DNA from: a virus
DNA: 56,820 nucleotides
IMG/VR virus record: IMGVR_UViG_3300042691_011692
Coordinates: 1 to 56,820 of that record
Strand: one strand, 5' to 3'
The translations under genes were made by a program, and so were the position numbers. The notes beneath the pieces were generated by a model that did not search any database, had not been told where the DNA came from, and saw only the letters and a program-made list of their open reading frames with translations. Positions 1 through 56,820 of the stretch are shown one piece after another. Each line of letters starts with the position of its first letter. Positions within the stretch are counted from its first letter, which is position 1.

Positions 1-96
1 GGCCCCACGGGTCCAACGGGTGCAACTGGCCCCACGGGTCCAACGGGTGCAACTGGCCCCACGGGTCCAACGGGTGCAACTGGCCCCACGGGTCCA
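1..96 (+). repeat. 9-bp collagen-coding repeats, left end
   Basis: Tandem 9-bp units encode GPT or GAT triplets. The same array, longer and with a different order of units, lies at 56676-56811. Such arrays gain and lose units easily and are also where assemblies tend to break. Confidence 0.9.
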
Positions 97-1161
97 GCCG
101 TTCAGCCATTAGGAACCACAGACAGCCCTCAGTTTCTCGCCGTTAACATTGGAAACGCGACCGATACTACCATCTCTCGCTTATCCGCTGGAGACGTTGC
201 AGTTGAGAACAATGTTGTGTATCGCGCGGGCGGGACAGATGTGCCCTTGGCGGATGGAGGGACGGGGGCCAGCCTTTCAGATCCGAACGCTGACCGAATT
301 ATGTTTTGGGATGACAGTGCAGGGGGGGTCACGTGGCTAGAGCCTACAAACGGCCTTTCCATTGATGGTACGACGCTTGTCCCAGCACGTGAGGTTTTGG
401 CCGCAAATCGCACATATTACGTCCGAACAGACGGTAGCGACAGTAATGCCGGACTAGCAAACACGAGTGGCGGCGCATGGCTAACATTGAATAAAGCCTG
501 GGATTTTATTTGCGCGAATATAGATTTAGCCGGGTACACGGTAACAGTGCAACTTGCAGATGGTACGTACACAAACGGGCTATCGCTAAATAAACCGACT
601 TCGGGTGGCGGTACGGTTATATTCCAGGGTAATTCTGGGACCATTTCTGCTGTGTTGGTAAATGTGAGCGGAGGAGACTGTGTTCTTGGCACGGCAGCGA
701 GCGGTTCTATTGTAATCGTCAAGTATATGAAACTAACTGGTGCAAACGGCATTAAGAGTGACGACCCGCTGTGCGATATACGCTTTGACCAGATTGACTT
801 TGGTGCGTGCACTAATGCTCAAATTTGGGCGAATGGCGGGAGAATTTTGGGTGTAGTAAATGGCAGTTATTCTATAACGGGTAGTGCAGCGAGCCATATT
901 CAGGTAACTTCCGCCGGTTCTTATTCTGCGCGAGGTATGACAATTACAGTTACTGGAACACCAAATTTTTCGTATTATTTTGCATTCGCTGCTACTAACA
1001 GTTCGTTAATCAACGACTTCTCCAGTTATTCTGGATCGGCGACAGGGACTCGTTATTATGCTATGCTGAACGCAGTAATTTATACTAACGGTGGAGCAAC
1101 TTTCTTTCCGGGCAATGTTGCCGGAAGCGTTGACACGGCATCGGGAGGGCAGTACGCATGA
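1..1161 (+). CDS. Collagen-like tail fibre, C-terminal part (starts at 56529)
   Basis: This is the 3' part of a gene whose start codon is at 56529. Base 1 is in frame with a run of Gly-X-Y triplets (GPT and GAT), which gives way near base 97 to a non-collagen region. The remainder includes a GGTGAS motif typical of tail-fibre junctions and a Ser/Thr/Asn-rich stretch from about base 400 that looks like a beta-helix or beta-sandwich tip. The expected role is adsorption to the host surface. Joined at the terminal match, the protein would be about 447 residues, but the exact Gly-X-Y count is uncertain because the repeats at the two ends differ. The stop overlaps the next gene (ATGA), a common arrangement for a fibre and its assembly partner. 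Confidence 0.85.
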   Translation, partial: GPTGPTGATGPTGPTGATGPTGPTGATGPTGPAVQPLGTTDSPQFLAVNIGNATDTTISRLSAGDVAVENNVVYRAGGTDVPLADGGTGASLSDPNADRIMFWDDSAGGVTWLEPTNGLSIDGTTLVPAREVLAANRTYYVRTDGSDSNAGLANTSGGAWLTLNKAWDFICANIDLAGYTVTVQLADGTYTNGLSLNKPTSGGGTVIFQGNSGTISAVLVNVSGGDCVLGTAASGSIVIVKYMKLTGANGIKSDDPLCDIRFDQIDFGACTNAQIWANGGRILGVVNGSYSITGSAASHIQVTSAGSYSARGMTITVTGTPNFSYYFAFAATNSSLINDFSSYSGSATGTRYYAMLNAVIYTNGGATFFPGNVAGSVDTASGGQYA

Positions 1162-1721
1162 CCCCAACAATCCCTTACAATCCGCGCGCATGGTTTTGGC
1201 AAGTAGGATCGGACACAACGCGCTATTGGTCTACGTCAATTGGCGCTTATGTTGACGCCGCACATATTGCGAGTTGGGTAGCGTCGGGTGGCGTTCCAGC
1301 GCGCATTGGTAGTGAGCTAGAACTTAATGATGTATTGCGCCCAGCCGGGTTGGCTATCCCGGTGGTAACAGCATTTGATGTTAATACTGAACGCGACCGA
1401 CGGATGGCACTGTTTACATTCGATGGCCGATATTATGATCTTGATAACCAAGCTTTGGCTAATGTTTCCGGTTCGGGCACCCTAGCTCTTGCCGCCATTG
1501 GCAACGGGGCTCAGGTTGGCGATCTCAGGTGGGCCGATCCAAACGAGGATTTTACTTGGATAACGCACGATAACGTGATTGTCCCTATGGATGCGCAAAC
1601 ATGCTGGGCCTTTGCTCAGGCTGCTGCTATGTGGCGGAAGCACTGCATCTATAAGGCTCGTGCGCTGAAGGATACGAACCCGATCCCCGCCAGTTTTGCG
1701 GCTGATAACTACTGGGTGTAA
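1158..1721 (+). CDS. DUF4376-like tail fibre assembly or accessory protein
   Basis: This 187-residue protein starts inside the stop of the fibre gene (ATGA overlap), so the two are probably translationally coupled. The C-terminal half has the pattern I associate with DUF4376 proteins: an aromatic-rich stretch FTWITHDNVIVPMD, then an Ala-rich helix, then PIPASFAADNYWV at the end. These small proteins follow fibre genes in many tailed phages and are thought to help fold the fibre or to form part of its tip. The function here is inferred from position and family resemblance. Confidence 0.7.
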   Translation: MTPTIPYNPRAWFWQVGSDTTRYWSTSIGAYVDAAHIASWVASGGVPARIGSELELNDVLRPAGLAIPVVTAFDVNTERDRRMALFTFDGRYYDLDNQALANVSGSGTLALAAIGNGAQVGDLRWADPNEDFTWITHDNVIVPMDAQTCWAFAQAAAMWRKHCIYKARALKDTNPIPASFAADNYWV

Positions 1722-1741
1722 GAGAAACGACAGGCAGATAT

Positions 1742-2845
1742 ATGTTGCGCTTCCATCTTCTTGGCTTGCCGCATACGCAAGTGACGCGCAGTTTTACAAG
1801 TTGCGCGTTCACGAATAAGATCTTCTACTTCGCGAAGATGCTGCGCTCGCTTGGCCATGAAGTGTTTCTTTATGCAGGCGATCAGTGCGAGACCGATGTT
1901 AGCGAGCACATCGTATGCTTTTCGGAGGCCGACCGCCTTGCGCACTGTAACGGTACTCATTATACGGCGGCATCGTGGGATACAAACGATCCTGGTTGGA
2001 AGACGTTTAACACTCGTTGCATAACCGAGATCACTAAGCGCGCTAAGCCACAGGACTTCATTTGCATTATGGGCGGGACAGCCCAAAAACCGGTTGCGGA
2101 TGCGCTACCTGCTTTTATGGCTGTGGAGTATGGTATCGGCCATCCTGGATCGTTTTCTTCATATCGTGTATTTGAAAGCTACGCCTGGATGCACACAACG
2201 TATGGTGCAGAGACGTACGGGCACCCTGGCTCCGCAGATGGCCGCTGGTTCGATGCGGTGATTCCAGGCTATTTCGACACTGCGGATTTTCCGTTATCTT
2301 CTGAGAAAGATGATTACTTTTTGTTCATAGGGCGGCTCACTGCCCGGAAAGGCCCACACATTGCCGCCGAAGTCTGCCAACATCTTGGTAAGCGGCTTTT
2401 GATTGCAGGACAAGGAAAACCGCCTTCTTACGGAGAGTATATTGGGGTTGTTGGGCATGAAGAACGTGGGCGCCTTATGGCGCGAGCGAAAGCTGTGTTC
2501 GTACCAACTGTATACATAGAACCGTTTGGGAATGTCGCGGTAGAAGCGCAAGCCTGTGGTACACCTGTTATAACGACGGATTGGGGTGCGTTCACAGAGA
2601 CAGTCGAACACGGTCTAACAGGATTTCGTTGCCGTACTTTCCAAGAGTTTTGCGATGCGACCGAAGCATGCGAAAGTTTAGACGCCTCTTATATCCGCAA
2701 TCGCGCTTCGGCGACGTATTCACTTCCGGTAATCGCACAACAATACGATGTTTATTTTAAGCGCCTTCTGACCCTGTGGGGCAAGGGTTGGTATGAAACA
2801 GATCTTGAAGGATGTTACGCAGGAGCAGGGCAATGCCGGGTCTGA
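1742..2845 (+). CDS. GT4-type glycosyltransferase
   Basis: This 367-residue protein has the C-terminal Rossmann half of GT-B retaining glycosyltransferases: FIGRLTARKGPHIAAE, an LLIAGQG strand, and the donor-binding segment EPFGNVAVEAQACGTPVITTD, which contains the E-x7-E pair (EPFGNVAVE). The N-terminal half, with FTNKIFYFAKMLRSLGHEVFLY, fits the acceptor domain. No membrane segment is visible, so it should act in the cytoplasm using a nucleotide sugar. It lies between the fibre genes and the portal gene, overlapping the latter by 13 bases, which is unusual. Possible acceptors are a virion protein, DNA or host envelope sugars; the sequence does not decide between them. Confidence 0.85.
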   Translation: MLRFHLLGLPHTQVTRSFTSCAFTNKIFYFAKMLRSLGHEVFLYAGDQCETDVSEHIVCFSEADRLAHCNGTHYTAASWDTNDPGWKTFNTRCITEITKRAKPQDFICIMGGTAQKPVADALPAFMAVEYGIGHPGSFSSYRVFESYAWMHTTYGAETYGHPGSADGRWFDAVIPGYFDTADFPLSSEKDDYFLFIGRLTARKGPHIAAEVCQHLGKRLLIAGQGKPPSYGEYIGVVGHEERGRLMARAKAVFVPTVYIEPFGNVAVEAQACGTPVITTDWGAFTETVEHGLTGFRCRTFQEFCDATEACESLDASYIRNRASATYSLPVIAQQYDVYFKRLLTLWGKGWYETDLEGCYAGAGQCRV

Positions 2846-4884
2846 CGATCTTACGAGTTGTAAATAACGAAGACCTTGCGCGTACTGAACGTGAGCAGGC
2901 CGAGCGTGATGCAAACGCGCGGCAGCAGGCACCGCTTATTCTTGGTCTTGCTGCGCACATCCGCATGTGTTGGGAGGCTGCGCGCATCGCGCGTGAGCCA
3001 ATATCTACAATTATGCTGAAGGCGCTGCGCCAGCGCAATGGCGAGTACGAGTCGGACAAACTTAACGCCATTCGTAAACAAGGCGGTTCTGAAGTCTATA
3101 TGATGATTACGGAAGTCAAGTGTCGTGCGGCTGAGAGCTGGCTTCGCGATATCTTGCTTGACTCTGGTTCGCCACCGTGGGACTTGCAGCCGACGCCTGT
3201 TCCGGACCTTGACCCTGACCAAGAGAGTGAGCTTCAGGACGCGTTTGCCGATCAGATTTTGAACATCATCCAGGCGACTGGACAGGCTCCGACGAAAGCA
3301 GAAATGCTGGAGCTTCGTGAAATGGTGGCGCAGGAGTATAGGTTCAAAATGCTTCAGTTGGCGCAGAACCGCGTCGACAAAATGAAGATCAAGATCGAAG
3401 ACCAGTTTGCGCAGGGCGGATGGGCTGAGGCGTTCAACGAGTTCGTTACTGATCTGGTGACGTTCCCTTGTGCGTTTATCAAAGGTCCTATCGTCAGGCG
3501 GCAACGTCACCTTGAGTGGGTACGTGGTCCTAATGGTGTATTGACTGTCGAGTCCGGTGAGCGCATCGCGCCTGAGTATGAGCGGGTTAGTCCGTTCAAC
3601 ATCTATCCTGAGCCGGGCATTACGACGATCAACGAAGGCTATTTGTTTGAACACCACAAGCTAAGTCGATCCGCACTGGCTGATCTGATTGGTGTTCCTG
3701 GATACGACGACAACGCGATTCGTTTGGCGCTGGCTGCTGGTCCTGGGCAGTCTTGGGTGTCTGATACTGTTGAGACGCAGCGCGACGAGGAAGAGCGTAA
3801 GTTTTACACTGAGATGCGTCCGACAGATATGTTCGACGCACTGGAGTTCTGGGGCAAGGTCAACGGCAAAGAGCTAGTTGAGTGGGGCATGTCTGAGGAA
3901 GACATCCCTGACCTGGATCGTGAGTACGACGCGAACGTCTGGCTTGTTGGTAACTACGTCATCAAGGCTACGCTGAACTATGATCCGCTTGGTGAGAAGC
4001 CTTACGCCAAGACGTCGTTCATTAAGCAGCCCGGTGCGTTCTGGGGCCGCGGCATTCCTGAGATCATCGAAGACCTTCAGAACATTTGCAACGCGGCTGC
4101 CCGCGCACTGGTCAACAACATGGCTGTGGCGTCTGGCCCTCAGGTCGAAGTCAACCTTGAGCGCATCCCGCCGAACGAAGATATTACGCAGGTCTATCCG
4201 TGGAAGATTTGGCAGGTTCTCAACGACCCACTTGGCTCGTCTGCACCCGCTGTTAGGTTCAATCAGCCAAACGATAACGCACAGACTCTCATGGCTGTGT
4301 ATGAACGCTTTAGCCGTATGGCGGATGACCATTCTGGCATCCCAGCTTACATCTATGGCGACACGAACGTGCAGGGCGCTGGGCGTACGGCCTCCGGTCT
4401 TTCTATGCTGATGGGCTCCGCTGGTAAGGGCATTCGCCAAGTTGTGATGCATATCGACAACGACGTCACGCGGCCGATTGTCTACCGTCAGTTTGTCTAC
4501 AACATGCGCTATGATCCTGACCAGTCGATCAAGGGTGATGCACAGGTGGTGCCGCGCGGTGCGGTCAATCTGGCGGTTAAGGAAACGGTCAATGTCCGCC
4601 GCGTTGAGTTCCTGAATGCTACGGCTAACGAGTTTGATATGGGCATCATCGGCCAGGGCGGTCGCGCAGCAATTCTGCGTGAAGTTGCTAAAGGTCTGCA
4701 AATGCCTGTTGACGAAATCGTTCCGTCGCGCGAGAAGCTTACGTATTCTGCTAATGTGCAGGCCAACATTCAGGCAGCGCAGCAGCAGCCGCAGAAGGGC
4801 GCAACCTTAGACCAAGCAGGTAACCCTGCCGGTGGACAGGAGATGGCCCTGACCCGTAGTCGTTCACCCGCAGGACCTGCATGA
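2833..4884 (+). CDS. Portal (head-tail connector) protein
   Basis: This 683-residue protein would form the dodecameric ring at the capsid vertex through which DNA is packaged and ejected. The call rests on its size, its place upstream of scaffold and coat genes, and a portal-like layout: an acidic N-terminal part, a central segment with repeated Trp/Tyr and charged helices (PLGEKPYAKTSFIKQPGAFW), the helical stretch IIEDLQNICNAAARALVNNM, and an Ala/Gln-rich C-terminal tail. The start at 2833 is preceded by AGGAG at 2821-2825. An in-frame ATG lies upstream but has no better ribosome site. It overlaps the glycosyltransferase gene by 13 bases and the next gene by four. Confidence 0.85.
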   Translation: MPGLTILRVVNNEDLARTEREQAERDANARQQAPLILGLAAHIRMCWEAARIAREPISTIMLKALRQRNGEYESDKLNAIRKQGGSEVYMMITEVKCRAAESWLRDILLDSGSPPWDLQPTPVPDLDPDQESELQDAFADQILNIIQATGQAPTKAEMLELREMVAQEYRFKMLQLAQNRVDKMKIKIEDQFAQGGWAEAFNEFVTDLVTFPCAFIKGPIVRRQRHLEWVRGPNGVLTVESGERIAPEYERVSPFNIYPEPGITTINEGYLFEHHKLSRSALADLIGVPGYDDNAIRLALAAGPGQSWVSDTVETQRDEEERKFYTEMRPTDMFDALEFWGKVNGKELVEWGMSEEDIPDLDREYDANVWLVGNYVIKATLNYDPLGEKPYAKTSFIKQPGAFWGRGIPEIIEDLQNICNAAARALVNNMAVASGPQVEVNLERIPPNEDITQVYPWKIWQVLNDPLGSSAPAVRFNQPNDNAQTLMAVYERFSRMADDHSGIPAYIYGDTNVQGAGRTASGLSMLMGSAGKGIRQVVMHIDNDVTRPIVYRQFVYNMRYDPDQSIKGDAQVVPRGAVNLAVKETVNVRRVEFLNATANEFDMGIIGQGGRAAILREVAKGLQMPVDEIVPSREKLTYSANVQANIQAAQQQPQKGATLDQAGNPAGGQEMALTRSRSPAGPA

Positions 4885-5111
4885 TCCAACCTTCAGAAGA
4901 TGTACAGAAGACGCTTCAATCGCTTGCACGGACACACCCTCGCTTTGTTGAATGGCTGGGAGAGTGGCGACAGCAGGAGATGACCCGCCTTCCGTATTCG
5001 AGTCCAGGAGTTGTTGGTGTTGCCCAAGGGCGATGCCAAGTATTGACTGAGTTGCATAAACTCATTATATCAACCACAGATGCAGCGGCACAACCCAAGA
5101 AGGGTAGCTAG
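4881..5111 (+). CDS. Small hypothetical protein between portal and scaffold
   Basis: This is a 76-residue soluble protein whose ATG overlaps the portal stop (ATGA). It has a predicted helical N-terminal part rich in Gln, Arg and Trp (HPRFVEWLGEWRQQEM). I recognise no domain. Its place in the head-gene cluster suggests a role in head assembly or packaging, but that is inference. Confidence 0.7.
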   Translation: MIQPSEDVQKTLQSLARTHPRFVEWLGEWRQQEMTRLPYSSPGVVGVAQGRCQVLTELHKLIISTTDAAAQPKKGS

Positions 5112-5145
5112 CTGAGTCGCAACGCACACCGAGAGGAGCGTTCTA

Positions 5146-6135
5146 ATGCCCGTACCTGAGCAAGTTCGTAAGCAGTCCGAGGCAATCGCGCGTATGTATG
5201 CAGAGCAGGGTAAGGCAGACGGGGAGCCCACGGCTCCGACCAATGCCGAACAGTCTGCACCGCAAGAGGCCGACCGGAGCAATGAGCAAGCACCTGCACC
5301 CATGGCTAACGAGCAAAGCCACCAGGGTAACACTGATGAGCAGACGTTTGAACGGCGTTATCGTACCCTCCAAGGCATGTACAATGCTGATACCGCGCGC
5401 TTGCGCTCGGAGAATCAGAGCTTGGCAGCCCGGATGGCACAGCTTGAGCAGCTTATTTCAACACTCCAGACGGCGCAGCCGTCCGCACCGGTACAGACCT
5501 CGCAGTCCAGGCTGGTGACAGACAAGGATGTTGAAGAGTATGGCGACTCGATTGACGTAATGCGTCGCGTGACCAAAGAGGAAAATGCTGCGCATCTTAA
5601 CAAGATCGCAGAGCTGGAGAATCTGGTTCGCCAGATGCAGAACCAGTTGGTTCCTCGGGTCGAGCAAGTCGCTAGAAGCCAAGCTATGTCAGCTGAGCAG
5701 ATGTTTTGGACTGAACTGTCTTCTACTGTTCCAAACTGGCGTGAGGTTAACAACGACGAGAAGTTCCATGATTGGCTTCTTGAAGTTGATCCTCTTACTG
5801 GTCAGACCCGACAGGCTCTGTTGGAGCAGGCGCAGCAGTCACTGGATGCACGACGCGTAGCAAACTTCTTTTCTTCGTGGCAGACACTTAGCGGGCAATC
5901 TGTTGCTCAACCACCTCGGAACGTTGCAGCATCTCAGCTTGAAAGACAAATTGCTCCATCCAAAGGTCGCACGAGTGGCGCACCAGCGGCAGAGCAGCCC
6001 AAGACTTACGCACCTGGGGACATCTCAAAGTTCTTCGATGACGTACGTCGCGGTGTTTATAAAGGCCGAGAAGCCGAGCGTGACCGAATCGAGCGCGATA
6101 TCTTTGCCGCACAGCGGGAAGGTCGCATTCTTTAA
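5146..6135 (+). CDS. Capsid scaffolding protein
   Basis: This 329-residue acidic protein has a disordered Ala/Glu/Gln/Pro-rich N-terminal part, a long coiled-coil region (about residues 60-190, with heptad-like LRSENQSLAARMAQLEQLISTLQ segments split by linkers), and a charged basic C-terminus (RRGVYKGREAERDRIERDIF) that could bind coat protein. Position between portal and major capsid genes and this composition are characteristic of scaffolds, which shape the procapsid and then leave or are degraded. The ribosome site is GAGAGGAG upstream of the ATG. Confidence 0.8.
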   Translation: MPVPEQVRKQSEAIARMYAEQGKADGEPTAPTNAEQSAPQEADRSNEQAPAPMANEQSHQGNTDEQTFERRYRTLQGMYNADTARLRSENQSLAARMAQLEQLISTLQTAQPSAPVQTSQSRLVTDKDVEEYGDSIDVMRRVTKEENAAHLNKIAELENLVRQMQNQLVPRVEQVARSQAMSAEQMFWTELSSTVPNWREVNNDEKFHDWLLEVDPLTGQTRQALLEQAQQSLDARRVANFFSSWQTLSGQSVAQPPRNVAASQLERQIAPSKGRTSGAPAAEQPKTYAPGDISKFFDDVRRGVYKGREAERDRIERDIFAAQREGRIL

Positions 6136-6157
6136 CGCAGGCTTTGGAGTATAGCCA

Positions 6158-6292
6158 ATGGCATATCCTGTCGCCCCCGGGCGTCCTAACTACTCTGGGA
6201 ATTTTATCCCGGAGATTTGGTCAGGTAAGTTGATCGAAAATTTTTATGACGCCACAGTATTGTCTGCTATCAGCAATACAGATTATGAGGGT
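6158..6292 (+). CDS. Major capsid protein, exon 1
   Basis: This exon holds 45 codons from ATG, after a GGAG ribosome site, to the group I intron. Its residues MAYPVAPGRPNYSGNFIPEIW and ATVLSAISNTDYEG resemble the N-terminus of a phage coat protein. Translation continued into the intron would stop at its very first codon (TAA at 6293). Exon 1 ends on a codon boundary after GAG-GGT, so the spliced product reads NTDYEG followed by EIKRMGD and totals 309 residues. Confidence 0.85.
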
Positions 6293-6648
6293 TAACGTAT
6301 CTAGCTCTCACTAAACCCCGTGAATTGCTGGAAAACCCTTAGAGCCCCGGATACCACAGCATAGTTAGTAATGACAAGTGCGACGGTTAAGAAATCCAGG
6401 GATTGGGCAATCAGCAGCCAAGTGTCCTAGGAATAGGATGAAGGTTCAACGACTAGGTAAAGTAATCCAGAACGGATGAAATACCCACGAGTGCGGGGCT
6501 TGACGTTTCGGAGCATGCGAAACACCGTATAGAGCAAGGCGACTGCGGTTGGAGTTTGTACCACAAGCGAAACGGCAAGAAGATATAGTCTGAACTACCG
6601 CGAAAGCGGTAGATGTAGCGGATAAAGAACTGCTACGGTAACAAATTG
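6293..6648 (+). ncRNA. Group I intron in the major capsid gene
   Basis: This 356-nt self-splicing intron carries no endonuclease. P1 is clear: the exon end TGAGGGT (6286-6292) pairs with the guide GCTCTCA (6304-6310), with the expected U.G wobble at the splice site and an 11-nt loop. A short P10 joins ATCT (6299-6302) to AGAT in exon 2 (6650-6653). The core contains the phage-type elements TTCAACGACTAG (6445-6456) and AAGATATAGTC (6580-6590), whose GACTA and TAGTC halves form P7. The intron ends with the required G at 6648. Splicing restores an uninterrupted capsid frame. The homologous intron at 47645-48537 supports both the identification and the boundaries. Confidence 0.92.
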
Positions 6649-7443
6649 GAGATCAAGCGTATGGGAGATACGGTTAACATCCGTACCACCCCGAACATCA
6701 CGATCCGCGACTACGTCAAGGGTCAGAACCTCGTTGTTGAGAATCCGGACAAGCCGAAGCTTCAGCTTGTTATCGACAAGGGCGAGTATTTTGCCTGCGT
6801 CGAGGACGACATTGACCGGGTTCAGTCTGACGTGAAGCTCATGGACATGTGGTCCAAGGACGCTTCTGAGCAGATGAAGATCAAGATCGACCAGCGCGTG
6901 CTGACCGATATGCTGGTTGATATCGCCGCTGAGAACAAGGGCGCTACGGCTGGTGCTAAGTCTGGTGCGTTCGATCTCGGCACGACGGCTTCGCCGCTGT
7001 CGGTGTCGAAGGATGGCGCTGGTGGTACGGTGTCTGTGACTGATCTTATCGTCGATTACGGCACGGTGCTTGACGAGGCCAACGCTCCTGAGTCTGGTCG
7101 CTTCCTGGTTATTCCTGCCCGTATGGCTGGTCTGATTAAGAAGTCTGAGCTGAAGGATGCGTCGCTGGTTGGTGATAGCGTGTCGGTTCTTCGTAATGGT
7201 CGCCTTGGTATGATTGATCGGTTCACGATTTATGTGAGCCACAACCTCAAGGTTACGTCCAGCACGAAGTACCACATTATCGCTGGTCATAAGATGGGCT
7301 TCACGTTTGCTTCTCAGATGACTGAGATGGAGACGCTGCGCTCTGAGACGACTTTCGGTAACATCATCCGTGGGCTCCAGGTGTACGGCTACAAGGTCGT
7401 CAAGCCTGAGGCTCTGGTCGAGTCCGTCGTTAGCTTCGCCTAA
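6649..7443 (+). CDS. Major capsid protein, exon 2
   Basis: This exon holds 264 codons completing a 309-residue coat protein. It begins EIKRMGDTVNIRTTP and includes IRDYVKGQNLVVENPDKPKLQLVIDKGEYFACVEDDID and GHKMGFTFASQMTEMETLRSETTFGNIIRGLQVYGYKVVKPEAL, patterns typical of phage coat proteins whose C-terminal part joins neighbouring subunits. It lies directly downstream of the scaffold gene, as usual for this protein. A TTG at 6646 could start an unspliced product, but that would lack the N-terminal arm and is not likely to assemble. Confidence 0.87.
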   Translation, partial: EIKRMGDTVNIRTTPNITIRDYVKGQNLVVENPDKPKLQLVIDKGEYFACVEDDIDRVQSDVKLMDMWSKDASEQMKIKIDQRVLTDMLVDIAAENKGATAGAKSGAFDLGTTASPLSVSKDGAGGTVSVTDLIVDYGTVLDEANAPESGRFLVIPARMAGLIKKSELKDASLVGDSVSVLRNGRLGMIDRFTIYVSHNLKVTSSTKYHIIAGHKMGFTFASQMTEMETLRSETTFGNIIRGLQVYGYKVVKPEALVESVVSFA

Positions 7444-7456
7444 GGAGAACTAAACA

Positions 7457-7933
7457 ATGGTTGCTTATACTGACTCTTTGGGCTTCAACAAGGGTACGGC
7501 GGCTTATACGTCGAACTACACCAACCGCCTGTCGGTTGTTGAGCTGGAGCTGGACTTTGCGAAGATCGCTGCCGCGCGTTCGGCTGCTGGCGCTGCTGCC
7601 CTTGGTTCGGGTGACACGCTGGACCTGTTCACGCTGCCTAAGGGTTCGTTCGTTCTGAACGGCTCGGCGGTTCTGACTAAGGCTGAGGGTGCTGCGGCGA
7701 ATATCGACGTCGGCATCAAGGGCGGCACGACTGACTTCTGGATCGACGGCTTCGACCTGAACGGTACCGTTGGTGCGGTTGGCGGTTACGCCGACACGGC
7801 TGCGTATCTGGCCACGTCGGATGTGGTGGTTCTGCTCACGCTGAACTCTGCTGGCATTGACGCTGCCAAGGTCAAAATCCAGTTCGCAGTTGTGAACATG
7901 GGTGCCGATCAGGGTTCGATCCCGAGTGCCTAA
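7457..7933 (+). CDS. Head structural protein, possible decoration protein
   Basis: This 158-residue protein is rich in Gly, Ala, Asp and beta-branched residues, with no cysteine and no membrane segment, and looks like a beta-sandwich. It follows the coat gene after 13 bases with a GGAG ribosome site. Codon choice resembles that of the coat gene, which suggests high expression. Its position and composition fit a head decoration or stabilising protein, and the next gene has a similar profile. No family is recognised with confidence. Confidence 0.65.
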   Translation: MVAYTDSLGFNKGTAAYTSNYTNRLSVVELELDFAKIAAARSAAGAAALGSGDTLDLFTLPKGSFVLNGSAVLTKAEGAAANIDVGIKGGTTDFWIDGFDLNGTVGAVGGYADTAAYLATSDVVVLLTLNSAGIDAAKVKIQFAVVNMGADQGSIPSA

Positions 7934-7936
7934 CTT

Positions 7937-7956
7937 GTGGGGGCTAACGCCCCCAC
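7937..7956 (+). terminator. GC-rich hairpin after head protein gene
   Basis: GTGGGGGC and GCCCCCAC form an 8-bp stem with a TAAC loop. No T-run follows, so it could be a processing or attenuation hairpin rather than a full terminator. Confidence 0.45.
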
Positions 7957-7976
7957 TCCCTATATAGGAGAGAGCA

Positions 7977-8444
7977 ATGTCTAGGTATAAGGGAACTACG
8001 TACTCTCGCCTTAAGGCTATCAACCTTGAGGCGGACTCGGCGTCGATCACGTCGCTGAGCCTGACGGGCAACGTACTGAATGTCCGCAAGCGGTTTACGA
8101 TTGCGGAAGTGAATGCTGGCGCGACGCTTGTCGCGGCGGTTTCTGGTAAGTCGATCCGCATGGTGGCCTGCAAGACCATTGCTGTTGGTGGTGCTGCTGG
8201 TGCTGTGACGACGGTTGACATCCTGGGTACGCTTACGACGGGTCGCAAGCTCGTTGCTTATGCTCAGGCCAACCTTACGCAGAGCACGGTTCTTGTCGAC
8301 GGCGGCACGGGTGCGGCTGTTCTTGCTGATGGTGCTTCGTATACGGCGAACGATGCTGGTACGGCTGTCACGGTCGGCAAGACTGGTAGCAACGTCACGA
8401 CTGCAACGCATATCGACGTTATCTTTGATTACGTGCTTGAGTAA
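7977..8444 (+). CDS. Second small head structural protein
   Basis: This 155-residue protein is rich in Ala, Val, Thr and Gly, with a basic N-terminus (MSRYKGTTYSRLK) and alternating beta strands. It is flanked by two similar GC-rich hairpins and preceded by GGAGAG. It resembles the upstream 158-residue protein in size and composition but not in obvious sequence. A structural role in the head or at its vertices is likely from its position only. Confidence 0.6.
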   Translation: MSRYKGTTYSRLKAINLEADSASITSLSLTGNVLNVRKRFTIAEVNAGATLVAAVSGKSIRMVACKTIAVGGAAGAVTTVDILGTLTTGRKLVAYAQANLTQSTVLVDGGTGAAVLADGASYTANDAGTAVTVGKTGSNVTTATHIDVIFDYVLE

Positions 8445-8447
8445 CAG

Positions 8448-8468
8448 GTAGGGGCTCATAGCCCCTAC
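8448..8468 (+). terminator. Hairpin before the fibre-like gene
   Basis: GTAGGGGC and GCCCCTAC pair with a TCATA loop, followed by a short pyrimidine run (TTTCTCC). It may act as a weak intrinsic terminator that lowers expression of downstream genes relative to the head proteins. Confidence 0.5.
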
Positions 8469-8485
8469 TTTCTCCTGGGGGTTAT

Positions 8486-9562
8486 ATGACTACGAACCTT
8501 ACTGGCAGCAAGATCAAAGATACCTACGCGCAGGTTCTGCACGTCGATGGTGGCGTTAATGGGTCTGAGAAGACTGTCTATGATGGCGATGGATCACCTT
8601 CGGCGCTCAAGATCAGTACGACGTCTGCTTCGGTCGGAAACATCCGCCTTAATTTGAACACAATTTCACCTATCACAGGCAGCCTGACGCTGACGAACGT
8701 CGCTGTTACGAGTGGTACGATTACAGGCATCACTGATCTTGCTGTGGCCGATGGCGGAACTGGTGCTTCGACAGCCGCAGATGCACGGACCAACCTTGGC
8801 CTTGGGACGATTGCTACGCAGAACGCTAACAGTGTTTCGATCACTGGCGGTTCGATTACAAACGTTACGTTTACTGGTAGTTTCACAGGTATCTCGTCAA
8901 TCACATCCGACGCCTTTTCTACGGGCAACACGACGACGGGTGTGACGCTATCCAACAACGATCTTCTTGCTGACGGTACTGACGCTGATATTGATATTGA
9001 CCTGATTCCAAAAGGGACAGGTAAGACTAACGTCGGCAACGCGAGCATCACCACTGGTGAAGTGGCGTTTAACACAATCACGAACAGGGCTTATGCGTCA
9101 TTTTATGACGCAGGTGTTACGGACCAGACCGGCAGTACGACTGATAAAACCGCAGTAAAGTGGGCGACTGCTGCTGTTGCAGGCGCTGGTATTACAGTTG
9201 CTAGTAACAGCCGTATCACACTAGCAGCAGCCGGAACTTACAGGTTCAACGTTAGCCTTCAGTTTATCAACGTAGAAAATGCAGACCACGAAGTTGTTGT
9301 GTGGTTCGCTAAGAACGGCACGAATATCGCAAGCAGTGCGTCTAAGGTTGTTGTCCCGGCGTCGAGCACTGGCGGTACGCAGTTGTTTGCAATGGAAATC
9401 TTTGAGACTGTCGCTGCGAACGACTATATCGAAGTATACTGGTATCCTGAAGATACCGATGTTAAACTGCACTACATCGCACCTGTTGTGGCTAACCCTG
9501 GTGTTACCCCAGCTATTCCCGCCGTACCGCCTGCAATCGTCGTCGTTGAAAGGATTGCGTAA
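8486..9562 (+). CDS. Fibre-like structural protein with C1q/TNF-like tip
   Basis: This 358-residue protein has three visible parts: a Thr/Ser/Gly-rich N-terminal region, a fibre motif GGTGASTAADARTNLGLG near residues 93-110, and a C-terminal domain from about residue 200 with AAGTYRFNVSLQF, HEVVVWFAKNGTNI and DYIEVYWYPEDTDV. That pattern matches the jelly-roll of C1q/TNF-like trimerising domains found on phage fibres. It probably forms a trimeric head or tail appendage. It overlaps the next gene by one base. Confidence 0.7.
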   Translation: MTTNLTGSKIKDTYAQVLHVDGGVNGSEKTVYDGDGSPSALKISTTSASVGNIRLNLNTISPITGSLTLTNVAVTSGTITGITDLAVADGGTGASTAADARTNLGLGTIATQNANSVSITGGSITNVTFTGSFTGISSITSDAFSTGNTTTGVTLSNNDLLADGTDADIDIDLIPKGTGKTNVGNASITTGEVAFNTITNRAYASFYDAGVTDQTGSTTDKTAVKWATAAVAGAGITVASNSRITLAAAGTYRFNVSLQFINVENADHEVVVWFAKNGTNIASSASKVVVPASSTGGTQLFAMEIFETVAANDYIEVYWYPEDTDVKLHYIAPVVANPGVTPAIPAVPPAIVVVERIA

Positions 9563-9816
9563 TGGCCAAGACTCCAGCATGGCAGCGCAAAGAGGGTAAG
9601 AATCCGGAAGGCGGGTTGAACGCCAAAGGTCGAGCTTCCTACAATCGCGCTAACCCTGACAAGCCTGGACTTAAGCCACCTCAGCCGGAAGGCGGCGCTC
9701 GTAGAGATTCATTCTGCGCTAGAATGCAAGGTATGAAGAAGAAGCTCACGAGTAAGAAAACTGCGAATGATCCAAACTCTCGTATCAATAAATCTTTGAG
9801 AGCGTGGAACTGCTGA
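9562..9816 (+). CDS. Small basic conserved phage protein (DUF6321-like)
   Basis: This 84-residue, strongly basic protein contains AWQRKEGKNPEGGLNAKGRASYNR and KPPQPEGGARRDSFCARMQGM. I recognise this signature from small phage proteins named DUF6321. Its function is unknown. It starts a cluster of four very small basic genes between the structural genes, and the clustering suggests a virion-associated or DNA-associated role. Confidence 0.75.
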   Translation: MAKTPAWQRKEGKNPEGGLNAKGRASYNRANPDKPGLKPPQPEGGARRDSFCARMQGMKKKLTSKKTANDPNSRINKSLRAWNC

Positions 9817-9977
9817 TGAAAACCCCAGTCTGGAAGAAGCCTCGTCCGAAGGGCCTCGGCGCACCGCAGAAGCTTACTTCAACTCAAAAGGCTGCGGCTA
9901 AGGCAGCAGCAGTAAGAGCTGGCAGGCCCTATCCAAACCTTGTTGACAATATGCGAGCAGCAAAGAAAGGAAAGTAA
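9816..9977 (+). CDS. 53-residue basic protein
   Basis: The ATG overlaps the preceding stop (TGATG). The product (MKTPVWKKPRPKGLGAP, ending MRAAKKGK) is rich in Lys, Ala and Pro. No family is recognised. Tight packing and a continuous frame support it as a real gene. Confidence 0.6.
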   Translation: MKTPVWKKPRPKGLGAPQKLTSTQKAAAKAAAVRAGRPYPNLVDNMRAAKKGK

Positions 9978-9978
9978 C

Positions 9979-10110
9979 ATGGCCAAGAAGTCTTACGCGC
10001 AGTTGGAGCGCGCCGAAGAGAAGATTGAGATGCAGAAGAAGAAACTGAAGAAGGCTGAGATGGCCCAGACTATCCAGAAGGCCGTGAAGTCGGCAATGAA
10101 GAAGAAGTAA
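9979..10110 (+). CDS. 43-residue Lys-rich coiled-coil peptide
   Basis: The ATG lies one base after the previous stop and follows GAAAGGAAAG. The product is about one-third Lys with heptad-like spacing (YAQLERAEEKIEMQKKKLKKAE), so it should form a charged helix or coiled coil. Its function is unknown. It could bind DNA or RNA inside the virion. Confidence 0.6.
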   Translation: MAKKSYAQLERAEEKIEMQKKKLKKAEMAQTIQKAVKSAMKKK

Positions 10111-10111
10111 T

Positions 10112-10372
10112 ATGGAACGCTGGCTTCGGCATAAGCAGCACGGTACGATCTACGGTTGGGACCCTATCCTTGCGGCTAACCCCAAGGTTGAGGAAGTGAC
10201 CGAGCAAGAGGCGTTTCCTGAGAAGTTTATCACGCCGCATGTCGAGCAGCAGATAAAGAAGGCTCGTGGTAGACCAAAGAAACTTGACCTTACAACTGTT
10301 GATATTCCTGAAAAACTGGTGTACAATAACCCCGTACTCAATGCGGACGCGTCGAGAAGGTTACCTAAATGA
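10112..10372 (+). CDS. Hypothetical 86-residue protein with AT-hook-like motif
   Basis: The protein begins MERWLRHKQHGTIYGWDP and contains KKARGRPKKLDL, in which GRPKK resembles an AT-hook core (GRP flanked by basic residues). It overlaps the following adaptor gene by four bases. I have seen similar proteins with a YGWDP-type start in podovirus-like genomes. The function is not known. Confidence 0.65.
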   Translation: MERWLRHKQHGTIYGWDPILAANPKVEEVTEQEAFPEKFITPHVEQQIKKARGRPKKLDLTTVDIPEKLVYNNPVLNADASRRLPK

Positions 10373-11034
10373 CGCCTGCTGACATCATTGCTGAGGTCCG
10401 CGCACTGGTGCAGGACAATCTGGCTCCGTATCGGTACACAGATACGGTGCTTCTCGGCTTTGTCAACCAGGCGCTCAAGCGTATGTCGATGTTGCGTCCT
10501 GACTTGTTTGGTGTTATAGGTGAGATTCCCACGCAGGCGGGGAACTCGGTGCAACAGCTACCGGTGGGGGCCTTCCGACTCATTGATATCTTTCAGGTTA
10601 AGGACGGTGATGTTGTCACTGAAGTAGACCGGGAGACAATGAGTCGGAATGCGCCGGGCTGGATGTCCGAAGCCGCTGGCACGCCTGTGAACTTTATGCG
10701 GCACGTAAAGAATCCAGATCAGTTTTTCTTGTACCCGCGTCCTTCTTCTAATGTTGTATTGATTGGCGAGTACGCCCAAGTCCCGACCGATTACGGTCTG
10801 GCTGATGAAATTGTAGCGCCACCTTCGGCGTTCTTCCCAGCGCTTGTTGATTGCACAGTATTCCTTTCACAATCAGTCGATAATGAGCACGTCAACTCTG
10901 GTCGTGCAAAATTGTTTCTAGATAGCTTTGTTCAAGCGCTGGGAGCCTCGTTGCAGAGCCGTGCTGTAACTGACACAAAGGCGGCTGGTATGAAGCCGTC
11001 GCGCCGCTCTACTGAGGTTGGGGAGGTCATCTAA
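10369..11034 (+). CDS. Head-tail adaptor protein (DUF6682-like)
   Basis: This 221-residue protein starts TPADIIAEVRALVQDNLAPYRYTDTVLLGFVNQALKRM, a helical pattern shared by phage adaptor proteins that dock on the portal ring, including the family I know as DUF6682. A later HxxxxPDQFFLYPRP motif and a helical bundle with SxRAxLFLDSF fit the same fold. It likely links the portal to the tail, together with the next gene. The genes overlap: ATGA at the start and TAATG at the end. Confidence 0.75.
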   Translation: MTPADIIAEVRALVQDNLAPYRYTDTVLLGFVNQALKRMSMLRPDLFGVIGEIPTQAGNSVQQLPVGAFRLIDIFQVKDGDVVTEVDRETMSRNAPGWMSEAAGTPVNFMRHVKNPDQFFLYPRPSSNVVLIGEYAQVPTDYGLADEIVAPPSAFFPALVDCTVFLSQSVDNEHVNSGRAKLFLDSFVQALGASLQSRAVTDTKAAGMKPSRRSTEVGEVI

Positions 11035-11801
11035 TGGACCGAGAGTTTACGACGCTGCTCTCTAAGATCAGCCCTAGTGTCCCCGGTTGCCCCCGTCCTT
11101 TGATCCTTCAAGCCGCGCGTGACGCGGCTATTCGCGTTTGTGAGCGCACACTTCTGTGGCGGTATACGCCGCCTAAGTTCGACCTTCTTCCCGGTGTGCA
11201 TGAATACTTCTACGAGAAGCCGATTAATACTGCTGTACATACATTGTTCGATGCAATGCTGAACGACTCGCCGCTTGAGCGACTGACGCTTGAGCAGGCG
11301 CTATATGCTTATCCGGCTTGGGCTGATCTGTACAGTGGCGAGTCTCCGGAGACCCTTTGGTCCGAGACGCCTGAGAGCACGTTTAACTCTGATGAGTATA
11401 ACGAAGCGCAGTTCAATCAGTCGTCTACGTTTACGATGCCTGCGGCAGTTGTCGCTGCTGGTTCTGAGCCACGTTCGGTTTGTCAGCTAACGCCTGACAA
11501 GTATGTCGTTCTGCCTATGCCGGATGACGCTAAGACCTATACGGTGCGGTTGTTCTGTGCGCTCAAGCCGAAGCGCAATGCGACTGGGATGGATTCTAAT
11601 GTCCTCGACGAGCTTGAGGATGTCATTGTTCACGCTGCTTTGCAGCAGCTACTTGTTATGGGTAACGTCACCTGGAGCGACCGCGAGCTTGCGGCGTACC
11701 ACGCAAAACAGGCTTTGTATCATGCGACCGAGCGGCGTGCTAGAGCCAACCTAGGTAATGCCCGTGGCGTTATGACTGTTCGCGCTCCGCTGTTCGCCTA
11801 A
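11034..11801 (+). CDS. Second connector or tail-tube-type structural protein
   Basis: This 255-residue protein directly follows the adaptor gene. It has a helical N-terminus (LILQAARDAAIRVCERTLLWRY), a beta-rich middle (KFDLLPGVHEYFYEKP), and a C-terminal helical segment (DELEDVIVHAALQQLLVMGN). This order resembles structural proteins at the neck of podoviruses. The ATG overlaps the upstream stop, which suggests coupled synthesis. The specific family is not certain. Confidence 0.6.
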   Translation: MDREFTTLLSKISPSVPGCPRPLILQAARDAAIRVCERTLLWRYTPPKFDLLPGVHEYFYEKPINTAVHTLFDAMLNDSPLERLTLEQALYAYPAWADLYSGESPETLWSETPESTFNSDEYNEAQFNQSSTFTMPAAVVAAGSEPRSVCQLTPDKYVVLPMPDDAKTYTVRLFCALKPKRNATGMDSNVLDELEDVIVHAALQQLLVMGNVTWSDRELAAYHAKQALYHATERRARANLGNARGVMTVRAPLFA

Positions 11802-11810
11802 GAGGAACCG

Positions 11811-13751
11811 ATGGCAATCCAATATAAAAACAACGCGGCCTCGACAACGACTAGCGCGATTTCGAGTATTGACACATCCGTCACGCTTGCAGCAGGGACG
11901 GGCAGCCGGTTCCCTGCGCTTGGCACTGGGGATTACTTCTACGCGACACTCGTATCGACGACTGGCGTATTTGAGATTGTCAAAGTAACTGCCCGTGCTG
12001 ACGATACGCTTACGATTGTGCGCGCGCAAGAAGGAACCTTAGCTGTCCAGTTCCCGGCTAACTCGCGCATTGAGCTTCGTGTTACTGCGCAGAACATTAT
12101 TGACGCGGCAGCACCTAAGACAACGGGGCCTTCGGCATCCGTAGATGGTGAGGTCGCGCTATTTGACAGCACAACCGGAAAACTGCTAAAGCGCGCTACT
12201 ACGACCGGAATGCTAAAAGCATCGTCGGGAGTACTTGCACAAGCTGTTGCTGGAACGGATTACCTCCCCCCTACCTATTCAGCTGTATCTGTTCTTGACT
12301 ACATTCCAGCCAATCTCCATGCGGCTATTCTTGACTATACGTCAACAACCGACGTGACGACCTACATTCAAGCTGCCCACGATGGTCAGGGTTCGTCAGG
12401 CTGCTCGCTGTATTTCCCGCCAGGCAAGTATCGTTTTGGAAGCGCGGTTACGCTGTCAAAGTCTGGCACGTATTTTTCCGATGGCATAGGTAGCGCCATC
12501 CTGGAGACATCAAGCGCATCGGCAGAAATCTTTACGATTACCGGACAGTTTATTGAGGTACGAGGGTTTAAATACGTCTCGTCAGTTACGCGCACGTCCG
12601 GGGCTTACATCAACGAAACAGGCAATCGCGCTTATATCCGCGATTTCTGGATGGAAGATTTTTTTGTCGGCATTGTGACATCAGGCACGTCTGTAACTAT
12701 TGAGTCCGGATGGATGCTGGACGGAGTTGCCACTAATGGTGTTGGAATCGTTGTGATCGGTGGCGCTGATATTTCGATCCGTGACGTCACACTAGACGCA
12801 GCTGTGAACATAAACGCTGGCGTTAGGATTACAAACGGGCTTGATGCTACGATTGAGGATTGCAATTTCATACGCTGCAGTTATGGGCTCGACATTTTGC
12901 CTACAACAGGGCAGACAGTCGCCAGTGTGTGGGGCAACAATACGTTTTTTGACAATTGCGATTACGGCGTGAGGCTGGACTCGACCGGCGGAAATATCGT
13001 GCGGCTCATGTTTGACCAGTGCTGGTTTTCTTCAGCAACGAATTATGGCGTCTTGCTAAGCAAATCTAGTGGCAGCCCTATTCTGTCTGGCGTAGAGTTT
13101 AATGATTGCCACTTTTACGACAACGGATCAGTCGGCTTCTACATTTTCGATCCGGCTTGGATCGACGTTAGTATCAATGGCGGCATTTTTGCTGGCAATG
13201 CTAGCACCGGCGTATCAGTCGCGGCAAACACAAACAAATTTTATGTTCGCGGCACTCGCATCGGCCCTTACGGTGATTTCGGCGCTAACGCGAATGGCAT
13301 TGTCGTCGAAGCAGGAACGTCTGACGATTACATTATTACTGATTGTGATCTTCGTGGTAACACGAGCGCCGCTCTTACTGATGGTGGCACCGGGACGAAT
13401 AAGATTGTCAAGGACAATCTTGGTGTACCCCTTAACCTGACGGGCACTCTGACGTTGGCTAACGGAGCTAACTCGAACTTGTCAATCTCAGGTGCAACCT
13501 ATCACCGAATAACTGGGCCTACAGGTGCGTTCTCAATCTCCGGCTTTGTCGCCCCCAGCGATGCGCGCGAGCTTATTGTACACAATTCGGTAGCGCAGGA
13601 CATGACATTGACCAACGACGCTACGTCTACTGCGGCTAATCGCATCCTGACTCTGACAGGCGCCGACGTGACGCTGACAGGCGTTAGCGCGGCACGATTT
13701 GTTTATTCGACTGCGGATAGTCGCTGGATACTCGTTGGTACGCAAGGATAG
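11811..13751 (+). CDS. Tailspike-like protein with beta-helix (copy 1)
   Basis: This 646-residue protein has a roughly 95-residue N-terminal anchor shared with the next gene (conserved SRFPALGTGDYFYATL and EIVKVTARADDTLTIVRAQEG). A linker follows, then a right-handed beta-helix region of the pectate-lyase type (about residues 150-560) containing YIQAAHDGQGSSGCSLYFPPGKYRF, which is the usual entry to such helices. No catalytic residues can be assigned by eye. It probably binds or cleaves host surface polysaccharide. The C-terminal part is a small beta domain. Confidence 0.8.
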   Translation: MAIQYKNNAASTTTSAISSIDTSVTLAAGTGSRFPALGTGDYFYATLVSTTGVFEIVKVTARADDTLTIVRAQEGTLAVQFPANSRIELRVTAQNIIDAAAPKTTGPSASVDGEVALFDSTTGKLLKRATTTGMLKASSGVLAQAVAGTDYLPPTYSAVSVLDYIPANLHAAILDYTSTTDVTTYIQAAHDGQGSSGCSLYFPPGKYRFGSAVTLSKSGTYFSDGIGSAILETSSASAEIFTITGQFIEVRGFKYVSSVTRTSGAYINETGNRAYIRDFWMEDFFVGIVTSGTSVTIESGWMLDGVATNGVGIVVIGGADISIRDVTLDAAVNINAGVRITNGLDATIEDCNFIRCSYGLDILPTTGQTVASVWGNNTFFDNCDYGVRLDSTGGNIVRLMFDQCWFSSATNYGVLLSKSSGSPILSGVEFNDCHFYDNGSVGFYIFDPAWIDVSINGGIFAGNASTGVSVAANTNKFYVRGTRIGPYGDFGANANGIVVEAGTSDDYIITDCDLRGNTSAALTDGGTGTNKIVKDNLGVPLNLTGTLTLANGANSNLSISGATYHRITGPTGAFSISGFVAPSDARELIVHNSVAQDMTLTNDATSTAANRILTLTGADVTLTGVSAARFVYSTADSRWILVGTQG

Positions 13752-13755
13752 CCTT

Positions 13756-15873
13756 ATGACAATCAAGCTCAAGAATAACGTGTCGGCGACGCTTGCGGCG
13801 GCTATCAGTGCGTCGGATGTCGGCCTTATTGTAGCAACGGGGCAGGGCGCTCGGTTCCCTTCGCTCGGCGCTGGTGAGTATTTCTACGGCACGTTGATTA
13901 GTTCCGGTGGTACTGTCGAAATTGTTAAAGTGACAGCACGTGTCGATGACACGATGACGATTGTCCGCGCCCAAGAAGGTTCGTCTGCTGATAGCTTTGC
14001 CGCTGGTGCGCGGTTCGAGCTTCGTGTGACGGCGCAGAGTGTTCTCGATGCTGCGTCGAATGCGGTTACTGATAGACTAGCGACGCAGGGCGAAGCCGAA
14101 GCTGGTACGAATAACACTGCTCTTATGACGCCGCTGCGTGTTGCGCAGCGTGGTACTGCAATGATTGCGTCTCAAGCAGAAGCTGAGACTGGTACCGACA
14201 ATACCAAAACAATGACGCCGCTGCGTGTTGCGCAGCGTGGTACTGCAATGATTGCATCTCAGGCAGAAGCTGAAGCAGGTTCTAACAATACCAAAACCAT
14301 GACGCCGCTGCGTGTTAAGCAGGCGGCCGAACTAGGTACTTACACGCCGACCGGTACGAGTTCTGTAGCTTCTACGATTCAGGCTAAGTTGCGGCGCTAC
14401 ACTGACGCTAAAGATTTCGGTGCCCTTGGTAACGACGCCAACGACGATACTGCTGAGCTTCAGGCTGCGCTTAACGCGGCGAACGGAGGAACTTGCTTCA
14501 TCCCTGATGGCACGTATCGTATATCTTCTGCCCTCACGGTACCTATTAACTGTGCCGTCCGCATGGCCAGCAACGCTGTTATCCGTGCGACTGTCGCCAT
14601 GGATGCAATCTTTATTACTAGTGAATCAGACAACCACATCAACAACTCCATCACTGGCGGTTATCTTGACTGTAATGATCTTGCTGATAGCGGTATCTGG
14701 GTAAAGTATTTCGATTCATTCTTGATCGACGGCGTAGAGATTCTTGACAATCTTGTTTATGGCGTTCGCCTTGGGCGCACTGCTGGTTCAGCGAGCTTCG
14801 CTGCGCATATCAACAATCTTCGTACGACACGTGCACTTGTTGCTGTTCCTACAGGTTCGGTTGGTATTTACTTTGAGAATGTCTCTGATTGCAGCGTGAT
14901 GCAGTCGTTCATCCAAGGGCAGCAGTACATTGTATCCGGTGCCGCAGGCACAGTGGTTAACAATACGTTTACGAGTGTACGTGGGCGCAACCTTTCAAAT
15001 CACGGTGACTTTGCTTCTGGTTTTGACATTACTGGTACAGACAACGTGCTGGTAGGATGCACAGTTGAGGGCGACGCTTCGTCGCAGGCTTTTCACTTAA
15101 ACGGCACGCGCAATACGCTTATCGGTTGCGCTACGAAACAATCTTCGTGGGGCACTGACAATACAGCACCTTGCGTAACCGTAGCAGCAAACTGCCATGC
15201 GGCAATTTCAAACTGCGTGTGGAAAGGTTATTCTGGTTCTGTACGCTGGCAGCTCGATGTGTCTTTGGGTTCTGGCGCTACGATGGATTATGTCGGCAAC
15301 CGTTCTATCAATGTTGTCACAACGACGTTCAATCCATTCCTTGGCGGCTACGCAACTGGAAGTGCACTGCTTACAGCAGGCACTGTTTCGAGCGCTGCAA
15401 ATCTCGCGCTTGTTCTGACAGGTTACACCGGTTTCCGTGGGATCATAATTGAGTTGACTGGATTCGTACCTGCTACCGATGGACAGGCGCTCAACCTCGA
15501 CTTCTCTACCGATGGCGGTTCGACATATATCAATAGCGGGTATAACTTTGCGCGCTCCAACGTCAACGACACCGGCACAGCTAGCGGCACTGGCAATGGT
15601 AACACAACGACAATTCCTTTGGCCGCTGCGGTAGGCAATGGAGCTACGGAAGGTTTCTCAGGTGCAATTAAACTGCTCGGCCAGACGACAACTACGCTCT
15701 GGCCGCGCGTTACGTGGGATGGGTACTTTATCGATAACACTGCAACGCCAGCTGGTATTCACGTAAATGGTGGTGCATCTAACGAAACTGCACAGGACAT
15801 CGACGCACTTCGTCTTTCGTTTGCGTCAGGTAACATCGCCAGCGGCTCGTACGCTGTATATGGACTGAGGTGA
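13756..15873 (+). CDS. Tailspike-like protein with beta-helix (copy 2)
   Basis: This 705-residue paralog of the upstream tailspike shares its N-terminal anchor (ARFPSLGAGEYFYGTL, EIVKVTARVDDTMTIVRAQEG). It then has two and a half copies of a 29-residue fibre repeat (TMTPLRVAQRGTAMIASQAEAE), followed by a pectate-lyase-like beta-helix that begins DFGALGNDANDDTAELQAALNAANGGTCFIPDG. The start at 13756 is preceded by AAGGA. An upstream in-frame ATG would add 19 residues with no better site. Two different receptor-binding tips on the same anchor could widen host range. Confidence 0.8.
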   Translation: MTIKLKNNVSATLAAAISASDVGLIVATGQGARFPSLGAGEYFYGTLISSGGTVEIVKVTARVDDTMTIVRAQEGSSADSFAAGARFELRVTAQSVLDAASNAVTDRLATQGEAEAGTNNTALMTPLRVAQRGTAMIASQAEAETGTDNTKTMTPLRVAQRGTAMIASQAEAEAGSNNTKTMTPLRVKQAAELGTYTPTGTSSVASTIQAKLRRYTDAKDFGALGNDANDDTAELQAALNAANGGTCFIPDGTYRISSALTVPINCAVRMASNAVIRATVAMDAIFITSESDNHINNSITGGYLDCNDLADSGIWVKYFDSFLIDGVEILDNLVYGVRLGRTAGSASFAAHINNLRTTRALVAVPTGSVGIYFENVSDCSVMQSFIQGQQYIVSGAAGTVVNNTFTSVRGRNLSNHGDFASGFDITGTDNVLVGCTVEGDASSQAFHLNGTRNTLIGCATKQSSWGTDNTAPCVTVAANCHAAISNCVWKGYSGSVRWQLDVSLGSGATMDYVGNRSINVVTTTFNPFLGGYATGSALLTAGTVSSAANLALVLTGYTGFRGIIIELTGFVPATDGQALNLDFSTDGGSTYINSGYNFARSNVNDTGTASGTGNGNTTTIPLAAAVGNGATEGFSGAIKLLGQTTTTLWPRVTWDGYFIDNTATPAGIHVNGGASNETAQDIDALRLSFASGNIASGSYAVYGLR
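14086..14326 (+). repeat. 87-bp tandem repeat inside tailspike gene
   Basis: Copies of an 87-bp (29-codon) unit begin at 14125, 14212 and 14299 (partial), and the sequence before 14125 is a diverged copy. The repeats are nearly identical, which indicates recent duplication or recombination within this fibre gene. Confidence 0.85.
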
Positions 15874-15880
15874 GCTTGCC

Positions 15881-16192
15881 ATGGCTGAGCCGCGTTTGCG
15901 CTGGGACTTTTCATTTGGCAACATAGTTAATCTTGTTGCACTTATCATCGCTGTTGGTGTATCCTGGGGAGTCATGTCCGAACGGAGTACCGCATCTCAG
16001 AAGCAAGTACAGGCTCTTGAGACCACTCTGACGAATATGATTTCTCAGAAACAGACTGAAGACGCAAAGCTTGAACTTCGTGTGCGCAACCTAGAGACCA
16101 ACCAAGCTAGGGCCGATGAGCGGCTGTCGAGCATTCTCCAGGTTCTTGGTCGTATCGAAGCGCGGCTTGAGCGGTTTGAAGTTAGAAAGTAA
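15881..16192 (+). CDS. Membrane-anchored coiled-coil protein of the lysis region
   Basis: This 103-residue protein has one N-terminal transmembrane segment (about residues 14-31, NIVNLVALIIAVGVSWGV) followed by a long coiled coil (residues 40-100, LETTLTNMISQKQTEDAKLELRVRNLETNQ). It starts the lysis cassette, just upstream of the endolysin. The topology would suit a holin partner, an antiholin or an accessory spanin-like factor. No specific family is recognised. Confidence 0.7.
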   Translation: MAEPRLRWDFSFGNIVNLVALIIAVGVSWGVMSERSTASQKQVQALETTLTNMISQKQTEDAKLELRVRNLETNQARADERLSSILQVLGRIEARLERFEVRK

Positions 16193-16203
16193 GGTAAGTT
16201 GCA

Positions 16204-16593
16204 ATGTTGAATAAACGATCCGAACGCAATCTCAAAGGTGTGCACCCTGACCTACAGAAGGTCATGCGCCGTGCGGCTGAGTTGCATTCGCCTGAGCTGA
16301 CGATTACTGAGGGTATGCGCACGGTCCAGCGACAGAAGGAGCTGGTGGCTAAGGGCGCGAGTAAAACGATGAACTCGCGGCACCTGACTGGTCACGCTGT
16401 TGACATTGCGTTTATCATTGACGGTGTTGCGCGATGGGACTGGCCGTTGTTCGCCGCTGCTGCGAAGACGATCAAGAAGGTTGCGAAAGAGATGAAAGTT
16501 CCCATTGTGTGGGGTGGGGATTGGAAGACGTTCAAGGATAGCCCGCACTTTGAGTTGGACCGTAGATACTATCCTGTTAAGAAGGGGAAGTGA
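16204..16593 (+). CDS. Endolysin, M15 family peptidase
   Basis: This 129-residue enzyme has the M15/VanY-type motif SRHLTGHAVD (zinc ligands H60 and D67) and the final ligand H115 in SPHFEL. It would be a zinc L-alanyl-D-glutamate or D-Ala-D-Ala-type peptidase that cuts peptidoglycan peptide stems at the end of infection. No signal peptide is seen, so it should need the adjacent holin to reach its substrate. Its length matches single-domain phage M15 endolysins. Confidence 0.9.
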   Translation: MLNKRSERNLKGVHPDLQKVMRRAAELHSPELTITEGMRTVQRQKELVAKGASKTMNSRHLTGHAVDIAFIIDGVARWDWPLFAAAAKTIKKVAKEMKVPIVWGGDWKTFKDSPHFELDRRYYPVKKGK

Positions 16594-16594
16594 C

Positions 16595-16768
16595 ATGCTG
16601 ACTGGTGAGCAGATTGCTGGCGTCATCCGTGCTATCGTGGCTGCTGTTGGTGGCTACTTCGTTGGTAAGGGTGTCATCGACGCTGATACGGTCGCTGCGA
16701 TTGGCGGTGGTCTTGCGACTGTGGGAACGGCCATCTGGTCGGTCTGGGCTAAGAAGCCGCAGGCATAA
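16595..16768 (+). CDS. Holin-like small membrane protein
   Basis: This 57-residue protein starts at the ATG following GAAGGGGAAG. It carries one or two hydrophobic Gly/Ala-rich helices (AGVIRAIVAAVGGYFVG and VAAIGGGLATVGTAIWSVWA) separated by a short Asp-containing turn, and ends in a basic tail KKPQA. Size, topology and position directly after the endolysin identify it as a probable holin that forms inner-membrane lesions. Confidence 0.75.
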   Translation: MLTGEQIAGVIRAIVAAVGGYFVGKGVIDADTVAAIGGGLATVGTAIWSVWAKKPQA

Positions 16769-16770
16769 CG

Positions 16771-17010
16771 ATGCTTCTCTATTCTACACTCTTGCTAGCT
16801 GTTACGTGTGGCGGGCTCCTGTGGCTGCTGCTCAAGCAGGCTAAAGCAAAAGGCCAAGAGGTAGAACGCCGACGTCAGGCCGAGCAAAAATTGATCGAGC
16901 TGAAAGATGATGTATCTAGGCTGCGCAAAACTCTCGAAGCTGAAGATCGTGAGCGCGCTCGGCTTGACGCTGGCGGGTTGCTCGCAGACGACGGGTACAA
17001 GAGAGATTAG
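16771..17010 (+). CDS. i-spanin (Rz-like)
   Basis: This 79-residue inner-membrane spanin has an N-terminal transmembrane helix (LLLAVTCGGLLWLLLKQ) followed by a charged coiled coil (QEVERRRQAEQKLIELKDDVSRLRKTLEAEDRERARL). Together with the outer-membrane lipoprotein nested in its 3' half, it would bridge the periplasm and fuse the two membranes in the last step of lysis. This points to a Gram-negative host. Confidence 0.85.
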   Translation: MLLYSTLLLAVTCGGLLWLLLKQAKAKGQEVERRRQAEQKLIELKDDVSRLRKTLEAEDRERARLDAGGLLADDGYKRD

Positions 17011-17113
17011 CTGTACTGTTTGGAAACCCATAACTTGGTCGTCAAAAGATACGCCGCAGACGATCCGAGAAGTAAAGCTCAACAACGTGCGGCGTAAAAC
17101 ATACTGCGAGTGA
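16907..17113 (+). CDS. o-spanin lipoprotein (Rz1-like), overlapping the i-spanin
   Basis: This 68-residue protein in the +1 frame overlaps the i-spanin gene by 104 bases and continues past it. A signal sequence ends in the lipobox LAGC, after which the mature lipoprotein (CSQTTGTREISC) follows with WKPITWSSKDTPQTIREVKLNN, a pattern I know from phage o-spanins. The start may be the ATG at 16907 or the next codon, also ATG. Cysteine lipidation would anchor it to the outer membrane. Confidence 0.85.
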   Translation: MMYLGCAKLSKLKIVSALGLTLAGCSQTTGTREISCTVWKPITWSSKDTPQTIREVKLNNVRRKTYCE

Positions 17114-17120
17114 GGCAGCC

Positions 17121-17255
17121 ATGATGAAGGGTAAGAAGTCCAAGCCTATGTCGTACGAGAAGGGCGGTATGGTGTTTAAGCCGTGTCCCGGTTGCCCGAA
17201 TCCTGCGAAGTGCAAGGCCGCTGGCAAGTGCATGAAGAAGGCTGGTAAGAAGTGA
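17121..17255 (+). CDS. 44-residue Cys-rich basic peptide
   Basis: The product begins MMKGKKSKPMSYEKGGMVFK and contains CPGCPNPAKCKAAGKC, four cysteines that could hold a zinc ion. It is Lys-rich. The stop overlaps the GTG start of the next gene (GTGA). No family is recognised. Small basic Cys-containing peptides like this recur next to tail genes in related phages as I remember them. Confidence 0.6.
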   Translation: MMKGKKSKPMSYEKGGMVFKPCPGCPNPAKCKAAGKCMKKAGKK

Positions 17256-19963
17256 CGGCGATCAAGATCACCCGGTTTCTTGGTACGGCACCGAAGAACT
17301 CTTCGGAGTTGCTGCCAGACACGGCTGCGCAAGTGGCTAGAAATTGTAAACTGTACTCGGGTGATCTTATCCCGTATCCTGTGCCTGTTATTGCTGCCAG
17401 CACTGGGCGAACCGGCGAAGTCAAAACGCTCAACGGATTGCGCGATCCTGATACAAACGAGATCAAGTGGCTGTCTTGGTTGACTGACGTCGACATTGCA
17501 ACGGTTGCTTCTGATGAACTCAACGAACAGCGGTTCTACTACACGGGTGATGGTGCTCCCAAAGTAAGCACGTACGCTCTAGCAACCGCTGGTTCTGCGC
17601 CGTATCCAGTAGCAAATGGGTACTACGAACTTGGTCTGCCGCTACCTGAGCAGACGCCGTCGGCGTCTGCAGACGACTTTACAACGCTTATCACTAAGTC
17701 CTATTCGCGCTCTGCGGCTGGCACTGTAACGATCACGACTATCGGCAACCACAATCTTGCTGAAGGCGCGCTTGTTACAATGTCGAAGTTCAGTACGCGC
17801 GCTGCGTCATACAGTCGCACGGGTACGCTTATAACGGTGACGCTCAACGATCACGGGTACGCAAACGGTACGCAGTTGTACCTTCAGATTACGTCGGGAA
17901 CAGCATCGTCCAATCGTTATTTTATTACAGTTGTCGATGCTAACACGTTCACGTGTACTGATCTCGTCTCTGGTTCGACGAGCGGCAGCGCTGGCGTTGA
18001 CCTGACTGATTTCAACGGTTCGTACACGGTTACGGTTACAGGCGATGACACATTTACATACTACGCTCCAGGCCATGAGGTTGGGACAGTTGAAGTTTCA
18101 ACGGCTGGGTTGTCCGGTACGTTTTCATCAATTATCGACACAACTTCTTATTTTATTGATACGCTTATCGGTATCACGATGACGATTACGTCGCACGGGT
18201 TTGCGACGGGTAGCTTTATCAACGCAGACTTTACGATTACGTCAGGCAGCGCACCAAGCAACCTGACGTTAGATGGCGCATACAGTGTGACTGTCGTCGA
18301 TGCCAACACGCTAACTTTTCTAATCAGTCCTTATATTGTATGGGATATCCCATTCTCAGGCACAGTGACTTTGTTCACGGCACCAGCCGGAGGCAGTGTC
18401 GATCTGGGCAGCCAAATCCAAGCGCGGACGTATCTGTATACGTGGTACACGCCATGGGCTGAAGAGTCTATCGGGTCTGAGCCGACTGATGCTGTCTTCA
18501 TCCAAGAAGGACAGCGCGTTACCCTAACTAACCTGCCAACTGCTCCGCCGTCGGGTAACAACTTTATCCGTGGTATCAGGCTATACCGCACGCTCGGTGG
18601 TACGGCTGAGTCGGACTACTTCCGGTTACTTACTCTGTGGTTCCCGAATACTGTGACTGCTGTTGCGCGCGTTGCAAACAAGGCGCGTATTACGACGCTG
18701 TATCCTCACAACCTTGTCGAGGGCGACCGTGTCAAGATATTCGATTGCAGCATCTCCGCCTTCGACAAAGACGACGCGATCGTCACAGGAATTGTCGACA
18801 CAACGGTTTTTGAATTTGCTTCTGTTGGAGCTAATGTTGCCACAACCGCCGCAACTGGAACTGTGTACTACGATGCTGCTGAGACTATTGATAAGCCTGC
18901 ACGCTACTGGGGCTTTAATGGAGACTACGATTTTATTGATGATTTTAACTATCGCAACTTGGTAAGCATTCTTTCGTCGACCGAGTTTGCACCACCACCT
19001 CGCGCACTCAAGGGTCTTACGGTTGTACAGAACAACATCCTCGCAGGCTTCGTGGGGAACGACATTTACTTCTCCGAACCGGGCAAGCCGCACGCATGGC
19101 CGATCGCCTACAAGCGTTCAATTGAGTATAACATCGTTGGCATCGAAGCTATTGGCAACACTGTGTTGGTGATGACGGATGGGTATCCGTATATCATCTC
19201 GGGCAATAGTCCGGCGACGTTCTCGCAGAGTCGTCTACCTTCGCGGTATCCGTGCATGAGCGCACGCAGTATCGTTGCGACGAGCTTTGGTATTGTTTAC
19301 GCATCGCATGACGGCTTGATTGTCTTCTCGCCTTCGGGTGGCGCACAGCTGCTGACGCGTGTTGTGCATAGCAGTGATACCTGGGATACGTCGCTCGATG
19401 TCACGACGCTGAACGCGACAAGTTACAAAGATGCCTACTTTGGATCGCACAGCGCTGGCTCGATTGTGTTTGAGACTGGTGACAAGGCCGGTCCGTCGTT
19501 TGTCGATGTTGACTTTACCTTCACGTCGTCTTGGTACGATAGTCTGACAAACGCTCTATACGTGACGTCCGGCACCACGGGTGCAATCTACCGTTGGGAT
19601 GATCTCGATCAGACGAACGATATCATGCGGTGGAGGTCGAAGACGCTGATTACGCAAGACTTCACGAACATCGGCGCTGCGCGCGTTGTGGCGGATTACA
19701 CTGGTACTGATCCGTCGACCGTGTGGGGCTTAACTGAAGATACGTGGAACGGCGACGATAACCTGTGGAACTCTGTTGATCCAATCACGTTTAATCTCTA
19801 TGTAAACAAGTCGTTGATATTCACAACGACAGTGTCGAACAGCGATGTGTTCAGACTTCCTACTGGGTACTCAAGCGATACGTTTGAAGTCGAAGTTCTT
19901 AGCTCTATCCGAGTTCGCGCTATCCACCTAGGCGCTACGCCGACTGATCTTAGGAGAGTGTAA
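17252..19963 (+). CDS. Large tail protein (nozzle/hub-like), 903 residues
   Basis: It starts with GTG overlapping the preceding stop. The protein is beta-rich. Two or more repeats of a small domain with GTLITVTLNDHGYANG, HGFATGSFINADF and ARITTLYPHNLVEGDRV share the pattern H-(G/N)-(F/Y/L)-x-x-G and end in VVDANTFTC-type strands, resembling the FCCH-like repeats seen in phage tail proteins. The last third (RGIRLYRTLG, NIVGIEAIGNTVLVMTDGYPYIISG, GIVYASHDGLIVFSPSGG) looks like a beta-propeller, the fold of podovirus nozzle proteins. It likely forms the distal tail tube. Confidence 0.75.
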   Translation: MTAIKITRFLGTAPKNSSELLPDTAAQVARNCKLYSGDLIPYPVPVIAASTGRTGEVKTLNGLRDPDTNEIKWLSWLTDVDIATVASDELNEQRFYYTGDGAPKVSTYALATAGSAPYPVANGYYELGLPLPEQTPSASADDFTTLITKSYSRSAAGTVTITTIGNHNLAEGALVTMSKFSTRAASYSRTGTLITVTLNDHGYANGTQLYLQITSGTASSNRYFITVVDANTFTCTDLVSGSTSGSAGVDLTDFNGSYTVTVTGDDTFTYYAPGHEVGTVEVSTAGLSGTFSSIIDTTSYFIDTLIGITMTITSHGFATGSFINADFTITSGSAPSNLTLDGAYSVTVVDANTLTFLISPYIVWDIPFSGTVTLFTAPAGGSVDLGSQIQARTYLYTWYTPWAEESIGSEPTDAVFIQEGQRVTLTNLPTAPPSGNNFIRGIRLYRTLGGTAESDYFRLLTLWFPNTVTAVARVANKARITTLYPHNLVEGDRVKIFDCSISAFDKDDAIVTGIVDTTVFEFASVGANVATTAATGTVYYDAAETIDKPARYWGFNGDYDFIDDFNYRNLVSILSSTEFAPPPRALKGLTVVQNNILAGFVGNDIYFSEPGKPHAWPIAYKRSIEYNIVGIEAIGNTVLVMTDGYPYIISGNSPATFSQSRLPSRYPCMSARSIVATSFGIVYASHDGLIVFSPSGGAQLLTRVVHSSDTWDTSLDVTTLNATSYKDAYFGSHSAGSIVFETGDKAGPSFVDVDFTFTSSWYDSLTNALYVTSGTTGAIYRWDDLDQTNDIMRWRSKTLITQDFTNIGAARVVADYTGTDPSTVWGLTEDTWNGDDNLWNSVDPITFNLYVNKSLIFTTTVSNSDVFRLPTGYSSDTFEVEVLSSIRVRAIHLGATPTDLRRV

Positions 19964-20310
19964 TGGCAAGGTTTAGCGGTATTCCTGATATCCCGCAGGC
20001 AGGAATCGACGAGTGGCAGGCCCTGGTTCTTAGCTCGCTCAAAGAGAACGTCGAGCTGCTGACTGGTCAGCGCGGCGAGCCTGATGGTGCGAGCCAAGCT
20101 CTTGTCCGTGGGCAGATTGCTCTTGGTGACCTGCCGACTCAGAGGCTAACACGTGTGACTGCGCAGGGCTTCAGTGTGACGACGGGCAACGTGGCAGTCC
20201 CGACTTTCCAGGATTACGCAAACCTGCTGCGTGATTTCAACAACTTGGCTGCTGACTATGCTGCGCTGCGGTCTGCCGTCGAGACGATCATCCGCCAGCT
20301 TAGGGGCTAA
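19963..20310 (+). CDS. Hypothetical structural protein, 115 residues
   Basis: The ATG overlaps the stop of the large tail gene (TAATG). The protein has a helical N-terminal segment with conserved-looking GIPDIPQAGIDEWQALVLSSLKENVELLTGQRGE and a C-terminal helix. In my recollection, similar proteins sit after the large tail gene in several podovirus-like genomes, but no name is secure. A tail or internal virion role is inferred from position. Confidence 0.65.
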   Translation: MARFSGIPDIPQAGIDEWQALVLSSLKENVELLTGQRGEPDGASQALVRGQIALGDLPTQRLTRVTAQGFSVTTGNVAVPTFQDYANLLRDFNNLAADYAALRSAVETIIRQLRG

Positions 20311-20312
20311 CC

Positions 20313-21182
20313 ATGGCTATGAACCCGCGTAACTCCAATCAGCCTATGGCGGACCAGCCTTCGATGGACCTGCCTCCGGCGCTCGCTAGCATTCTGGACA
20401 TGGCGGCGCTGCCTGCCCCAGCTGCGCCTATGGGCGCTGGCCTTGCTGGTGCTGCGACGGGTGTGTCGTCCTTTGCTCAGCAGATGCCGTCCTTCCAGCA
20501 GGGCGGTATGGTTGGTCCAGGCGGTACGCCTATGCCGCCGCCGGGTGCGGGTCAGCAGCCTCAGATGCCCATGGGCGGAGCCCCTGGTGTTGCCCCTCCG
20601 GGTGGTCAGCAACTTTCGTTTGAACAGCTTCAGGCCGAGGCTAACCGCTTCAGTCGGCAGAACCCACAGCAAGTACAGCAGATTCAGGCTGCCGTGCAGC
20701 AGGCCATGCAGTCAGGTGATCTGACGCTTCAAGAGCTGAACATGATTGTTCAGATGGCGATGGTAGCTCTTCAGAACCCGAACATGTACCCACAGATGCG
20801 TCGCCTTGCTATCCAGCAGGGGCTTGCGACCGAGCAGGACTTGAGTCCGCAGTACGATCAGGGCCTGCTGTTTGCGCTTCTGCTGCTGGGCCAGACGATG
20901 GGCCTTGGCGGGCAGACGGCTCCTGGACTGCCGGGTCTTCCTGGTGGTATGCCTATGGCAGGTGCTGGCGGGGGACAAATGCAGAATGCTGCTGGTCTTT
21001 CTGGATTGCCTGCGATGGAAAAGGGTGGTACACTTAGTACGAAAAGCGAGCCTGTCCAGGCAATTCTTCACACGGGAGAGTACGTTGTCCCCAAGAAGGT
21101 TGTTGATATGAAGGGCCGCGAGTTCTTCGATAAGTTGGTTGAACGGTATAACTCAGACAAGGCTGACGAGTCTGGATCGTGA
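20313..21182 (+). CDS. Virion-associated Pro/Gly/Met-rich protein
   Basis: This 289-residue protein has a disordered N-terminal third rich in Met, Pro, Gly and Gln (MPSFQQGGMVGPGG and similar), a helical middle of Gln-rich segments (QQVQQIQAAVQQAMQSGDLTLQELN), a hydrophobic patch (LLFALLLLGQTMGLGG), and a C-terminal motif ILHTGEYVVPKKVVDMKGREFF. The HTGEYVVP motif recurs in phage internal virion or tape-like proteins I remember. A role in the ejection apparatus is likely but unproven. Confidence 0.65.
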   Translation: MAMNPRNSNQPMADQPSMDLPPALASILDMAALPAPAAPMGAGLAGAATGVSSFAQQMPSFQQGGMVGPGGTPMPPPGAGQQPQMPMGGAPGVAPPGGQQLSFEQLQAEANRFSRQNPQQVQQIQAAVQQAMQSGDLTLQELNMIVQMAMVALQNPNMYPQMRRLAIQQGLATEQDLSPQYDQGLLFALLLLGQTMGLGGQTAPGLPGLPGGMPMAGAGGGQMQNAAGLSGLPAMEKGGTLSTKSEPVQAILHTGEYVVPKKVVDMKGREFFDKLVERYNSDKADESGS

Positions 21183-21607
21183 CGATATCTGTAGAACTTC
21201 TTGAGCCTGCCCGTGTTAAAGAGTTGTGGCCAGTCCTTAAGCCTTTGTTTGTATCTGCATGTGAAGGCAATGAGATTGGTGCAACGGACCTGACGGCTCA
21301 AGATATCTACAAGCTGGCAACCAGCGACGGTGCGGTTATCTTTGCGTTCTTTGAGAAAGGCGTAGTTGTTCTTACCATAGCAATACAGTTCCACACCACG
21401 AATGGAAAAAAGGGAGCTGATATCATTGCGATGGCTGGTAAGAACCTCGTCAAGTTCAAAGCCGCGTACTGGCAACCCATACTGTCCTGGCTGAAAGCCA
21501 ACAATGTTCAGTTCGTAGACGCTTATGCTAATCAACGTCTGGCTAAAATTTATCTGTCTCGGTTTGGTTTCACCAAGTCTTGTACACTTGTACGCATGAT
21601 GCTCTAG
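21179..21607 (+). CDS. GNAT-like phage protein
   Basis: This 142-residue protein starts with GTG overlapping the previous stop. The layout resembles a GNAT acyltransferase fold: VKELWPVLKPLFVSACE, then central strands FAFFEKGVVVLTIAIQFH, then a C-terminal strand-helix-strand VDAYANQRLAKIYLSRFGFTKSCTLV with the usual RFGF turn. The acetyl-CoA loop (Q/R-x-x-G-x-A) is not clear, so it may be a non-enzymatic member found among podovirus virion genes. Confidence 0.6.
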   Translation: MTISVELLEPARVKELWPVLKPLFVSACEGNEIGATDLTAQDIYKLATSDGAVIFAFFEKGVVVLTIAIQFHTTNGKKGADIIAMAGKNLVKFKAAYWQPILSWLKANNVQFVDAYANQRLAKIYLSRFGFTKSCTLVRMML

Positions 21608-21616
21608 GAGATTGCA

Positions 21617-22759
21617 ATGAGCAAGGGTGTAAAGATTGCCCTGGGTGCCGTCGCTGCCATAGCAGTTCCGTTTATTGCTCCAGTTATCGCTGGTGCTATC
21701 GGCCTCAGCACGGCAATTGGTTCTTCACTTGCCAGCGGTCTTGTAGGTTCCGTACTTGGCGGGGCAGCAGGAGCTGCTACGGGTGGCGGTGCAAGAGGGG
21801 CGCTTCTTGGTGGAACCCTTGGCGGCCTTGGTGGGTTCGCAGGTGCTGGCGGTTTCGGACAGTTGTTCGGCGGTATTGGTGGCGCTGGTGGCGCTGGTGG
21901 CGCTGGTGGCGCTGGTGGCGCTGGTGGCGCTGGTGGTACGGGTGGTGTGCTTTCCTCGCTAACTGGCGGTAACGTCGGGCAGGTTGGGCTATCAACTGTT
22001 CCTGCTGGTGGTCTTCCAACACTTGGCGGTGCAGCTACTGCTGCTAGCCCTGGTATTCTAAGCAACGTCGTTAATAGCGTTATTCAGAACGCGCCGAATG
22101 CGCTCGCACAGCTTTCACTGCTGGCCTTTAACAAGCCTCCACAGGAGTTAACTGCGGCACAGCAGCAGGTTCTTGCGCAGATGCAAGAAGATGCTAAGAC
22201 CAACAAAGAGCTGTTCAGCCAACGCCTTGAACTGGCGCAGAATCTTGTGAGGCAGGGCCAGAACCCTGACTTTGTTGGTGCGTACGCAAATGCAGTTGTT
22301 CCGGCCCAGCGTGCATTCCGTGAGGAAGAGCGCGCTCTTCTTGCTCGTGGCGGTTCACCTGAAGCTGCGGCTGCACTACGACGTGCAGGTATCATCGAGA
22401 CAACTGGTCGTGCTCCGCGCTCTGTTGCTGTTGCTGGAGCAGAAGCTCGTCAGACACTTGCTGATGGTCTTAGAGCTACGCCAACACAGGCTCCTGTAGA
22501 TAAGACGGCTGCTACAGAATTGTCAATTGCAGAGCGTAATTATGCTGAGCAAAATAGGCGACGCGAACAGGAGGCGCGGATTGCTGGTGGGTTGTTCAGT
22601 ACGCCAGGCTTTAGCCAGAACCGTTATGGTGGTGTTGGAACTACGACGACACAGCCTACGACACGCACGGCTGGTATTACCGAACCAATGTCATCTTATG
22701 GGTCTATCTACAGCGGCGTGACAGAAGAACCCACGTGGACCAGTAGTGCATTCGACTAA
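21617..22759 (+). CDS. Internal virion protein with Gly/Ala-rich membrane region
   Basis: This 380-residue protein begins with a hydrophobic stretch (VKIALGAVAAIAVPFIAPVIAGAIGL), then a Gly/Ala-rich zone up to about residue 120 that contains a run of GGA triplets. A long helical Gln/Glu/Arg-rich region follows (LTAAQQQVLAQMQEDAKTNKELFSQRLELAQ). The combination fits an ejected protein that inserts into the host envelope during DNA delivery. It sits in the run of ejection-type genes. Confidence 0.65.
   Translation: MSKGVKIALGAVAAIAVPFIAPVIAGAIGLSTAIGSSLASGLVGSVLGGAAGAATGGGARGALLGGTLGGLGGFAGAGGFGQLFGGIGGAGGAGGAGGAGGAGGAGGTGGVLSSLTGGNVGQVGLSTVPAGGLPTLGGAATAASPGILSNVVNSVIQNAPNALAQLSLLAFNKPPQELTAAQQQVLAQMQEDAKTNKELFSQRLELAQNLVRQGQNPDFVGAYANAVVPAQRAFREEERALLARGGSPEAAAALRRAGIIETTGRAPRSVAVAGAEARQTLADGLRATPTQAPVDKTAATELSIAERNYAEQNRRREQEARIAGGLFSTPGFSQNRYGGVGTTTTQPTTRTAGITEPMSSYGSIYSGVTEEPTWTSSAFD
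21886..21945 (+). repeat. 9-bp GGTGGCGCT tandem repeat
   Basis: About seven near-perfect copies of GGTGGCGCT encode consecutive GGA triplets inside the internal virion protein gene. The copy number is likely to vary between isolates. Confidence 0.9.
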
Positions 22760-22774
22760 GCGAGGAAGTTTATT

Positions 22775-24295
22775 ATGGTCTACCAACTTGCTCCGGTACA
22801 GATTTCGTACGGGCCTGATGTTGCTGGCAAGTTCCGCCAAGGCGCTGCTGATGCTGAGACGACAGCAAAGCTGATTGAACAAGTACGGCTTGAGAATATC
22901 GAAGCTGAGCGTAAACAGCAGGCCACGGACATCCAACGTGGCCAGCTAGGCGTTAGTCAGGCAGGTCTTGGTCTGAAGCAGCGCGAACTTGGTATGCGGG
23001 AAAAAGCATTCCGCGAGGAAGCCGCTGCGCGAGCTGCTAACGCTAGAGCTGTCCAAGATTATCTTCGCTCTAGTAGCGGACCTGCACTCGGGGCTCCTAG
23101 TGCTACAATGGGTACTGAGTCTCGGCTTATCCCGCAAGAGACAACCGTTGGCCCTGATGAATTAGCGCGAGAAGGTACTGTACCTCCGGGTGCCGCTCCA
23201 ATTGCACCTATTGGTGGTGTTGGTGTTACATCTGCCGGTGTTCCTGTTGCTGGCGCTCCCACTGCTGCACCTTCGGCTGGCCTTGCCCCAGGTCAGACAA
23301 GGTATGGCGCTCCGCCTTTTGACCCTAGTCTCTTTATGCCGCCCGCGCCGACGGGTGTGCCGGGTATTATGCCCAGCAACGCTGCGCCGTACTCACCTGG
23401 TTTGTTTGCTACGCAGCCTCAACTTCCGGAACCTGCTGCACCTCCGCTGCCGTCCGGATTTCCTGCTTTAACTGGAGTTCCTGTTGCTGGTGGTTTTGGT
23501 GCTACACAACTTCCTGAGGCGGCTCCTACTCCTACTACGCAAGAGCTTGGCCTTGGCGCAATTGCGGCTGCCCGCCGTGGTTCTGAAACAAAGCGAATCC
23601 TCGAAACCAAACCAGAAGCAACTCTTGCTCCGCCACGGTCCGAGGTGTATTTGAAGGACCCGCCGCGTGCCACGGCTGAAATGCAGCAGATTGTTCAAAC
23701 AGATGCTGAGCTTCGCCGACAGATTCAGCTTGTTGGTAGTTTGGCTACGCGCAATCCAGCATTGCTACCAAACCTTATTGAACTGAGCATGAAGCGACAG
23801 CAGCTTCAAACTGCGTATCGTAATCTTGAAGGTTTGCAGGCAATCAGCAACTTTGAGCTTGGTGATACGCAGACACTGTCGCGCGCGCTGTCTAATTCAT
23901 ACGGACGCAATATCCAGATTGTACCAACCGGTACTGGTCGCTATAACATTCTTGCAGACGGACAGACGGTCTACACGGATTATACACCTGATAAGGTTGT
24001 GACGGTTGCTCGGCGCAGACTTGATACGGCGTTCAACGAAGCTGAAGCTGGTCGCGCAAAAGAAATGTTTAAGATGCAGCTTGAGACTGGTAAGCAGCTC
24101 AGCATCGAGGCAGCTAAGCGTATCGGGTTTGAGGTCAAGCCAAACACGGCGACTGGTACAACCATACTCATTGACAAGGCAACCAACCAAGTATTTGAGT
24201 ATATACCGAATAGCCCATACACTAACCCAGTGACCGGCCAGAAGGGCACTCGCCCTGAAGTTCGTCCGATCCAGATGACTGTCCCCACGAGGTAA
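22775..24295 (+). CDS. Internal virion protein, 506 residues
   Basis: The N-terminal region forms a long charged coiled coil (about residues 20-95, AETTAKLIEQVRLENIEAERKQQATDIQRGQ). Residues of roughly 110-260 are a disordered Pro/Ala/Gly-rich linker. The C-terminal part from about residue 285 is helical, then beta-rich (RYNILADGQTVYTDYTPDKV). This architecture matches ejectosome components that lie inside the capsid. No catalytic motif is visible. Confidence 0.65.
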   Translation: MVYQLAPVQISYGPDVAGKFRQGAADAETTAKLIEQVRLENIEAERKQQATDIQRGQLGVSQAGLGLKQRELGMREKAFREEAAARAANARAVQDYLRSSSGPALGAPSATMGTESRLIPQETTVGPDELAREGTVPPGAAPIAPIGGVGVTSAGVPVAGAPTAAPSAGLAPGQTRYGAPPFDPSLFMPPAPTGVPGIMPSNAAPYSPGLFATQPQLPEPAAPPLPSGFPALTGVPVAGGFGATQLPEAAPTPTTQELGLGAIAAARRGSETKRILETKPEATLAPPRSEVYLKDPPRATAEMQQIVQTDAELRRQIQLVGSLATRNPALLPNLIELSMKRQQLQTAYRNLEGLQAISNFELGDTQTLSRALSNSYGRNIQIVPTGTGRYNILADGQTVYTDYTPDKVVTVARRRLDTAFNEAEAGRAKEMFKMQLETGKQLSIEAAKRIGFEVKPNTATGTTILIDKATNQVFEYIPNSPYTNPVTGQKGTRPEVRPIQMTVPTR

Positions 24296-24299
24296 GGTA

Positions 24300-27200
24300 A
24301 TGGCCGAGCCAAAGTCCGATCCGCTCCTGACAGCGCTGGAAGTACAAGACCCGCTACAGCAACGCTTTACCACACCGACAGCACAGCTTGGACTTGCGGG
24401 ACTCGGCCCATCGACCGTGGATACTGCGGTTACTGGTGATACAGACTTTGCTCGCACACGTGCGGTCGAGCAGGCAGGCTTGCGTGCACCTCCAGCTAAC
24501 TTGCCAGGGTTTGGTGCAGCGACATCACCATATGTTACGCCCGATATTTCAGCACTGCCTACGGCACCGCGCCCCACTGCTGCACCGCGAACCAACATCG
24601 CCTACAGCCCGTCAACTAAGAAGTTCTTCGTTAACAACGTCCTGGTAGATGCTGACAACGCACTGGCTATCGCAGAAGGCGCGAAATCTATCGGTGCTCC
24701 GGCGCAGCCTGCACCGGCTAGTGTGGCTACTGATTGGCAGCCTGTGTCTCCACAGGAGTATCTCGGCACGGTTGAGCAGCTGAAGCAGCGGCGCGGTGTA
24801 CTTGGTAATTTGCGTGTTGGTCTCCAAACCGCTGGCGAAGGTATCGTCGGTGGTGTTGGCCGCTTGGTCGAGTTTGCTGGTGCGCCTGAGACTGGCCGCG
24901 CCATTGCTGGTTTTGCTGAGCGTAACATCGGCTTGTCCAAAGAAGACCAAACTCGGTCAGAACTTATCAAGCAGTCTAACTCGTACTTCGCCAACATCGT
25001 CGATGCAGCCATACAGGGTATCCCGTTTGTTATTGGTGCAGGCGCTGGTGGTCTTGGTGGCGCTGCACTTGCTGCGCGTGCGCTTGGCGCTGGTGCGCGG
25101 ACGATTGGTGGTATCAGTGGCGCTGCGGCTGTGTCGTTCCCCACTGCCGTGCAAGGGCTATACGAGAGCGCTGTCCAGAACAACTTCGACGTCAACGCTC
25201 CTGAAGTACGCACACAGATTCTTGGTGGCGCGCTGGCTAGCTCCATGCTCGATGCGCTTGTTCCCGGTGGTGTTGCGTCCGCTGCCCTGAGGCAGCGTGT
25301 CCGCGATGTGGCAACTGGTGTTGTCCAAGGCCAGCTCTCTGGTCTGGCACGTGCGCGTGCTGTTGGTGCGGCTGCTGCCGGTGCAAGTTTGACTGAGGCT
25401 GCGACTGAAGCCGTCCAGACGCTGATCGAGCAAGTTACGTTTGATCGCGAGTTTCGCAAACAGTTGAGCGCTGGCGACTTTAAGGCCATGGTGCCTTACA
25501 TCGTTGAGAAGTACGGGCAGGATGTTGCTATCGCTGCTGGTGCTGGTGCTTTGCTTGGCGGTGGCATTGGCGGTGCTGGTAAGTTTGTTGAGACCAGTCC
25601 TCGTGATCTGTTGACGACGGCTGTGCCGTCTGAAGAACCACCTGCGGCACCTGCTGAACCCACTGCACCTGCTGAACCACAGGCTCTGCCTGCACCAGCT
25701 CCGACGCTTGCGCTGCCTGCACCGACCCCTGGTGTAGAGACAACGCCGACTGTTCCAACGGCTGCGCCTGTTGAACCTGCTGCGCCCGAAGTGCAAGCCC
25801 CACTGCCGTACGATGAGCGGTTTGTTAACAATGTAACGGCTAAGCTGACGCAGGCGAACAAAACTCTGCCGAAGGCACAGAAGGCAATCCTTACTGAGCT
25901 TGCTGCGCGGCGCAAAGACTTGGACGTAACGACTCTGAGCGAGGAAGACCGCGCTGCTCTTGCTGACCCTAAAGCCAGTGGGCTGAACGAAGCTGGTCTT
26001 AGCGCGCTGCTTGCTCGTGTACGCGACGCACAGCAAATCCAAACACGTGCAGAAGTTATTGAGCTTCTCAGCCGTGGTGTTGAGCCCGGTCGTATGAATA
26101 TGCTGTCGCGCGCTGGTGTCCGCAAAGAACTTGATAAGCTACGCACGCCACCGGCTGCGCCTGTTACGCGTGCTGAAGATGTTATTGCTCAGCCTCCGCC
26201 TGCGCCAGTTCTTGCGCTTCCGTCTCCGACTGGACCGGGTGGCGTTCTGACGCCGCCACCTCCTACGGACCTGCCACCCGCTGTCACAGCAGCGACCCAA
26301 GCTGAACCTATTCTCCCACCGGCTGCGCCTGCACCGGTTGCGCCTGCACCGGTTGCGCCTATTCTTCCGCCTACTGAATCGGCTGCGCCTACACCGGCTG
26401 CGCCTACACCGGCTGCGCCTACACCTGCTGCGCCTACACCTGCTGCACCTGCACCGGCTAAGCCTGCACCTGCTGCACCTGCACCGGCTAAGCCTGCACT
26501 GCCGGACTTCCCTCCGAACAAGAATGTTATTCAGAACCGAGTGCGCGCAGCCAAGCAGGACGTGGTGGACAAAGTCCGCGCGCTTCCGGATGCTGACAAA
26601 GCTGAGTTGTTTGGTAAGATCAACGAAGTAACTCTTGGTAACAGAGTTCGTAGCGCTAGCGGCTTCGATGCTCTTAGTAAACTCAAACAAGAAATTGACG
26701 AAGCCGTTGGCAAACCTGTTTTTGGCGTCGCACCAAAAGCCGAGAGACTGAAGCGTGGTAAGAAAGCTGCTGCGGAAAGTAAACCTGCGGCCGAAGCCGC
26801 ACCGACACCAGGAGAACCCCGTGCCCCTCAAGTCCGGAAAGAGCCAGAAGGTCGTCAGCCAGAACGTGCGCCAGCTGATGGAGGAAGGAAGGCCCCAAAA
26901 GCAGGCCGTCGCGATCGCACTCAGCAAGGCCGGGAAGAGCCAGAAGTCGAACAAGCTCAAGGCGTAGCTGCGCCACGGATCGCAACAAGCAGCATTGGTA
27001 GCGTCGATCAAGAGACGGTTAATTACGTTTCTGCGCTGACTAATGCTACGGATATGCGCGACACACGCGTGGTTGTGGTTAACTCAAAAGACGTCGACCA
27101 GCTAGTGGCGCTTGGCGTTCCTCGTACTACTGTGAACGCGTGGAAAAGAAACTACTTCGGTCCCACGAGCACTATGCGCATGGGCGTTACTGAGTTTGGT

Positions 27201-30200
27201 GCAAACCCAAGTGCGCCGGACACACGCTACTTTTTTATTACGCCAGAGGCAGCACGCCTGCGGACAAGTGACAGCGCTACTACGCGCGCCGCATACATTG
27301 AACTGCTAGCTCATGAAGTTGGGCATATTGTACAGCGTGATGCGTTTGTCCGCGCCAGCGAGCAGACCAAGGCGGCTATCATCAAAGCCCACGATCAGCA
27401 CTACGCACGCACTGAAGGTATGGTGTCTGCTGGCGCTTTGGCTCGGGAGACGCTGCCTCGCGCATTCGCCGAAACGGAACTACGTGGATATATCGAAGTT
27501 GGTATTGATCCGGACAAAGCAAACTTGCCGCCGAAGCAGGTAGCGTATCTCCGTAGTTTTAACGAGTGGTTTGCTAACGAAACGGCGCGCTGGGCCACGA
27601 CGCAGCGTCAGCCACTGAATTTGGTTGAGCGTTTCTTTAAGAGTGTCGCTGGCGTACTGCGTAGGCTGCACGGTTCTTATATCGACCAGACCGACGCAGC
27701 GGGTGTCCCTTCCAAGGCAATGAAGGACTTCCTTGACAGCTTGGCTGCTAACTCTGCGTCGAACACTGTAACGATTATCCCAGCTCAACCGACGCCGCCT
27801 ACACCACCTGGGGGTGGGATAGAGCCTATACGCGCGCTCACCGAAACAAAAGAATCTATAAACAACTACATCGACCAGAACGTACCCGAGCAGCTGCGTG
27901 CTTCCAGCCGTAGCATGGCAACGAACCTGTATGATCTGTATAAGCGCGGGCTTTACGGACTGTCGTTCGGCCGTGATCTTGTCGACAGTATGAGTAAAAT
28001 GCTGCCTGCCGCACGTGCGTACTTCAATAGCATGGCCAAGGTTTCTGCGGACTCCAACCGTCTGTGGCAGCAGGCCAACGCCGTCATGGCAGACGCCATG
28101 ACCGTGAAGGGAGAAGCGCGCACCGACCTCAACAACTTCCTTGCCGAGAGCACGCGTAAGCAGAAATGGGGCTACCAACCGACGTGGCGTCCACGCGAGA
28201 GCGTGGGGGTCGATCCTGCCATGAAGAAGCTGTACGATAAGCTGACGCCGGAAGCAAAGCAGATTGCTGACCGTGTGTTCCAGCATTCGTACAACTCGCG
28301 CCAAGAGATGCGCACTGCGATCCGTGGTCTTATCGAGGGTGAGCTTACGTCCACTGAGTTCAACGCTCTTCCGACTGATCTGAAGAACCAGCGTCGCGCT
28401 GCGGTGGCACGCCGCCTCAAGTCGTTTGATACTTTGGTGCCCGAGCTTCAGGGTCCGTATGCTCCGCTTTCCCGTTTTGGGAACTATGTGGCTGTGGCCA
28501 AGTCTGCTAGGTACATCGAAGCCGAGAAAGTATACGACGCTGCACCGACTGAGCTTAACCGCGAAGCACTGGACGAATTGCGGTCCAGCGATAAGGACTA
28601 CGCCGTGAGCTTTGCGCCGTCGCTCGGTGCTGCACAGAAGCTGGCTGATTACTTCAAACGCGAGCGTGGCTTTGACTTCACTGACCACTACGCTCGTATG
28701 GAGTTCGGCACACGCGAACTGGAGAAAGCATCCTGGGCTGGTATCCAGCGCCTTAAGAGCCAGCTCGACACTGAGTTGCGCGACGCTGATGTCGGCGATA
28801 AAGCTATGCTAGAGCGCCTGAACGAGTTTGTCCAGGATATGTATATCGCTACGCTTAGCGAAGCCAGTGCTCGTCGGCACAACCTGAAGCGCGAAGGCAT
28901 TGCTGGTTTCGACCCGGACATGATGCACTCGTTTGCTGTCAAGAGCCGGTCGGAAGCAAACTTTATCGCAGCAGCCAAGTCCAGTGCTGAATCGTCGGAT
29001 GCTCTTGCGGAACTTCGCAGACAAGCGAAGCTGGATACGAATGATATTGCGGAGTACAATTCCACTCAGCCTCAAGACCAGCAGGTCACTGGCTCTCGTG
29101 CCGATCGCACACGTGCAGCGAAAGAGCTTTTGCAACGTCACGTCATGGGCGTAACGTACCAGGACACGCCTATCCAAGATCGGATGATGACGGTTAACTT
29201 CTTGTGGATGCTGGCGCTTAAGCCGTCGTATTACATCGTCAACGCACTTCAGTCCTATGTACTGTCCTTGCCAGTCATGGCTGCACGGTTTGGCTATGGC
29301 AAATCAGCCAAGGCGCTCACTGATGCCTACGGTGATATCATTAAAGGTATCGGTTCCGATGGCGGGCAGAGTCTGTTGAAGTTCTGGCGTGGCCAGCTCG
29401 ATCTGACGACTGTTAAGCGTGACGGCAAGAATGTCTTTACGCCTGACGAGATTGCCATGCTGGAGTACCAGCGTGACAGCGGTCTTATCGACATTGGTCT
29501 GGCTTACGATATTGGTTATTGGGAAGCGCATTCCGGATCAAACGTAGCCAGCCGCGCATTCCAAACGACTGTCCAGAAGCTAACGACGGTGAACCGTCAA
29601 GTCGAGTTGCTTAACCGTATCTCGTCGGGCTTGGCTGCGCATCGGCTGTATAAGTCTGCACCCATTAAGGGTAAGTCCTCAAACGACTACGTCAGTGAAA
29701 TCTTGTCGCAGACCCAGGGCGACTACAGCGGTATCAATGCACCACGGTACTTCTCGTCGTTCCAAGGCAGCAAGGTTGTCTTCCAGTTCCGTAAGTTCCA
29801 ATTGATGCAGGCAACTCTGCTGGCGCGTAATTTACAGCAAGCCTTCAAAGGTGCTACGCCAGAAGAGCGCGTGCTGGCACGCAAGACGCTCGGCTTTGTA
29901 CTTGGACAAACGTCTGTCCTGACTGGTGCACTTGGTCTGCCTACGGTTGCTGCTGCGGTGTATGTCTACGGTCTGGCGTTTGGTGATGAGGAAGAACCTA
30001 TTAACGCAGAGCGTATCCTCCGTCGTGCCATTGGTAACGATAACATCGCCGACTTCATCCTCAAGGGTGTACCAGCTGGCTTTGGTGTTGATCTGAGCGG
30101 ACAGCTTGGTATGTCGACGGCATTCTCAATCCTGCCTTATACTGACGTTGATCTGTCCACGCGCGAAGACTTTGCTGAGACTGTACTTGGACTTGGTGGA

Positions 30201-30716
30201 CCTACCACGGGTCTGGCTTACAGCCTCATTGACGCCATGGGCTTTATCAAACGCGGTGATACCTACAAGGGTATCGAAGCTGTGCTGCCGTCTGGCCTCA
30301 AGCATGGGTTGAAGGCATATAGGGAAACCTACGCCGCAGGCATCACACGGCGCAACGGTGACCAGGTTATCTCGCCTGAAGAGTTCAACTTCTTCCAGAG
30401 CTTTGCGCAAGCTGTTGGTTTCAACACCACCAAGATGCAGGAAATCCGTCGTACAAGACAAGACATCTTTGAGTACGAAAAGTATTTCCGTGAGCGGACC
30501 ACGCAGATACGCAAGGACTATGTTGAGGCTCGTAAATCCAACGACTTCACTGCGATGGAGCAGGCCAAACAGAACTGGCAGAACTTGCAAGCCGCAAAGC
30601 TACGGGTCAACATGAAGCCCAGCCCGCTTGGCAATCTGTACCTTGCTCCGACGCAGCAAGTGAAGCGTGAACGCGAGTTCCAGGAACTCGTACGCAAGCA
30701 ACGCGAGCTACAGTAG
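24300..30716 (+). CDS. Giant internal virion or polyvalent protein, 2138 residues
   Basis: This is the last gene of the late block. An N-terminal Ala-rich region includes a hydrophobic Gly-rich stretch ([20 protein letters not shown]). Long Pro/Ala linkers follow (about residues 440-500 and 640-740), then a low-complexity segment at 840-890 that is another gene read in this frame. A zinc-peptidase-like [11 protein letters not shown] motif (H1005) and a PLSRFG motif (residue 1389) belong to PLxRFG polyvalent proteins, which are co-injected with DNA. Hydrophobic helices near 1870-1900 ([25 protein letters not shown]) and a charged C-terminus complete it. It likely enters the host and helps in DNA entry or in countering host factors. 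Confidence 0.8.
26337..26500 (+). repeat. Pro/Ala-coding tandem repeats
   Basis: Short repeated units of 12-18 bp (CCGGCTGCGCCTACA and variants) encode runs of AAP and TPAAP in the linker of the giant virion protein. They probably give a flexible extended spacer. Confidence 0.85.
26821..26967 (+). CDS. Small basic phage protein nested in the giant gene (+1 frame)
   Basis: A 48-residue protein starts at GTG preceded by a strong AGGAG (26810-26814, six bases of spacing). Its sequence ([18 protein letters not shown], then [18 protein letters not shown]) closely resembles small Lys-rich proteins that I remember as stand-alone genes in many phages. The giant protein read over the same bases is an Arg/Pro/Glu-rich string with no visible fold, so the nested frame is probably the older coding sequence here. 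Its function is unknown. It may have been captured when two virion genes fused around it. Confidence 0.7.
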
Positions 30717-30914
30717 AGAAAGCTGGTCTGACTTACTGGTACGTTTCTTAAGGCGCGGTGGCGATCCAATGGTATTAGTAATTTTGGTGCCATCGCTGTA
30801 GACCAGCTTAACTTCGACCATAGCTATGGTCTTGTCCCCAACGCTCATCTCGTTGAGGATTTTAAGCTGTATGTCTGTTAAATCTTTGAGCGTCATGGTG
30901 ATGTCCTCTATCAT
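30708..30914 (-). CDS. Small hypothetical protein, end of the minus-strand operon
   Basis: This 68-residue protein converges with the giant virion gene, overlapping it by nine bases, and overlaps the primase-helicase gene at its start (ATGA). It contains MTLKDLTDIQLKILNEM and a short beta region (MVEVKLVYSDGTKITNTIGSPPRLKKR). I recognise no family. Both operons end here and no clear terminator was seen. Confidence 0.65.
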   Translation of the reverse strand: MIEDITMTLKDLTDIQLKILNEMSVGDKTIAMVEVKLVYSDGTKITNTIGSPPRLKKRTSKSDQLSLL

Positions 30915-33778
30915 TTAACCACCTTCAAACTCGACACTGCCTGCGCTTCCAACTCGTTCTCAACTTCAGTGAGTATGCCCTTCAGTCGTGGGTGCGCAAG
31001 GTTGAAACCCATGACGTATATCTGTGGCAGCCTGATGCTGGTGCCTCTACCCATGTAGCACTTGTTGTTCGGTGGGTTACTCAGAGCACCAGCGTCAGAC
31101 AACTCTCGCGACACCAGACGGTAGTCGTGTCCATGCGTGGCAAGCCACTTACGGAAGTGCTTGCGATCCACCATGATGGTGCCTCGGTCGAACGAACTAG
31201 ACTGCGTCTGCCTGTAGACATCCAGACGAACGATAATGCCTTCGCGTGGCATACGGTTGTAGTCAGGCACACCCTTAGCGGCACCTGTGTACATCATGGT
31301 CAGCGTAGAGCCAGCACACTCGTTCAGATACTCACCGATCAGATCAAACGCGTCGACGGCAGAGTCCTTCATAGCAGCTCGGGTCAGGCCAAGCACACGC
31401 AGGATTTCCCGTGTACCTTCTTCATAGTTGTATCGCACCAATCCAAGCTGGCTGGCTTGCTCATTGGCAAAGTCTGCTGTGATGATAGCCTGTTCCCAGT
31501 AGCGCTCATGACCGACGAAGTGAACGCCGTACTTCTTCAAGAAGCGCGCCTTATGCAACGCGAGTGCTTCCGCAATGCCTTCCGGCCCCATGCTCATGTA
31601 GTGACGCAGCAGCTCCGGTCCGATGTGGCCGTAATTGTCCATGACTGTCTGGTAGATAAGCTCGCCGCCTTTGGAGTTGGCAGAGAAGAGCTTGTTCACA
31701 CCGAGTGGCACGTCGAGCAGACGCGCCTGCTGCGCATCGGTCTCCATCCCTGACAGCACCAGCATGGAGCCTAGTGACTTATTGGACGACGTGGTGACGA
31801 CGGTGGACCATGTCTTGATCGCGCGCTCTTCGACGTGCTTGGTGAGGCGTGCCTTGTCCCTGCCTTGTGAAATACCGTACAGGAAATCGCCGATCTCTTT
31901 GCTCGGCAGCATGGTCGTTTCGTCGATTGTAAACGGCAGGTGGTTGAAGAACCCGAGCCGGTTGAACATGGCGTTGGGTGTGAACCGTGCACTGTAGTGG
32001 AGCTTACGTGGGTTGCCCCAGAGTGATTGTTGCAACAGCTGCGCCAGTGTCTTGCCAGCACCGGTCGGGCCGTACAGGTTAATCACCACACCTGCGATAC
32101 CGCTGAACGTATACAGTGGCGCAGCCAGTCCGAGCCCGATGGAGAACATATGCGCATGCAGCTTGGCTGACTCCAGCAGCTCAGTCAGTTTGATCCACGC
32201 GTCGCGTGTGCCCTTCTGGCAGAACATGTCGTCAATGGAGCTTTGCGTCAGGCCAGCGAGTGAAATGGCCTCCGCTTCCACACTGCCGTCGGGCAGTCGC
32301 CGATACAGCGTGTTGCCCAGCAGGAACTGGGTGTGGTTCTCTTTCCAGCCCATGCTGCCGTACAGATTAGTCATGGACTTAAGCTGTCGCAGCTCTTGCA
32401 TGTATGTGCGTAGCATAGCTCTGAACAGTCCTATCTGTGCCTTGCTGTCGAGAAGGATGCCTTGGTCTGCGATAGCTGTGGAAAACTCGCGGCTGTCGTC
32501 GTTAAGCAGTGCCTGTCGTAGCACCAGCTCTTGCCAGCCTATGTGCGTTCTGTTCCACCGGAAGCGCACGACTTCGTAGCCGAGTACTTCATCGCGACCG
32601 TAGCTCATTGGGTAAAGATCAAAAGGACATATGACGATGTCGACGCCGTCGACACTGACGACAATCCCCTTGGCTGTACGCTTATACGGCTTCGGAATCG
32701 GTGCAATGGCAGTCGGCTCGTCAGGTGCGTCGGGTGCAACGTCAACTGTCGCATAAGCGACGCCAAGCTGTACCGGACTGGTAACCCGTGCCTTGACTGG
32801 GCAGCGGCGGCAGCCGCTCGGCCGCTCTTGGTTGAACCGCGCGCAGGTGGCAGGTCCAGTGGTGACCGCACGCCACTGCTCCATCTTCTTAATAGTCGTC
32901 GCTTCGTCGAACGACGGGTGGTCCTTACTCCACGCCACGGCTGTCGCCACAGGGTCAGCACAGTACGCAGCTACACCGAGCAGCGCATACCAGAACGGCT
33001 CACTTACATCGGCTTGGTTCTCCACGGCCCAGCGTACCTGGGCGCACTTGCTGATGATAGCATCCGGGTCTGACGGTGGCGAATCCTGGCTCGTGCTCAT
33101 GGCGTCGAGCAGGTTGCTCTTACGCGTTACAATCACAGCCGCTGGCACGTCGAGGTCGTGGCCAGCCAAGACGTCCTTAAGTTCATCTATTGTCGTTGCA
33201 GGTGCATCTATTAGCAGTTTAACTTCTTTTCCTGCACTGGGGTGCATAGTACCACACGCACGTAGAACACGCGCAGAATCGGCTGGCACAGCCGGGTCGA
33301 ACACAGGCTTGCCGTTCTCAGTGATGCCGCAGAAGTGCGGTACCAATGCCTTCAGGCCGTGAGCTACGGGCTTCCACTCGTCTGGTGTGGCCTCGTCTTC
33401 CAGAACCCAGTACACATGCAGGCCGTTGCCTGAGGCAACGATCATAGGCGCAGGCAGGCCGGTCTCCGAAACGAACTTACCAACGGCAGCAAGCCCAGCC
33501 TTCCAGCTACCGAACGGCTTACCAGGTCCGCAGTCCACATCCATGTAAAACGACTTCAGCGCTCGGACGTTGTCCTGCTTACGACTGCCCCATTCTTTGA
33601 AAGCAGCAGTGGCGAAGTAGACGTTATCCCCTCGGTCACTGCTGCTCTTCAGGAACGCCGCTAGGTCTGCGATCTCGTGAAAGAACTTCTGCCGTGGCTG
33701 GTCTCCAGGATTGATAGTGATACCAACATAGATACCCTCTTCTGGTAGTACCTTCGTAAGATGCGCAAGGGTGTCCAT
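30911..33778 (-). CDS. Primase-helicase (AEP primase plus P-loop helicase)
   Basis: This 955-residue replication protein has an N-terminal archaeo-eukaryotic-type primase: YMDVDCG (D80, D82) and SGNGLHVYW (H121) are the metal and nucleotide motifs. A Cys-rich stretch (TGPATCARFNQERPSGCRRCPVKA, near residue 310) may bind zinc. The C-terminal helicase ATPase has Walker A GPTGAGKT near residue 570, followed by a DUF927-type core with FTIDETT as Walker B. Together these would unwind DNA and prime lagging-strand synthesis for the phage polymerase. It is translated from the same operon as the regulator upstream. Confidence 0.85.
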   Translation of the reverse strand: MDTLAHLTKVLPEEGIYVGITINPGDQPRQKFFHEIADLAAFLKSSSDRGDNVYFATAAFKEWGSRKQDNVRALKSFYMDVDCGPGKPFGSWKAGLAAVGKFVSETGLPAPMIVASGNGLHVYWVLEDEATPDEWKPVAHGLKALVPHFCGITENGKPVFDPAVPADSARVLRACGTMHPSAGKEVKLLIDAPATTIDELKDVLAGHDLDVPAAVIVTRKSNLLDAMSTSQDSPPSDPDAIISKCAQVRWAVENQADVSEPFWYALLGVAAYCADPVATAVAWSKDHPSFDEATTIKKMEQWRAVTTGPATCARFNQERPSGCRRCPVKARVTSPVQLGVAYATVDVAPDAPDEPTAIAPIPKPYKRTAKGIVVSVDGVDIVICPFDLYPMSYGRDEVLGYEVVRFRWNRTHIGWQELVLRQALLNDDSREFSTAIADQGILLDSKAQIGLFRAMLRTYMQELRQLKSMTNLYGSMGWKENHTQFLLGNTLYRRLPDGSVEAEAISLAGLTQSSIDDMFCQKGTRDAWIKLTELLESAKLHAHMFSIGLGLAAPLYTFSGIAGVVINLYGPTGAGKTLAQLLQQSLWGNPRKLHYSARFTPNAMFNRLGFFNHLPFTIDETTMLPSKEIGDFLYGISQGRDKARLTKHVEERAIKTWSTVVTTSSNKSLGSMLVLSGMETDAQQARLLDVPLGVNKLFSANSKGGELIYQTVMDNYGHIGPELLRHYMSMGPEGIAEALALHKARFLKKYGVHFVGHERYWEQAIITADFANEQASQLGLVRYNYEEGTREILRVLGLTRAAMKDSAVDAFDLIGEYLNECAGSTLTMMYTGAAKGVPDYNRMPREGIIVRLDVYRQTQSSSFDRGTIMVDRKHFRKWLATHGHDYRLVSRELSDAGALSNPPNNKCYMGRGTSIRLPQIYVMGFNLAHPRLKGILTEVENELEAQAVSSLKVVK

Positions 33779-33780
33779 TG

Positions 33781-34419
33781 TCAGCCTTTATTCGTTGTCC
33801 AGCAAATATCATGGCAACCGGGACAATAGGACGAATCCGGCTTGCGACGTTGACCACAAAACTCAATAACGCCATCGGTGTTCTCGTACGGATACCGGCA
33901 CTCGTCTGGTTCCAGTGCAATGAGTGAGACGCCTTTGAAATGGGGAGGCTTGGGGTAGCTATAAATTCCAACCGTCTGCTTCGGACATTCCGGACTAACT
34001 GGCTTTGGAACGTAGAAATACGCAGGAGTCAAAGACTTAGCGACTGGTGCCAGTTTGATATGTTTAACGGGTTTGGTTACTTTGTGCGCCAGCTTTGGCT
34101 GGGTTATACCACGTGTCTTCTGTAACCCAAGTCGATGCACGCGACCGATGATGGAGTTACGTGAGCGCCCCATACGGGCACCAATCTGCGACGAAGTTAG
34201 ACCCTTTGCATACAGATCAGACAGGGTATCGTCGTCTTTCTCAGTCCACGACACAGCCACTTTCGACGATTGCACACGTACGTCAGTGTCTTCTAAAATT
34301 TTCCTACGCACGCTCGTCGGCGTGCGGCCTAGCAGGTCTGCGATCTCGTCAATAGTATTACCATTCTTGCGTGCTCGGATAGCAACCGCAAGTTCTCTCT
34401 CAGTCCAGCGCTTAGGCAT
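33781..34419 (-). CDS. gcrA: GcrA-like transcription regulator with duplicated HTH
   Basis: This 212-residue protein carries the GcrA signature at about residues 57-99 (SWTEKDDDTLSDLYAKGLTSSQIGARMG, then RNSIIGRVHRLGL) and the C-terminal Cys-rich module (DECRYPYENTDGVIEFCGQRR, with YCPGC). GcrA proteins bind sigma-70 RNA polymerase and activate promoters with methylated GANTC in Alphaproteobacteria. Unusually, an extra HTH of the same type precedes it (residues 5-40, RWTERELAVAIRARKNGNTIDEIADLLG). The start at 34419 was chosen because the upstream ATG lies inside a terminator hairpin. Confidence 0.85.
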   Translation of the reverse strand: MPKRWTERELAVAIRARKNGNTIDEIADLLGRTPTSVRRKILEDTDVRVQSSKVAVSWTEKDDDTLSDLYAKGLTSSQIGARMGRSRNSIIGRVHRLGLQKTRGITQPKLAHKVTKPVKHIKLAPVAKSLTPAYFYVPKPVSPECPKQTVGIYSYPKPPHFKGVSLIALEPDECRYPYENTDGVIEFCGQRRKPDSSYCPGCHDICWTTNKG

Positions 34420-34449
34420 GGCGCACTCGCTTGTCTGGGGTGTGAAGAA

Positions 34450-34472
34450 AGAAGGGGGCATTGCCCCCTTCT
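34450..34472 (-). terminator. Intrinsic terminator between the HTH and GcrA genes
   Basis: The arms AGAAGGGGG and CCCCCTTCT flank a short loop. On the minus strand they are followed by TTCTTTCTTC, a T-rich tail. It would reduce transcription into the GcrA and primase genes, so those may have their own promoter. Confidence 0.5.
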
Positions 34473-34478
34473 AACATG

Positions 34479-34742
34479 CTAATGGTGCTTCTTCAGAAGT
34501 TCAAGCAGGTTATTAAACCTTTCCCCCCTTGACATTCTATGAACTTCAGGCGTGGGGTACTGTTCTTCCTGCACAACGGCTAAGAGCTTACGCATAGCTC
34601 TACGTAGTTTATCGTTGACGTCCTTACGTGGAACGGCTCCCCGCAACCACCGGCTGTATGTCATCTTAGACACACCGATAAGTTGGCAAAACTGAGGAAC
34701 AGACAGCAGCATATGGTTACGCAGCCGCTCCACGTGCTCCAT
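34479..34742 (-). CDS. Small HTH DNA-binding protein
   Basis: This 87-residue protein has a helix-turn-helix near residues 13-35 (LSVPQFCQLIGVSKMTYSRWLRG), similar to Cro/XRE domains, and a basic C-terminal helix. The start at 34742 lies 11 bases after the preceding stop. It may be a regulator of early or late genes. The recognised target is unknown. Confidence 0.7.
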   Translation of the reverse strand: MEHVERLRNHMLLSVPQFCQLIGVSKMTYSRWLRGAVPRKDVNDKLRRAMRKLLAVVQEEQYPTPEVHRMSRGERFNNLLELLKKHH

Positions 34743-34752
34743 GTTAAAGGGC

Positions 34753-35718
34753 TCAGTCGTCGGCATCGAGGTTGTCCATGATCCCCTGGATTTCCTTAGC
34801 CAGTGCATCTGCACTCGACACCTCAACCGGTGCCGCAGGCTTGGTCGTCCGCTTCGTCACAGGCGCTGGCTTCTCCACTGGTGCCTTCTCTGCCATGAAC
34901 CCACGCTTGGGCGTAGCAGGCTCTTCCTTGACCGGGGCAACCGGCTCGGGCTTCTCACGGACCAGCAGGGGCTTGGGCTTCACCGGCTCGGGCTGGGCCG
35001 CAGGTGCAACGGCGGCAGACTGGCTCTCACCAGTGATCTCAAGAACACGATCAGAACCAATCAGCCTGTCGACAACGTCGCTGGCAGTCTCATCCACGAA
35101 CCCGGCGAACGCGAACTTCAGCTTGGGGAAGGATGCATCGGTGTCGAACGACACCTTGGTCCGCACGATCTCAGGCGAAAAGCCCCGTGCCTTCAGTTCC
35201 TTGTGGTAGATGTTAAGCCCCTTCAGCGCCGCAGGCGTAACCTGAAGCAGGTACACAGGTCCATCAGGGTCGTTCGCTGCCACCACTGCAAGGCGCTTCT
35301 GGTCCGCACAGGCTTTGATCTCCTGGCCCTGCGGCGTAACCTTAGACCCCCACTGGTTCTGCTTGCACGTAGCACACAAATCGTTCTGCGGTGACGTGCT
35401 GTCCGGGTGCGGACCAACGCCATTGAGAGAAAAGCAATCCGGTGCAGCAGGTTCAGAGTCCGGCGTCCACTGCCGCGCGTACCACGTCTTGGACAGCTTC
35501 GGGTTAACACCAACAATGATGACGTCCAGCGTGGTGCTGTCGAGCACAGTCTCACTGCCGCCGTCGATGATGCGGAACCGCGCACCCTTGATACTGATAC
35601 GAGGGAACGAGTCACCAGCAAGGCCACCGCTCATCGCGGTCATCAGTGCAGACTGCTGGCCGACACGCTTGGCAAGATGCGCAGGAACCTGGATATTCGT
35701 GGGGATAAGGCTAGTCAT
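34753..35718 (-). CDS. Probable single-stranded DNA-binding protein
   Basis: This 321-residue protein has an N-terminal beta-rich domain (FPRISIKGARFRIIDGG, LDVIIVGVNPKLSKTWY) with a zinc-like cysteine set (DCF, LCATCKQNQWGSK, ACAD). A long Pro/Ala/Lys linker follows, and it ends in an acidic tail IMDNLDADD. That layout, an OB-like core plus an acidic C-terminal tip, is typical of phage ssDNA-binding proteins. Its place in the replication operon supports the call. The ribosome site AAAGGAAAG precedes the ATG. Confidence 0.65.
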   Translation of the reverse strand: MTSLIPTNIQVPAHLAKRVGQQSALMTAMSGGLAGDSFPRISIKGARFRIIDGGSETVLDSTTLDVIIVGVNPKLSKTWYARQWTPDSEPAAPDCFSLNGVGPHPDSTSPQNDLCATCKQNQWGSKVTPQGQEIKACADQKRLAVVAANDPDGPVYLLQVTPAALKGLNIYHKELKARGFSPEIVRTKVSFDTDASFPKLKFAFAGFVDETASDVVDRLIGSDRVLEITGESQSAAVAPAAQPEPVKPKPLLVREKPEPVAPVKEEPATPKRGFMAEKAPVEKPAPVTKRTTKPAAPVEVSSADALAKEIQGIMDNLDADD

Positions 35719-35741
35719 GGTGAGTCTTTCCTTTGGTTGTG

Positions 35742-36146
35742 TTACTCTACTTTCGGCGAGGGCCGCCGCACGTTAAGCTCTAGTTTCGTTCCGTAGTTAA
35801 CGCCCGGAGGCACACTGCCTGTCGAGTCTATATAGCTACGAACCGCACGCTTACTCACGCGTCGCTCAAACATATCGAACGCGTCATTGGTCTTGACGAA
35901 CTCCAGCATTGCATCCCAGTCCGCCACGCTCGCAAAGTCCGTAGTAGTTACGAACGCCGTACCGGCCGTGGTCTTGAATGATGTTACGCCCAGCTCAGAC
36001 GCTTGCTGTTTAAGCCACGCTTCGATCTTAAGCATCTGGTCAGTACATTCCCTGGCACGCTCTTTGGCTTCGTGCTCGATAGCCTCCTTCTTGTCGCGCA
36101 GTGCGATGTAAGTTTTGATAACAGTGTCGACTGTTAGTTCCGACAT
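35742..36146 (-). CDS. Conserved phage protein of unknown function, 134 residues
   Basis: The N-terminal half is a charged coiled coil (TYIALRDKKEAIEHEAKERARECTDQM). The C-terminal half is a compact domain with VTSFKTTAGTAFVTTTDFASVADWD and SVPPGVNYGTKLELNVR. I remember this combination as a common uncharacterised protein in phage replication regions. No enzymatic motif is visible. It overlaps the preceding gene's stop by one base. Confidence 0.7.
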   Translation of the reverse strand: MSELTVDTVIKTYIALRDKKEAIEHEAKERARECTDQMLKIEAWLKQQASELGVTSFKTTAGTAFVTTTDFASVADWDAMLEFVKTNDAFDMFERRVSKRAVRSYIDSTGSVPPGVNYGTKLELNVRRPSPKVE

Positions 36147-36469
36147 CAGCTTGGTTTCCTTATCTTGCCAGCCGCATTGATAAGCATGTTGTTGAAGTAC
36201 TCTGCGGCTTCGTGGATCATGGTTAGGTACATCTCATCGTCGACGCGGCTCTCGCCAAACGAAGACAACGCAGCATCACAAAACAACAACGATCCGTACA
36301 ACGCAGCAAGTGTACCGTCACGAATGTCTAGCTTCTCTTCCTGCACCACGAACGTGGCAACGCCAGCAAACGATGCAGCCATATCACTAGCGCAGTTGTT
36401 GATGTACGACGCATGCTTCTCGTCTACGACGTGCGAGTAATTTTCTGTTATGCGATGCTCTCTGCTCAT
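36146..36469 (-). CDS. Hypothetical protein, 107 residues
   Basis: This is a helical, mostly acidic protein (SFAGVATFVVQEEKLDIRDGTLAALYGSLL). It overlaps its neighbours by a few bases on both sides, consistent with an operon. No family is recognised. Confidence 0.65.
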   Translation of the reverse strand: MSREHRITENYSHVVDEKHASYINNCASDMAASFAGVATFVVQEEKLDIRDGTLAALYGSLLFCDAALSSFGESRVDDEMYLTMIHEAAEYFNNMLINAAGKIRKPS

Positions 36470-36654
36470 AGGATGTCCTTCGGTGGCGATCGACGTGGCA
36501 CGACTTCAGCAAGTTTATCTGCGGCAACTTCGACGCGCTTACGGATATCATCTATGCTTGGATATTTCTTACCTTTTGCAGGGCGTAACGCAAGTGACAG
36601 CATGTCGCAGATAATCCGCGCATCTCTGATGTTGTTGTAATCGTCAGCTTTCAT
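36466..36654 (-). CDS. Hypothetical protein, 62 residues
   Basis: This short charged helical protein (MKADDYNNIRDARIICDMLSLAL, ending PPKDIL) overlaps the helicase gene upstream by 11 bases and the next gene by four. No family is recognised. Confidence 0.6.
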   Translation of the reverse strand: MKADDYNNIRDARIICDMLSLALRPAKGKKYPSIDDIRKRVEVAADKLAEVVPRRSPPKDIL

Positions 36655-38206
36655 GGCGCACGGTCTCCTGCCTAATCAGCTCTAGCAACAATCCTTGTAG
36701 TGCCTGCTTGTTCTTCAAGCGTTGGTACATCTTACGCTCCAACTCAGTCGCTTCGATGTGCACGACGTTACTGGCCATGCGTTTACCAATACGTTCGACG
36801 CGACCATTGGCTTGCACGTATTGCTCGTTGCTGTTTATCGGCCCGTACCAAACAATCGTCGACGCAGCTGTAAGTGTAAGACCGTGCGCCATTGTCGCAG
36901 GGTGAGCGATGATAATCTGTGGGTCACTACCGTTCTGGAAACCGTGGAATATCTTGTTACGTTCACCAGCAGGGACGCCGCCGTTCACTACGCCGACAGT
37001 CCAGTGCTTCGACAGTTCGCGCTCCAGCATACGCAGCGTGCCGGTGAGTGGCACAAACACAATGACTTTGCCACCAGCTTCCTTAATGACTTCTTTCACC
37101 GCGTCGATACGCGGCTTGCAGTCCAGCTCGATGCACTCACCGTCTTCACCGTAAGCTACGCCAAGTGCAAGTTGGTTGAGCTTCTGGACTTTAACACTTT
37201 CGTTCAGCGCCGTAATCGTTCCTTCGTTCGCCACCTCTGCGATAAGGTGTCGCATCATTGTGGTGTAATGCTTCTTCTGGTCCGGTGTCAGTTCGACCTT
37301 GCGCGTCTGATAAACTGTGTCTGGTAGATCAAGGCATTCCTCACGCGTGTATCGCACTGCTGGCTGCAGAACATGGCGTACTATATCAGTCGACGCCGGC
37401 CGTGGTATCCACTTCCACATACCGAACTTCATCATGACTTGGTCGCGAAACGCAGTGAACGACTTCGGACAAACCGGACTGTTAACAAGCTGTGCCAGTG
37501 CCCACGCGTCAGTAGGTTCATTCGGTGTAGGCGTGCCAGTCATCAGCCACAGCCACAAGTTCGGGTCTTTGTCTACGAACTTACGAAACGTCTTGAACCG
37601 CTGAGACGACGGGTTGCGCAGCACAGCAGCTTCGTCAACAATAATGAGATCGAACATACCGACCAACTGTGGAGCCATGATCGTAAAGCCGTCGTGGTTG
37701 ATGATGTAAAAGTCCGCGTTGGTCTTCAGTAGTTTGCTCCGCCGTTGCGCTGTGCCGTGCAGCACGACGGCCCTGCGATGCGGGAAGTCAGCAAAGATAG
37801 CGTCACCCCACACACGTTCAAGCGTGGACAACGGCGATACGATAAGCACCTTGCGTATTTGTTCCAGCTCGATTAGATAGTCAGCGGCCCATAGTGCACT
37901 CAGGCTTTTCCCGGTACCAAGGTCGTTGAGTACCAAAGCCTTTGGATGCACAGTCAAGAATGCTGCTGTGTTGCGCTGATGCTCATATGGTTTATACCGC
38001 CCTGACCAGTCGTAATAGTGAAGTATCGGCGAAGGTGCACTGATGCCGAGATTGCGCAAAATGCGCACTTCATCGAGCGTGTGCGGCACAGTCACTAGCA
38101 TTTCATCTTTGACGTACAGCCGCTGTGCAGTCGGTATGGTCTCCAGCACGCGCGATGGGTTGTTCAGCTTCAGGGCCAGTGACTTGTACTTCTCAATCAC
38201 CAACAT
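36644..38206 (-). CDS. SNF2-family DEAD-like helicase
   Basis: This 520-residue SF2 ATPase has an upstream Q-like region (RYKPYEHQRNTAAFL), Walker A DLGTGKS (residues 95-101), motif II DEAA (D191, E192), TGTPTPN as motif III, and the C-terminal RecA half ending in VQANGRVERIGKR (motif VI, QxxGRxxRxG). This order is standard for SNF2-like phage helicases, which remodel protein-DNA complexes or assist recombination-dependent replication. The ATG at 38206 starts two bases after the VRR nuclease stop and begins MLVIEKYKSLALK. Confidence 0.9.
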   Translation of the reverse strand: MLVIEKYKSLALKLNNPSRVLETIPTAQRLYVKDEMLVTVPHTLDEVRILRNLGISAPSPILHYYDWSGRYKPYEHQRNTAAFLTVHPKALVLNDLGTGKSLSALWAADYLIELEQIRKVLIVSPLSTLERVWGDAIFADFPHRRAVVLHGTAQRRSKLLKTNADFYIINHDGFTIMAPQLVGMFDLIIVDEAAVLRNPSSQRFKTFRKFVDKDPNLWLWLMTGTPTPNEPTDAWALAQLVNSPVCPKSFTAFRDQVMMKFGMWKWIPRPASTDIVRHVLQPAVRYTREECLDLPDTVYQTRKVELTPDQKKHYTTMMRHLIAEVANEGTITALNESVKVQKLNQLALGVAYGEDGECIELDCKPRIDAVKEVIKEAGGKVIVFVPLTGTLRMLERELSKHWTVGVVNGGVPAGERNKIFHGFQNGSDPQIIIAHPATMAHGLTLTAASTIVWYGPINSNEQYVQANGRVERIGKRMASNVVHIEATELERKMYQRLKNKQALQGLLLELIRQETVRHES

Positions 38207-38208
38207 TG

Positions 38209-38505
38209 TCAGTCTTCCCCGATGATGAATTTCCGCACGGCATCTAGTGTTGCGTCGTCGTACACCAAGAAGCAACGGCCACCAGCTGCTTCAATCTGCC
38301 GCATGCACTGTGCCTGTAGGCGCGTCGGTTTCTTGGTGCTATCAGCTTTGCATTCAATCCCAACGAACTGACCACGCACAATCGCAACACGATCTGGCAC
38401 GCCAGCTCTGCCGAACGGCCCTGCCTGTGGACTGTAGAACCATATCTTGTGTTGGTTAAGTAAACGGTCGACCTTTGCTTTGACTTTGCTCTCTGGCGTC
38501 GCCAT
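38209..38505 (-). CDS. VRR-NUC domain nuclease
   Basis: This 98-residue stand-alone VRR-NUC domain has GVPDRV (D38), the E-x-K pair IECKAD (E51, K53) and Q64 in the helix that follows (RLQAQCM). These are the catalytic residues of this PD-(D/E)XK-type structure-specific nuclease family. It is adjacent to the SNF2 helicase, an arrangement seen in several phages, so the two may act together on branched DNA. Confidence 0.9.
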   Translation of the reverse strand: MATPESKVKAKVDRLLNQHKIWFYSPQAGPFGRAGVPDRVAIVRGQFVGIECKADSTKKPTRLQAQCMRQIEAAGGRCFLVYDDATLDAVRKFIIGED

Positions 38506-38513
38506 GGCTTACC

Positions 38514-39167
38514 TCATGCGTAGTCACACGCGTTGCGCATCGGGCAGAACTTGCACAGTCCGCTTGGGCGTGCTGGCCAGTTATTTGTTTCGAGTGAATG
38601 TTCGATACGTTGGATGCGCGCCAGCAGTGGCTCCCACAACTTCGGTGTGTCTTCGCGTTTGTAAACACGCGTGTCGAGTGCGTTGTCCTTCAGCCAGACA
38701 AACGACGATCGAACCGAGGTCAGCTCCGGATAATGCACGAATGCTTGCAGTGCGAACATTTCCAACTGTGTGAAGTCGGGTCGGCGCTTCCCCGTTTTCC
38801 AGTCGAAGATATATGCCGTGGTATCGCGAACAATAAGCACGTCCAGGATAGATCGAAGCCACGCATCCTTCGCAAACCATGACGTAGGCTTAAGCTCTGC
38901 ATTCAGCGTAAGCTGCTGCTCAAGTGTAAGCGTGCCTGCGTTGGCCAGCACTTCAATGGACTTGGTGATAGGCTCGTACGATGCCACGTCTTGGGGTAGT
39001 TCTTCATTGGACTTAAGGCGTAGCTCTAGTGCCTTATGGATGCGCTCGCCATAGATGCTGGCTTCGCCACTTTTGTCGACGATGTCGCGGGTGATACGTT
39101 GGTGGTAATAACGAAGCGGGCAATTCTCGTACAGTTTAAGGGATGAAAACGAATGCGAGAGTTTCAT
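38514..39167 (-). CDS. RecB/Cas4-like PD-(D/E)XK exonuclease with Fe-S cysteines
   Basis: This 217-residue nuclease begins LSHSFSSLKLYENCPLRYYH, a pattern of the RecB-like family. H44 (GERIHKALE), D109 (SILDVL), D122 and K124 (FDWKTGK) and Q134 (FTQLEMF) match the catalytic motifs. Four cysteines (C16 and C205, C208, C214 in LCKFCPMRNAC) fit the iron-sulphur cluster of AddB and Cas4. It probably makes single-strand ends for recombination or degrades host DNA. The start at 39167 was chosen because GGAG precedes it. Confidence 0.88.
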   Translation of the reverse strand: MKLSHSFSSLKLYENCPLRYYHQRITRDIVDKSGEASIYGERIHKALELRLKSNEELPQDVASYEPITKSIEVLANAGTLTLEQQLTLNAELKPTSWFAKDAWLRSILDVLIVRDTTAYIFDWKTGKRRPDFTQLEMFALQAFVHYPELTSVRSSFVWLKDNALDTRVYKREDTPKLWEPLLARIQRIEHSLETNNWPARPSGLCKFCPMRNACDYA

Positions 39168-39227
39168 GGGTGACTCCACGGCATTGCGCCACAAGGGTAC
39201 TATACCCTCGTGGTTCGCTGTCTGGTT

Positions 39228-39256
39228 ATAATACACCAAGTTCGGTTCAGTTACAA
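39228..39256 (-). promoter_or_regulatory. Putative sigma-70 promoter for the nuclease-helicase operon
   Basis: On the minus strand TTGTAA (39251-39256) is followed after 17 bases by TATTAT (39228-39233), at the end of the dCMP deaminase gene and about 60 bases before the RecB-like nuclease start. The spacing is ideal and the -10 is close to TATAAT. It would give the genes below 39167 their own transcription. Confidence 0.45.
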
Positions 39257-39678
39257 GCGGAATGCACCACGACACCAGCTTCCGCGAACATTGTACGCGC
39301 AACGCTAAACTCTTCCTCAGGCATACTGGTTGTCCCGTGGCCAACTATCACGGTCTTGACGCCAGCCTGAATAAGGCTACGGGCACAGCGGCTGCACGGA
39401 CCATGGGTTACATAAGCAGTGCCACCACGAAGGCGAGCGCCGACGCGAGCAGCAAGTGCGATAGCATTTTCTTCAGCATGGGCTGTCCACAGGTACTTAG
39501 CCGGTCGTTCCATCCGCTCGGGTAGATCGTCAACACCCATAGGGATGCCGTTGTATCCAGTTGCTGCGACAACATTGTCTTCTGATACTATAATACAGCC
39601 AACTTTCGTTGTTGGGTCTTTAGAACGTAACGCCGCAGTCCATGCGAGTTGCATGAAGTAATCGTTCCAGCTCGTCAT
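39247..39678 (-). CDS. dCMP deaminase
   Basis: This 143-residue cytidine-deaminase-fold enzyme has H67-A-E69 (TAHAEENAI) and the zinc pair C95 and C98 (GPCSRCA). It would convert dCMP to dUMP to feed thymidylate synthesis or a modified pyrimidine pool. The sequence KDPTTKVGCIIV near residue 20 is typical of phage dCMP deaminases. No thymidylate synthase or hydroxymethylase gene was seen. It overlaps the HNH gene by four bases. Confidence 0.9.
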   Translation of the reverse strand: MTSWNDYFMQLAWTAALRSKDPTTKVGCIIVSEDNVVAATGYNGIPMGVDDLPERMERPAKYLWTAHAEENAIALAARVGARLRGGTAYVTHGPCSRCARSLIQAGVKTVIVGHGTTSMPEEEFSVARTMFAEAGVVVHSACN

Positions 39679-40154
39679 ATAGAATTTCTCCGCTTTACTA
39701 TGTCGCAGATACGCTGTTGCGACACGTTATATTTCTTTGCTAGTACGACACTACGAACACCTTTAGAATGTTGGTCCCTGATAGAGCGAACATCCAATGG
39801 ACCTAACTTTTGTGACCCGCCTCGTTTTTTTAAAATCATATCGCGGACATTTTCTTTATGTGTTCCCCAACGCAAATTTGTTTCGGCATTGTTGAGGGGG
39901 TTGTCGTCTTTGTGCATTACAACAGCCCCAGGTGGGCGTGGTCCAACAAATGTTTCTAGCACTGTGGCAGCAACACAGACGTCAATTCTAGGTTTTGTAG
40001 AAACGCGCACTTTTGGTTTTTTATACCGTAGTTTACCTGTCAACATCGGTTTCAGTACGTAACCTGTTTTAGCGTTACGTATTCTACCTGCGTCAGATAC
40101 TTCATATTTTTCGGATGTCGACGCGATCGGTTTCCATATTTCTACAGTTTTCAT
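39675..40154 (-). CDS. Free-standing NUMOD4-HNH homing endonuclease
   Basis: This 159-residue protein has a NUMOD4 domain (EIWKPIASTSEKYEVSDAGRIRNAKTG), an HNH core (VVMHKDDNPLNNAETNLRWGTHKENVRD) and a C-terminal HTH-like segment (VVLAKKYNVSQQRICDIVKRR). Such enzymes cut DNA at a target and spread by repair. It lies between polymerase and deaminase genes with four-base overlaps on both sides, so it was inserted cleanly, without disturbing translation. It may promote its own spread and that of neighbouring elements. Confidence 0.88.
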   Translation of the reverse strand: MKTVEIWKPIASTSEKYEVSDAGRIRNAKTGYVLKPMLTGKLRYKKPKVRVSTKPRIDVCVAATVLETFVGPRPPGAVVMHKDDNPLNNAETNLRWGTHKENVRDMILKKRGGSQKLGPLDVRSIRDQHSKGVRSVVLAKKYNVSQQRICDIVKRRNSI

Positions 40155-42616
40155 GCCTTTGTTTCCCCATAGTTATCACCGACGCCGACTTCGCAGGCTA
40201 TGGGTAGTTTTGGTGCCCACGTTGGTGGTGTGGACATAACACTCTCAATGAACTCTCGGGCTTCGTCGACTTCGTCGTCTGGCACGACGCACACGATTTC
40301 GTCGTGCACTTGTAGGACAACTTTGTAACGCTTGCTGATCGCCAGCATCTGGTCTGTGATGGCCACACGGGCTAGTGCCTGGGTAAGATTCTCCACGGTC
40401 TTTGCCCCGTACAGCTTAGTCCACTCTACCTTATCGTTCGCACCTGCGACAAAGTGCCTATATGATCTCGCGTCTGCGATATAAGCGTACCCATCAGGCT
40501 GCCGCTGCAAGGCAGCATACTTAACCAACAATCCGTTCGGCAGCACTAACCCTTCCGGTGTGTACTCAGCTACGCGCGCTAGCGGACCACTGCCACCGTT
40601 GACCATATCGGCCAAGGCGTTATCACAGGCACGCCACAGCTGCGCAATCTTGAAGTTCTTATCGCGGTACAGCCGCACGATGCGCGTGGCTTCATCTTCG
40701 TCGACGATAACTTTAATGCCGCCCTGCCCGATCTCAAGTGCACGCTTGAACTTAGCAGCCCCAAGACCATACCCGAGCCCGAGGACGCATGTCTTACCTA
40801 CAAATCTTTGAACTGTATCCGCCTTCGTAATCTTGCGACCATAGATGTCGCTGGCAAACTCGGAATACACGTCGCGCTTATCACGAAACGCTTCAACAAG
40901 ATCGTCTTGGCCTGACATATACGCCAACATACGGCAGTTTGATATGATAACGCCGTTAGCCGTGAAGCGGTGCCTAGGCCCTGCGTTTACGATGTCGTAA
41001 ACCGCGATATAATCTCCCGTACTGTCTTCCCTTTCTTCAACCATAAATGCACTGTCGCCGGGTGGCAGTTCAGCCGCGCAAGTCTGTGAAACTTGCTGGC
41101 ACTCATATATTCCCCGTTGTACCGCACCACTAGATTGCAGCTGCGGTTCTGCGCGTTCTGCTCCCTCGTCACTAAGCGAATGTTCCCCGGCGCGTAATGG
41201 CCGTCGTTGTCTATCCGATCTATTTCTAGCCCCTTGTAGTTTGGGTGCGCGAGTATTTCCCACAAACCGTACCGGTTTCCCGCCTCTTTCTCCAACAGCA
41301 AGCGCCGCTTTGCTAGCCGCCGCGTCAGCGAGGTGTATCCCGCGTCCTTCGGAGGTATATACGACGTGGTCAGGTGTTCCAGTGATACCTGCGTAGCTGA
41401 TGACTTTGCGGAAGCCTTTGAATACGACGCCATCGTGATCCACCCATTCTTGACCATCCCAAAGGCGGTCGGTTTTAAGTATATCCACGATCTTCACGTA
41501 CCCGCGATGTTCTGTCAAAACCAAAGTATCGCCGGAGACACACTCGATCTGCGCAAGGTCGGACGTAATTATCTTATGTCCTTCTGGTGCCATTAGGCTG
41601 CGTCGAAGCGCACTGCCTCGTGGTAGGTTCTGGAGGTTAACGCCGTCTGCGCCACTAAGACGCCCGGTGTGCGCTCCATAGTACCGTAACATAATCGGCA
41701 GGGCACCGCGTTGTGCGATGCCTATCATCGCTTCCGTCCGCGTTTCATCGAGCGTCGACTTCACACCAAGGCGTGCAGCCACTGCGTTAGCCACGTGCTC
41801 ATTCTCGTGTTCTAACAGCTTGGTAAACGCCAAGTCAGTTTTACTAAACGCCCATGCCGTCTTGCCTGTGCGTGCACTGACCTTGGTTGGTGGCTCCACA
41901 CCGAGGGACTGTAGATACTCAGCGAACTTCGGGTTGCTCATAAGGGTTTGCTTGGCTTCGTCCTCAGTGCAATTGAGCCCCATGGCGTCAACAAGATTGG
42001 CTTTGCGCAGCCGCACTGCCTCAAGATGTTGGACGAGTAAGTCACGGTCGATGCGCAGCCGTGGCTCGGTGTACATGCGGATGATTAAGTCGATCAAGAG
42101 CAACTCCGAAACGGGGAAGCCCCTCGCCATGCGCTTGAACAAAGCATATGCCAGGTCAACGTCGTTACAGCAATAAGCACCATAGCGTGCCAGCTCGGCA
42201 GGCGTGAAGTCCGCCCTGCGTTTACCAATAGCATGGATAACTTCATCACCCTTGACGCCGATACCGTAGTGCTCAGCTAAGGCTTTCAGTGACCCACCGA
42301 CTTTGACATTGTGCAGCGGTCGCGCCATGGACAACGTATCGAGCCACAGCTTTGGCTTAATGCCGAAGTGCCAGGATAGAATAGCTCCGTCAAAGGTCGT
42401 GTTATGGGCCAGGATCGCGCACTTGGAATAGTCAAGCGAACGCAAGAAAGCAGCGGGATTGCTCCCGCTGTACCAATCTGTAGGGTGATTGTTTACTTTG
42501 ACACCAATGCCGATGACTTCAAACCGTGGATCGCGCACATAAGCTTCAGTCGTCATCTTGGTTAGGCTGTAATCTTTGTCGTAGTACGTTTCCAGATCCA
42601 AAGTAACGATGTCCAT
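40151..42616 (-). CDS. polA: Family A DNA polymerase with intein
   Basis: This is an 821-residue precursor. The N-terminal 3'-5' exonuclease has D7 and E9 (TLDLETYY), AHNTTFD (residues 70-76) and YCCNDVD near residue 155. The polymerase half has motif A (SDLAQIE, then CRMLAYMSG), motif B (KTCVLGLGYGLG) and motif C (VHDE). Residues 359-560 are an intein that splits motif A between Glu358 and Cys561. After splicing, the polymerase would be 619 residues. It should be the main replicative polymerase. It starts with an overlap (ATGG, one base) with the upstream hydrolase gene. Confidence 0.93.
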   Translation of the reverse strand: MDIVTLDLETYYDKDYSLTKMTTEAYVRDPRFEVIGIGVKVNNHPTDWYSGSNPAAFLRSLDYSKCAILAHNTTFDGAILSWHFGIKPKLWLDTLSMARPLHNVKVGGSLKALAEHYGIGVKGDEVIHAIGKRRADFTPAELARYGAYCCNDVDLAYALFKRMARGFPVSELLLIDLIIRMYTEPRLRIDRDLLVQHLEAVRLRKANLVDAMGLNCTEDEAKQTLMSNPKFAEYLQSLGVEPPTKVSARTGKTAWAFSKTDLAFTKLLEHENEHVANAVAARLGVKSTLDETRTEAMIGIAQRGALPIMLRYYGAHTGRLSGADGVNLQNLPRGSALRRSLMAPEGHKIITSDLAQIECVSGDTLVLTEHRGYVKIVDILKTDRLWDGQEWVDHDGVVFKGFRKVISYAGITGTPDHVVYTSEGRGIHLADAAASKAALAVGERGGKPVRFVGNTRAPKLQGARNRSDRQRRPLRAGEHSLSDEGAERAEPQLQSSGAVQRGIYECQQVSQTCAAELPPGDSAFMVEEREDSTGDYIAVYDIVNAGPRHRFTANGVIISNCRMLAYMSGQDDLVEAFRDKRDVYSEFASDIYGRKITKADTVQRFVGKTCVLGLGYGLGAAKFKRALEIGQGGIKVIVDEDEATRIVRLYRDKNFKIAQLWRACDNALADMVNGGSGPLARVAEYTPEGLVLPNGLLVKYAALQRQPDGYAYIADARSYRHFVAGANDKVEWTKLYGAKTVENLTQALARVAITDQMLAISKRYKVVLQVHDEIVCVVPDDEVDEAREFIESVMSTPPTWAPKLPIACEVGVGDNYGETKA
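40937..41542 (-). mobile_element. Intein in polymerase motif A, 202 residues
   Basis: Protein-splicing element with Cys1 (CVSGDTLVLT, block A), a block B GTPDHVVYT with the usual T-x-x-H, block F YIAVYDIVNAGPRHRFTANG, and block G VIISN followed by Cys+1. The terminal Asn is present, but the usual penultimate His is Ser. Between about residues 75 and 175 the intein frame has no recognisable domain and is the out-of-frame reading of an HNH gene. The mini-intein parts are all present, so splicing is likely. Its target, motif A, is a very conserved site, where inteins persist. Confidence 0.9.
40987..41457 (-). CDS. HNH homing endonuclease nested out of frame in the intein
   Basis: This ORF of 156 residues lies wholly inside the intein, shifted one base from the polymerase frame. 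From about residue 45 it reads as a complete HNH enzyme: a helical lead-in, LEIDRIDNDGHYAPGNIRLVTREQ with NRSCN, and the C-terminal module VVRYNGEYMSASKFHRLARL with VHLWLKKGKTVREI, typical of intron-type HNH proteins. Its stop lies in the codons for intein block F. ATG 41457 has a weak ribosome site. ATG 41433, with GGA seven bases ahead, is an alternative start. The usual in-frame endonuclease of an intein is absent. Confidence 0.85.
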   Translation of the reverse strand: MVKNGWITMASYSKASAKSSATQVSLEHLTTSYIPPKDAGYTSLTRRLAKRRLLLEKEAGNRYGLWEILAHPNYKGLEIDRIDNDGHYAPGNIRLVTREQNAQNRSCNLVVRYNGEYMSASKFHRLARLNCHPATVHLWLKKGKTVREIISRFTTS

Positions 42617-42954
42617 TACTGCGCGCCTTCGTTATTCCGGTTTAACCTAAGCCTGTTATCTATACCAACACCACGCTTGTGGTACGCAAGCAAAAACAGA
42701 ACGCAGCACCCGGCATGCGCTAAGTGTGACAGCCCGCTCTCCGGATCATTATCCTCACCACGCCACCATGCCCACATATGGCGCATCAGCGCAGCAAATG
42801 GACGGCTCCACGCCATACCTTGCGCCCAGTTGTCTGCCCCATACTTACCAGCACCGAAGTCCAACACGCGCACAATTTCTTCTACTGCGTCGCTTGGTAG
42901 CAGGTCATAGGGTAACTTGGCAGCATCGTGCTTCGTCGCTTCCGTCATGGTCAA
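42616..42954 (-). CDS. DUF5664-like dATP/dGTP diphosphohydrolase
   Basis: This 112-residue protein contains KLPYDLLPSDAVEEIVRVLDFGAGKYGADNWAQGM and LMRHMWAWWRGEDNDPESGLSHLAHAGCCVLFLLAYH, the helical pattern with E/D residues known from phage DUF5664 proteins, annotated as dATP/dGTP diphosphohydrolases. It would hydrolyse purine dNTPs and shape the nucleotide pool. It lies next to the polymerase gene (one-base overlap) and to a modification-type protein. Confidence 0.75.
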   Translation of the reverse strand: MTMTEATKHDAAKLPYDLLPSDAVEEIVRVLDFGAGKYGADNWAQGMAWSRPFAALMRHMWAWWRGEDNDPESGLSHLAHAGCCVLFLLAYHKRGVGIDNRLRLNRNNEGAQ

Positions 42955-43592
42955 ACCTGCTTGGTAAATTTATACGCAGTCACACGCGCCGTCATAGCGT
43001 CAACACCGAAGCCTTCTGGAATGTGGCACTTAACCTTTCGTCGCTTGCCACTTTTGTACGCCTGTCGCACGCCGTCAGGCAGCAACTCAAGAAACGCTGG
43101 CCACGCCGCAACGCAACGCGTCACAGTGCCGTTCATCTTCATGAGTTTATGCACAAAGTCCGCGAACTTCGTAGCCTGTGCGTCAGCAGCAATCTTGCTG
43201 GCATGATAGACTGAGAACGCTGATCGTACGTCATCCCAATCAGGAGAGTGCTCCAACGCGACCCAATTCGGATAGCTTGTCCATTGGCCAGACACTGCAC
43301 TATGCAGCCCTTTAACTGGCGCGTGCGGAAACGGTCGCGCCCGCGACAACTTGATATCTACTGCTACTGACATCTTTTCGAAGCGCGCAACGTACAAAGT
43401 TTCCGCATACTTGAAGAAATCCGGTGGCAACTTCTCCATGGCTTCGATATATTTGCCATATATCTTTTCATAGATATGATCCGCCACCGACGTCGGTATG
43501 CTATGCGGCCCCGGCTTCAACGCGTGGTTAATCGCAGTGACTTGCGTATGGACATTGCCTTCCAGTGTCATCGTTATGCGCATGACGCTCAT
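42951..43592 (-). CDS. Possible nucleotide-modification protein (Nmad5-like)
   Basis: This 213-residue protein has the order I associate with Nmad5 proteins: an N-terminal helical part, LPPDFFKYAETLYVARF, a charged SAVDIKLSRARPFPHAP-like region, then helices (ALEHSPDWDDVRSAFSVYHASKIAADAQ) and VAAWPAFLELLP. Nmad families are named for linkage to DNA-modification genes, and activity is not shown. Here the neighbours are a nucleotide hydrolase and polymerase, which fits a role in nucleotide or base modification. The call rests on pattern memory. Confidence 0.5.
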   Translation of the reverse strand: MSVMRITMTLEGNVHTQVTAINHALKPGPHSIPTSVADHIYEKIYGKYIEAMEKLPPDFFKYAETLYVARFEKMSVAVDIKLSRARPFPHAPVKGLHSAVSGQWTSYPNWVALEHSPDWDDVRSAFSVYHASKIAADAQATKFADFVHKLMKMNGTVTRCVAAWPAFLELLPDGVRQAYKSGKRRKVKCHIPEGFGVDAMTARVTAYKFTKQV

Positions 43593-43605
43593 GAGTGCAC
43601 CCCGG

Positions 43606-44763
43606 TCACATCTTTATGACCTGCCCCCACGGGGCTTGGTCTAGCTCAGTCGACACCCACAGCACAGGATAGTCAGGCTGCTGCCCGAAGTCCGAGCAAA
43701 TCAAGTCCGTCAACACCACGCACGCCACCGGGTTAAGCCCTTCGGCTTCGACGTGCTTGAAGATCGGCGAGAACGCCGTGCCACCGCCGCCATGGCGGAT
43801 AATCTCCGGCACGTCCTCCGGTGTGTAGTCATCCCTGTGCAGCACCTCACTGTCAAAATACACCACGTGCAACGCCGCTGGCTTGGTGTCTTGGTGGATT
43901 GCCCTGATCTCAGCAGCGAACTCCGCGATGACTTGTGTCGACACCGACCCCGAACAATCGCACGCCACGACAATGGTGCCCATGCGTTCACCCGACACAG
44001 ACGGCAGATAGAGACCTTGTGGCAGAAACCTTCTGTTAAACCGTGACCACGTGCGGCTGTCGTCCCGACACTTCTCGACAAACGTACGCAGCACCGCACG
44101 CCAGTCCACTTTGGGCTGAAGTACTTGATCCACCAACTCGCGCATGCGCTGCGACAGTTTACCTGCCATCTTAGCTGCCTGCGCAGCCTGCGCGACTTTC
44201 ACTTTCATTTCAGCTTGGGCTTGCGCAACCTCAGCAGCGGACCCCGTGGCATCCTCAAGATCGACACCCGTGCCACCAATAGAGCCGGGCGAACCCGCTC
44301 CACCACTGCCATTCGGGCTCGCACCCCCACCAGCCGCGTTATCCTCTTCGGGCAAGAGATCATAGATCGCTTCGGCTATGCCTTTGCCTGCGGTGTAGAG
44401 CGCAGTGTTATGCAACCCACCTTTGATAAAGGTGCCAATACCCTCCTGGATAAGTAACTCGTTAATCGCATAATCGGCTGCTTTATTCCAGCGCAGCGGG
44501 TTGCGCCCCCCACGTCGGTAGTTATGCTCCAACATGGGGTGCATGCACTCGTGCGCCACAAGAAACGTCAACTCGGCATCGGACAGCGACGCCACAAACG
44601 CAGGGTTATACCTAATCTCTTTACCATTGGTGCACGCAGTGGGGATGGTCTCGTCTATGCGCGTCGGCATGTTCAGCGCAATGGTGCCAACAAACGGATG
44701 CCCGAGGATAAGGCTCGTCTTGGCTTTGCTGATACGTTGCAACGCTTTGGTATGGTCAACCAT
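43606..44763 (-). CDS. VWA/metallopeptidase-like protein (DUF2201-like)
   Basis: This 385-residue protein has an N-terminal zinc-peptidase-like motif HECMH (H71, E72, H75) in FLVAHECMHPMLEH, a Gly/Ser-rich linker near residues 135-160, then a VWA domain with a MIDAS motif DCSGS (D269, S271, S273) and a later Thr in GGGTAFSP. This fits DUF2201 proteins. VWA proteins of this type work with MoxR-like AAA ATPases, and one is encoded upstream. It starts at 44763 and overlaps the preceding gene by eight bases. Confidence 0.8.
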   Translation of the reverse strand: MVDHTKALQRISKAKTSLILGHPFVGTIALNMPTRIDETIPTACTNGKEIRYNPAFVASLSDAELTFLVAHECMHPMLEHNYRRGGRNPLRWNKAADYAINELLIQEGIGTFIKGGLHNTALYTAGKGIAEAIYDLLPEEDNAAGGGASPNGSGGAGSPGSIGGTGVDLEDATGSAAEVAQAQAEMKVKVAQAAQAAKMAGKLSQRMRELVDQVLQPKVDWRAVLRTFVEKCRDDSRTWSRFNRRFLPQGLYLPSVSGERMGTIVVACDCSGSVSTQVIAEFAAEIRAIHQDTKPAALHVVYFDSEVLHRDDYTPEDVPEIIRHGGGGTAFSPIFKHVEAEGLNPVACVVLTDLICSDFGQQPDYPVLWVSTELDQAPWGQVIKM

Positions 44764-45616
44764 TGGAAGCCTCCGACATAAATGCACGCATTCTGTCCGC
44801 GATAGACTGAGCTTCTGCGGCAACACTCTGCCTCAAGGCTTTATCAGAACGCAGATCACCGGCATCATAACAGGTCAGCTTATTCTCCACTTCGCGACAT
44901 AGTGCCGCAAGCTGAGGATCGTTTGTAAAGTTAAGCCGTGGCAGCATGCCACACAACTCGCGTGCGTTCTCCACTAGGCTGCTGTGGAACCGGGCGTCTG
45001 GGTTGCCCAGTCGATCAATGTAGTGCGCAACTTTGTCATATAGTCTCTGCCACACTTCGCGCATTGCCGCCGCTTGCGCTGCTTCAAGACGTTGCTGCAT
45101 ATCCTGCTTGATTGCGTCCACCTCGCCTTGTGCAAGTGCCACACGAAAGTCAGTGGTTGGTATCGGCATAACATTCAGATCAATCTTGAATTTCTTCTCG
45201 ATATCCTGGACGGACGGATAGTCAGCATCGTTGTACAAAGGTCCAAGCGCCTGCTGCGCGTTGGCTTTCAGCAGCGGGTACTCGTCTACAAACTCGCCGA
45301 CAGTGTGCAGCCACTCTGCCTTGTGTTGACGAAACGTCGTCATGAACGCGAGATAGTTGCTTGTCGGTAGCAGCTGCGTTCCATCCATGTTCCACGGCAG
45401 TGTCTGCGCGTAGTATTCACGACGGATAGCCACGGCGCTATTCTGCACAGTATCCAGCTTGCTCGCCATGGGCAGCAATGCTTTGTTATAGCGTCCAGCC
45501 GCACGCGTTACGTTGTGCTGATCTGCCACGGCATCAGTGATACGCTTGTCGAACTTGCGTGCTGTCCAGCACGAAATGTTGAGTTGCACCAGCAGTGCTT
45601 TGTCATTGAGTTGCAT
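44756..45616 (-). CDS. DUF3150-like protein of the AAA-VWA module
   Basis: This 286-residue protein begins LLVQLNISCWTARKFDKRITD, similar to the start of DUF3150 proteins that I recall near phage MoxR genes. The rest is helical, with a PLLKANAQQALGPLYNDADYP turn and a long helical tail. The ATG at 45616 has GGAG upstream. An in-frame ATG four codons earlier lacks one. No active site is visible. It may be an adaptor or substrate of the AAA/VWA complex. Confidence 0.6.
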   Translation of the reverse strand: MQLNDKALLVQLNISCWTARKFDKRITDAVADQHNVTRAAGRYNKALLPMASKLDTVQNSAVAIRREYYAQTLPWNMDGTQLLPTSNYLAFMTTFRQHKAEWLHTVGEFVDEYPLLKANAQQALGPLYNDADYPSVQDIEKKFKIDLNVMPIPTTDFRVALAQGEVDAIKQDMQQRLEAAQAAAMREVWQRLYDKVAHYIDRLGNPDARFHSSLVENARELCGMLPRLNFTNDPQLAALCREVENKLTCYDAGDLRSDKALRQSVAAEAQSIADRMRAFMSEASNG

Positions 45617-45631
45617 TGGTCGCTCCATGGA

Positions 45632-45910
45632 TTACTTGAGGTGCTTGTCCCATTTGCCTTCGTCACACGGCACGATTGCTATGATCGCCCTGAAGGGGAT
45701 GTCCACCAGTGGTGCTGTGGCATCCAACACCGTCGACGCCAGCGGTCCGTCGATCAATTGGTATAGTCCCTTACTCGTTCCCCACGTGCGGATGACGCGC
45801 ACCGTTGCTGCTGTTAGCATATGCATATGGTCATCGAACGCAGCCGATTTAGCCACAAACACGTTGCCGCGATCTGCCACGATGATGCAAGTCTTGTAGG
45901 TCTTAGACAT
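45632..45910 (-). CDS. Hypothetical protein, 92 residues
   Basis: This is a compact alpha/beta protein (YKTCIIVADRGNVFVAKSAAFDDHMH, VRVIRTWGTSKGLYQLIDGPLAS, IPFRAIIAIVPCDEGKW). I have seen similar unnamed phage proteins with a RxWGTxxGLxQL motif. It overlaps the upstream gene by eight bases, consistent with the operon. Confidence 0.65.
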   Translation of the reverse strand: MSKTYKTCIIVADRGNVFVAKSAAFDDHMHMLTAATVRVIRTWGTSKGLYQLIDGPLASTVLDATAPLVDIPFRAIIAIVPCDEGKWDKHLK

Positions 45911-46112
45911 TAGGTTTCTCCTGTTCGCTCATTCCGTCGCCGTCTATAAATCCGAAACTGCCACACCCTTTACCATTGCCGAAGAAGTTTCCGTGCGATC
46001 CGTACCCCTCGTTATCCTGCACCAGTGTGTGTCTGTCCTCAGTGTATCCATCCACATAGATATAACCTTCCACAAGACGCGGCCATAGACGCAGTTGCGG
46101 TGCATCGTTCAC
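45903..46112 (-). CDS. Gly/Tyr-rich short protein, third of three tandem copies
   Basis: This 69-residue protein starts with GTG at the stop of the upstream copy (TAGTG). Its first residues, NDAPQLRLWP, are identical to those of the 111-residue copy upstream. After that the sequence (GYIYVDGYTEDRHTLV, then Gly/Phe/Asn-rich) differs, so the repeat expansion seen in the other copies is missing or lost. No function is known. Confidence 0.5.
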   Translation of the reverse strand: MNDAPQLRLWPRLVEGYIYVDGYTEDRHTLVQDNEGYGSHGNFFGNGKGCGSFGFIDGDGMSEQEKPNV

Positions 46113-46447
46113 TATACGCCCCCGTTACCGTCGCCGTAGCCGTCGCCGTAGCCATAGCCGTAGCCGTCGCCGTGGCCGTTGCCGCCGTCGCAGTGGCCGT
46201 AGTTGTCGCCATAGCCGTAGCCGTCGCCGTAGCCATAGCCGTAGCCGTCGCCGTGGCCGTTGCCGCCGTCGCCGTAGCCATAGCCGTAGCCGTCGCCGTG
46301 GCTGTTGCCGCCGTCGCCGTAGCCGTAGCCGTTGCCGCCGTCGCCGTCGCCGTCGCCGTAGCCGCAGCCGTAGCCGTCAAACTCAGTCAGCACGCTACCT
46401 TGCCTAAGCAGTGTGGGCCACAAACGCAGTTGCGGTGCATCGTTCAC
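46112..46447 (-). CDS. Gly/Asp/Tyr repeat protein, middle copy
   Basis: This 111-residue protein starts with GTG at the stop of the first copy (TAGTG). Following a short start (NDAPQLRLWPTLLRQGSVLTEFDGYG), it is nearly all GYGDG, GNGHGDG and GYGYGDG units. The protein would be unstructured or form a low-complexity assembly. The DNA is a hexanucleotide array. The reading direction fits the operon, and the start is shared with neighbouring copies. Confidence 0.55.
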   Translation of the reverse strand: MNDAPQLRLWPTLLRQGSVLTEFDGYGCGYGDGDGDGGNGYGYGDGGNSHGDGYGYGYGDGGNGHGDGYGYGYGDGYGYGDNYGHCDGGNGHGDGYGYGYGDGYGDGNGGV

Positions 46448-46640
46448 TATACGCCCCCGTTACCGTTACCGTTACCGTCGCCGTCGCCGTGGCCGTTGCC
46501 GCCGTGGCTGTTGCCGCCGTCGCCGTGGCTGTTGCCGCCGTCGCCGTAGCCGTAGCCGTCGCTGTTGCCGCCGCCGTCGCCGTAGCCGTCGCCGCCGTTG
46601 CCGTCGCCGTAGCCGTCGCCGTCGCCGTAGCCGTCAAACT
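46120..46640 (-). repeat. CCGTAG/CCGTCG hexanucleotide array
   Basis: About 500 bases of CCGTCG, CCGTAG and CCGTTG units in two blocks, interrupted near 46377-46458 by the unique start of the middle copy. In the minus direction it codes for Gly with Asp, Tyr, Asn or His. Read on the plus strand it gives long Ala/Val strings, which are not genes. Confidence 0.9.
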
Positions 46641-46734
46641 CAGCCAGCACGCTGCCTTGCCTAAGCAGTGTGGGCCATAAGCGGAGAAGCGCAGGGGGCT
46701 GAGCCCCCTGCCAGTCAGAACAGCAATGAGACAT
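46447..46734 (-). CDS. Gly/Asp repeat protein, first copy
   Basis: This 95-residue protein has an ATG at 46734 that overlaps the end of the AAA ATPase gene by 20 bases, with GGAG upstream. It contains LLRLWPTLLRQGSVLAEFDGYG, as in the next copy, then GDGYGDG and GGNSHGDG repeats. The first 14 residues are unrelated to the other copies, so this one has a different or rebuilt start. Less certain than the middle copy. Confidence 0.45.
   Translation of the reverse strand: MSHCCSDWQGAQPPALLRLWPTLLRQGSVLAEFDGYGDGDGYGDGNGGDGYGDGGGNSDGYGYGDGGNSHGDGGNSHGGNGHGDGDGNGNGNGGV
46691..46711 (-). terminator. GC-rich hairpin after the AAA ATPase gene
   Basis: GCAGGGGGC and GCCCCCTGC pair with a TGA loop just past the AAA stop. 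No T-run follows. It may attenuate or protect the upstream transcript. Confidence 0.4.
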
Positions 46735-47644
46735 TCTTAGTGCTCCACTGGACGAAAGCAGGCGTCTGAGCCAGATCAGGTTTACGCCGCAACGCCAGGG
46801 AAACGCACAACACAGAAAACTCACCGGGCAACCGCGCCAGATACGTACACACCCGATCGAAATTGGATTGTGTGGCAAAGTCAGCAAGCGAACCTGCCAA
46901 GGCGTAGAGCGTAGCCGGATCACTCGGGACCTGTGCGCTGTCAGGGTTAAGCAGAATAGCATGTGGGTCAGGCAAGTTCCGATAGATACGCAGATACCCG
47001 GTAAACTCAGCCGCTGCACCCTCACCAACGGCACCCTTGAACACTTCAAACTCAGCCTCGGCCGGCACTGTACCGACCATGGGGCTTACACCTTCCACCC
47101 AACTACGCGGCGTCGGGTTGGCATCGCGGTTAGCATCGAAGTCATGCAGCAACCCTGTCCGGAACTGGACGAAGCTCACTACCACCGGGTGCACGTCATG
47201 CTCCACTGCCCACGCTGTCCAGTCCAACACGTGCGTCTCTAACTCAAGCACCGTTTCACGGTTGCGCAGATGGCTCAGCACACGGTTTGCGCCTGCGCGG
47301 TCACTCTGCCTATTGCCAGTGGACACAATGAACCACCCCGGCGGCAGCGCGCGACCGTGCAGCGTGCGCGACTGAATGATATTAGCCAGGACCTTCTGCA
47401 GGTCTGGGCTGGCTTGGTTGCGATCGTCAAAGCAAAGAATGCCATGGGGCGGTGTGTTGGGGTTGGATGCGTCGGGGAACCAGTCAGGCAAGCGGTATGA
47501 GAGTGTGGTAGAATCGGTGGTGGGTTTCCCCGCTGCGTCAGGAAAGAGAATGCCGAAGTCCTCCACCAACATCGTCGGAAGGTGCTTCTCTGCGTAGGCA
47601 ATGCCAAGGTCACTCGCGACCTTGCGCACGATCGTTGTTTTGCC
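46715..47644 (-). CDS. MoxR-like AAA+ ATPase, exon 2
   Basis: This exon codes 309 residues, starting with GKTT, the end of Walker A. ILCFDDRNQASPDLQ (about residue 102 of the joined protein) is Walker B, with Asp-Asp rather than the usual Asp-Glu. FIVSTGNR (near residue 140) is sensor 1. The tail region has NPTPRSWVEGVSPMV, similar to sensor 2 and lid parts of MoxR ATPases. The spliced protein is 338 residues. It would be a chaperone-like ATPase acting with the VWA protein. Confidence 0.85.
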   Translation of the reverse strand, partial: GKTTIVRKVASDLGIAYAEKHLPTMLVEDFGILFPDAAGKPTTDSTTLSYRLPDWFPDASNPNTPPHGILCFDDRNQASPDLQKVLANIIQSRTLHGRALPPGWFIVSTGNRQSDRAGANRVLSHLRNRETVLELETHVLDWTAWAVEHDVHPVVVSFVQFRTGLLHDFDANRDANPTPRSWVEGVSPMVGTVPAEAEFEVFKGAVGEGAAAEFTGYLRIYRNLPDPHAILLNPDSAQVPSDPATLYALAGSLADFATQSNFDRVCTYLARLPGEFSVLCVSLALRRKPDLAQTPAFVQWSTKNVSLLF

Positions 47645-48537
47645 CTTGTTGTTCAGCCGTGCGCGCTACACACAGCCCTGCTTTCGCAGCTCATACTTTC
47701 GTATGAGAACAGACTATATCTTCGCCTTCATACTACAGCTCCAACACTTCGGTGTTGGCTTTCGGAAAGCAGAACTGTCACTACGGCTTTGGCATATTTT
47801 ACCACAGCCACCGCAGTACCACTGCACTCTACACCCTTTTCCAGCACCCCAAGAAATCCCGATGAATTGGCTGCCTAACAAACTCGTAAACTTAGCCCGC
47901 ATTTTTTCGTGGTTGCGGTTTGCAGCAGCTTCGCTCGCCAGAAGATTAGAACACCGACCTAACTTGTGGCAGTGCAGCATATTTTCAGAATGCGTGCACC
48001 ACTCAAGATTTCGGACAGCATTGTTACTTGGGTTGTTGTCGATGTGGTTTATATATGGCTTGTTCTGCGGGTTAGGAATATACGTCTCAGCTACGACACG
48101 GTGTAACGCAAACCGCTTAACCTTACCACCGATCGAAAGCGCAACACGTTTATATCCTTTAGCAAGCGTCTCAGGTCTAAGCGGAACTGATTTCCCAACC
48201 CGAAACACTTCACCCGCTTCACTTACCACATAGGGTGTATCCCGAAACTGTAGCATTCTCCCCTCCACGAATAACATTCAAGGTATATCCGACGAAGGAA
48301 AGAATGTAAAGGGTCTCCCATTTCGGACCGCTTGGTCCTACGCCTTTCGGCTAGTCGTTGAACCTTCACCTTAGCGAGTGCCGTAGGTGCTTGGCTGCTG
48401 ATTGCCCAATCAGGTGCTTTTAGAACCGTCACGTTCACCGTTTCCAGTCGCGTTGTGGTGCACAAGCTCTAAGGGCTTTCCAGCAATTAGAGAGATTTAT
48501 TTTGACGCCTCACGGCGAAAGGTGGCTAGCAAAGCAA
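47645..48537 (-). ncRNA. Group I intron in the AAA ATPase P-loop, with HNH gene
   Basis: This 893-nt intron splits GPPGG and GKTT of Walker A. P1 pairs exon GGTGGT (48543-48538) with guide GCCACC (48526-48521), with U.G at the splice and an 11-nt loop. P10 pairs TTTGCT (48533-48528) with exon 2 GGCAAA. The core has GTTCAACGACTAG (about 48364-48351) and GAAGATATAGTC (47723-47712) for P7, and ends in G (47645). Blocks AATTGCTGGAAA, CCCTTAGAGC and GATTGGGCAATCAGCAGCC are shared with the capsid intron. The HNH gene fills P8. Confidence 0.93.
47714..48256 (-). CDS. Intron-encoded HNH homing endonuclease
   Basis: This 180-residue enzyme has a NUMOD4-like start (FRDTPYVVSEAGEVFRVGK), an HNH core (LHRVVAETYIPNPQNKPYINHIDNN with NAVRNLEWCTHSEN) and a C-terminal zinc-ribbon-like pair (CGGCGKIC and CWSC). 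Its stop TAG forms the first bases of the intron P7 3' strand, and the coding region sits in P8, as in other phage introns. The ATG at 48256 follows GGAGGGGAGA, a strong ribosome site. It would cut intron-free AAA alleles to spread the intron. Confidence 0.9.
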   Translation of the reverse strand: MLQFRDTPYVVSEAGEVFRVGKSVPLRPETLAKGYKRVALSIGGKVKRFALHRVVAETYIPNPQNKPYINHIDNNPSNNAVRNLEWCTHSENMLHCHKLGRCSNLLASEAAANRNHEKMRAKFTSLLGSQFIGISWGAGKGCRVQWYCGGCGKICQSRSDSSAFRKPTPKCWSCSMKAKI

Positions 48538-48624
48538 ACCACCCGGCGGCCCTTCGAGGCATACGCTACGCTTCGTTGTGTTGTAGACAGCCTTGAGTGT
48601 GTCAGCCATAAGTTGTGGGCGCAT
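48538..48624 (-). CDS. MoxR-like AAA+ ATPase, exon 1
   Basis: This exon has 29 codons from an ATG preceded by AAGGA to the intron. It encodes RPQLMADTLKAVYNTTKRSVCLEGPPGG, the N-terminal helix and first half of the Walker A motif. Joined to exon 2 it gives GPPGGGKTT (residues 25-33), a complete P-loop. The 107 bases before it hold a small GCGGC/GCCGC hairpin and no gene. Confidence 0.85.
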
Positions 48625-48731
48625 TGCGTTGATCCTTATGTTGGTGTCGGTGTTACGCAGGTTCTATGTTGTCACAATGTTGAGTGCGCAGCTACGCGGC
48701 AGAACGCCGCAGGCGAGTGAGTGAGTGCGCG

Positions 48732-49229
48732 TCAACGCAAGCGCAGTGAGCAATACCCACTGCGAGGCAGCGTACGCCGTGCCTCGGTTGATTCGAGCCG
48801 CCTGTAAGCACCACGAGAGTAGCGTTCGCAGTCTAGCGCAAGGCCGTACATTACCAATTGACGCGCTAGGTCTTGGCCGTTGACGAAGCACTGCGCCACT
48901 GCTCTGCCGTGGGACAGCTGCCCTGATGGCTGACACACCACAAGGCGACCGTAGACCGTCATCGCCAGCCACTCGCGTGCTTGGCGACCATAAAGAGTGT
49001 TGGTCTCAGGTGCATCCACACCCCAGAGGCGTACGCGTGTGCCATTGATTTGCAGTGTGTCGCCGTCGATGACGGCAGCATAACCGGTGATAGCCGGAGG
49101 CAGTTGAGGCAGTGAAGGTGCTGAAGGCCACGCAGGAGCGTAGGACGGAAGCTGTATGGTGGTTGGAGGCAGTGACGCAGGCTGCACCCCTGCGAACTGG
49201 GTGAGCAGAGCGAGTGCGGTGAGTTTCAT
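48732..49229 (-). CDS. Secreted thermonuclease-like (SNase) protein
   Basis: This 165-residue protein has a hydrophobic N-terminus (MKLTALALLTQFAGVQPAS) that may be a signal peptide, a Pro-rich linker, and an SNase domain with IDGDT (D56), R68 and D72-A-P-E75 in VRLWGVDAPET, and R109 in SHGRAVAQCF. These match the calcium and catalytic residues of staphylococcal nuclease. The enzyme would degrade DNA or RNA, possibly in the periplasm, against incoming rival DNA. It starts inside the stop of the previous gene. Confidence 0.8.
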   Translation of the reverse strand: MKLTALALLTQFAGVQPASLPPTTIQLPSYAPAWPSAPSLPQLPPAITGYAAVIDGDTLQINGTRVRLWGVDAPETNTLYGRQAREWLAMTVYGRLVVCQPSGQLSHGRAVAQCFVNGQDLARQLVMYGLALDCERYSRGAYRRLESTEARRTLPRSGYCSLRLR

Positions 49230-49624
49230 CGGTGGGTGTCCGTTGTGTTGGTCGGCTGGGTCGGCTGGGTCGGCTGGGTCGGCTGTATCAAGTACGTACT
49301 GCACAGCTGTGGGCCTTTAAGGGTCGGTATGATCCACGCGTCGTGATATGCAGTGGTATAAGGCGGTTGAGGCAGTACGCCAACGAAAGCCCAGTGCGGA
49401 CCATAGGTCCGTGAGAGCCATGATAGCCACTGGGCTAGCTCTGCCGACGCACGCGCGTCGTATGAAGCGAAGTCACCGCGCAGAAGCGCGCGGTGCCAAG
49501 TGTGTGGAAGAACTATGGTGTACTGAATAGGTGGCTGTTTAGGCCGTGCAAGTGCTCGTAGCCAACTGGGGGACGAGGCGAGTGGCGATAAGGTTCGTGA
49601 AGGCGTAACTTGGTCGACCGACAT
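49226..49624 (-). CDS. Hypothetical protein with QPT-repeat tail
   Basis: A region of about 85 residues is convincing (PPIQYTIVLPHTWHRALLRGDFASYDARASAELAQWLSWLSRTYGPHWAFVGV). The C-terminus is an expanded QPTQPTQPT tail coded by 9-bp repeats. I chose the ATG at 49624 (GGACC before it), which makes the start overlap the neighbouring gene by 86 bases. A start nearer 49540 is possible. No family is recognised. Confidence 0.5.
   Translation of the reverse strand: MSVDQVTPSRTLSPLASSPSWLRALARPKQPPIQYTIVLPHTWHRALLRGDFASYDARASAELAQWLSWLSRTYGPHWAFVGVLPQPPYTTAYHDAWIIPTLKGPQLCSTYLIQPTQPTQPTQPTNTTDTHR
49251..49285 (-). repeat. 9-bp GTCGGCTGG tandem repeat
   Basis: Almost four copies of GTCGGCTGG encode the QPT repeats at the end of the hypothetical protein. 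It is one of several microsatellites in the 46-50.5 kb zone. Confidence 0.85.
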
Positions 49625-49949
49625 AGGTCCGGGCGACGTCGACTGTGATGGGAATAGTGTGCGCACCGAGAGGTGTGGCGTAACTGGCGTGGCATGACGT
49701 CGTCCTGGAGTACTTTGTTTCATTGCGTAGCCAAACCTTGTGCTGAGCGTCGTAGATAACCAATGGCCAATGCGCGCCATAGCTGTAGACCACGTACAAA
49801 TCGCCAATCTGTACCGCGTATAGAGTGCCCTTGCTGTTCTTGAAGGGTTTGCGTGCTGCCACATAGTCCCTCACTTGGCGGTTTGTAATGCGTGTGCGCT
49901 TGGGTTTGCTTGGTTTGTTTGGTTTGTTTGGTTTGTTTGTTGCGGTCAT
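49539..49949 (-). CDS. Hypothetical protein with NKP-repeat N-terminus
   Basis: This 136-residue protein begins with an NKPNKPSKPKR run coded by GGTTTGTTT repeats, then a folded-looking region (RQVRDYVAARKPFKNSKGTLYAVQIGDLYVVYSYGAHWPLVIYD). I recall similar conserved phage proteins with an F-x-N-x-x-G-T-L-x-A pattern but no function. GAGG lies seven bases before the ATG, and the gene starts four bases after the stop of the upstream gene. Confidence 0.65.
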   Translation of the reverse strand: MTATNKPNKPNKPSKPKRTRITNRQVRDYVAARKPFKNSKGTLYAVQIGDLYVVYSYGAHWPLVIYDAQHKVWLRNETKYSRTTSCHASYATPLGAHTIPITVDVARTYVGRPSYAFTNLIATRLVPQLATSTCTA

Positions 49950-49952
49950 GGT

Positions 49953-50282
49953 TCACCTCACCTGGACGACTTGAAAATAGCTACCATTCGGCAGCACCAG
50001 CAGCGCCATGAACTGCGTGATCTGCGACAGCGGCACTGCGTCGCTTACATAACCCTGATAGTTACCCATGCCGTCGACGATATTGAGACGGAATAGCATC
50101 GCAGTGGGTTGGTGCGTTGGCTGCGGAGCAGCGTAGTGAGGTTGGTGCGTTGGGTGAGGTGGCTGCGGAGCAGCGTAGTGAGGTTGGTGAGGTGGCTGCG
50201 TTGGCTGCGGAGCAGCGTAGTGAGGTTGGTGAGGTGGCTGCGGAGCAGCGTAGTGAGGTTGGTGAGGTGGAGTGTAGTGCAT
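49953..50282 (-). CDS. Hypothetical protein with HQPHYAAPQP repeats
   Basis: This 109-residue protein has four HQPHYAAPQP-type repeats in its N-terminal 60 residues, then a conserved-looking C-terminal part (AMLFRLNIVDGMGNYQGYVSDAVPLSQITQFMALLVLPNGSYFQ). The repeat spacing is always a multiple of three, which supports translation. A shorter form starting at the internal ATG (AMLFRLNIV) is possible. No family is recognised. Confidence 0.55.
   Translation of the reverse strand: MHYTPPHQPHYAAPQPPHQPHYAAPQPTQPPHQPHYAAPQPPHPTHQPHYAAPQPTHQPTAMLFRLNIVDGMGNYQGYVSDAVPLSQITQFMALLVLPNGSYFQVVQVR
50119..50264 (-). repeat. 29-bp direct repeats with short spacers
   Basis: Four copies of a 29-bp unit start at 50119, 50161, 50203 and 50236, with spacers of 13, 13 and 4 bases. 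Distances (42, 42, 33) are multiples of three, so the repeat is coding, not a CRISPR array. Confidence 0.85.
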
Positions 50283-50307
50283 TGGTTGGTTCCGTGGGGG
50301 TGGGTGG

Positions 50308-50414
50308 GGTTGGGTTGGGTGGGGTTGGGTTGGGTTGGGTTGGGTTGGGTTGGGTTGGGTTGGGTTGGGTTGGGTTGGGTTGGGTTGGGTTGGGTTGGGT
50401 TGGGTTGGTGGGTG
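50308..50414 (+). repeat. GGGTT pentanucleotide array (G-quadruplex-prone)
   Basis: About 100 bases of nearly perfect GGGTT units lie immediately upstream of the HQPHYAAPQP gene. The G-rich plus strand has many GGG runs separated by two bases, which satisfies the usual G-quadruplex pattern. The array may affect transcription or replication, or may be a slippage-driven microsatellite. Confidence 0.9.
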
Positions 50415-50428
50415 GTTATGCCAGCCAT

Positions 50429-50656
50429 GTGTGGCCAGCGCAGTGATAGGCTTTAAGCCTAGGAGTGCAGCGGCAGAAGCTCAGTTGAAACGGGTGGCAG
50501 CGGCGCACAGTGACGCGAACGAAGTGAATGCCACCAACTTTGTTGTGTGTGATGCGGATCATGTCGCGGTGCTCGCTTGGTTTGTACTGCGGATCATGTC
50601 GCGGTGCTCGCTTGGTTTGTACTGCGTAACCACCCACGAACTAAGCACAGGTCTCT
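50429..50656. other. Intergenic stretch with a 35-bp duplication
   Basis: No convincing gene is present. Two identical adjacent 35-bp copies lie at 50554-50588 and 50589-50623. A minus-strand reading from a GTG at 50637 would code 73 residues but has a poor start and no recognisable domain. Confidence 0.6.
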
Positions 50657-50962
50657 CTACTCATCCATTACAGGTACGTGCCATAGGTCTCCATCCTGGA
50701 AGAGAGTGTAATGCCTTCCGTCGTGCGAGCAGTAGACGGCGTTAGCCAATGTCCTGTCCCATGCGTCCCAATAATCCTCAGCGTCTGGACCAGCGGCCAG
50801 GGTGGACCAGTCTTGATTGTCGATGTTGGTTAACTGGTGGGGGCGGACAATCTTCGTGTAGCGCTGAGGCAGGTAGATGCCCCAATGGTCTGCAATAACT
50901 ACATAGCTGTCGGGGTGCAGGTAGTGATCGCCTTCGCCGTCGGTGTCTGTGTCGTAGTCCAT
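50657..50962 (-). CDS. Hypothetical acidic protein, 101 residues
   Basis: This acidic protein starts at the ATG 50962, with GGAG ahead of it at the expected distance. It contains MDYDTDTDGEGDHYLHPDSYVVIADHWGIYLPQRYTKIVR and ends HYTLFQDGDLWHVPVMDE. No family is recognised. It is the first gene below the iteron region. A GTAACTGAA copy lies directly upstream of it (50977-50985), overlapping the spot where a promoter would be expected. Confidence 0.6.
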   Translation of the reverse strand: MDYDTDTDGEGDHYLHPDSYVVIADHWGIYLPQRYTKIVRPHQLTNIDNQDWSTLAAGPDAEDYWDAWDRTLANAVYCSHDGRHYTLFQDGDLWHVPVMDE

Positions 50963-50975
50963 AGATGTCTCCATT

Positions 50976-52186
50976 CGTAACTGAAGGGGTGATGCTGTGT
51001 TGATGATGCGTTGATACCACGGGTGTGGTGGAGAGGATGGAAGCGCCATTCGTAACTGAATACAACGCGGCAGAGTGTCGCATGAGGTAGAACCTAAGAG
51101 CGAAGCGTTACGATTTCGGGGTTTGTCGGGGGACCATGGGTGCGGGGGAAGCGCAGCGTTACGGTTTTGGGTTTGCGGTTGAAGGCTGTTTTCGTAACTG
51201 AAGCGGGTTGGGATATGTATTATTTAGATTATTGTAACTGAAGAAACGGCGGAAACGTAACTGAGTGTGCAGATTTGGTGTATTATTTGATTATTGTAAC
51301 TGAGTGTGTGCGTTTTCGTAACTGAGTGAGGGTTTTTGATGTATTATTTGATTATCGTAACTGAGTTGGGGACGTGGTGAGCCATGGGGCGGGGGAGCCA
51401 TTGGGGCGGTCGGTGATGTATTAAATAGATTATTTTGGGCTGTTTTCGTAACTGAAGGGGGGTCTTGGGGTGTATTATTTAGCTCATCAGTGGGCTGAGG
51501 ATTGGGAGAAAAGCCCGTAAACACGGGAATAATCTAGTTAGAAACGTAACTGTAGAGCGTTCAGTTACGATGTATCAAAAAATACTTGTAGCAAAATCAA
51601 GGGGTTAGCCACAAATAATCTAAATAATACATGTTTTTGGAGGTTGAGGGGGGGCTAAAAATAATTGAAATTTGGGAGGTAAGGGACACCATGGGGCAGG
51701 GCAAAATCGTAACTGAAGGTGGAAGTTGAAGAGGTGGAAGCGTTACGAATTCTCTGGTATTACAGTACTGGAGAAGAAAAAAAATTTTTCGCGTAGGTTG
51801 ACCCCAAAAAACACGTATTTTTTAGATTATTTAGATTAAATAAAGTAACTAAGAGAACATGGCTCCCCATATTTCCAGGCTTTGCTCGGACTGGCGCACC
51901 CCCAATCGTAACTGATATATCTCGAAATTCGTAACTGAACGACTAGATCACGTGTATCAAATCGGGGGGTAAATAGATTATTTCAAAAGTGTAACTGAAC
52001 TACCCCGTTTTCGTAACTGAACGACCCTCGGCAAATAGATTATTTAGATCATTGTAACTGAACAAACCTCAAAAACGTAACTGAACTGCCCAGATTTGTA
52101 GATTATTTGATTATTGTAACTGAACTACCCCGTTTTCGTAACTGAGCACGCCTGTCTGATGTATTATTTGATTATCGTAACTGAAC
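50976..52186 (+). repeat. Iteron array: 21 copies of a GTAACTGA motif
   Basis: Twenty copies on the plus strand and one on the minus strand (51561-51569); 20 read GTAACTGA and one GTAACTGT (51546). Starts (first base before GTAACTG) include 51193, 51233, 51256, 51295, 51317, 51356 and 51907, 51930, 51990, 52012, 52053, 52076, 52115, 52137, 52176. Intervals alternate between 22-23 and 39-41 bases, about two and four helical turns. The longer interval holds an AT-rich element (TATTATTTGATTATT and variants). No gene fits here. This is the best candidate for an origin, partition site or early-regulator array. Confidence 0.85.
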
Positions 52187-52338
52187 GCGCATGCCTGCGC
52201 ACAGTTTCAAAACATACAGAACATGGATGCTTAATCCGTCGTTTTCCGGGTATTCCTGCTCTGCCGTAGACCGGCTCGAAATCGCGCCCCTTGGGGGCTA
52301 GCACGGCCGTTTGTCCCCAGCTGTGGACCACCCTAGCC
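52187..52338. other. Spacer between the iterons and the terminator
   Basis: No gene, repeat or promoter is evident. A minus-strand reading of about 60 codons has no ribosome site and is not supported. Confidence 0.5.
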
Positions 52339-52374
52339 AAAAACAAAAAACCCCGTAGAAAACGATCTACGGGG
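52339..52374 (-). terminator. Intrinsic terminator of the small early operon
   Basis: On the minus strand a 9-bp stem (CCCCGTAGA and TCTACGGGG) with a 6-base loop is followed by TTTTTTGTTTTT. It lies 30 bases after the stop of the 50-residue gene. It is the clearest rho-independent terminator in the window. Confidence 0.85.
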
Positions 52375-52404
52375 CTTCTATAGGCATATGCGTTTATTGC
52401 ATAG

Positions 52405-52557
52405 CTAAATACGTTCAGCGACGATCTTTAAAAGTATAACTCCATAATTTTCGAGCCGAAGGCCGTGCAGCGTCGCTGCCGTCATGCTCTCGTGTGGGCT
52501 GCTGTCTTGTACTACCTGCCCGTCGGGCAGCTGCAACACTGCGTAGTAGACGATCAC
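52405..52557 (-). CDS. Small hypothetical protein, 50 residues
   Basis: It starts with GTG overlapping the preceding stop (GTGA), with GGGAGAG ahead. The product (IVYYAVLQLPDGQVVQDSSPHESMTAATLHGLRLENYGVILLKIV) is a small beta-rich protein with no family recognised. It ends the short operon before the terminator. Confidence 0.6.
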   Translation of the reverse strand: MIVYYAVLQLPDGQVVQDSSPHESMTAATLHGLRLENYGVILLKIVAERI

Positions 52558-52880
52558 TGCCCGCTCTCCCTGTACTGTCTTGCTGCTTCTTTTGCGATAC
52601 AAACAGACGTTGCGAGGCTATTACCTTCACCAACCTCACGGCATCGGCTGGCTGCCATTTCTCTGATCGTGCCGTGTAGCATGTCCCACCGGCTCAGCGG
52701 AATGTCATTCATGTGCGGATCGACTGACGCCTTGATACGATCGGCACCGATGTGTGCCACGACAGCCCGGACGACACCGGGCGTTACAAACTGTGCATAA
52801 TAGCCACGGTGCAGGCTCATTCGTTCTGCATCTGTCGTGTTACCTACGCATGCGGCGAGGTAGTCTTTACGAGTGATCAT
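52554..52880 (-). CDS. Hypothetical protein, 108 residues
   Basis: The ATG is preceded by GGAG at seven bases and overlaps the stop of the membrane peptide gene. The protein (ITRKDYLAACVGNTTDAERMSLHRGYYAQFVTPGVVRAVV) is helical and soluble. I recall similar small unnamed phage proteins with a HRxYYAQFV pattern. Function unknown; as the first cluster after the divergent region it may act early. Confidence 0.65.
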   Translation of the reverse strand: MITRKDYLAACVGNTTDAERMSLHRGYYAQFVTPGVVRAVVAHIGADRIKASVDPHMNDIPLSRWDMLHGTIREMAASRCREVGEGNSLATSVCIAKEAARQYRESGQ

Positions 52881-52996
52881 TGGAAAGCTCCAAACAGTGC
52901 TGCGATCTGGATGACCAGAACGGCTAGCGACATTGCGTTGACTGCCAGTAGAAAACCAGTGAGTGCCCGATGCATCGTTTCATGTGTCATTGTCAT
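52877..52996 (-). CDS. Small membrane peptide, 39 residues
   Basis: The ATG at 52996 follows CGGAGAAT. The product begins MTMTHETMHRALTGFLLAV and has one hydrophobic helix (LAVNAMSLAVLVIQIAALFG). The stop overlaps the next start (ATGA). As the first gene of the early operon, a small membrane protein could alter host envelope or block superinfection, but this is a guess. Confidence 0.6.
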   Translation of the reverse strand: MTMTHETMHRALTGFLLAVNAMSLAVLVIQIAALFGAFQ

Positions 52997-53577
52997 ATTC
53001 TCCGTTGCTGATGACCTATCTAGCCCCACTCGTTAGCGCGTGTCGATGTGGCAGAACGTCGCACGCGATCGGACCTAAGCCGTTGAACGAGCCGCGCCTC
53101 GATATAGGCGCTTCCCAGAGCATGTAGTTTTTCACGGGTTGTTTATCTGTAGTCTGATTGTTGGGTAGCTGAGTGTTTGCCGACCGATAGTTGGGGTGCT
53201 GATGGGGGCGGGGGTACGTGGACTGCGTTTTTGACCCCCGCCCTAGTCTGACGTAAGCCGCTTAAACCACGACCCCCCAAAACCAATTTGACTTTTACAG
53301 TATTACAGTACAGTAAAGTTAGCCAACCAATTTAGTTTTGTAGTATTACAGTACAGAAAAATTACCCAACCAATTTAGTTTTGTAGTATTACAGTACAAG
53401 AAAATTAACCAACCAATTTAGTTTTGTAGTATTACAGTACAGTAAAATTAGCTAGCCGCCCTAACCCTTAAGTGCATTCGCGTTCTTGTTTTGTTCTTAG
53501 TTTGTTCTTATTTGCGTCGTTAAGCACGCACACCAGTACCCTGTTGACTTTCTTGTCGCCTACGGTAGGTTAACGAC
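52997..53577. promoter_or_regulatory. Divergent control region between early and late blocks
   Basis: About 580 bases without a gene separate the minus-strand early operon from the terminase genes on the plus strand. It contains four 43-44 bp repeats (53281-53452) and two TTTGTTCTTA-like repeats (53491-53512). A TTGACT at 53544 lies too near the ATG for a clear promoter. It should carry promoters for both blocks. Confidence 0.6.
53281..53452 (+). repeat. Four 43-bp repeats with GTATTACAGTAC core
   Basis: Copies of AACCAATTT start at 53281, 53325, 53368 and 53411. Each is followed by the core GTATTACAGTAC at 53300, 53343, 53386 and 53429, exactly 43 bases apart (about four helical turns). A fifth core is at 51757 inside the iteron array. 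Probable operator or promoter array. Confidence 0.85.
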
Positions 53578-54060
53578 ATGCAACACTCTTTTGGCCCCAC
53601 GCTTCAGTGGACAGACCGCTTTGCATTCGACATTGCCTTGCGACTGGAGAACAGTGGCGAGGAGCTTTCTGACATCCTGGCGCGACACAAGTACACAACA
53701 GCGGACCTGTTGAAGTTCAACACTGATCCAGTCTTCCTGAAGAAGGTGGATGGTTATCGCACTGAGATTCGCGATAATGGTGTGACGTTTAAGATGAAGG
53801 CCCGTGCGCAGGCCGAAGAGCTGTTGACGACATCGTGGGTTCTTATCCATTCGCCAGACGTCAGTCCGGCTGTCAAAGCTGACCTTATCAAGTCTACGGT
53901 GCGCTGGGCTGGCCTGGAGTCGAAGTCGACCGAGGAAAACACGAACGGCACTGGTGGTGTGCGCATCACAATCAATCTAGCTGGACAAGATGTTACGACG
54001 GTTGTGGAGCCACCTACACTGGAGCTGGAAGCGAATCATGGCGAAGCGGACGCTGAGTAA
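53578..54060 (+). CDS. Terminase small subunit-like protein
   Basis: This 160-residue protein is the first gene of the late block. It has a helical N-terminal part (WTDRFAFDIALRLENSGEELSDILARHKYTTADLLKF), compatible with an HTH, a central coiled region (KMKARAQAEELLTTSWVLIHSPDVSPAVKADLIK), and an acidic C-terminus. That fits a small terminase: DNA recognition, ring formation, then an interaction tail. The large terminase follows after one small gene. The ribosome site is GGTAGG. Confidence 0.75.
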   Translation: MQHSFGPTLQWTDRFAFDIALRLENSGEELSDILARHKYTTADLLKFNTDPVFLKKVDGYRTEIRDNGVTFKMKARAQAEELLTTSWVLIHSPDVSPAVKADLIKSTVRWAGLESKSTEENTNGTGGVRITINLAGQDVTTVVEPPTLELEANHGEADAE

Positions 54061-54304
54061 GCGCAATCCGACCGATAACGAAGTTACGTTTACATCGCTC
54101 GATGAAGCCCGTGCGTTTGAGCGACGCCTTATGTTCAGTGGTGTGTCTTACAAAACGAACATCTCTAAGACGCGTAAGAGCGGCCTTCGTTACATTGTTA
54201 CAGTCTTTGACTTGACCCATTCTCTGGATGACCCAAACTGCTGGTGTGATCCTATCGTCGACGCAAAGAAAAACATCATCATACACAGAGCGACGTTTCA
54301 CTGA
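54038..54304 (+). CDS. Small basic protein between terminase genes
   Basis: This 88-residue protein starts at the ATG 54038 with GGAAG ahead, overlapping the previous gene by 23 bases and the next by one. It contains TFTSLDEARAFERRLMFSGVSYKTNISKTRKSGLRYIVTVFDLTHSL. No family is recognised. Its position suggests a packaging accessory. Confidence 0.65.
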   Translation: MAKRTLSKRNPTDNEVTFTSLDEARAFERRLMFSGVSYKTNISKTRKSGLRYIVTVFDLTHSLDDPNCWCDPIVDAKKNIIIHRATFH

Positions 54305-55692
54305 TGCCGCTTGAGATCGATTATACGCCAACGCTGACTGTGCAGAAGTTCATGGCCAGTGACGCAAAAATGCGTGTACTGATGGGTCCTGTGGGCTCGG
54401 GCAAGAGCGTGGCGTGTTGCTTTGAGTTGATCCGCAGAGCTTCGATGCAGAAGCCCGATGCCCGTGGCATACGTCGAACACGTGCGCTTGTGATACGACA
54501 AACAGCACGGCAGTTGGTTGATACAACAATAAAATCACTTTTAGATTGGTTTCCCCCAGGCGTGTGTGGTCAGTACATGCGCACGACGAAGACGTTCTTC
54601 TTTAAGGTTGGTGATGTTGAGTGCGAGATTATGTTCCGCGCTCTGGATGATTCTGACGACGTGGCGAACCTCAATTCTCTTGAGGTTACGTTTGCTTGGA
54701 TGAACGAGTGCCGTGATATCCATCCGGACATTGTCGATGCGCTGTCCAAACGTATTGGCCGTTTTCCGTCTAAGAAGGACGGTGGTCCGACGTGGCATGG
54801 CATGTGGGGTGATACCAATCCCCCAACGATGGACACCTGGTGGTTTTATCAACTCGAAGGCCTAAGCCCTAAGGACGGTGTGTCGCCGCTCCGCAACGGA
54901 TGGAAGGTCTTTAAGCAGCCGTCAGGGCGCAGTCCGCACGCAGAAAACCTGGAGAACTTACCCGAAGGGTATTACAGCACGGAAGGTCGCAGCGATGAGT
55001 ACATCAGGGTCTATATCGATGGTGAATACGGCCTGAGTTCCGCTGGCCAGCCTGTGTACAAATACTTCCGTCCTGACTACCACATGGCCAAACAGCCGTT
55101 GAAGTTCATTGCGAATGGTGTACGGCCGATTGTGGTTGGTATGGACTTAGGTCTGACGCCTGCGGCTGTGTTCGGTCAGCTTGACCCGCGTGGTCGGGCG
55201 CTTATCTTTGCTGAAGCAGTCAGCTTTGACATGGGTGTACAGCGGTTCGCGAGGACAGTGCTCAAGCCGTTAATCTACGAGCGTTTTCCGGGTGTGCCGA
55301 TCCTCATCGTGGTTGATCCAGCAGGCACACAGCGAGCGCAGACAGACGAACGCAGCGCGGTTGACATCCTCAAGGCTGAAGGGTTTAAGGTAATCCCTGC
55401 ACGGACCAATTCGATCTCAGCACGGCTCAACGCTGTGGATGACTTTTTGATGCGTCAGGTGGATGGCGACCCGGCCCTGTTGATTGACCCTGGCTGTACG
55501 GCGCTCAAGGCGGCGATGATGGGTGGCTATCGGTTTAAGCCTAAGGGTGATGGTGAGATCGAGAAAAACAAGGCGTCCCACGTCGCGGAGAGCATACAAT
55601 ATTTTTGCCTGCACATTGGGGTTGAGTCGTACGGGCAGGCGCTCAACGTAAGGCGCGAGGTTCGGCCTATACAGTCCATGGGGTGGACGTAA
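54304..55692 (+). CDS. Terminase large subunit
   Basis: This 462-residue packaging motor has an N-terminal ATPase with Walker A GPVGSGKS (residues 28-35) and a motif VTFAWMNECRD near residue 130 as Walker B with catalytic Glu. The C-terminal RNase H-like nuclease has VVGMDLGLTPAAVFGQ (first Asp), LIVVDPAG, and a late ASHVAESIQYFCLH stretch. It pumps DNA into the procapsid and cuts it. The start overlaps the previous gene's stop (TGATG). Confidence 0.92.
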   Translation: MPLEIDYTPTLTVQKFMASDAKMRVLMGPVGSGKSVACCFELIRRASMQKPDARGIRRTRALVIRQTARQLVDTTIKSLLDWFPPGVCGQYMRTTKTFFFKVGDVECEIMFRALDDSDDVANLNSLEVTFAWMNECRDIHPDIVDALSKRIGRFPSKKDGGPTWHGMWGDTNPPTMDTWWFYQLEGLSPKDGVSPLRNGWKVFKQPSGRSPHAENLENLPEGYYSTEGRSDEYIRVYIDGEYGLSSAGQPVYKYFRPDYHMAKQPLKFIANGVRPIVVGMDLGLTPAAVFGQLDPRGRALIFAEAVSFDMGVQRFARTVLKPLIYERFPGVPILIVVDPAGTQRAQTDERSAVDILKAEGFKVIPARTNSISARLNAVDDFLMRQVDGDPALLIDPGCTALKAAMMGGYRFKPKGDGEIEKNKASHVAESIQYFCLHIGVESYGQALNVRREVRPIQSMGWT

Positions 55693-55702
55693 ATTTTCCC
55701 TA

Positions 55703-55731
55703 TTGTCAAGACATATTTTGTGTTGTATCTA
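55703..55731 (+). promoter_or_regulatory. Putative promoter after the terminase gene
   Basis: TTGTCA (55703-55708), a 17-base spacer and TATCTA (55726-55731) lie in an AT-rich gap before the next ribosome site GGAGG. The -10 is imperfect. It would allow separate control of the structural genes. Confidence 0.45.
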
Positions 55732-55756
55732 TACCTTATAACCATTGGAGGCCGTG

Positions 55757-56107
55757 ATGGCTGATGTTACCCCCGCCGTGAGGCGGACCGCTGAGAAAAT
55801 TCCGTACGTCATTTGGGAGGCTGTGGCCACTGGCGATACGATCAATAAGTTCGCACTGCCCGAGCAGTGGGGTCTTGCTGGGTCGATCCAGATCAGTGGC
55901 ACGTTCGGCGGTGCAACGGTCAAGCTCCAGCATAGCAACGACGGGTCGACGTGGTTCGACGCCAACGACCTTCAGGGTAATCCGGTGTCTGCGTCGGCAG
56001 ACGCTATTTTTGAGGTCTCTCTGTCTTCGGCGTACTTCAAGGTGGCTAGCTCTGGTGGAACGGCAGACGACGTTGACGTTATCCTCGTGCTCCGTGGGCT
56101 GTACTGA
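55757..56107 (+). CDS. Structural protein, beta-sandwich-like, 116 residues
   Basis: The ATG at 55757 follows GGAGG. The protein is beta-rich (WGLAGSIQISGTFGGATVKLQHSNDGSTWFDAND) with an S-N-D-G-x-T-W-x-D motif that I know from phage decoration and minor structural proteins. It may be part of the head surface or a tail appendage. Its place after the terminase and before the fibre is consistent with either. Confidence 0.65.
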   Translation: MADVTPAVRRTAEKIPYVIWEAVATGDTINKFALPEQWGLAGSIQISGTFGGATVKLQHSNDGSTWFDANDLQGNPVSASADAIFEVSLSSAYFKVASSGGTADDVDVILVLRGLY

Positions 56108-56517
56108 TGGGCCGTAGGCACTTCGATATTCCGATCTACAGACGCCGCCGTGTTGGCGGCACGTTCCTTATTTTGAGTAACAACAGCGTCCTTGAAGATG
56201 CTGCGATTGGTGATCTGGTTGGCATTCTGTCGGTCACAGGCAGCGGTGGGCCTTATACGTTTACGATCACGTCTGATCCTGACTCCAAGTTCGCTATTGA
56301 CGGCGACAGACTTGAGGTAAATGCCCCGCTTGATTACGCGACTGCAACGTCGCATAGTGTTACCATTGAGGCTGATGATGGCGTTAACCCGCCGATCAGC
56401 CGGACGTTTATCATCCAAGTCCTTGCGACCGGTTACTTCTTGCTTCTGGCCAATGGGACCGATAAACTCCTGCTCGTTGACGGTTCGTCGTATCTCAAGC
56501 TCGCGTCATCTCCGTAA
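56107..56517 (+). CDS. Cadherin-like fibre or adhesin protein
   Basis: This 136-residue protein has a basic N-terminus (GRRHFDIPIYRRRRVGG) and an Ig/cadherin-like repeat (LEDAAIGDLVGILSVTGSGGPYTFTITSDPDSKFAIDGDRLEVNAPLDYATATSHSVTIEADDG). It ends in a short repeat (FLLLANGTDKLLLVDGSSYLKLAS). Such domains bind surfaces or assemble fibres. The ATG overlaps the previous stop (TGATG). It should serve in adsorption together with the collagen-like fibre that follows. Confidence 0.7.
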   Translation: MGRRHFDIPIYRRRRVGGTFLILSNNSVLEDAAIGDLVGILSVTGSGGPYTFTITSDPDSKFAIDGDRLEVNAPLDYATATSHSVTIEADDGVNPPISRTFIIQVLATGYFLLLANGTDKLLLVDGSSYLKLASSP

Positions 56518-56528
56518 GGAATTAACAC

Positions 56529-56820
56529 ATGGCTAGCTCGAAACTCGTTGACCTTACGTCAGGCGCACCAGCCGAAGGTACGGATCTAATCTACGTCGTC
56601 AAAGATCCTGGCGGCGTTGGCGAAGCCGACGCGAGCCTAACTTTAAGCGATGTAGTTACTCTTGCCGCGAGCGCTGGTCCAACTGGCCCCACGGGTCCAA
56701 CGGGTCCAACGGGTCCAACGGGTGCAACTGGCCCCACGGGTCCAACGGGTGCAACGGGTGCAACTGGCCCCACGGGTCCAACGGGTGCAACTGGCCCCAC
56801 GGGTCCAGCCGTTCAGCCAT
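56529..56820 (+). CDS. Collagen-like tail fibre, N-terminal part (continues at base 1)
   Basis: It starts at an ATG preceded by AAGGA. The first 49 residues ([41 protein letters not shown]) form the virion-attachment domain, similar to fibre starts I recall with an [14 protein letters not shown] motif. Then comes a run of about 15 Gly-X-Y triplets (GPT, GAT), ending GPAVQP. The frame is open to the window end and continues in the segment starting at base 1. Collagen-like stalks form trimers and let fibres extend from the virion. Confidence 0.85.
56676..56811 (+). repeat. 9-bp collagen-coding repeats, right end
   Basis: This is the same kind of array as at 1-96, with GPT repeated five times followed by mixed GAT and GPT units. 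The order of units differs from the left end before the last six triplets. Confidence 0.9.
56752..56820 (+). other. Terminal redundancy joining the window into a circle
   Basis: The last 69 bases equal bases 41-109 in the same reading frame. The match breaks at 56751 because the repeat order differs. Closing the circle removes 109 bases and gives a genome of about 56.7 kb, but the exact repeat number remains open. Confidence 0.8.

Follow-up and report, generated by a model that had tools for sequence, protein, structure and literature searches.

The family-A DNA polymerase gene of a virus (IMG/VR record IMGVR_UViG_3300042691_011692; the 56,820 nucleotides analyzed here are referred to as the window) is interrupted by what we consider, with a probability of about 0.8, to be a composite mobile element. 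It combines an intein at polymerase motif A with an HNH gene that occupies the region between intein blocks B and F but is read in another frame, and the window copy of the element is probably decaying. The layout, its conservation, the constraint on the shifted frame, and the conserved start signals can be read directly from the sequences. An earlier, sequence-only reading of this DNA proposed that one segment encodes both a splicing domain and a separate, out-of-frame homing enzyme, and this core claim is supported by approximately 109 relatives, by selection on the HNH frame, and by an internal start signal in the family. The phenomenon is more general than that reading held, and the window contains a partly decayed copy of an intein-HNH element that is dual-coding and widespread. 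It is likely that an out-of-frame, independently translated HNH protein is the standard architecture of a large and widespread intein family found in phage polymerases and in some helicase-like proteins, with at least two frame phases and with start signals written in the codons of the splicing domain. These inteins would be dual-coding selfish elements that are nearly always missed by annotation and that decay by in-phase deletions, as in the window. In-frame homing enzymes are the taught picture of inteins, and this family presents the opposite, with the enzyme free of the intein. The features of the element are:

40151..42616, minus strand: family-A DNA polymerase gene of 821 codons (open reading frame; PF00476, E 6e-29; PHROG 17, E 5e-82)
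40937..41542, minus strand: intein of 202 amino acids, C1 to N202, followed by a +1 Cys (family alignment, AF2, Foldseek)
41267..41542, minus strand: N-terminal splicing domain with blocks A and B, residues 1-92 (pLDDT 94-98 at residues 1-90; intein-frame codon position 3 varies most)
41021..41266, minus strand: shared linker, with the HNH core in the +1 frame and a stop-free, disordered "shadow" in the intein frame (AF2 pLDDT ~50 in the intein frame, up to 97 in the HNH frame)
40937..41020, minus strand: C-terminal splicing segment with blocks F and G, residues 175-202, ending IISN (pLDDT 95-98 at residues 181-202; alignment)
40987..41457, minus strand: nested HNH open reading frame, +1 relative to the intein, 156 amino acids from ATG 41457 plus stop (PHROG HNH matches, permutation tests, GC by codon position)
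41384..41420, minus strand: site of the family's internal Shine-Dalgarno (SD) sequence and ATG, lost in the window, which reads AAAGGCTTCCGCAAAGTCATCAGCTACGCA with neither SD nor ATG
41431..41446, minus strand: best start left in the window, ATG 41433 with a weak GGTG 7 nt ahead

The intein interrupts the polymerase after the motif A Glu, between IITSDLAQIE and CRMLAYMSGQ. Its splicing blocks lie in the polymerase frame (block A, CVSGDTLVL; block B, TPDH, that is, T56-P-D-H59; block F, VYDIVNAGPRHRF; block G, GVIISN followed by C), and the residues C1, T56, H59, D183, and N202 are invariant in the alignment of related inteins. The penultimate residue of block G is Ser rather than His in the window, and SN also ends many other members of the family; the penultimate His is not strictly required in known inteins. 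In the AF2 model, residues 1-92 and 175-202 are predicted with confidence and the region between them is disordered. In a Foldseek search with this model, all listed matches belong to inteins or related Hint domains; the best is 1mi8 (E 1.1e-3, probability 1.0). Thus, the Hint fold, blocks A/B, blocks F/G, and the +1 Cys are all present, and reading of the 202-residue intein reveals no endonuclease in the intein frame. Sequence and alignment agree in all of these respects with the initial description, in which a 202-residue intein carries its four splicing blocks (A, B, F, and G) in the polymerase frame without an in-frame endonuclease. The window intein is probably active in splicing, because it immediately follows the Glu of motif A, and the polymerase would require its removal.

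The +1 frame of the window intein is open for 168 codons (41493 to 40990; 156 from ATG 41457), rather than the approximately 95 codons originally noted, and encodes LEIDRIDNDGHYAPGN inside an HNH-family protein. This protein matches PHROG 3377 (E 3e-15) and PHROG 374 (E 5e-11), and the HNH proteins of the related loci L001 and L112 behave similarly. Searches of Pfam and NCBIfam with the window protein gave no HNH match, and a profile search against the PDB gave weak matches only (PacI, E 0.06; I-HmuI, E 0.2). The side chains that are invariant in the family (R81, Y88, N92) or nearly so (D80, R94, N104) are retained. In the AF2 model, approximately the first 40 residues are disordered and the prediction is confident from residue 71 on. 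The suggestion of a C-terminal HTH-like module holds in part, as helices are predicted at residues 120-126, 133-141, and 146-154, but a Foldseek search with the AF2 model of the truncated protein found no solved homologue.

In the HNH tree, the window clusters with L001, L026, and L112, all of which are inserted at motif A. Compared with these three loci, the window HNH is missing approximately 100 residues through a deletion that is in phase in both frames and removes the zinc ribbon and the YGGRGI half of the conserved region; the protein is consequently not the complete HNH enzyme it was first taken to be. The internal start signal is kept in the four closest relatives of the window, as AAAGG(A/G)G...GATG in L026, L112, and L057 and as GGGAGGTGATCACATATG in L001. 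Since this signal is mutated in the window, where only the weak GGTG before ATG 41433 is left, expression from 41457 or 41433, as proposed earlier, is not supported for this copy. The in-phase deletion of approximately 100 residues and the absence of the internal SD and ATG are the reasons for which the window copy is probably decaying, and its HNH is, on the same sequence features, probably inactive. The copy is most likely heading toward an HNH-less mini-intein in which the splicing domain is kept.

It is possible, albeit doubtful, that the window HNH is a functional minimal enzyme made from ATG 41433, ATG 41457, or a TTG near 41295-41301. The length of the open frame, the retained side chains, and the confident AF2 prediction described above favor such an enzyme, as does a branch length in the HNH tree that resembles that of L001. 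The GC content by codon position is also of a coding type in the HNH frame: the polymerase has values of 0.60/0.43/0.62, and the window linker has 0.52/0.38/0.69 in the HNH frame and 0.70/0.52/0.38 in the intein frame, such that the polymerase-like pattern recurs in the HNH frame only. This enzyme would, however, have to act without its zinc ribbon and YGGRGI half and be made without the conserved SD and ATG, and zinc-ribbon-less copies elsewhere are mostly evident remnants (L010, L039, L041, L050, L052, L064, L165). Because the window HNH frame looks constrained in its GC pattern, open length, and branch length, it may have begun to decay only recently, or its enzyme may remain functional.

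Start signals for the nested HNH are conserved among the +1 loci of the family. An SD of at least 5 nt followed by ATG or GTG occurs in the HNH frame of 31 of 45 +1 loci, inside the N-terminal splicing domain, against 0 of 45 for the other alternative frame (sign test p 9e-10); among the +2 loci it occurs in 0 of 21. The signal is also present in the +1 frame of 11 of 28 mini-inteins, so it is partly attributable to the intein's own codons or to HNH genes that were lost recently. Typical starts are AAGGAGGT with ATG 8 nt downstream, which is written by the intein codons K-E-V-I-x-Y-D/E, or AAGGAG with ATG 6 nt downstream. The APSE-like clade has an ATG or GTG at approximately nt 202 with AAGG, and the +2 clade has a recurrent NTG at approximately nt 194 with weak SDs only. 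Based on the conserved SD and start codon in the HNH frame of the +1 loci, internal initiation is the best-supported route for production of the HNH protein. Alternatively, the HNH could be made as a fusion through programmed ribosomal frameshifting from the intein frame, as a shift between blocks A and B would link both readings in one chain. This route is very unlikely, as the HNH frame differs between clades (+1 or +2) and conserves a canonical SD with a start codon, and homing would not need a fusion.

The generality of the out-of-frame layout was probed with an alignment of the splicing domains, which retrieved 80 IMG/VR loci and 61 loci from GTDB genomes. In a set of 151 inteins (differing in their first 300 bases, with some near-identical loci remaining in the counts, and seeded with nested cases whose stop-free frame is partly inherent in intein recognition), approximately 109 contain an out-of-frame HNH or what is left of one, with 85 in +1 and 24 in +2. 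A further 39 have no HNH, and those of readable length are mini-inteins of 109-158 amino acids. None of the 151 has an in-frame HNH, and a Pfam scan of 30 nested intein-frame proteins detected no endonuclease. Two neighbor artefacts were corrected, in which L065_1124 and L112_3522 had been given the HNH of an adjacent intein. L167 (Eubacterium plexicaudatum) was rejected as an in-frame case, as its intein is frameshifted and its HNH is in +1; the intein frame shifts near block B while the nested HNH is open, reflecting a pseudogene or a sequencing error, and this is the only clearly broken intein frame among approximately 110 nested inteins. If the window intein were an ordinary one whose in-frame HNH had been displaced by a recent frameshift, or by an indel from sequencing or assembly, it would belong to the textbook case of in-frame endonucleases. 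This origin is refuted by the relatives, in which the out-of-frame relation recurs at approximately 109 loci in two phases that are consistent within clades; moreover, the polymerase frame continues through the C-terminal blocks. No indel was found, and the +1 frame is open and conserved in relatives of the window.

Carriers of the nested layout include Salmonella Jerseyvirus and E. coli Kagunavirus phages, Streptococcus Javan prophages, Gardnerella AB1, Pseudomonas MR14, Vibrio 97.13, EBPR siphovirus 2, Caulobacter RW, Shewanella SFCi1, and APSE-1. The insertion sites include motif A of the polymerase, a number of positions in the O helix, and the ENxxQAxARD helix. Nested-HNH inteins are also observed in genes that are not polA-like (L116:4001, L127:4001, L134:2431, L135:943), in contexts such as the junction of LLIDH with SGNYLRF or directly before CLVLDYGGN; these genes are helicase-like by motif. 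A single polymerase gene (L031:4001-6250) contains two inteins with nested HNHs, in +2 and +1. In L024 (Streptococcus phage PhiSdyV1524) and L031:5333-6250 there is a stop in the HNH frame while the intein frame is open, which, as judged from the sequence, is decay of the homing gene alone. The frame label switches 3 times in the HNH tree (one switch being an artefact), compared to 21.8 times in shuffles. HNH presence changes 29 times in the intein tree, which fits repeated loss, perhaps with regain.

Comparison of codon-position constraint in both frames across relatives, as the sequence-only reading had suggested, indicates that it is the HNH frame that is constrained in the linker. In 13 of 13 pairs, the linker varies most at the third codon position of the HNH frame, and less of the HNH reading than of the intein shadow has changed. 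For example, linker identity is 58% in the HNH reading versus 43% in the intein reading for the window and L001, and 64% versus 35% for Javan113 and Gardnerella. In the flanking splicing blocks, intein position 3 is the most variable, barring small-count ties in the short C block (two Streptococcus comparisons). Ten Guernseyvirinae inteins of identical length have 22/85/36 variable linker sites by intein codon position and 36/22/85 by HNH position, and the number of codons with amino acid variation is 44/179 in the HNH frame versus 95/180 in the intein frame. Across 91 nested loci there are 0 intein-frame stops compared to 7.0 expected per locus, partly by construction because inteins are recognized by their unbroken frame, and stops in the third frame are not depleted (11.3 observed, 10.8 expected). 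These patterns of variation indicate that selection in the shared stretch acts on the HNH frame, the intein frame being a stop-free disordered linker.

The coexistence of two open frames was also assessed by synonymous permutation. When the window intein codons are permuted, an equally long alternative frame arises with P = 0.001, and when the window HNH codons are permuted, an equally stop-free intein frame arises with P = 0.009, in agreement with the original argument that the dual open frames exceed chance. For intein codons, P is <= 0.002 in each of the 15 nested cases subjected to this permutation, whereas it is 0.17-0.98 in three mini-inteins. The nested HNH frame is neither chance nor sequencing error. 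Long chance ORFs do occur in GC-rich DNA and homing ORFs are common in introns, but a chance open frame or a group I intron ORF is refuted by these permutation results, by the HNH homology, by the presence of all intein blocks in a stop-free polymerase frame, and by an Rfam search for the group I intron catalytic core that gave no match up to E 1.

No intein occupies the insertion site in any of the 80 closest polymerases kept from IMG/VR, whose best segments are 48-67% identical. Since the +1 residue is Ala (QIE followed by Ala) in each of these 80 empty polymerases and Cys in the window, intein acquisition seems to have changed the +1 codon, consistent with co-conversion during homing. Splicing, translation, cleavage, and homing of the element are inferred. 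Ancestrally, the homing function would be provided by the HNH gene in the loop between blocks B and F, read in +1. A ribosome in the polymerase frame would produce the precursor, from which the intein would excise, taking with it the disordered linker that only shadows the HNH gene. In family members, another ribosome would initiate at the internal SD and ATG/GTG within codons of the N-terminal splicing domain to produce free HNH protein, which would cleave intein-free alleles such that these acquire the element together with its +1 Cys codon. In the window, the in-phase deletion and the lost start would turn this element into a mini-intein that retains only its splicing function.

In PI-SceI and the Synechocystis GyrB intein, an in-frame LAGLIDADG or HNH enzyme is part of the intein polypeptide. 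These inteins have in common with the window a homing enzyme between blocks B and F; in contrast, the window enzyme is out of frame. The ORFs of group I introns (I-HmuI, I-TevI) encode a free homing enzyme within a splicing element of a phage replication gene. These introns undergo RNA splicing, whereas the window element would combine protein splicing with dual coding. The Synechocystis GyrB HNH paper is cited in PMC5050341.

The view that this layout has no well-established precedent requires revision, given APSE-1, the published ShiLan element, and the finding that the layout is the rule in an intein family. In Hamiltonella phage APSE-1 (AF157835 / NC_000935), P46 is deposited inside the P45 polymerase; RefSeq names P46 an HNH endonuclease, and AF157835 gives no product name. 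As in the window, the APSE-1 HNH is in +1 inside the intein of a phage family-A polymerase, but the polymerase site differs (between GGKS and CENICQA), the HNH belongs to another clade, and the HNH is intact. The ShiLan domain and Pacc40 gp60 are out-of-frame HNH insertions in phage methylases (PMC11855218, 2025). They resemble the window element in the out-of-frame HNH, the stop-free insertion, the disjunct distribution, and an inferred internal start, and they differ in having no intein motifs, no predicted splicing, no SD, and a proposed leaderless start (PMC11855218). The window intein, in contrast, has splicing blocks and belongs to a family with a canonical internal SD, and it is thus not a non-splicing insertion. 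We found no published account of an out-of-frame HNH inside inteins, or of this arrangement as a rule; the ShiLan paper is the nearest, and two works that PMC11855218 cites for overlapping frames (one being Gorbalenya 1998, "Non-canonical inteins") may cover part of it.

The polymerase inteins of Jerseyvirus and Kagunavirus (vB_SenS-Ent2, AG11, fEg-Eco19) are likewise composite intein-HNH elements, but with the HNH in +2, an independent phase, and at an O-helix site. The Ent2 record notes only "encoding splicing domains", and the HNH is unannotated in the Jerseyvirus and Kagunavirus records examined apart from Salmonella phage SS3e (L251, NC_006940). The SS3e record has an HNH endonuclease ORF between two polymerase ORFs, whereas other Jerseyvirus records have one polymerase ORF across the intein. 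The annotation gap is systematic, as the HNH is given only for APSE-1 and SS3e among the polymerase records examined.

In this family, two genes with different fates share one stretch of DNA, with splicing being essential and homing optional. The family therefore offers a natural, replicated system of overlapping genes, of internal initiation in a coding domain, and of the gain-and-decay cycle of homing genes. Splicing, HNH expression, and homing are directly testable because well-studied phages of Salmonella and E. coli (Jerseyvirus, Kagunavirus) carry the element.

Several neighboring features of the window were also observed. A second, free-standing HNH gene (NUMOD4 + HNH_3; 39675-40154, minus strand) has an ATG that overlaps the polA stop, and it is possible that this is an independent homing gene beside polA. 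A GcrA-family cell-cycle regulator is encoded at 33781-34461 on the minus strand (PF07750, E 2e-21), which presumably points to an alphaproteobacterial host. A 2138-amino acid ORF at 24300-30716 on the plus strand is related to DarB-like antirestriction proteins, and a short stretch at 42713-42867 is approximately 73-80% identical to a Roseobacter phage gene with a dATP/dGTP diphosphohydrolase domain.

Follow-up and report, generated by a model that had tools for sequence, protein, structure and literature searches.

A two-word repeat array upstream of terL as a proposed phage replication origin

The array and its two repeated words

The DNA analysed here (the window) is a virus record of 56,820 bp, beginning and ending within a tandem repeat of collagen-like type. 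The structural genes and terL (54304-55692) point to the right, those for replication (about 50.4 to 30.9 kb) to the left, and between the two groups lies an array of short repeats that a preliminary description had placed in gene-free DNA. This was fair: the gene to the left of the array has its likeliest start at 50962 (RBS GGAG), and none of the open reading frames overlapping the array has family support. A search of 49.0-54.5 kb against Rfam families gave no match, and no similarity was found between the array DNA and known phages. The features that matter for the argument are listed below.

50975-52186, + strand: dual-motif array, proposed replication origin; 20 exact GTAACTGA, genome-wide maximum of both motifs
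50975-51455, + strand: left iteron block; 9 exact GTAACTGA on the + strand, spacers G-rich on the + strand
51460-51850, unstranded: centre, candidate unwinding region; GC about 0.38-0.40, inverted AT elements at 51528 and 51614
51905-52186, + strand: right iteron block; 9 exact GTAACTGA on the + strand, units of 60-63 bp, the most regular part
51225-52107, unstranded: AT element TAGATnnTT; exact at 51225, 51426, 51528 (-), 51614 (-), 51823, 51974, 52036, 52045 and 52099
52346-52379, - strand: intrinsic terminator-like hairpin that would stop leftward transcription ahead of the array and may thus shield it
30911-33778, - strand: PrimPol (AEP) fused to a DUF927 MCM-like AAA+ helicase, a putative Cch/SaPIbov1-Rep-like initiator by homology and model
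34482-34826, - strand: small Xre/HTH_3-type protein, candidate iteron binder; Arg59 in recognition helix 54-61 of the model
34756-35718, - strand: conserved 321-aa protein adjoining the HTH gene, possibly SSB-like from its acidic C-terminus

The window contains 23 copies of the iteron GTAACTGA, where dinucleotide shuffles lead one to expect 1.47 (0 of 100 reach 23), and 20 of these copies lie at 50977-52184, 19 on the + strand and one, at 51561, on the - strand. Two one-base variants, GTAACTGT at 51546 and GTAACTAA at 51845, raise the + strand total to 21. The count given earlier, 21 motifs with 20 in one orientation and one inverted, was thus right to within one, and the inverted partial site GCGTTACG is indeed present at all three places where it had been noticed (about 51105, 51155 and 51739). 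The centre holds the single inverted copy (51561-51568) and three sparse iterons or variants, at 51546, 51709 and 51845.

The successive spacings, in bp, are 75, 142, 40, 23, 39, 22, 39, 91, 98, 163, 136, 63, 23, 60, 22, 41, 23, 39, 22 and 39. The alternation of about 22 and 40 bp that had been ascribed to the whole array can therefore be seen in two sub-blocks, 51234-51357 and 51908-52177 (22-23 and 39-41 bp, with a full unit of 60-63 bp), but not across the rest, and TRF reports a period of 61 in two blocks that match these sub-blocks. Helical phasing, which had been taken to be strong, is only marginal (p about 0.03): over the whole set the best resultant is 0.54 for periods of 10-11 bp, a value that 2.6% of random placements attain. 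To some extent tandem duplication accounts for the regular spacing. However, the iteron core positions carry 1.7-2.0 bits each while spacer positions mostly carry 0.1-0.4, which speaks for selection on GTAACTGA and not for mere recent duplication, despite the period-61 blocks.

The second word, TAGATnnTT, is found 11 times genome-wide against 3.4 expected (0 of 100 shuffles reach 11), an excess which indicates more than plain AT-richness, and nine of the 11 copies are inside the array. Variants of the form TTTGATTATT are present there as well. The element had been said to occupy every longer interval; in most regular units it does abut the upstream GTAACTGA of the pair, but it does not do so at 51908 and is partly degenerate at 51991, and it also occurs alone, and inverted in the array centre. 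The array thus consists of short direct repeats clustered in non-coding DNA with an adjacent AT-rich region (GC 0.38-0.41 at 51501-52250 versus 0.5-0.6 around it), both of which are features of iteron origins.

Conservation of the array in relatives

Relatives were collected through terL and polA searches of IMG/VR, with 80 loci taken from each set of about 355 relatives; terL matched 354 relatives and the HTH protein 340, while the gene to the right of the array (52554-52880), used as an anchor, gave only 7 loci. The positional scan covered 20 oriented genomes, namely the window and 19 uncultured IMG/VR relatives, with iteron patterns taken from these same 20 genomes and no position prescribed. 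In all 20 the 1-kb window richest in iterons is found 2-5 kb upstream of terL, although in G023 and G028 this maximum is weak, with similar counts elsewhere in the genome. The densest window of TAGATnnT (nn being TA, TG, AG or CG among the variants tabulated) falls at the same site in 16 of the 20. The iteron letters differ by lineage: TGTAAAG and TGTCAAG are common, TGTAACC is found in G027 and G015, and G017 has GTCAAGTT 15 times. Because the letters drift in this way, what is conserved is the position and the dual-word type of the array, not its exact word or spacing; conservation in related phages, on which the preliminary description had staked its reading, was thus found for motif type and location and not for letters and intervals.

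Other repeats were seen at or near these sites. In G028 (L234-L236), where the usual iterons are few, a different dense array lies 0.5-1.1 kb upstream of terL, with 16 copies of TTGGCATA and 11 of TTTTGGAT. A single-copy 14-mer, CCCCCG(A/G)CG(T/A)ATGG (CCCCCGACGTATGG), marks the right array edge in 25 of 40 relatives (L188-L238 and others), always in one orientation and often following TATAAA; it is absent from the window and G017, and so forms no part of the window array. No comparable repeat array was seen in the more distant relative Rhizobium phage RHph_TM3_14A.

The initiator-type helicase and the small HTH protein

In the preliminary description no Rep-like gene had been identified, but the PrimPol-helicase (30911-33778), which is conserved, shares homology with both SaPIbov1 Rep and SCC Cch. 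Its model (pLDDT 80.6) matches Cch (5dgk, the closest solved structure to the helicase half) with Z 28.5 over 493 residues at rmsd 6.7, and SaPIbov1 Rep (8tch) with Z 25.8, over model residues 358-941 and 358-949, respectively, while residues 1-205 match the S-2L AEP PrimPol domain (6zp9) with Z 17.6. The same phage thus encodes an initiator-type helicase, which we infer would act on this array. The 955-aa PrimPol-helicase, the small HTH protein and the 321-aa protein form a neighbour set present in 22 of 22 genomes. In the window a GcrA-like gene is inserted between the HTH and helicase genes; its product had been put forward as a possible binder, but a match was found in only 4 of 38 records, all but one of them weak, and it was rejected as a conserved one.

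The HTH protein, also proposed earlier for footprinting, has become the best candidate binder. An HTH_3 match is found in 20 of 22 members (best E 1.5e-6), with the window protein itself under the family cut-off (18.3 of 23 bits), and its model resembles Xre-type proteins with Z 5-7. In the alignment, one recognition-helix position (Arg59 of the window protein), which we take to correspond to the base-contacting Gln33 of 434 repressor, is occupied by Arg in the window, G027 and G015, the other aligned sequences having Gly, Ser, Asn or Asp. The word changes with it: all 4 genomes with Arg have GTAAC iterons, and all 36 with one of the other residues have GTMAAG, these 36 including three weak or tied cases (G023, G050 and G051). 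Counts of GTAAC versus GTMAAG are 20 versus 0 in the window, 13 versus 3 in G027 and 12 versus 2 in G015. The fourth Arg genome, G068, came from a scan for further Arg-type HTH proteins, and the predicted TGTAACC cluster was then found in it (11 copies in 600 bp).

The three trees each give two independent gains of the Arg/GTAAC label, two changes being needed because the window groups as sister with G017, and the pair G027/G015 with the pair G010/G013. Between the latter sister pairs the AT element is kept, while HTH helix and iteron have both changed; the word of the G010 type is TGTAAAGTT, that of the window GTAACTGA. Residues unique to the Arg group are also seen in other proteins, at about 0.4% of columns (17 over 11 proteins), so that per-column co-variation was dropped as a sole pointer to the HTH protein, and the Arg column counts mainly because it lies inside the recognition helix. 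The co-variation rests on two evolutionary events, which is a small number; the HTH protein is the likely candidate reader of GTAACTGA.

The proposed origin and competing readings

From sequence and model comparison, we consider the array at 50975-52186 to be the probable replication origin of the phage, which was the first option of the preliminary description and is the best-supported reading. Initiation could proceed in four steps. The small HTH protein would sit on the GTAACTGA iterons as an origin marker; the PrimPol-helicase would assemble on the array, with its C-terminal domain and the AT elements as possible points of contact; the AT-rich core separating the iteron blocks would melt; and the helicase would load, the fused PrimPol would prime and the phage PolA would elongate. 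Solved relatives of the PrimPol-helicase are thought to find their origins alone. A tentative extension, which we hold to be possible, is that recognition is split, with a 95-115 aa Xre-type HTH protein fixing the iteron word and a PrimPol-fused, MCM-like, self-loading helicase acting on the AT word, in a bipartite, ORC-like arrangement. In such a system a change at one recognition-helix position, from Gly, Ser or Asn to Arg, might switch the word from GTMAAG to GTAAC, a proposal to be held just as tentatively.

GC skew, suggested earlier as a check, gives no clean origin mark, a point against the origin. It does fall from + to - inside the array, and the fall is inflated by a GGGTT pentanucleotide repeat at 50297-50408 (about 22 copies, 95% identity) that raises local skew to +0.72. 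As skew here goes with the direction of the genes and tandem repeats distort it, it was set aside as independent evidence. A DnaA-dependent origin was rejected, with 41 boxes (one mismatch at most) genome-wide against 37 expected and one inside the array.

Known systems share parts of this arrangement. The ori of SaPI-type elements lies immediately 3' of the rep gene, whereas here the array (51.0-52.2 kb) and the helicase gene (30.9-33.8 kb) are about 17 kb apart. The layout itself, with the blocks at 50975-51455 and 51905-52186 flanking a low-GC centre, is that of PICI/SaPI origins, in which two iteron sets surround an AT-rich region (PMC6092414), and the AAA+ initiator helicases are homologous. 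Differences are the fusion to PrimPol, the roughly 20 iterons accompanied by another repeated element, and a likelier reader in the form of a distinct HTH protein. Iteron plasmid origins (such as TrfA/oriV) likewise combine iterons with repeated AT-rich elements, the double-stranded iterons and the DUE 13-mers being needed together (PMC4081077). Their Rep is a winged-helix protein, however, and in the window no such Rep was recognised and DnaA boxes are not enriched. In lambda, iterons adjoin an AT-rich region and the DNA-binding initiator (O) and helicase are likewise separate, but that ori lies inside the O gene with four iterons and relies on host DnaB, whereas the window array is gene-free, has about 20 iterons and is accompanied by the phage's own helicase. 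Pseudomonas phage Rollin (OR577172) has a gene-free left-end repeat region upstream of terL and the same replication block order as the window clade (SSB-like, small HTH, PrimPol-helicase), but its repeats are AAAAGGTAGYAA/TTRCTACCTTTT palindromes, not annotated as an origin, and its small HTH protein can scarcely be aligned (hhalign E 0.014, probability 3%).

Neither iteron origins nor helicases of the SaPI type are new in themselves; the novelty lies in how they are combined here, with PrimPol fused to the helicase, the array far from the helicase gene, two words conserved together, and an additional HTH protein co-varying with the iteron. Among the open-licence papers searched, none was found to describe an origin for this clade. 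If the origin reading is true, an origin, an initiator helicase and an origin-reading protein can be named for a clade represented by hundreds of contigs in IMG/VR, and its naturally paired changes of protein and word allow origin specificity to be tested directly on purified proteins, with the cultured relative Rollin as an available infection system. If split recognition is also true, a widespread uncultured phage clade has a bipartite, ORC-like origin system.

Alternatively, the C-terminal domain of the helicase may read GTAACTGA itself, the HTH co-variation being coincidental. The site would still be an origin, so this is a variant of the preferred reading, and our confidences in the two are not exclusive, the site function being the same. 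SaPI Rep finds its iterons through its C-terminal domain, as does Cch2, which binds direct repeats downstream of its gene (PMC7581432), and the PrimPol-helicase model covers the homologous region. Cch2 differs in being of the Primase_Cterm/D5 type, not DUF927, and in having only three iterons, and an accessory HTH protein is not described there. We regard the variant as unlikely, since none of the six helicase residues specific to the Arg group (155, 373, 516, 525, 561 and 604) is in the C-terminal part, while the HTH change sits in the recognition helix.

As a rule Xre-type HTH proteins regulate transcription, a point against the origin reading, and the protein may act as a regulator in addition to any role at an origin. 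That the array is an operator and no origin, coated by the HTH protein as a repressor or activator of a divergent early/late control region, seems rather improbable. The Xre-like fold would suit it, as would the leftward early promoter, which must be at or near the left block, the inverted iteron at 50977-50984 that abuts the RBS of the first leftward gene, and isolated sites ahead of early genes in some relatives. However, iterons outside the array rarely abut start sites, the roughly 20 sites, conserved together with an AT element, are more than an operator usually has, and the HTH gene is within the replication block near the helicase gene. Sigma-70-like sites are rarer than in shuffles (1 versus 2.7), which also led us to reject an array of sigma-70 promoters. 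In several relatives (L222-L224, L185-L187 and L179-L181) inverted iterons paired as CTTGACA...TGTAAAG lie ahead of the start of a leftward early gene in the vicinity of the SNF2 helicase and could be an HTH operator.

A packaging site (pac) read by a small terminase subunit encoded nearby is very unlikely. The distance from the array to the terS-like gene (53578) is 1.4 kb and, clade-wide, the array lies 2-5 kb upstream of terL, but a separate cluster of four 43-bp tandem repeats (AACCAATTTAGTTTTGTAGTATTACAGTACAGTAAAATTAGCC) at 53281-53452 directly abuts the terS-like gene on its upstream side and is itself a candidate packaging site, which makes the array a less likely one; G017 is similar, with ACACGTGTAACTT-type repeats 1.0-1.3 kb upstream of terL. 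Moreover, the TerS-like protein has one residue specific to the Arg group (V139), at a highly variable column, and a pac would not usually comprise about 20 sites spread over 1.2 kb. Some par sites typically contain iteron-like arrays, but a partition site of a plasmid-like prophage, another of the earlier options, is scarcely credible, as ParA AAA_31 (PF13614), ParB_N (PF02195) and tyrosine integrase had no match in the record while controls matched. Repeats of yet another kind are found at 46112-46660, where two adjacent low-complexity ORFs of the GDGYG type carry CGGCGACG words, and similar repeats are present in G017 (L228-L230).
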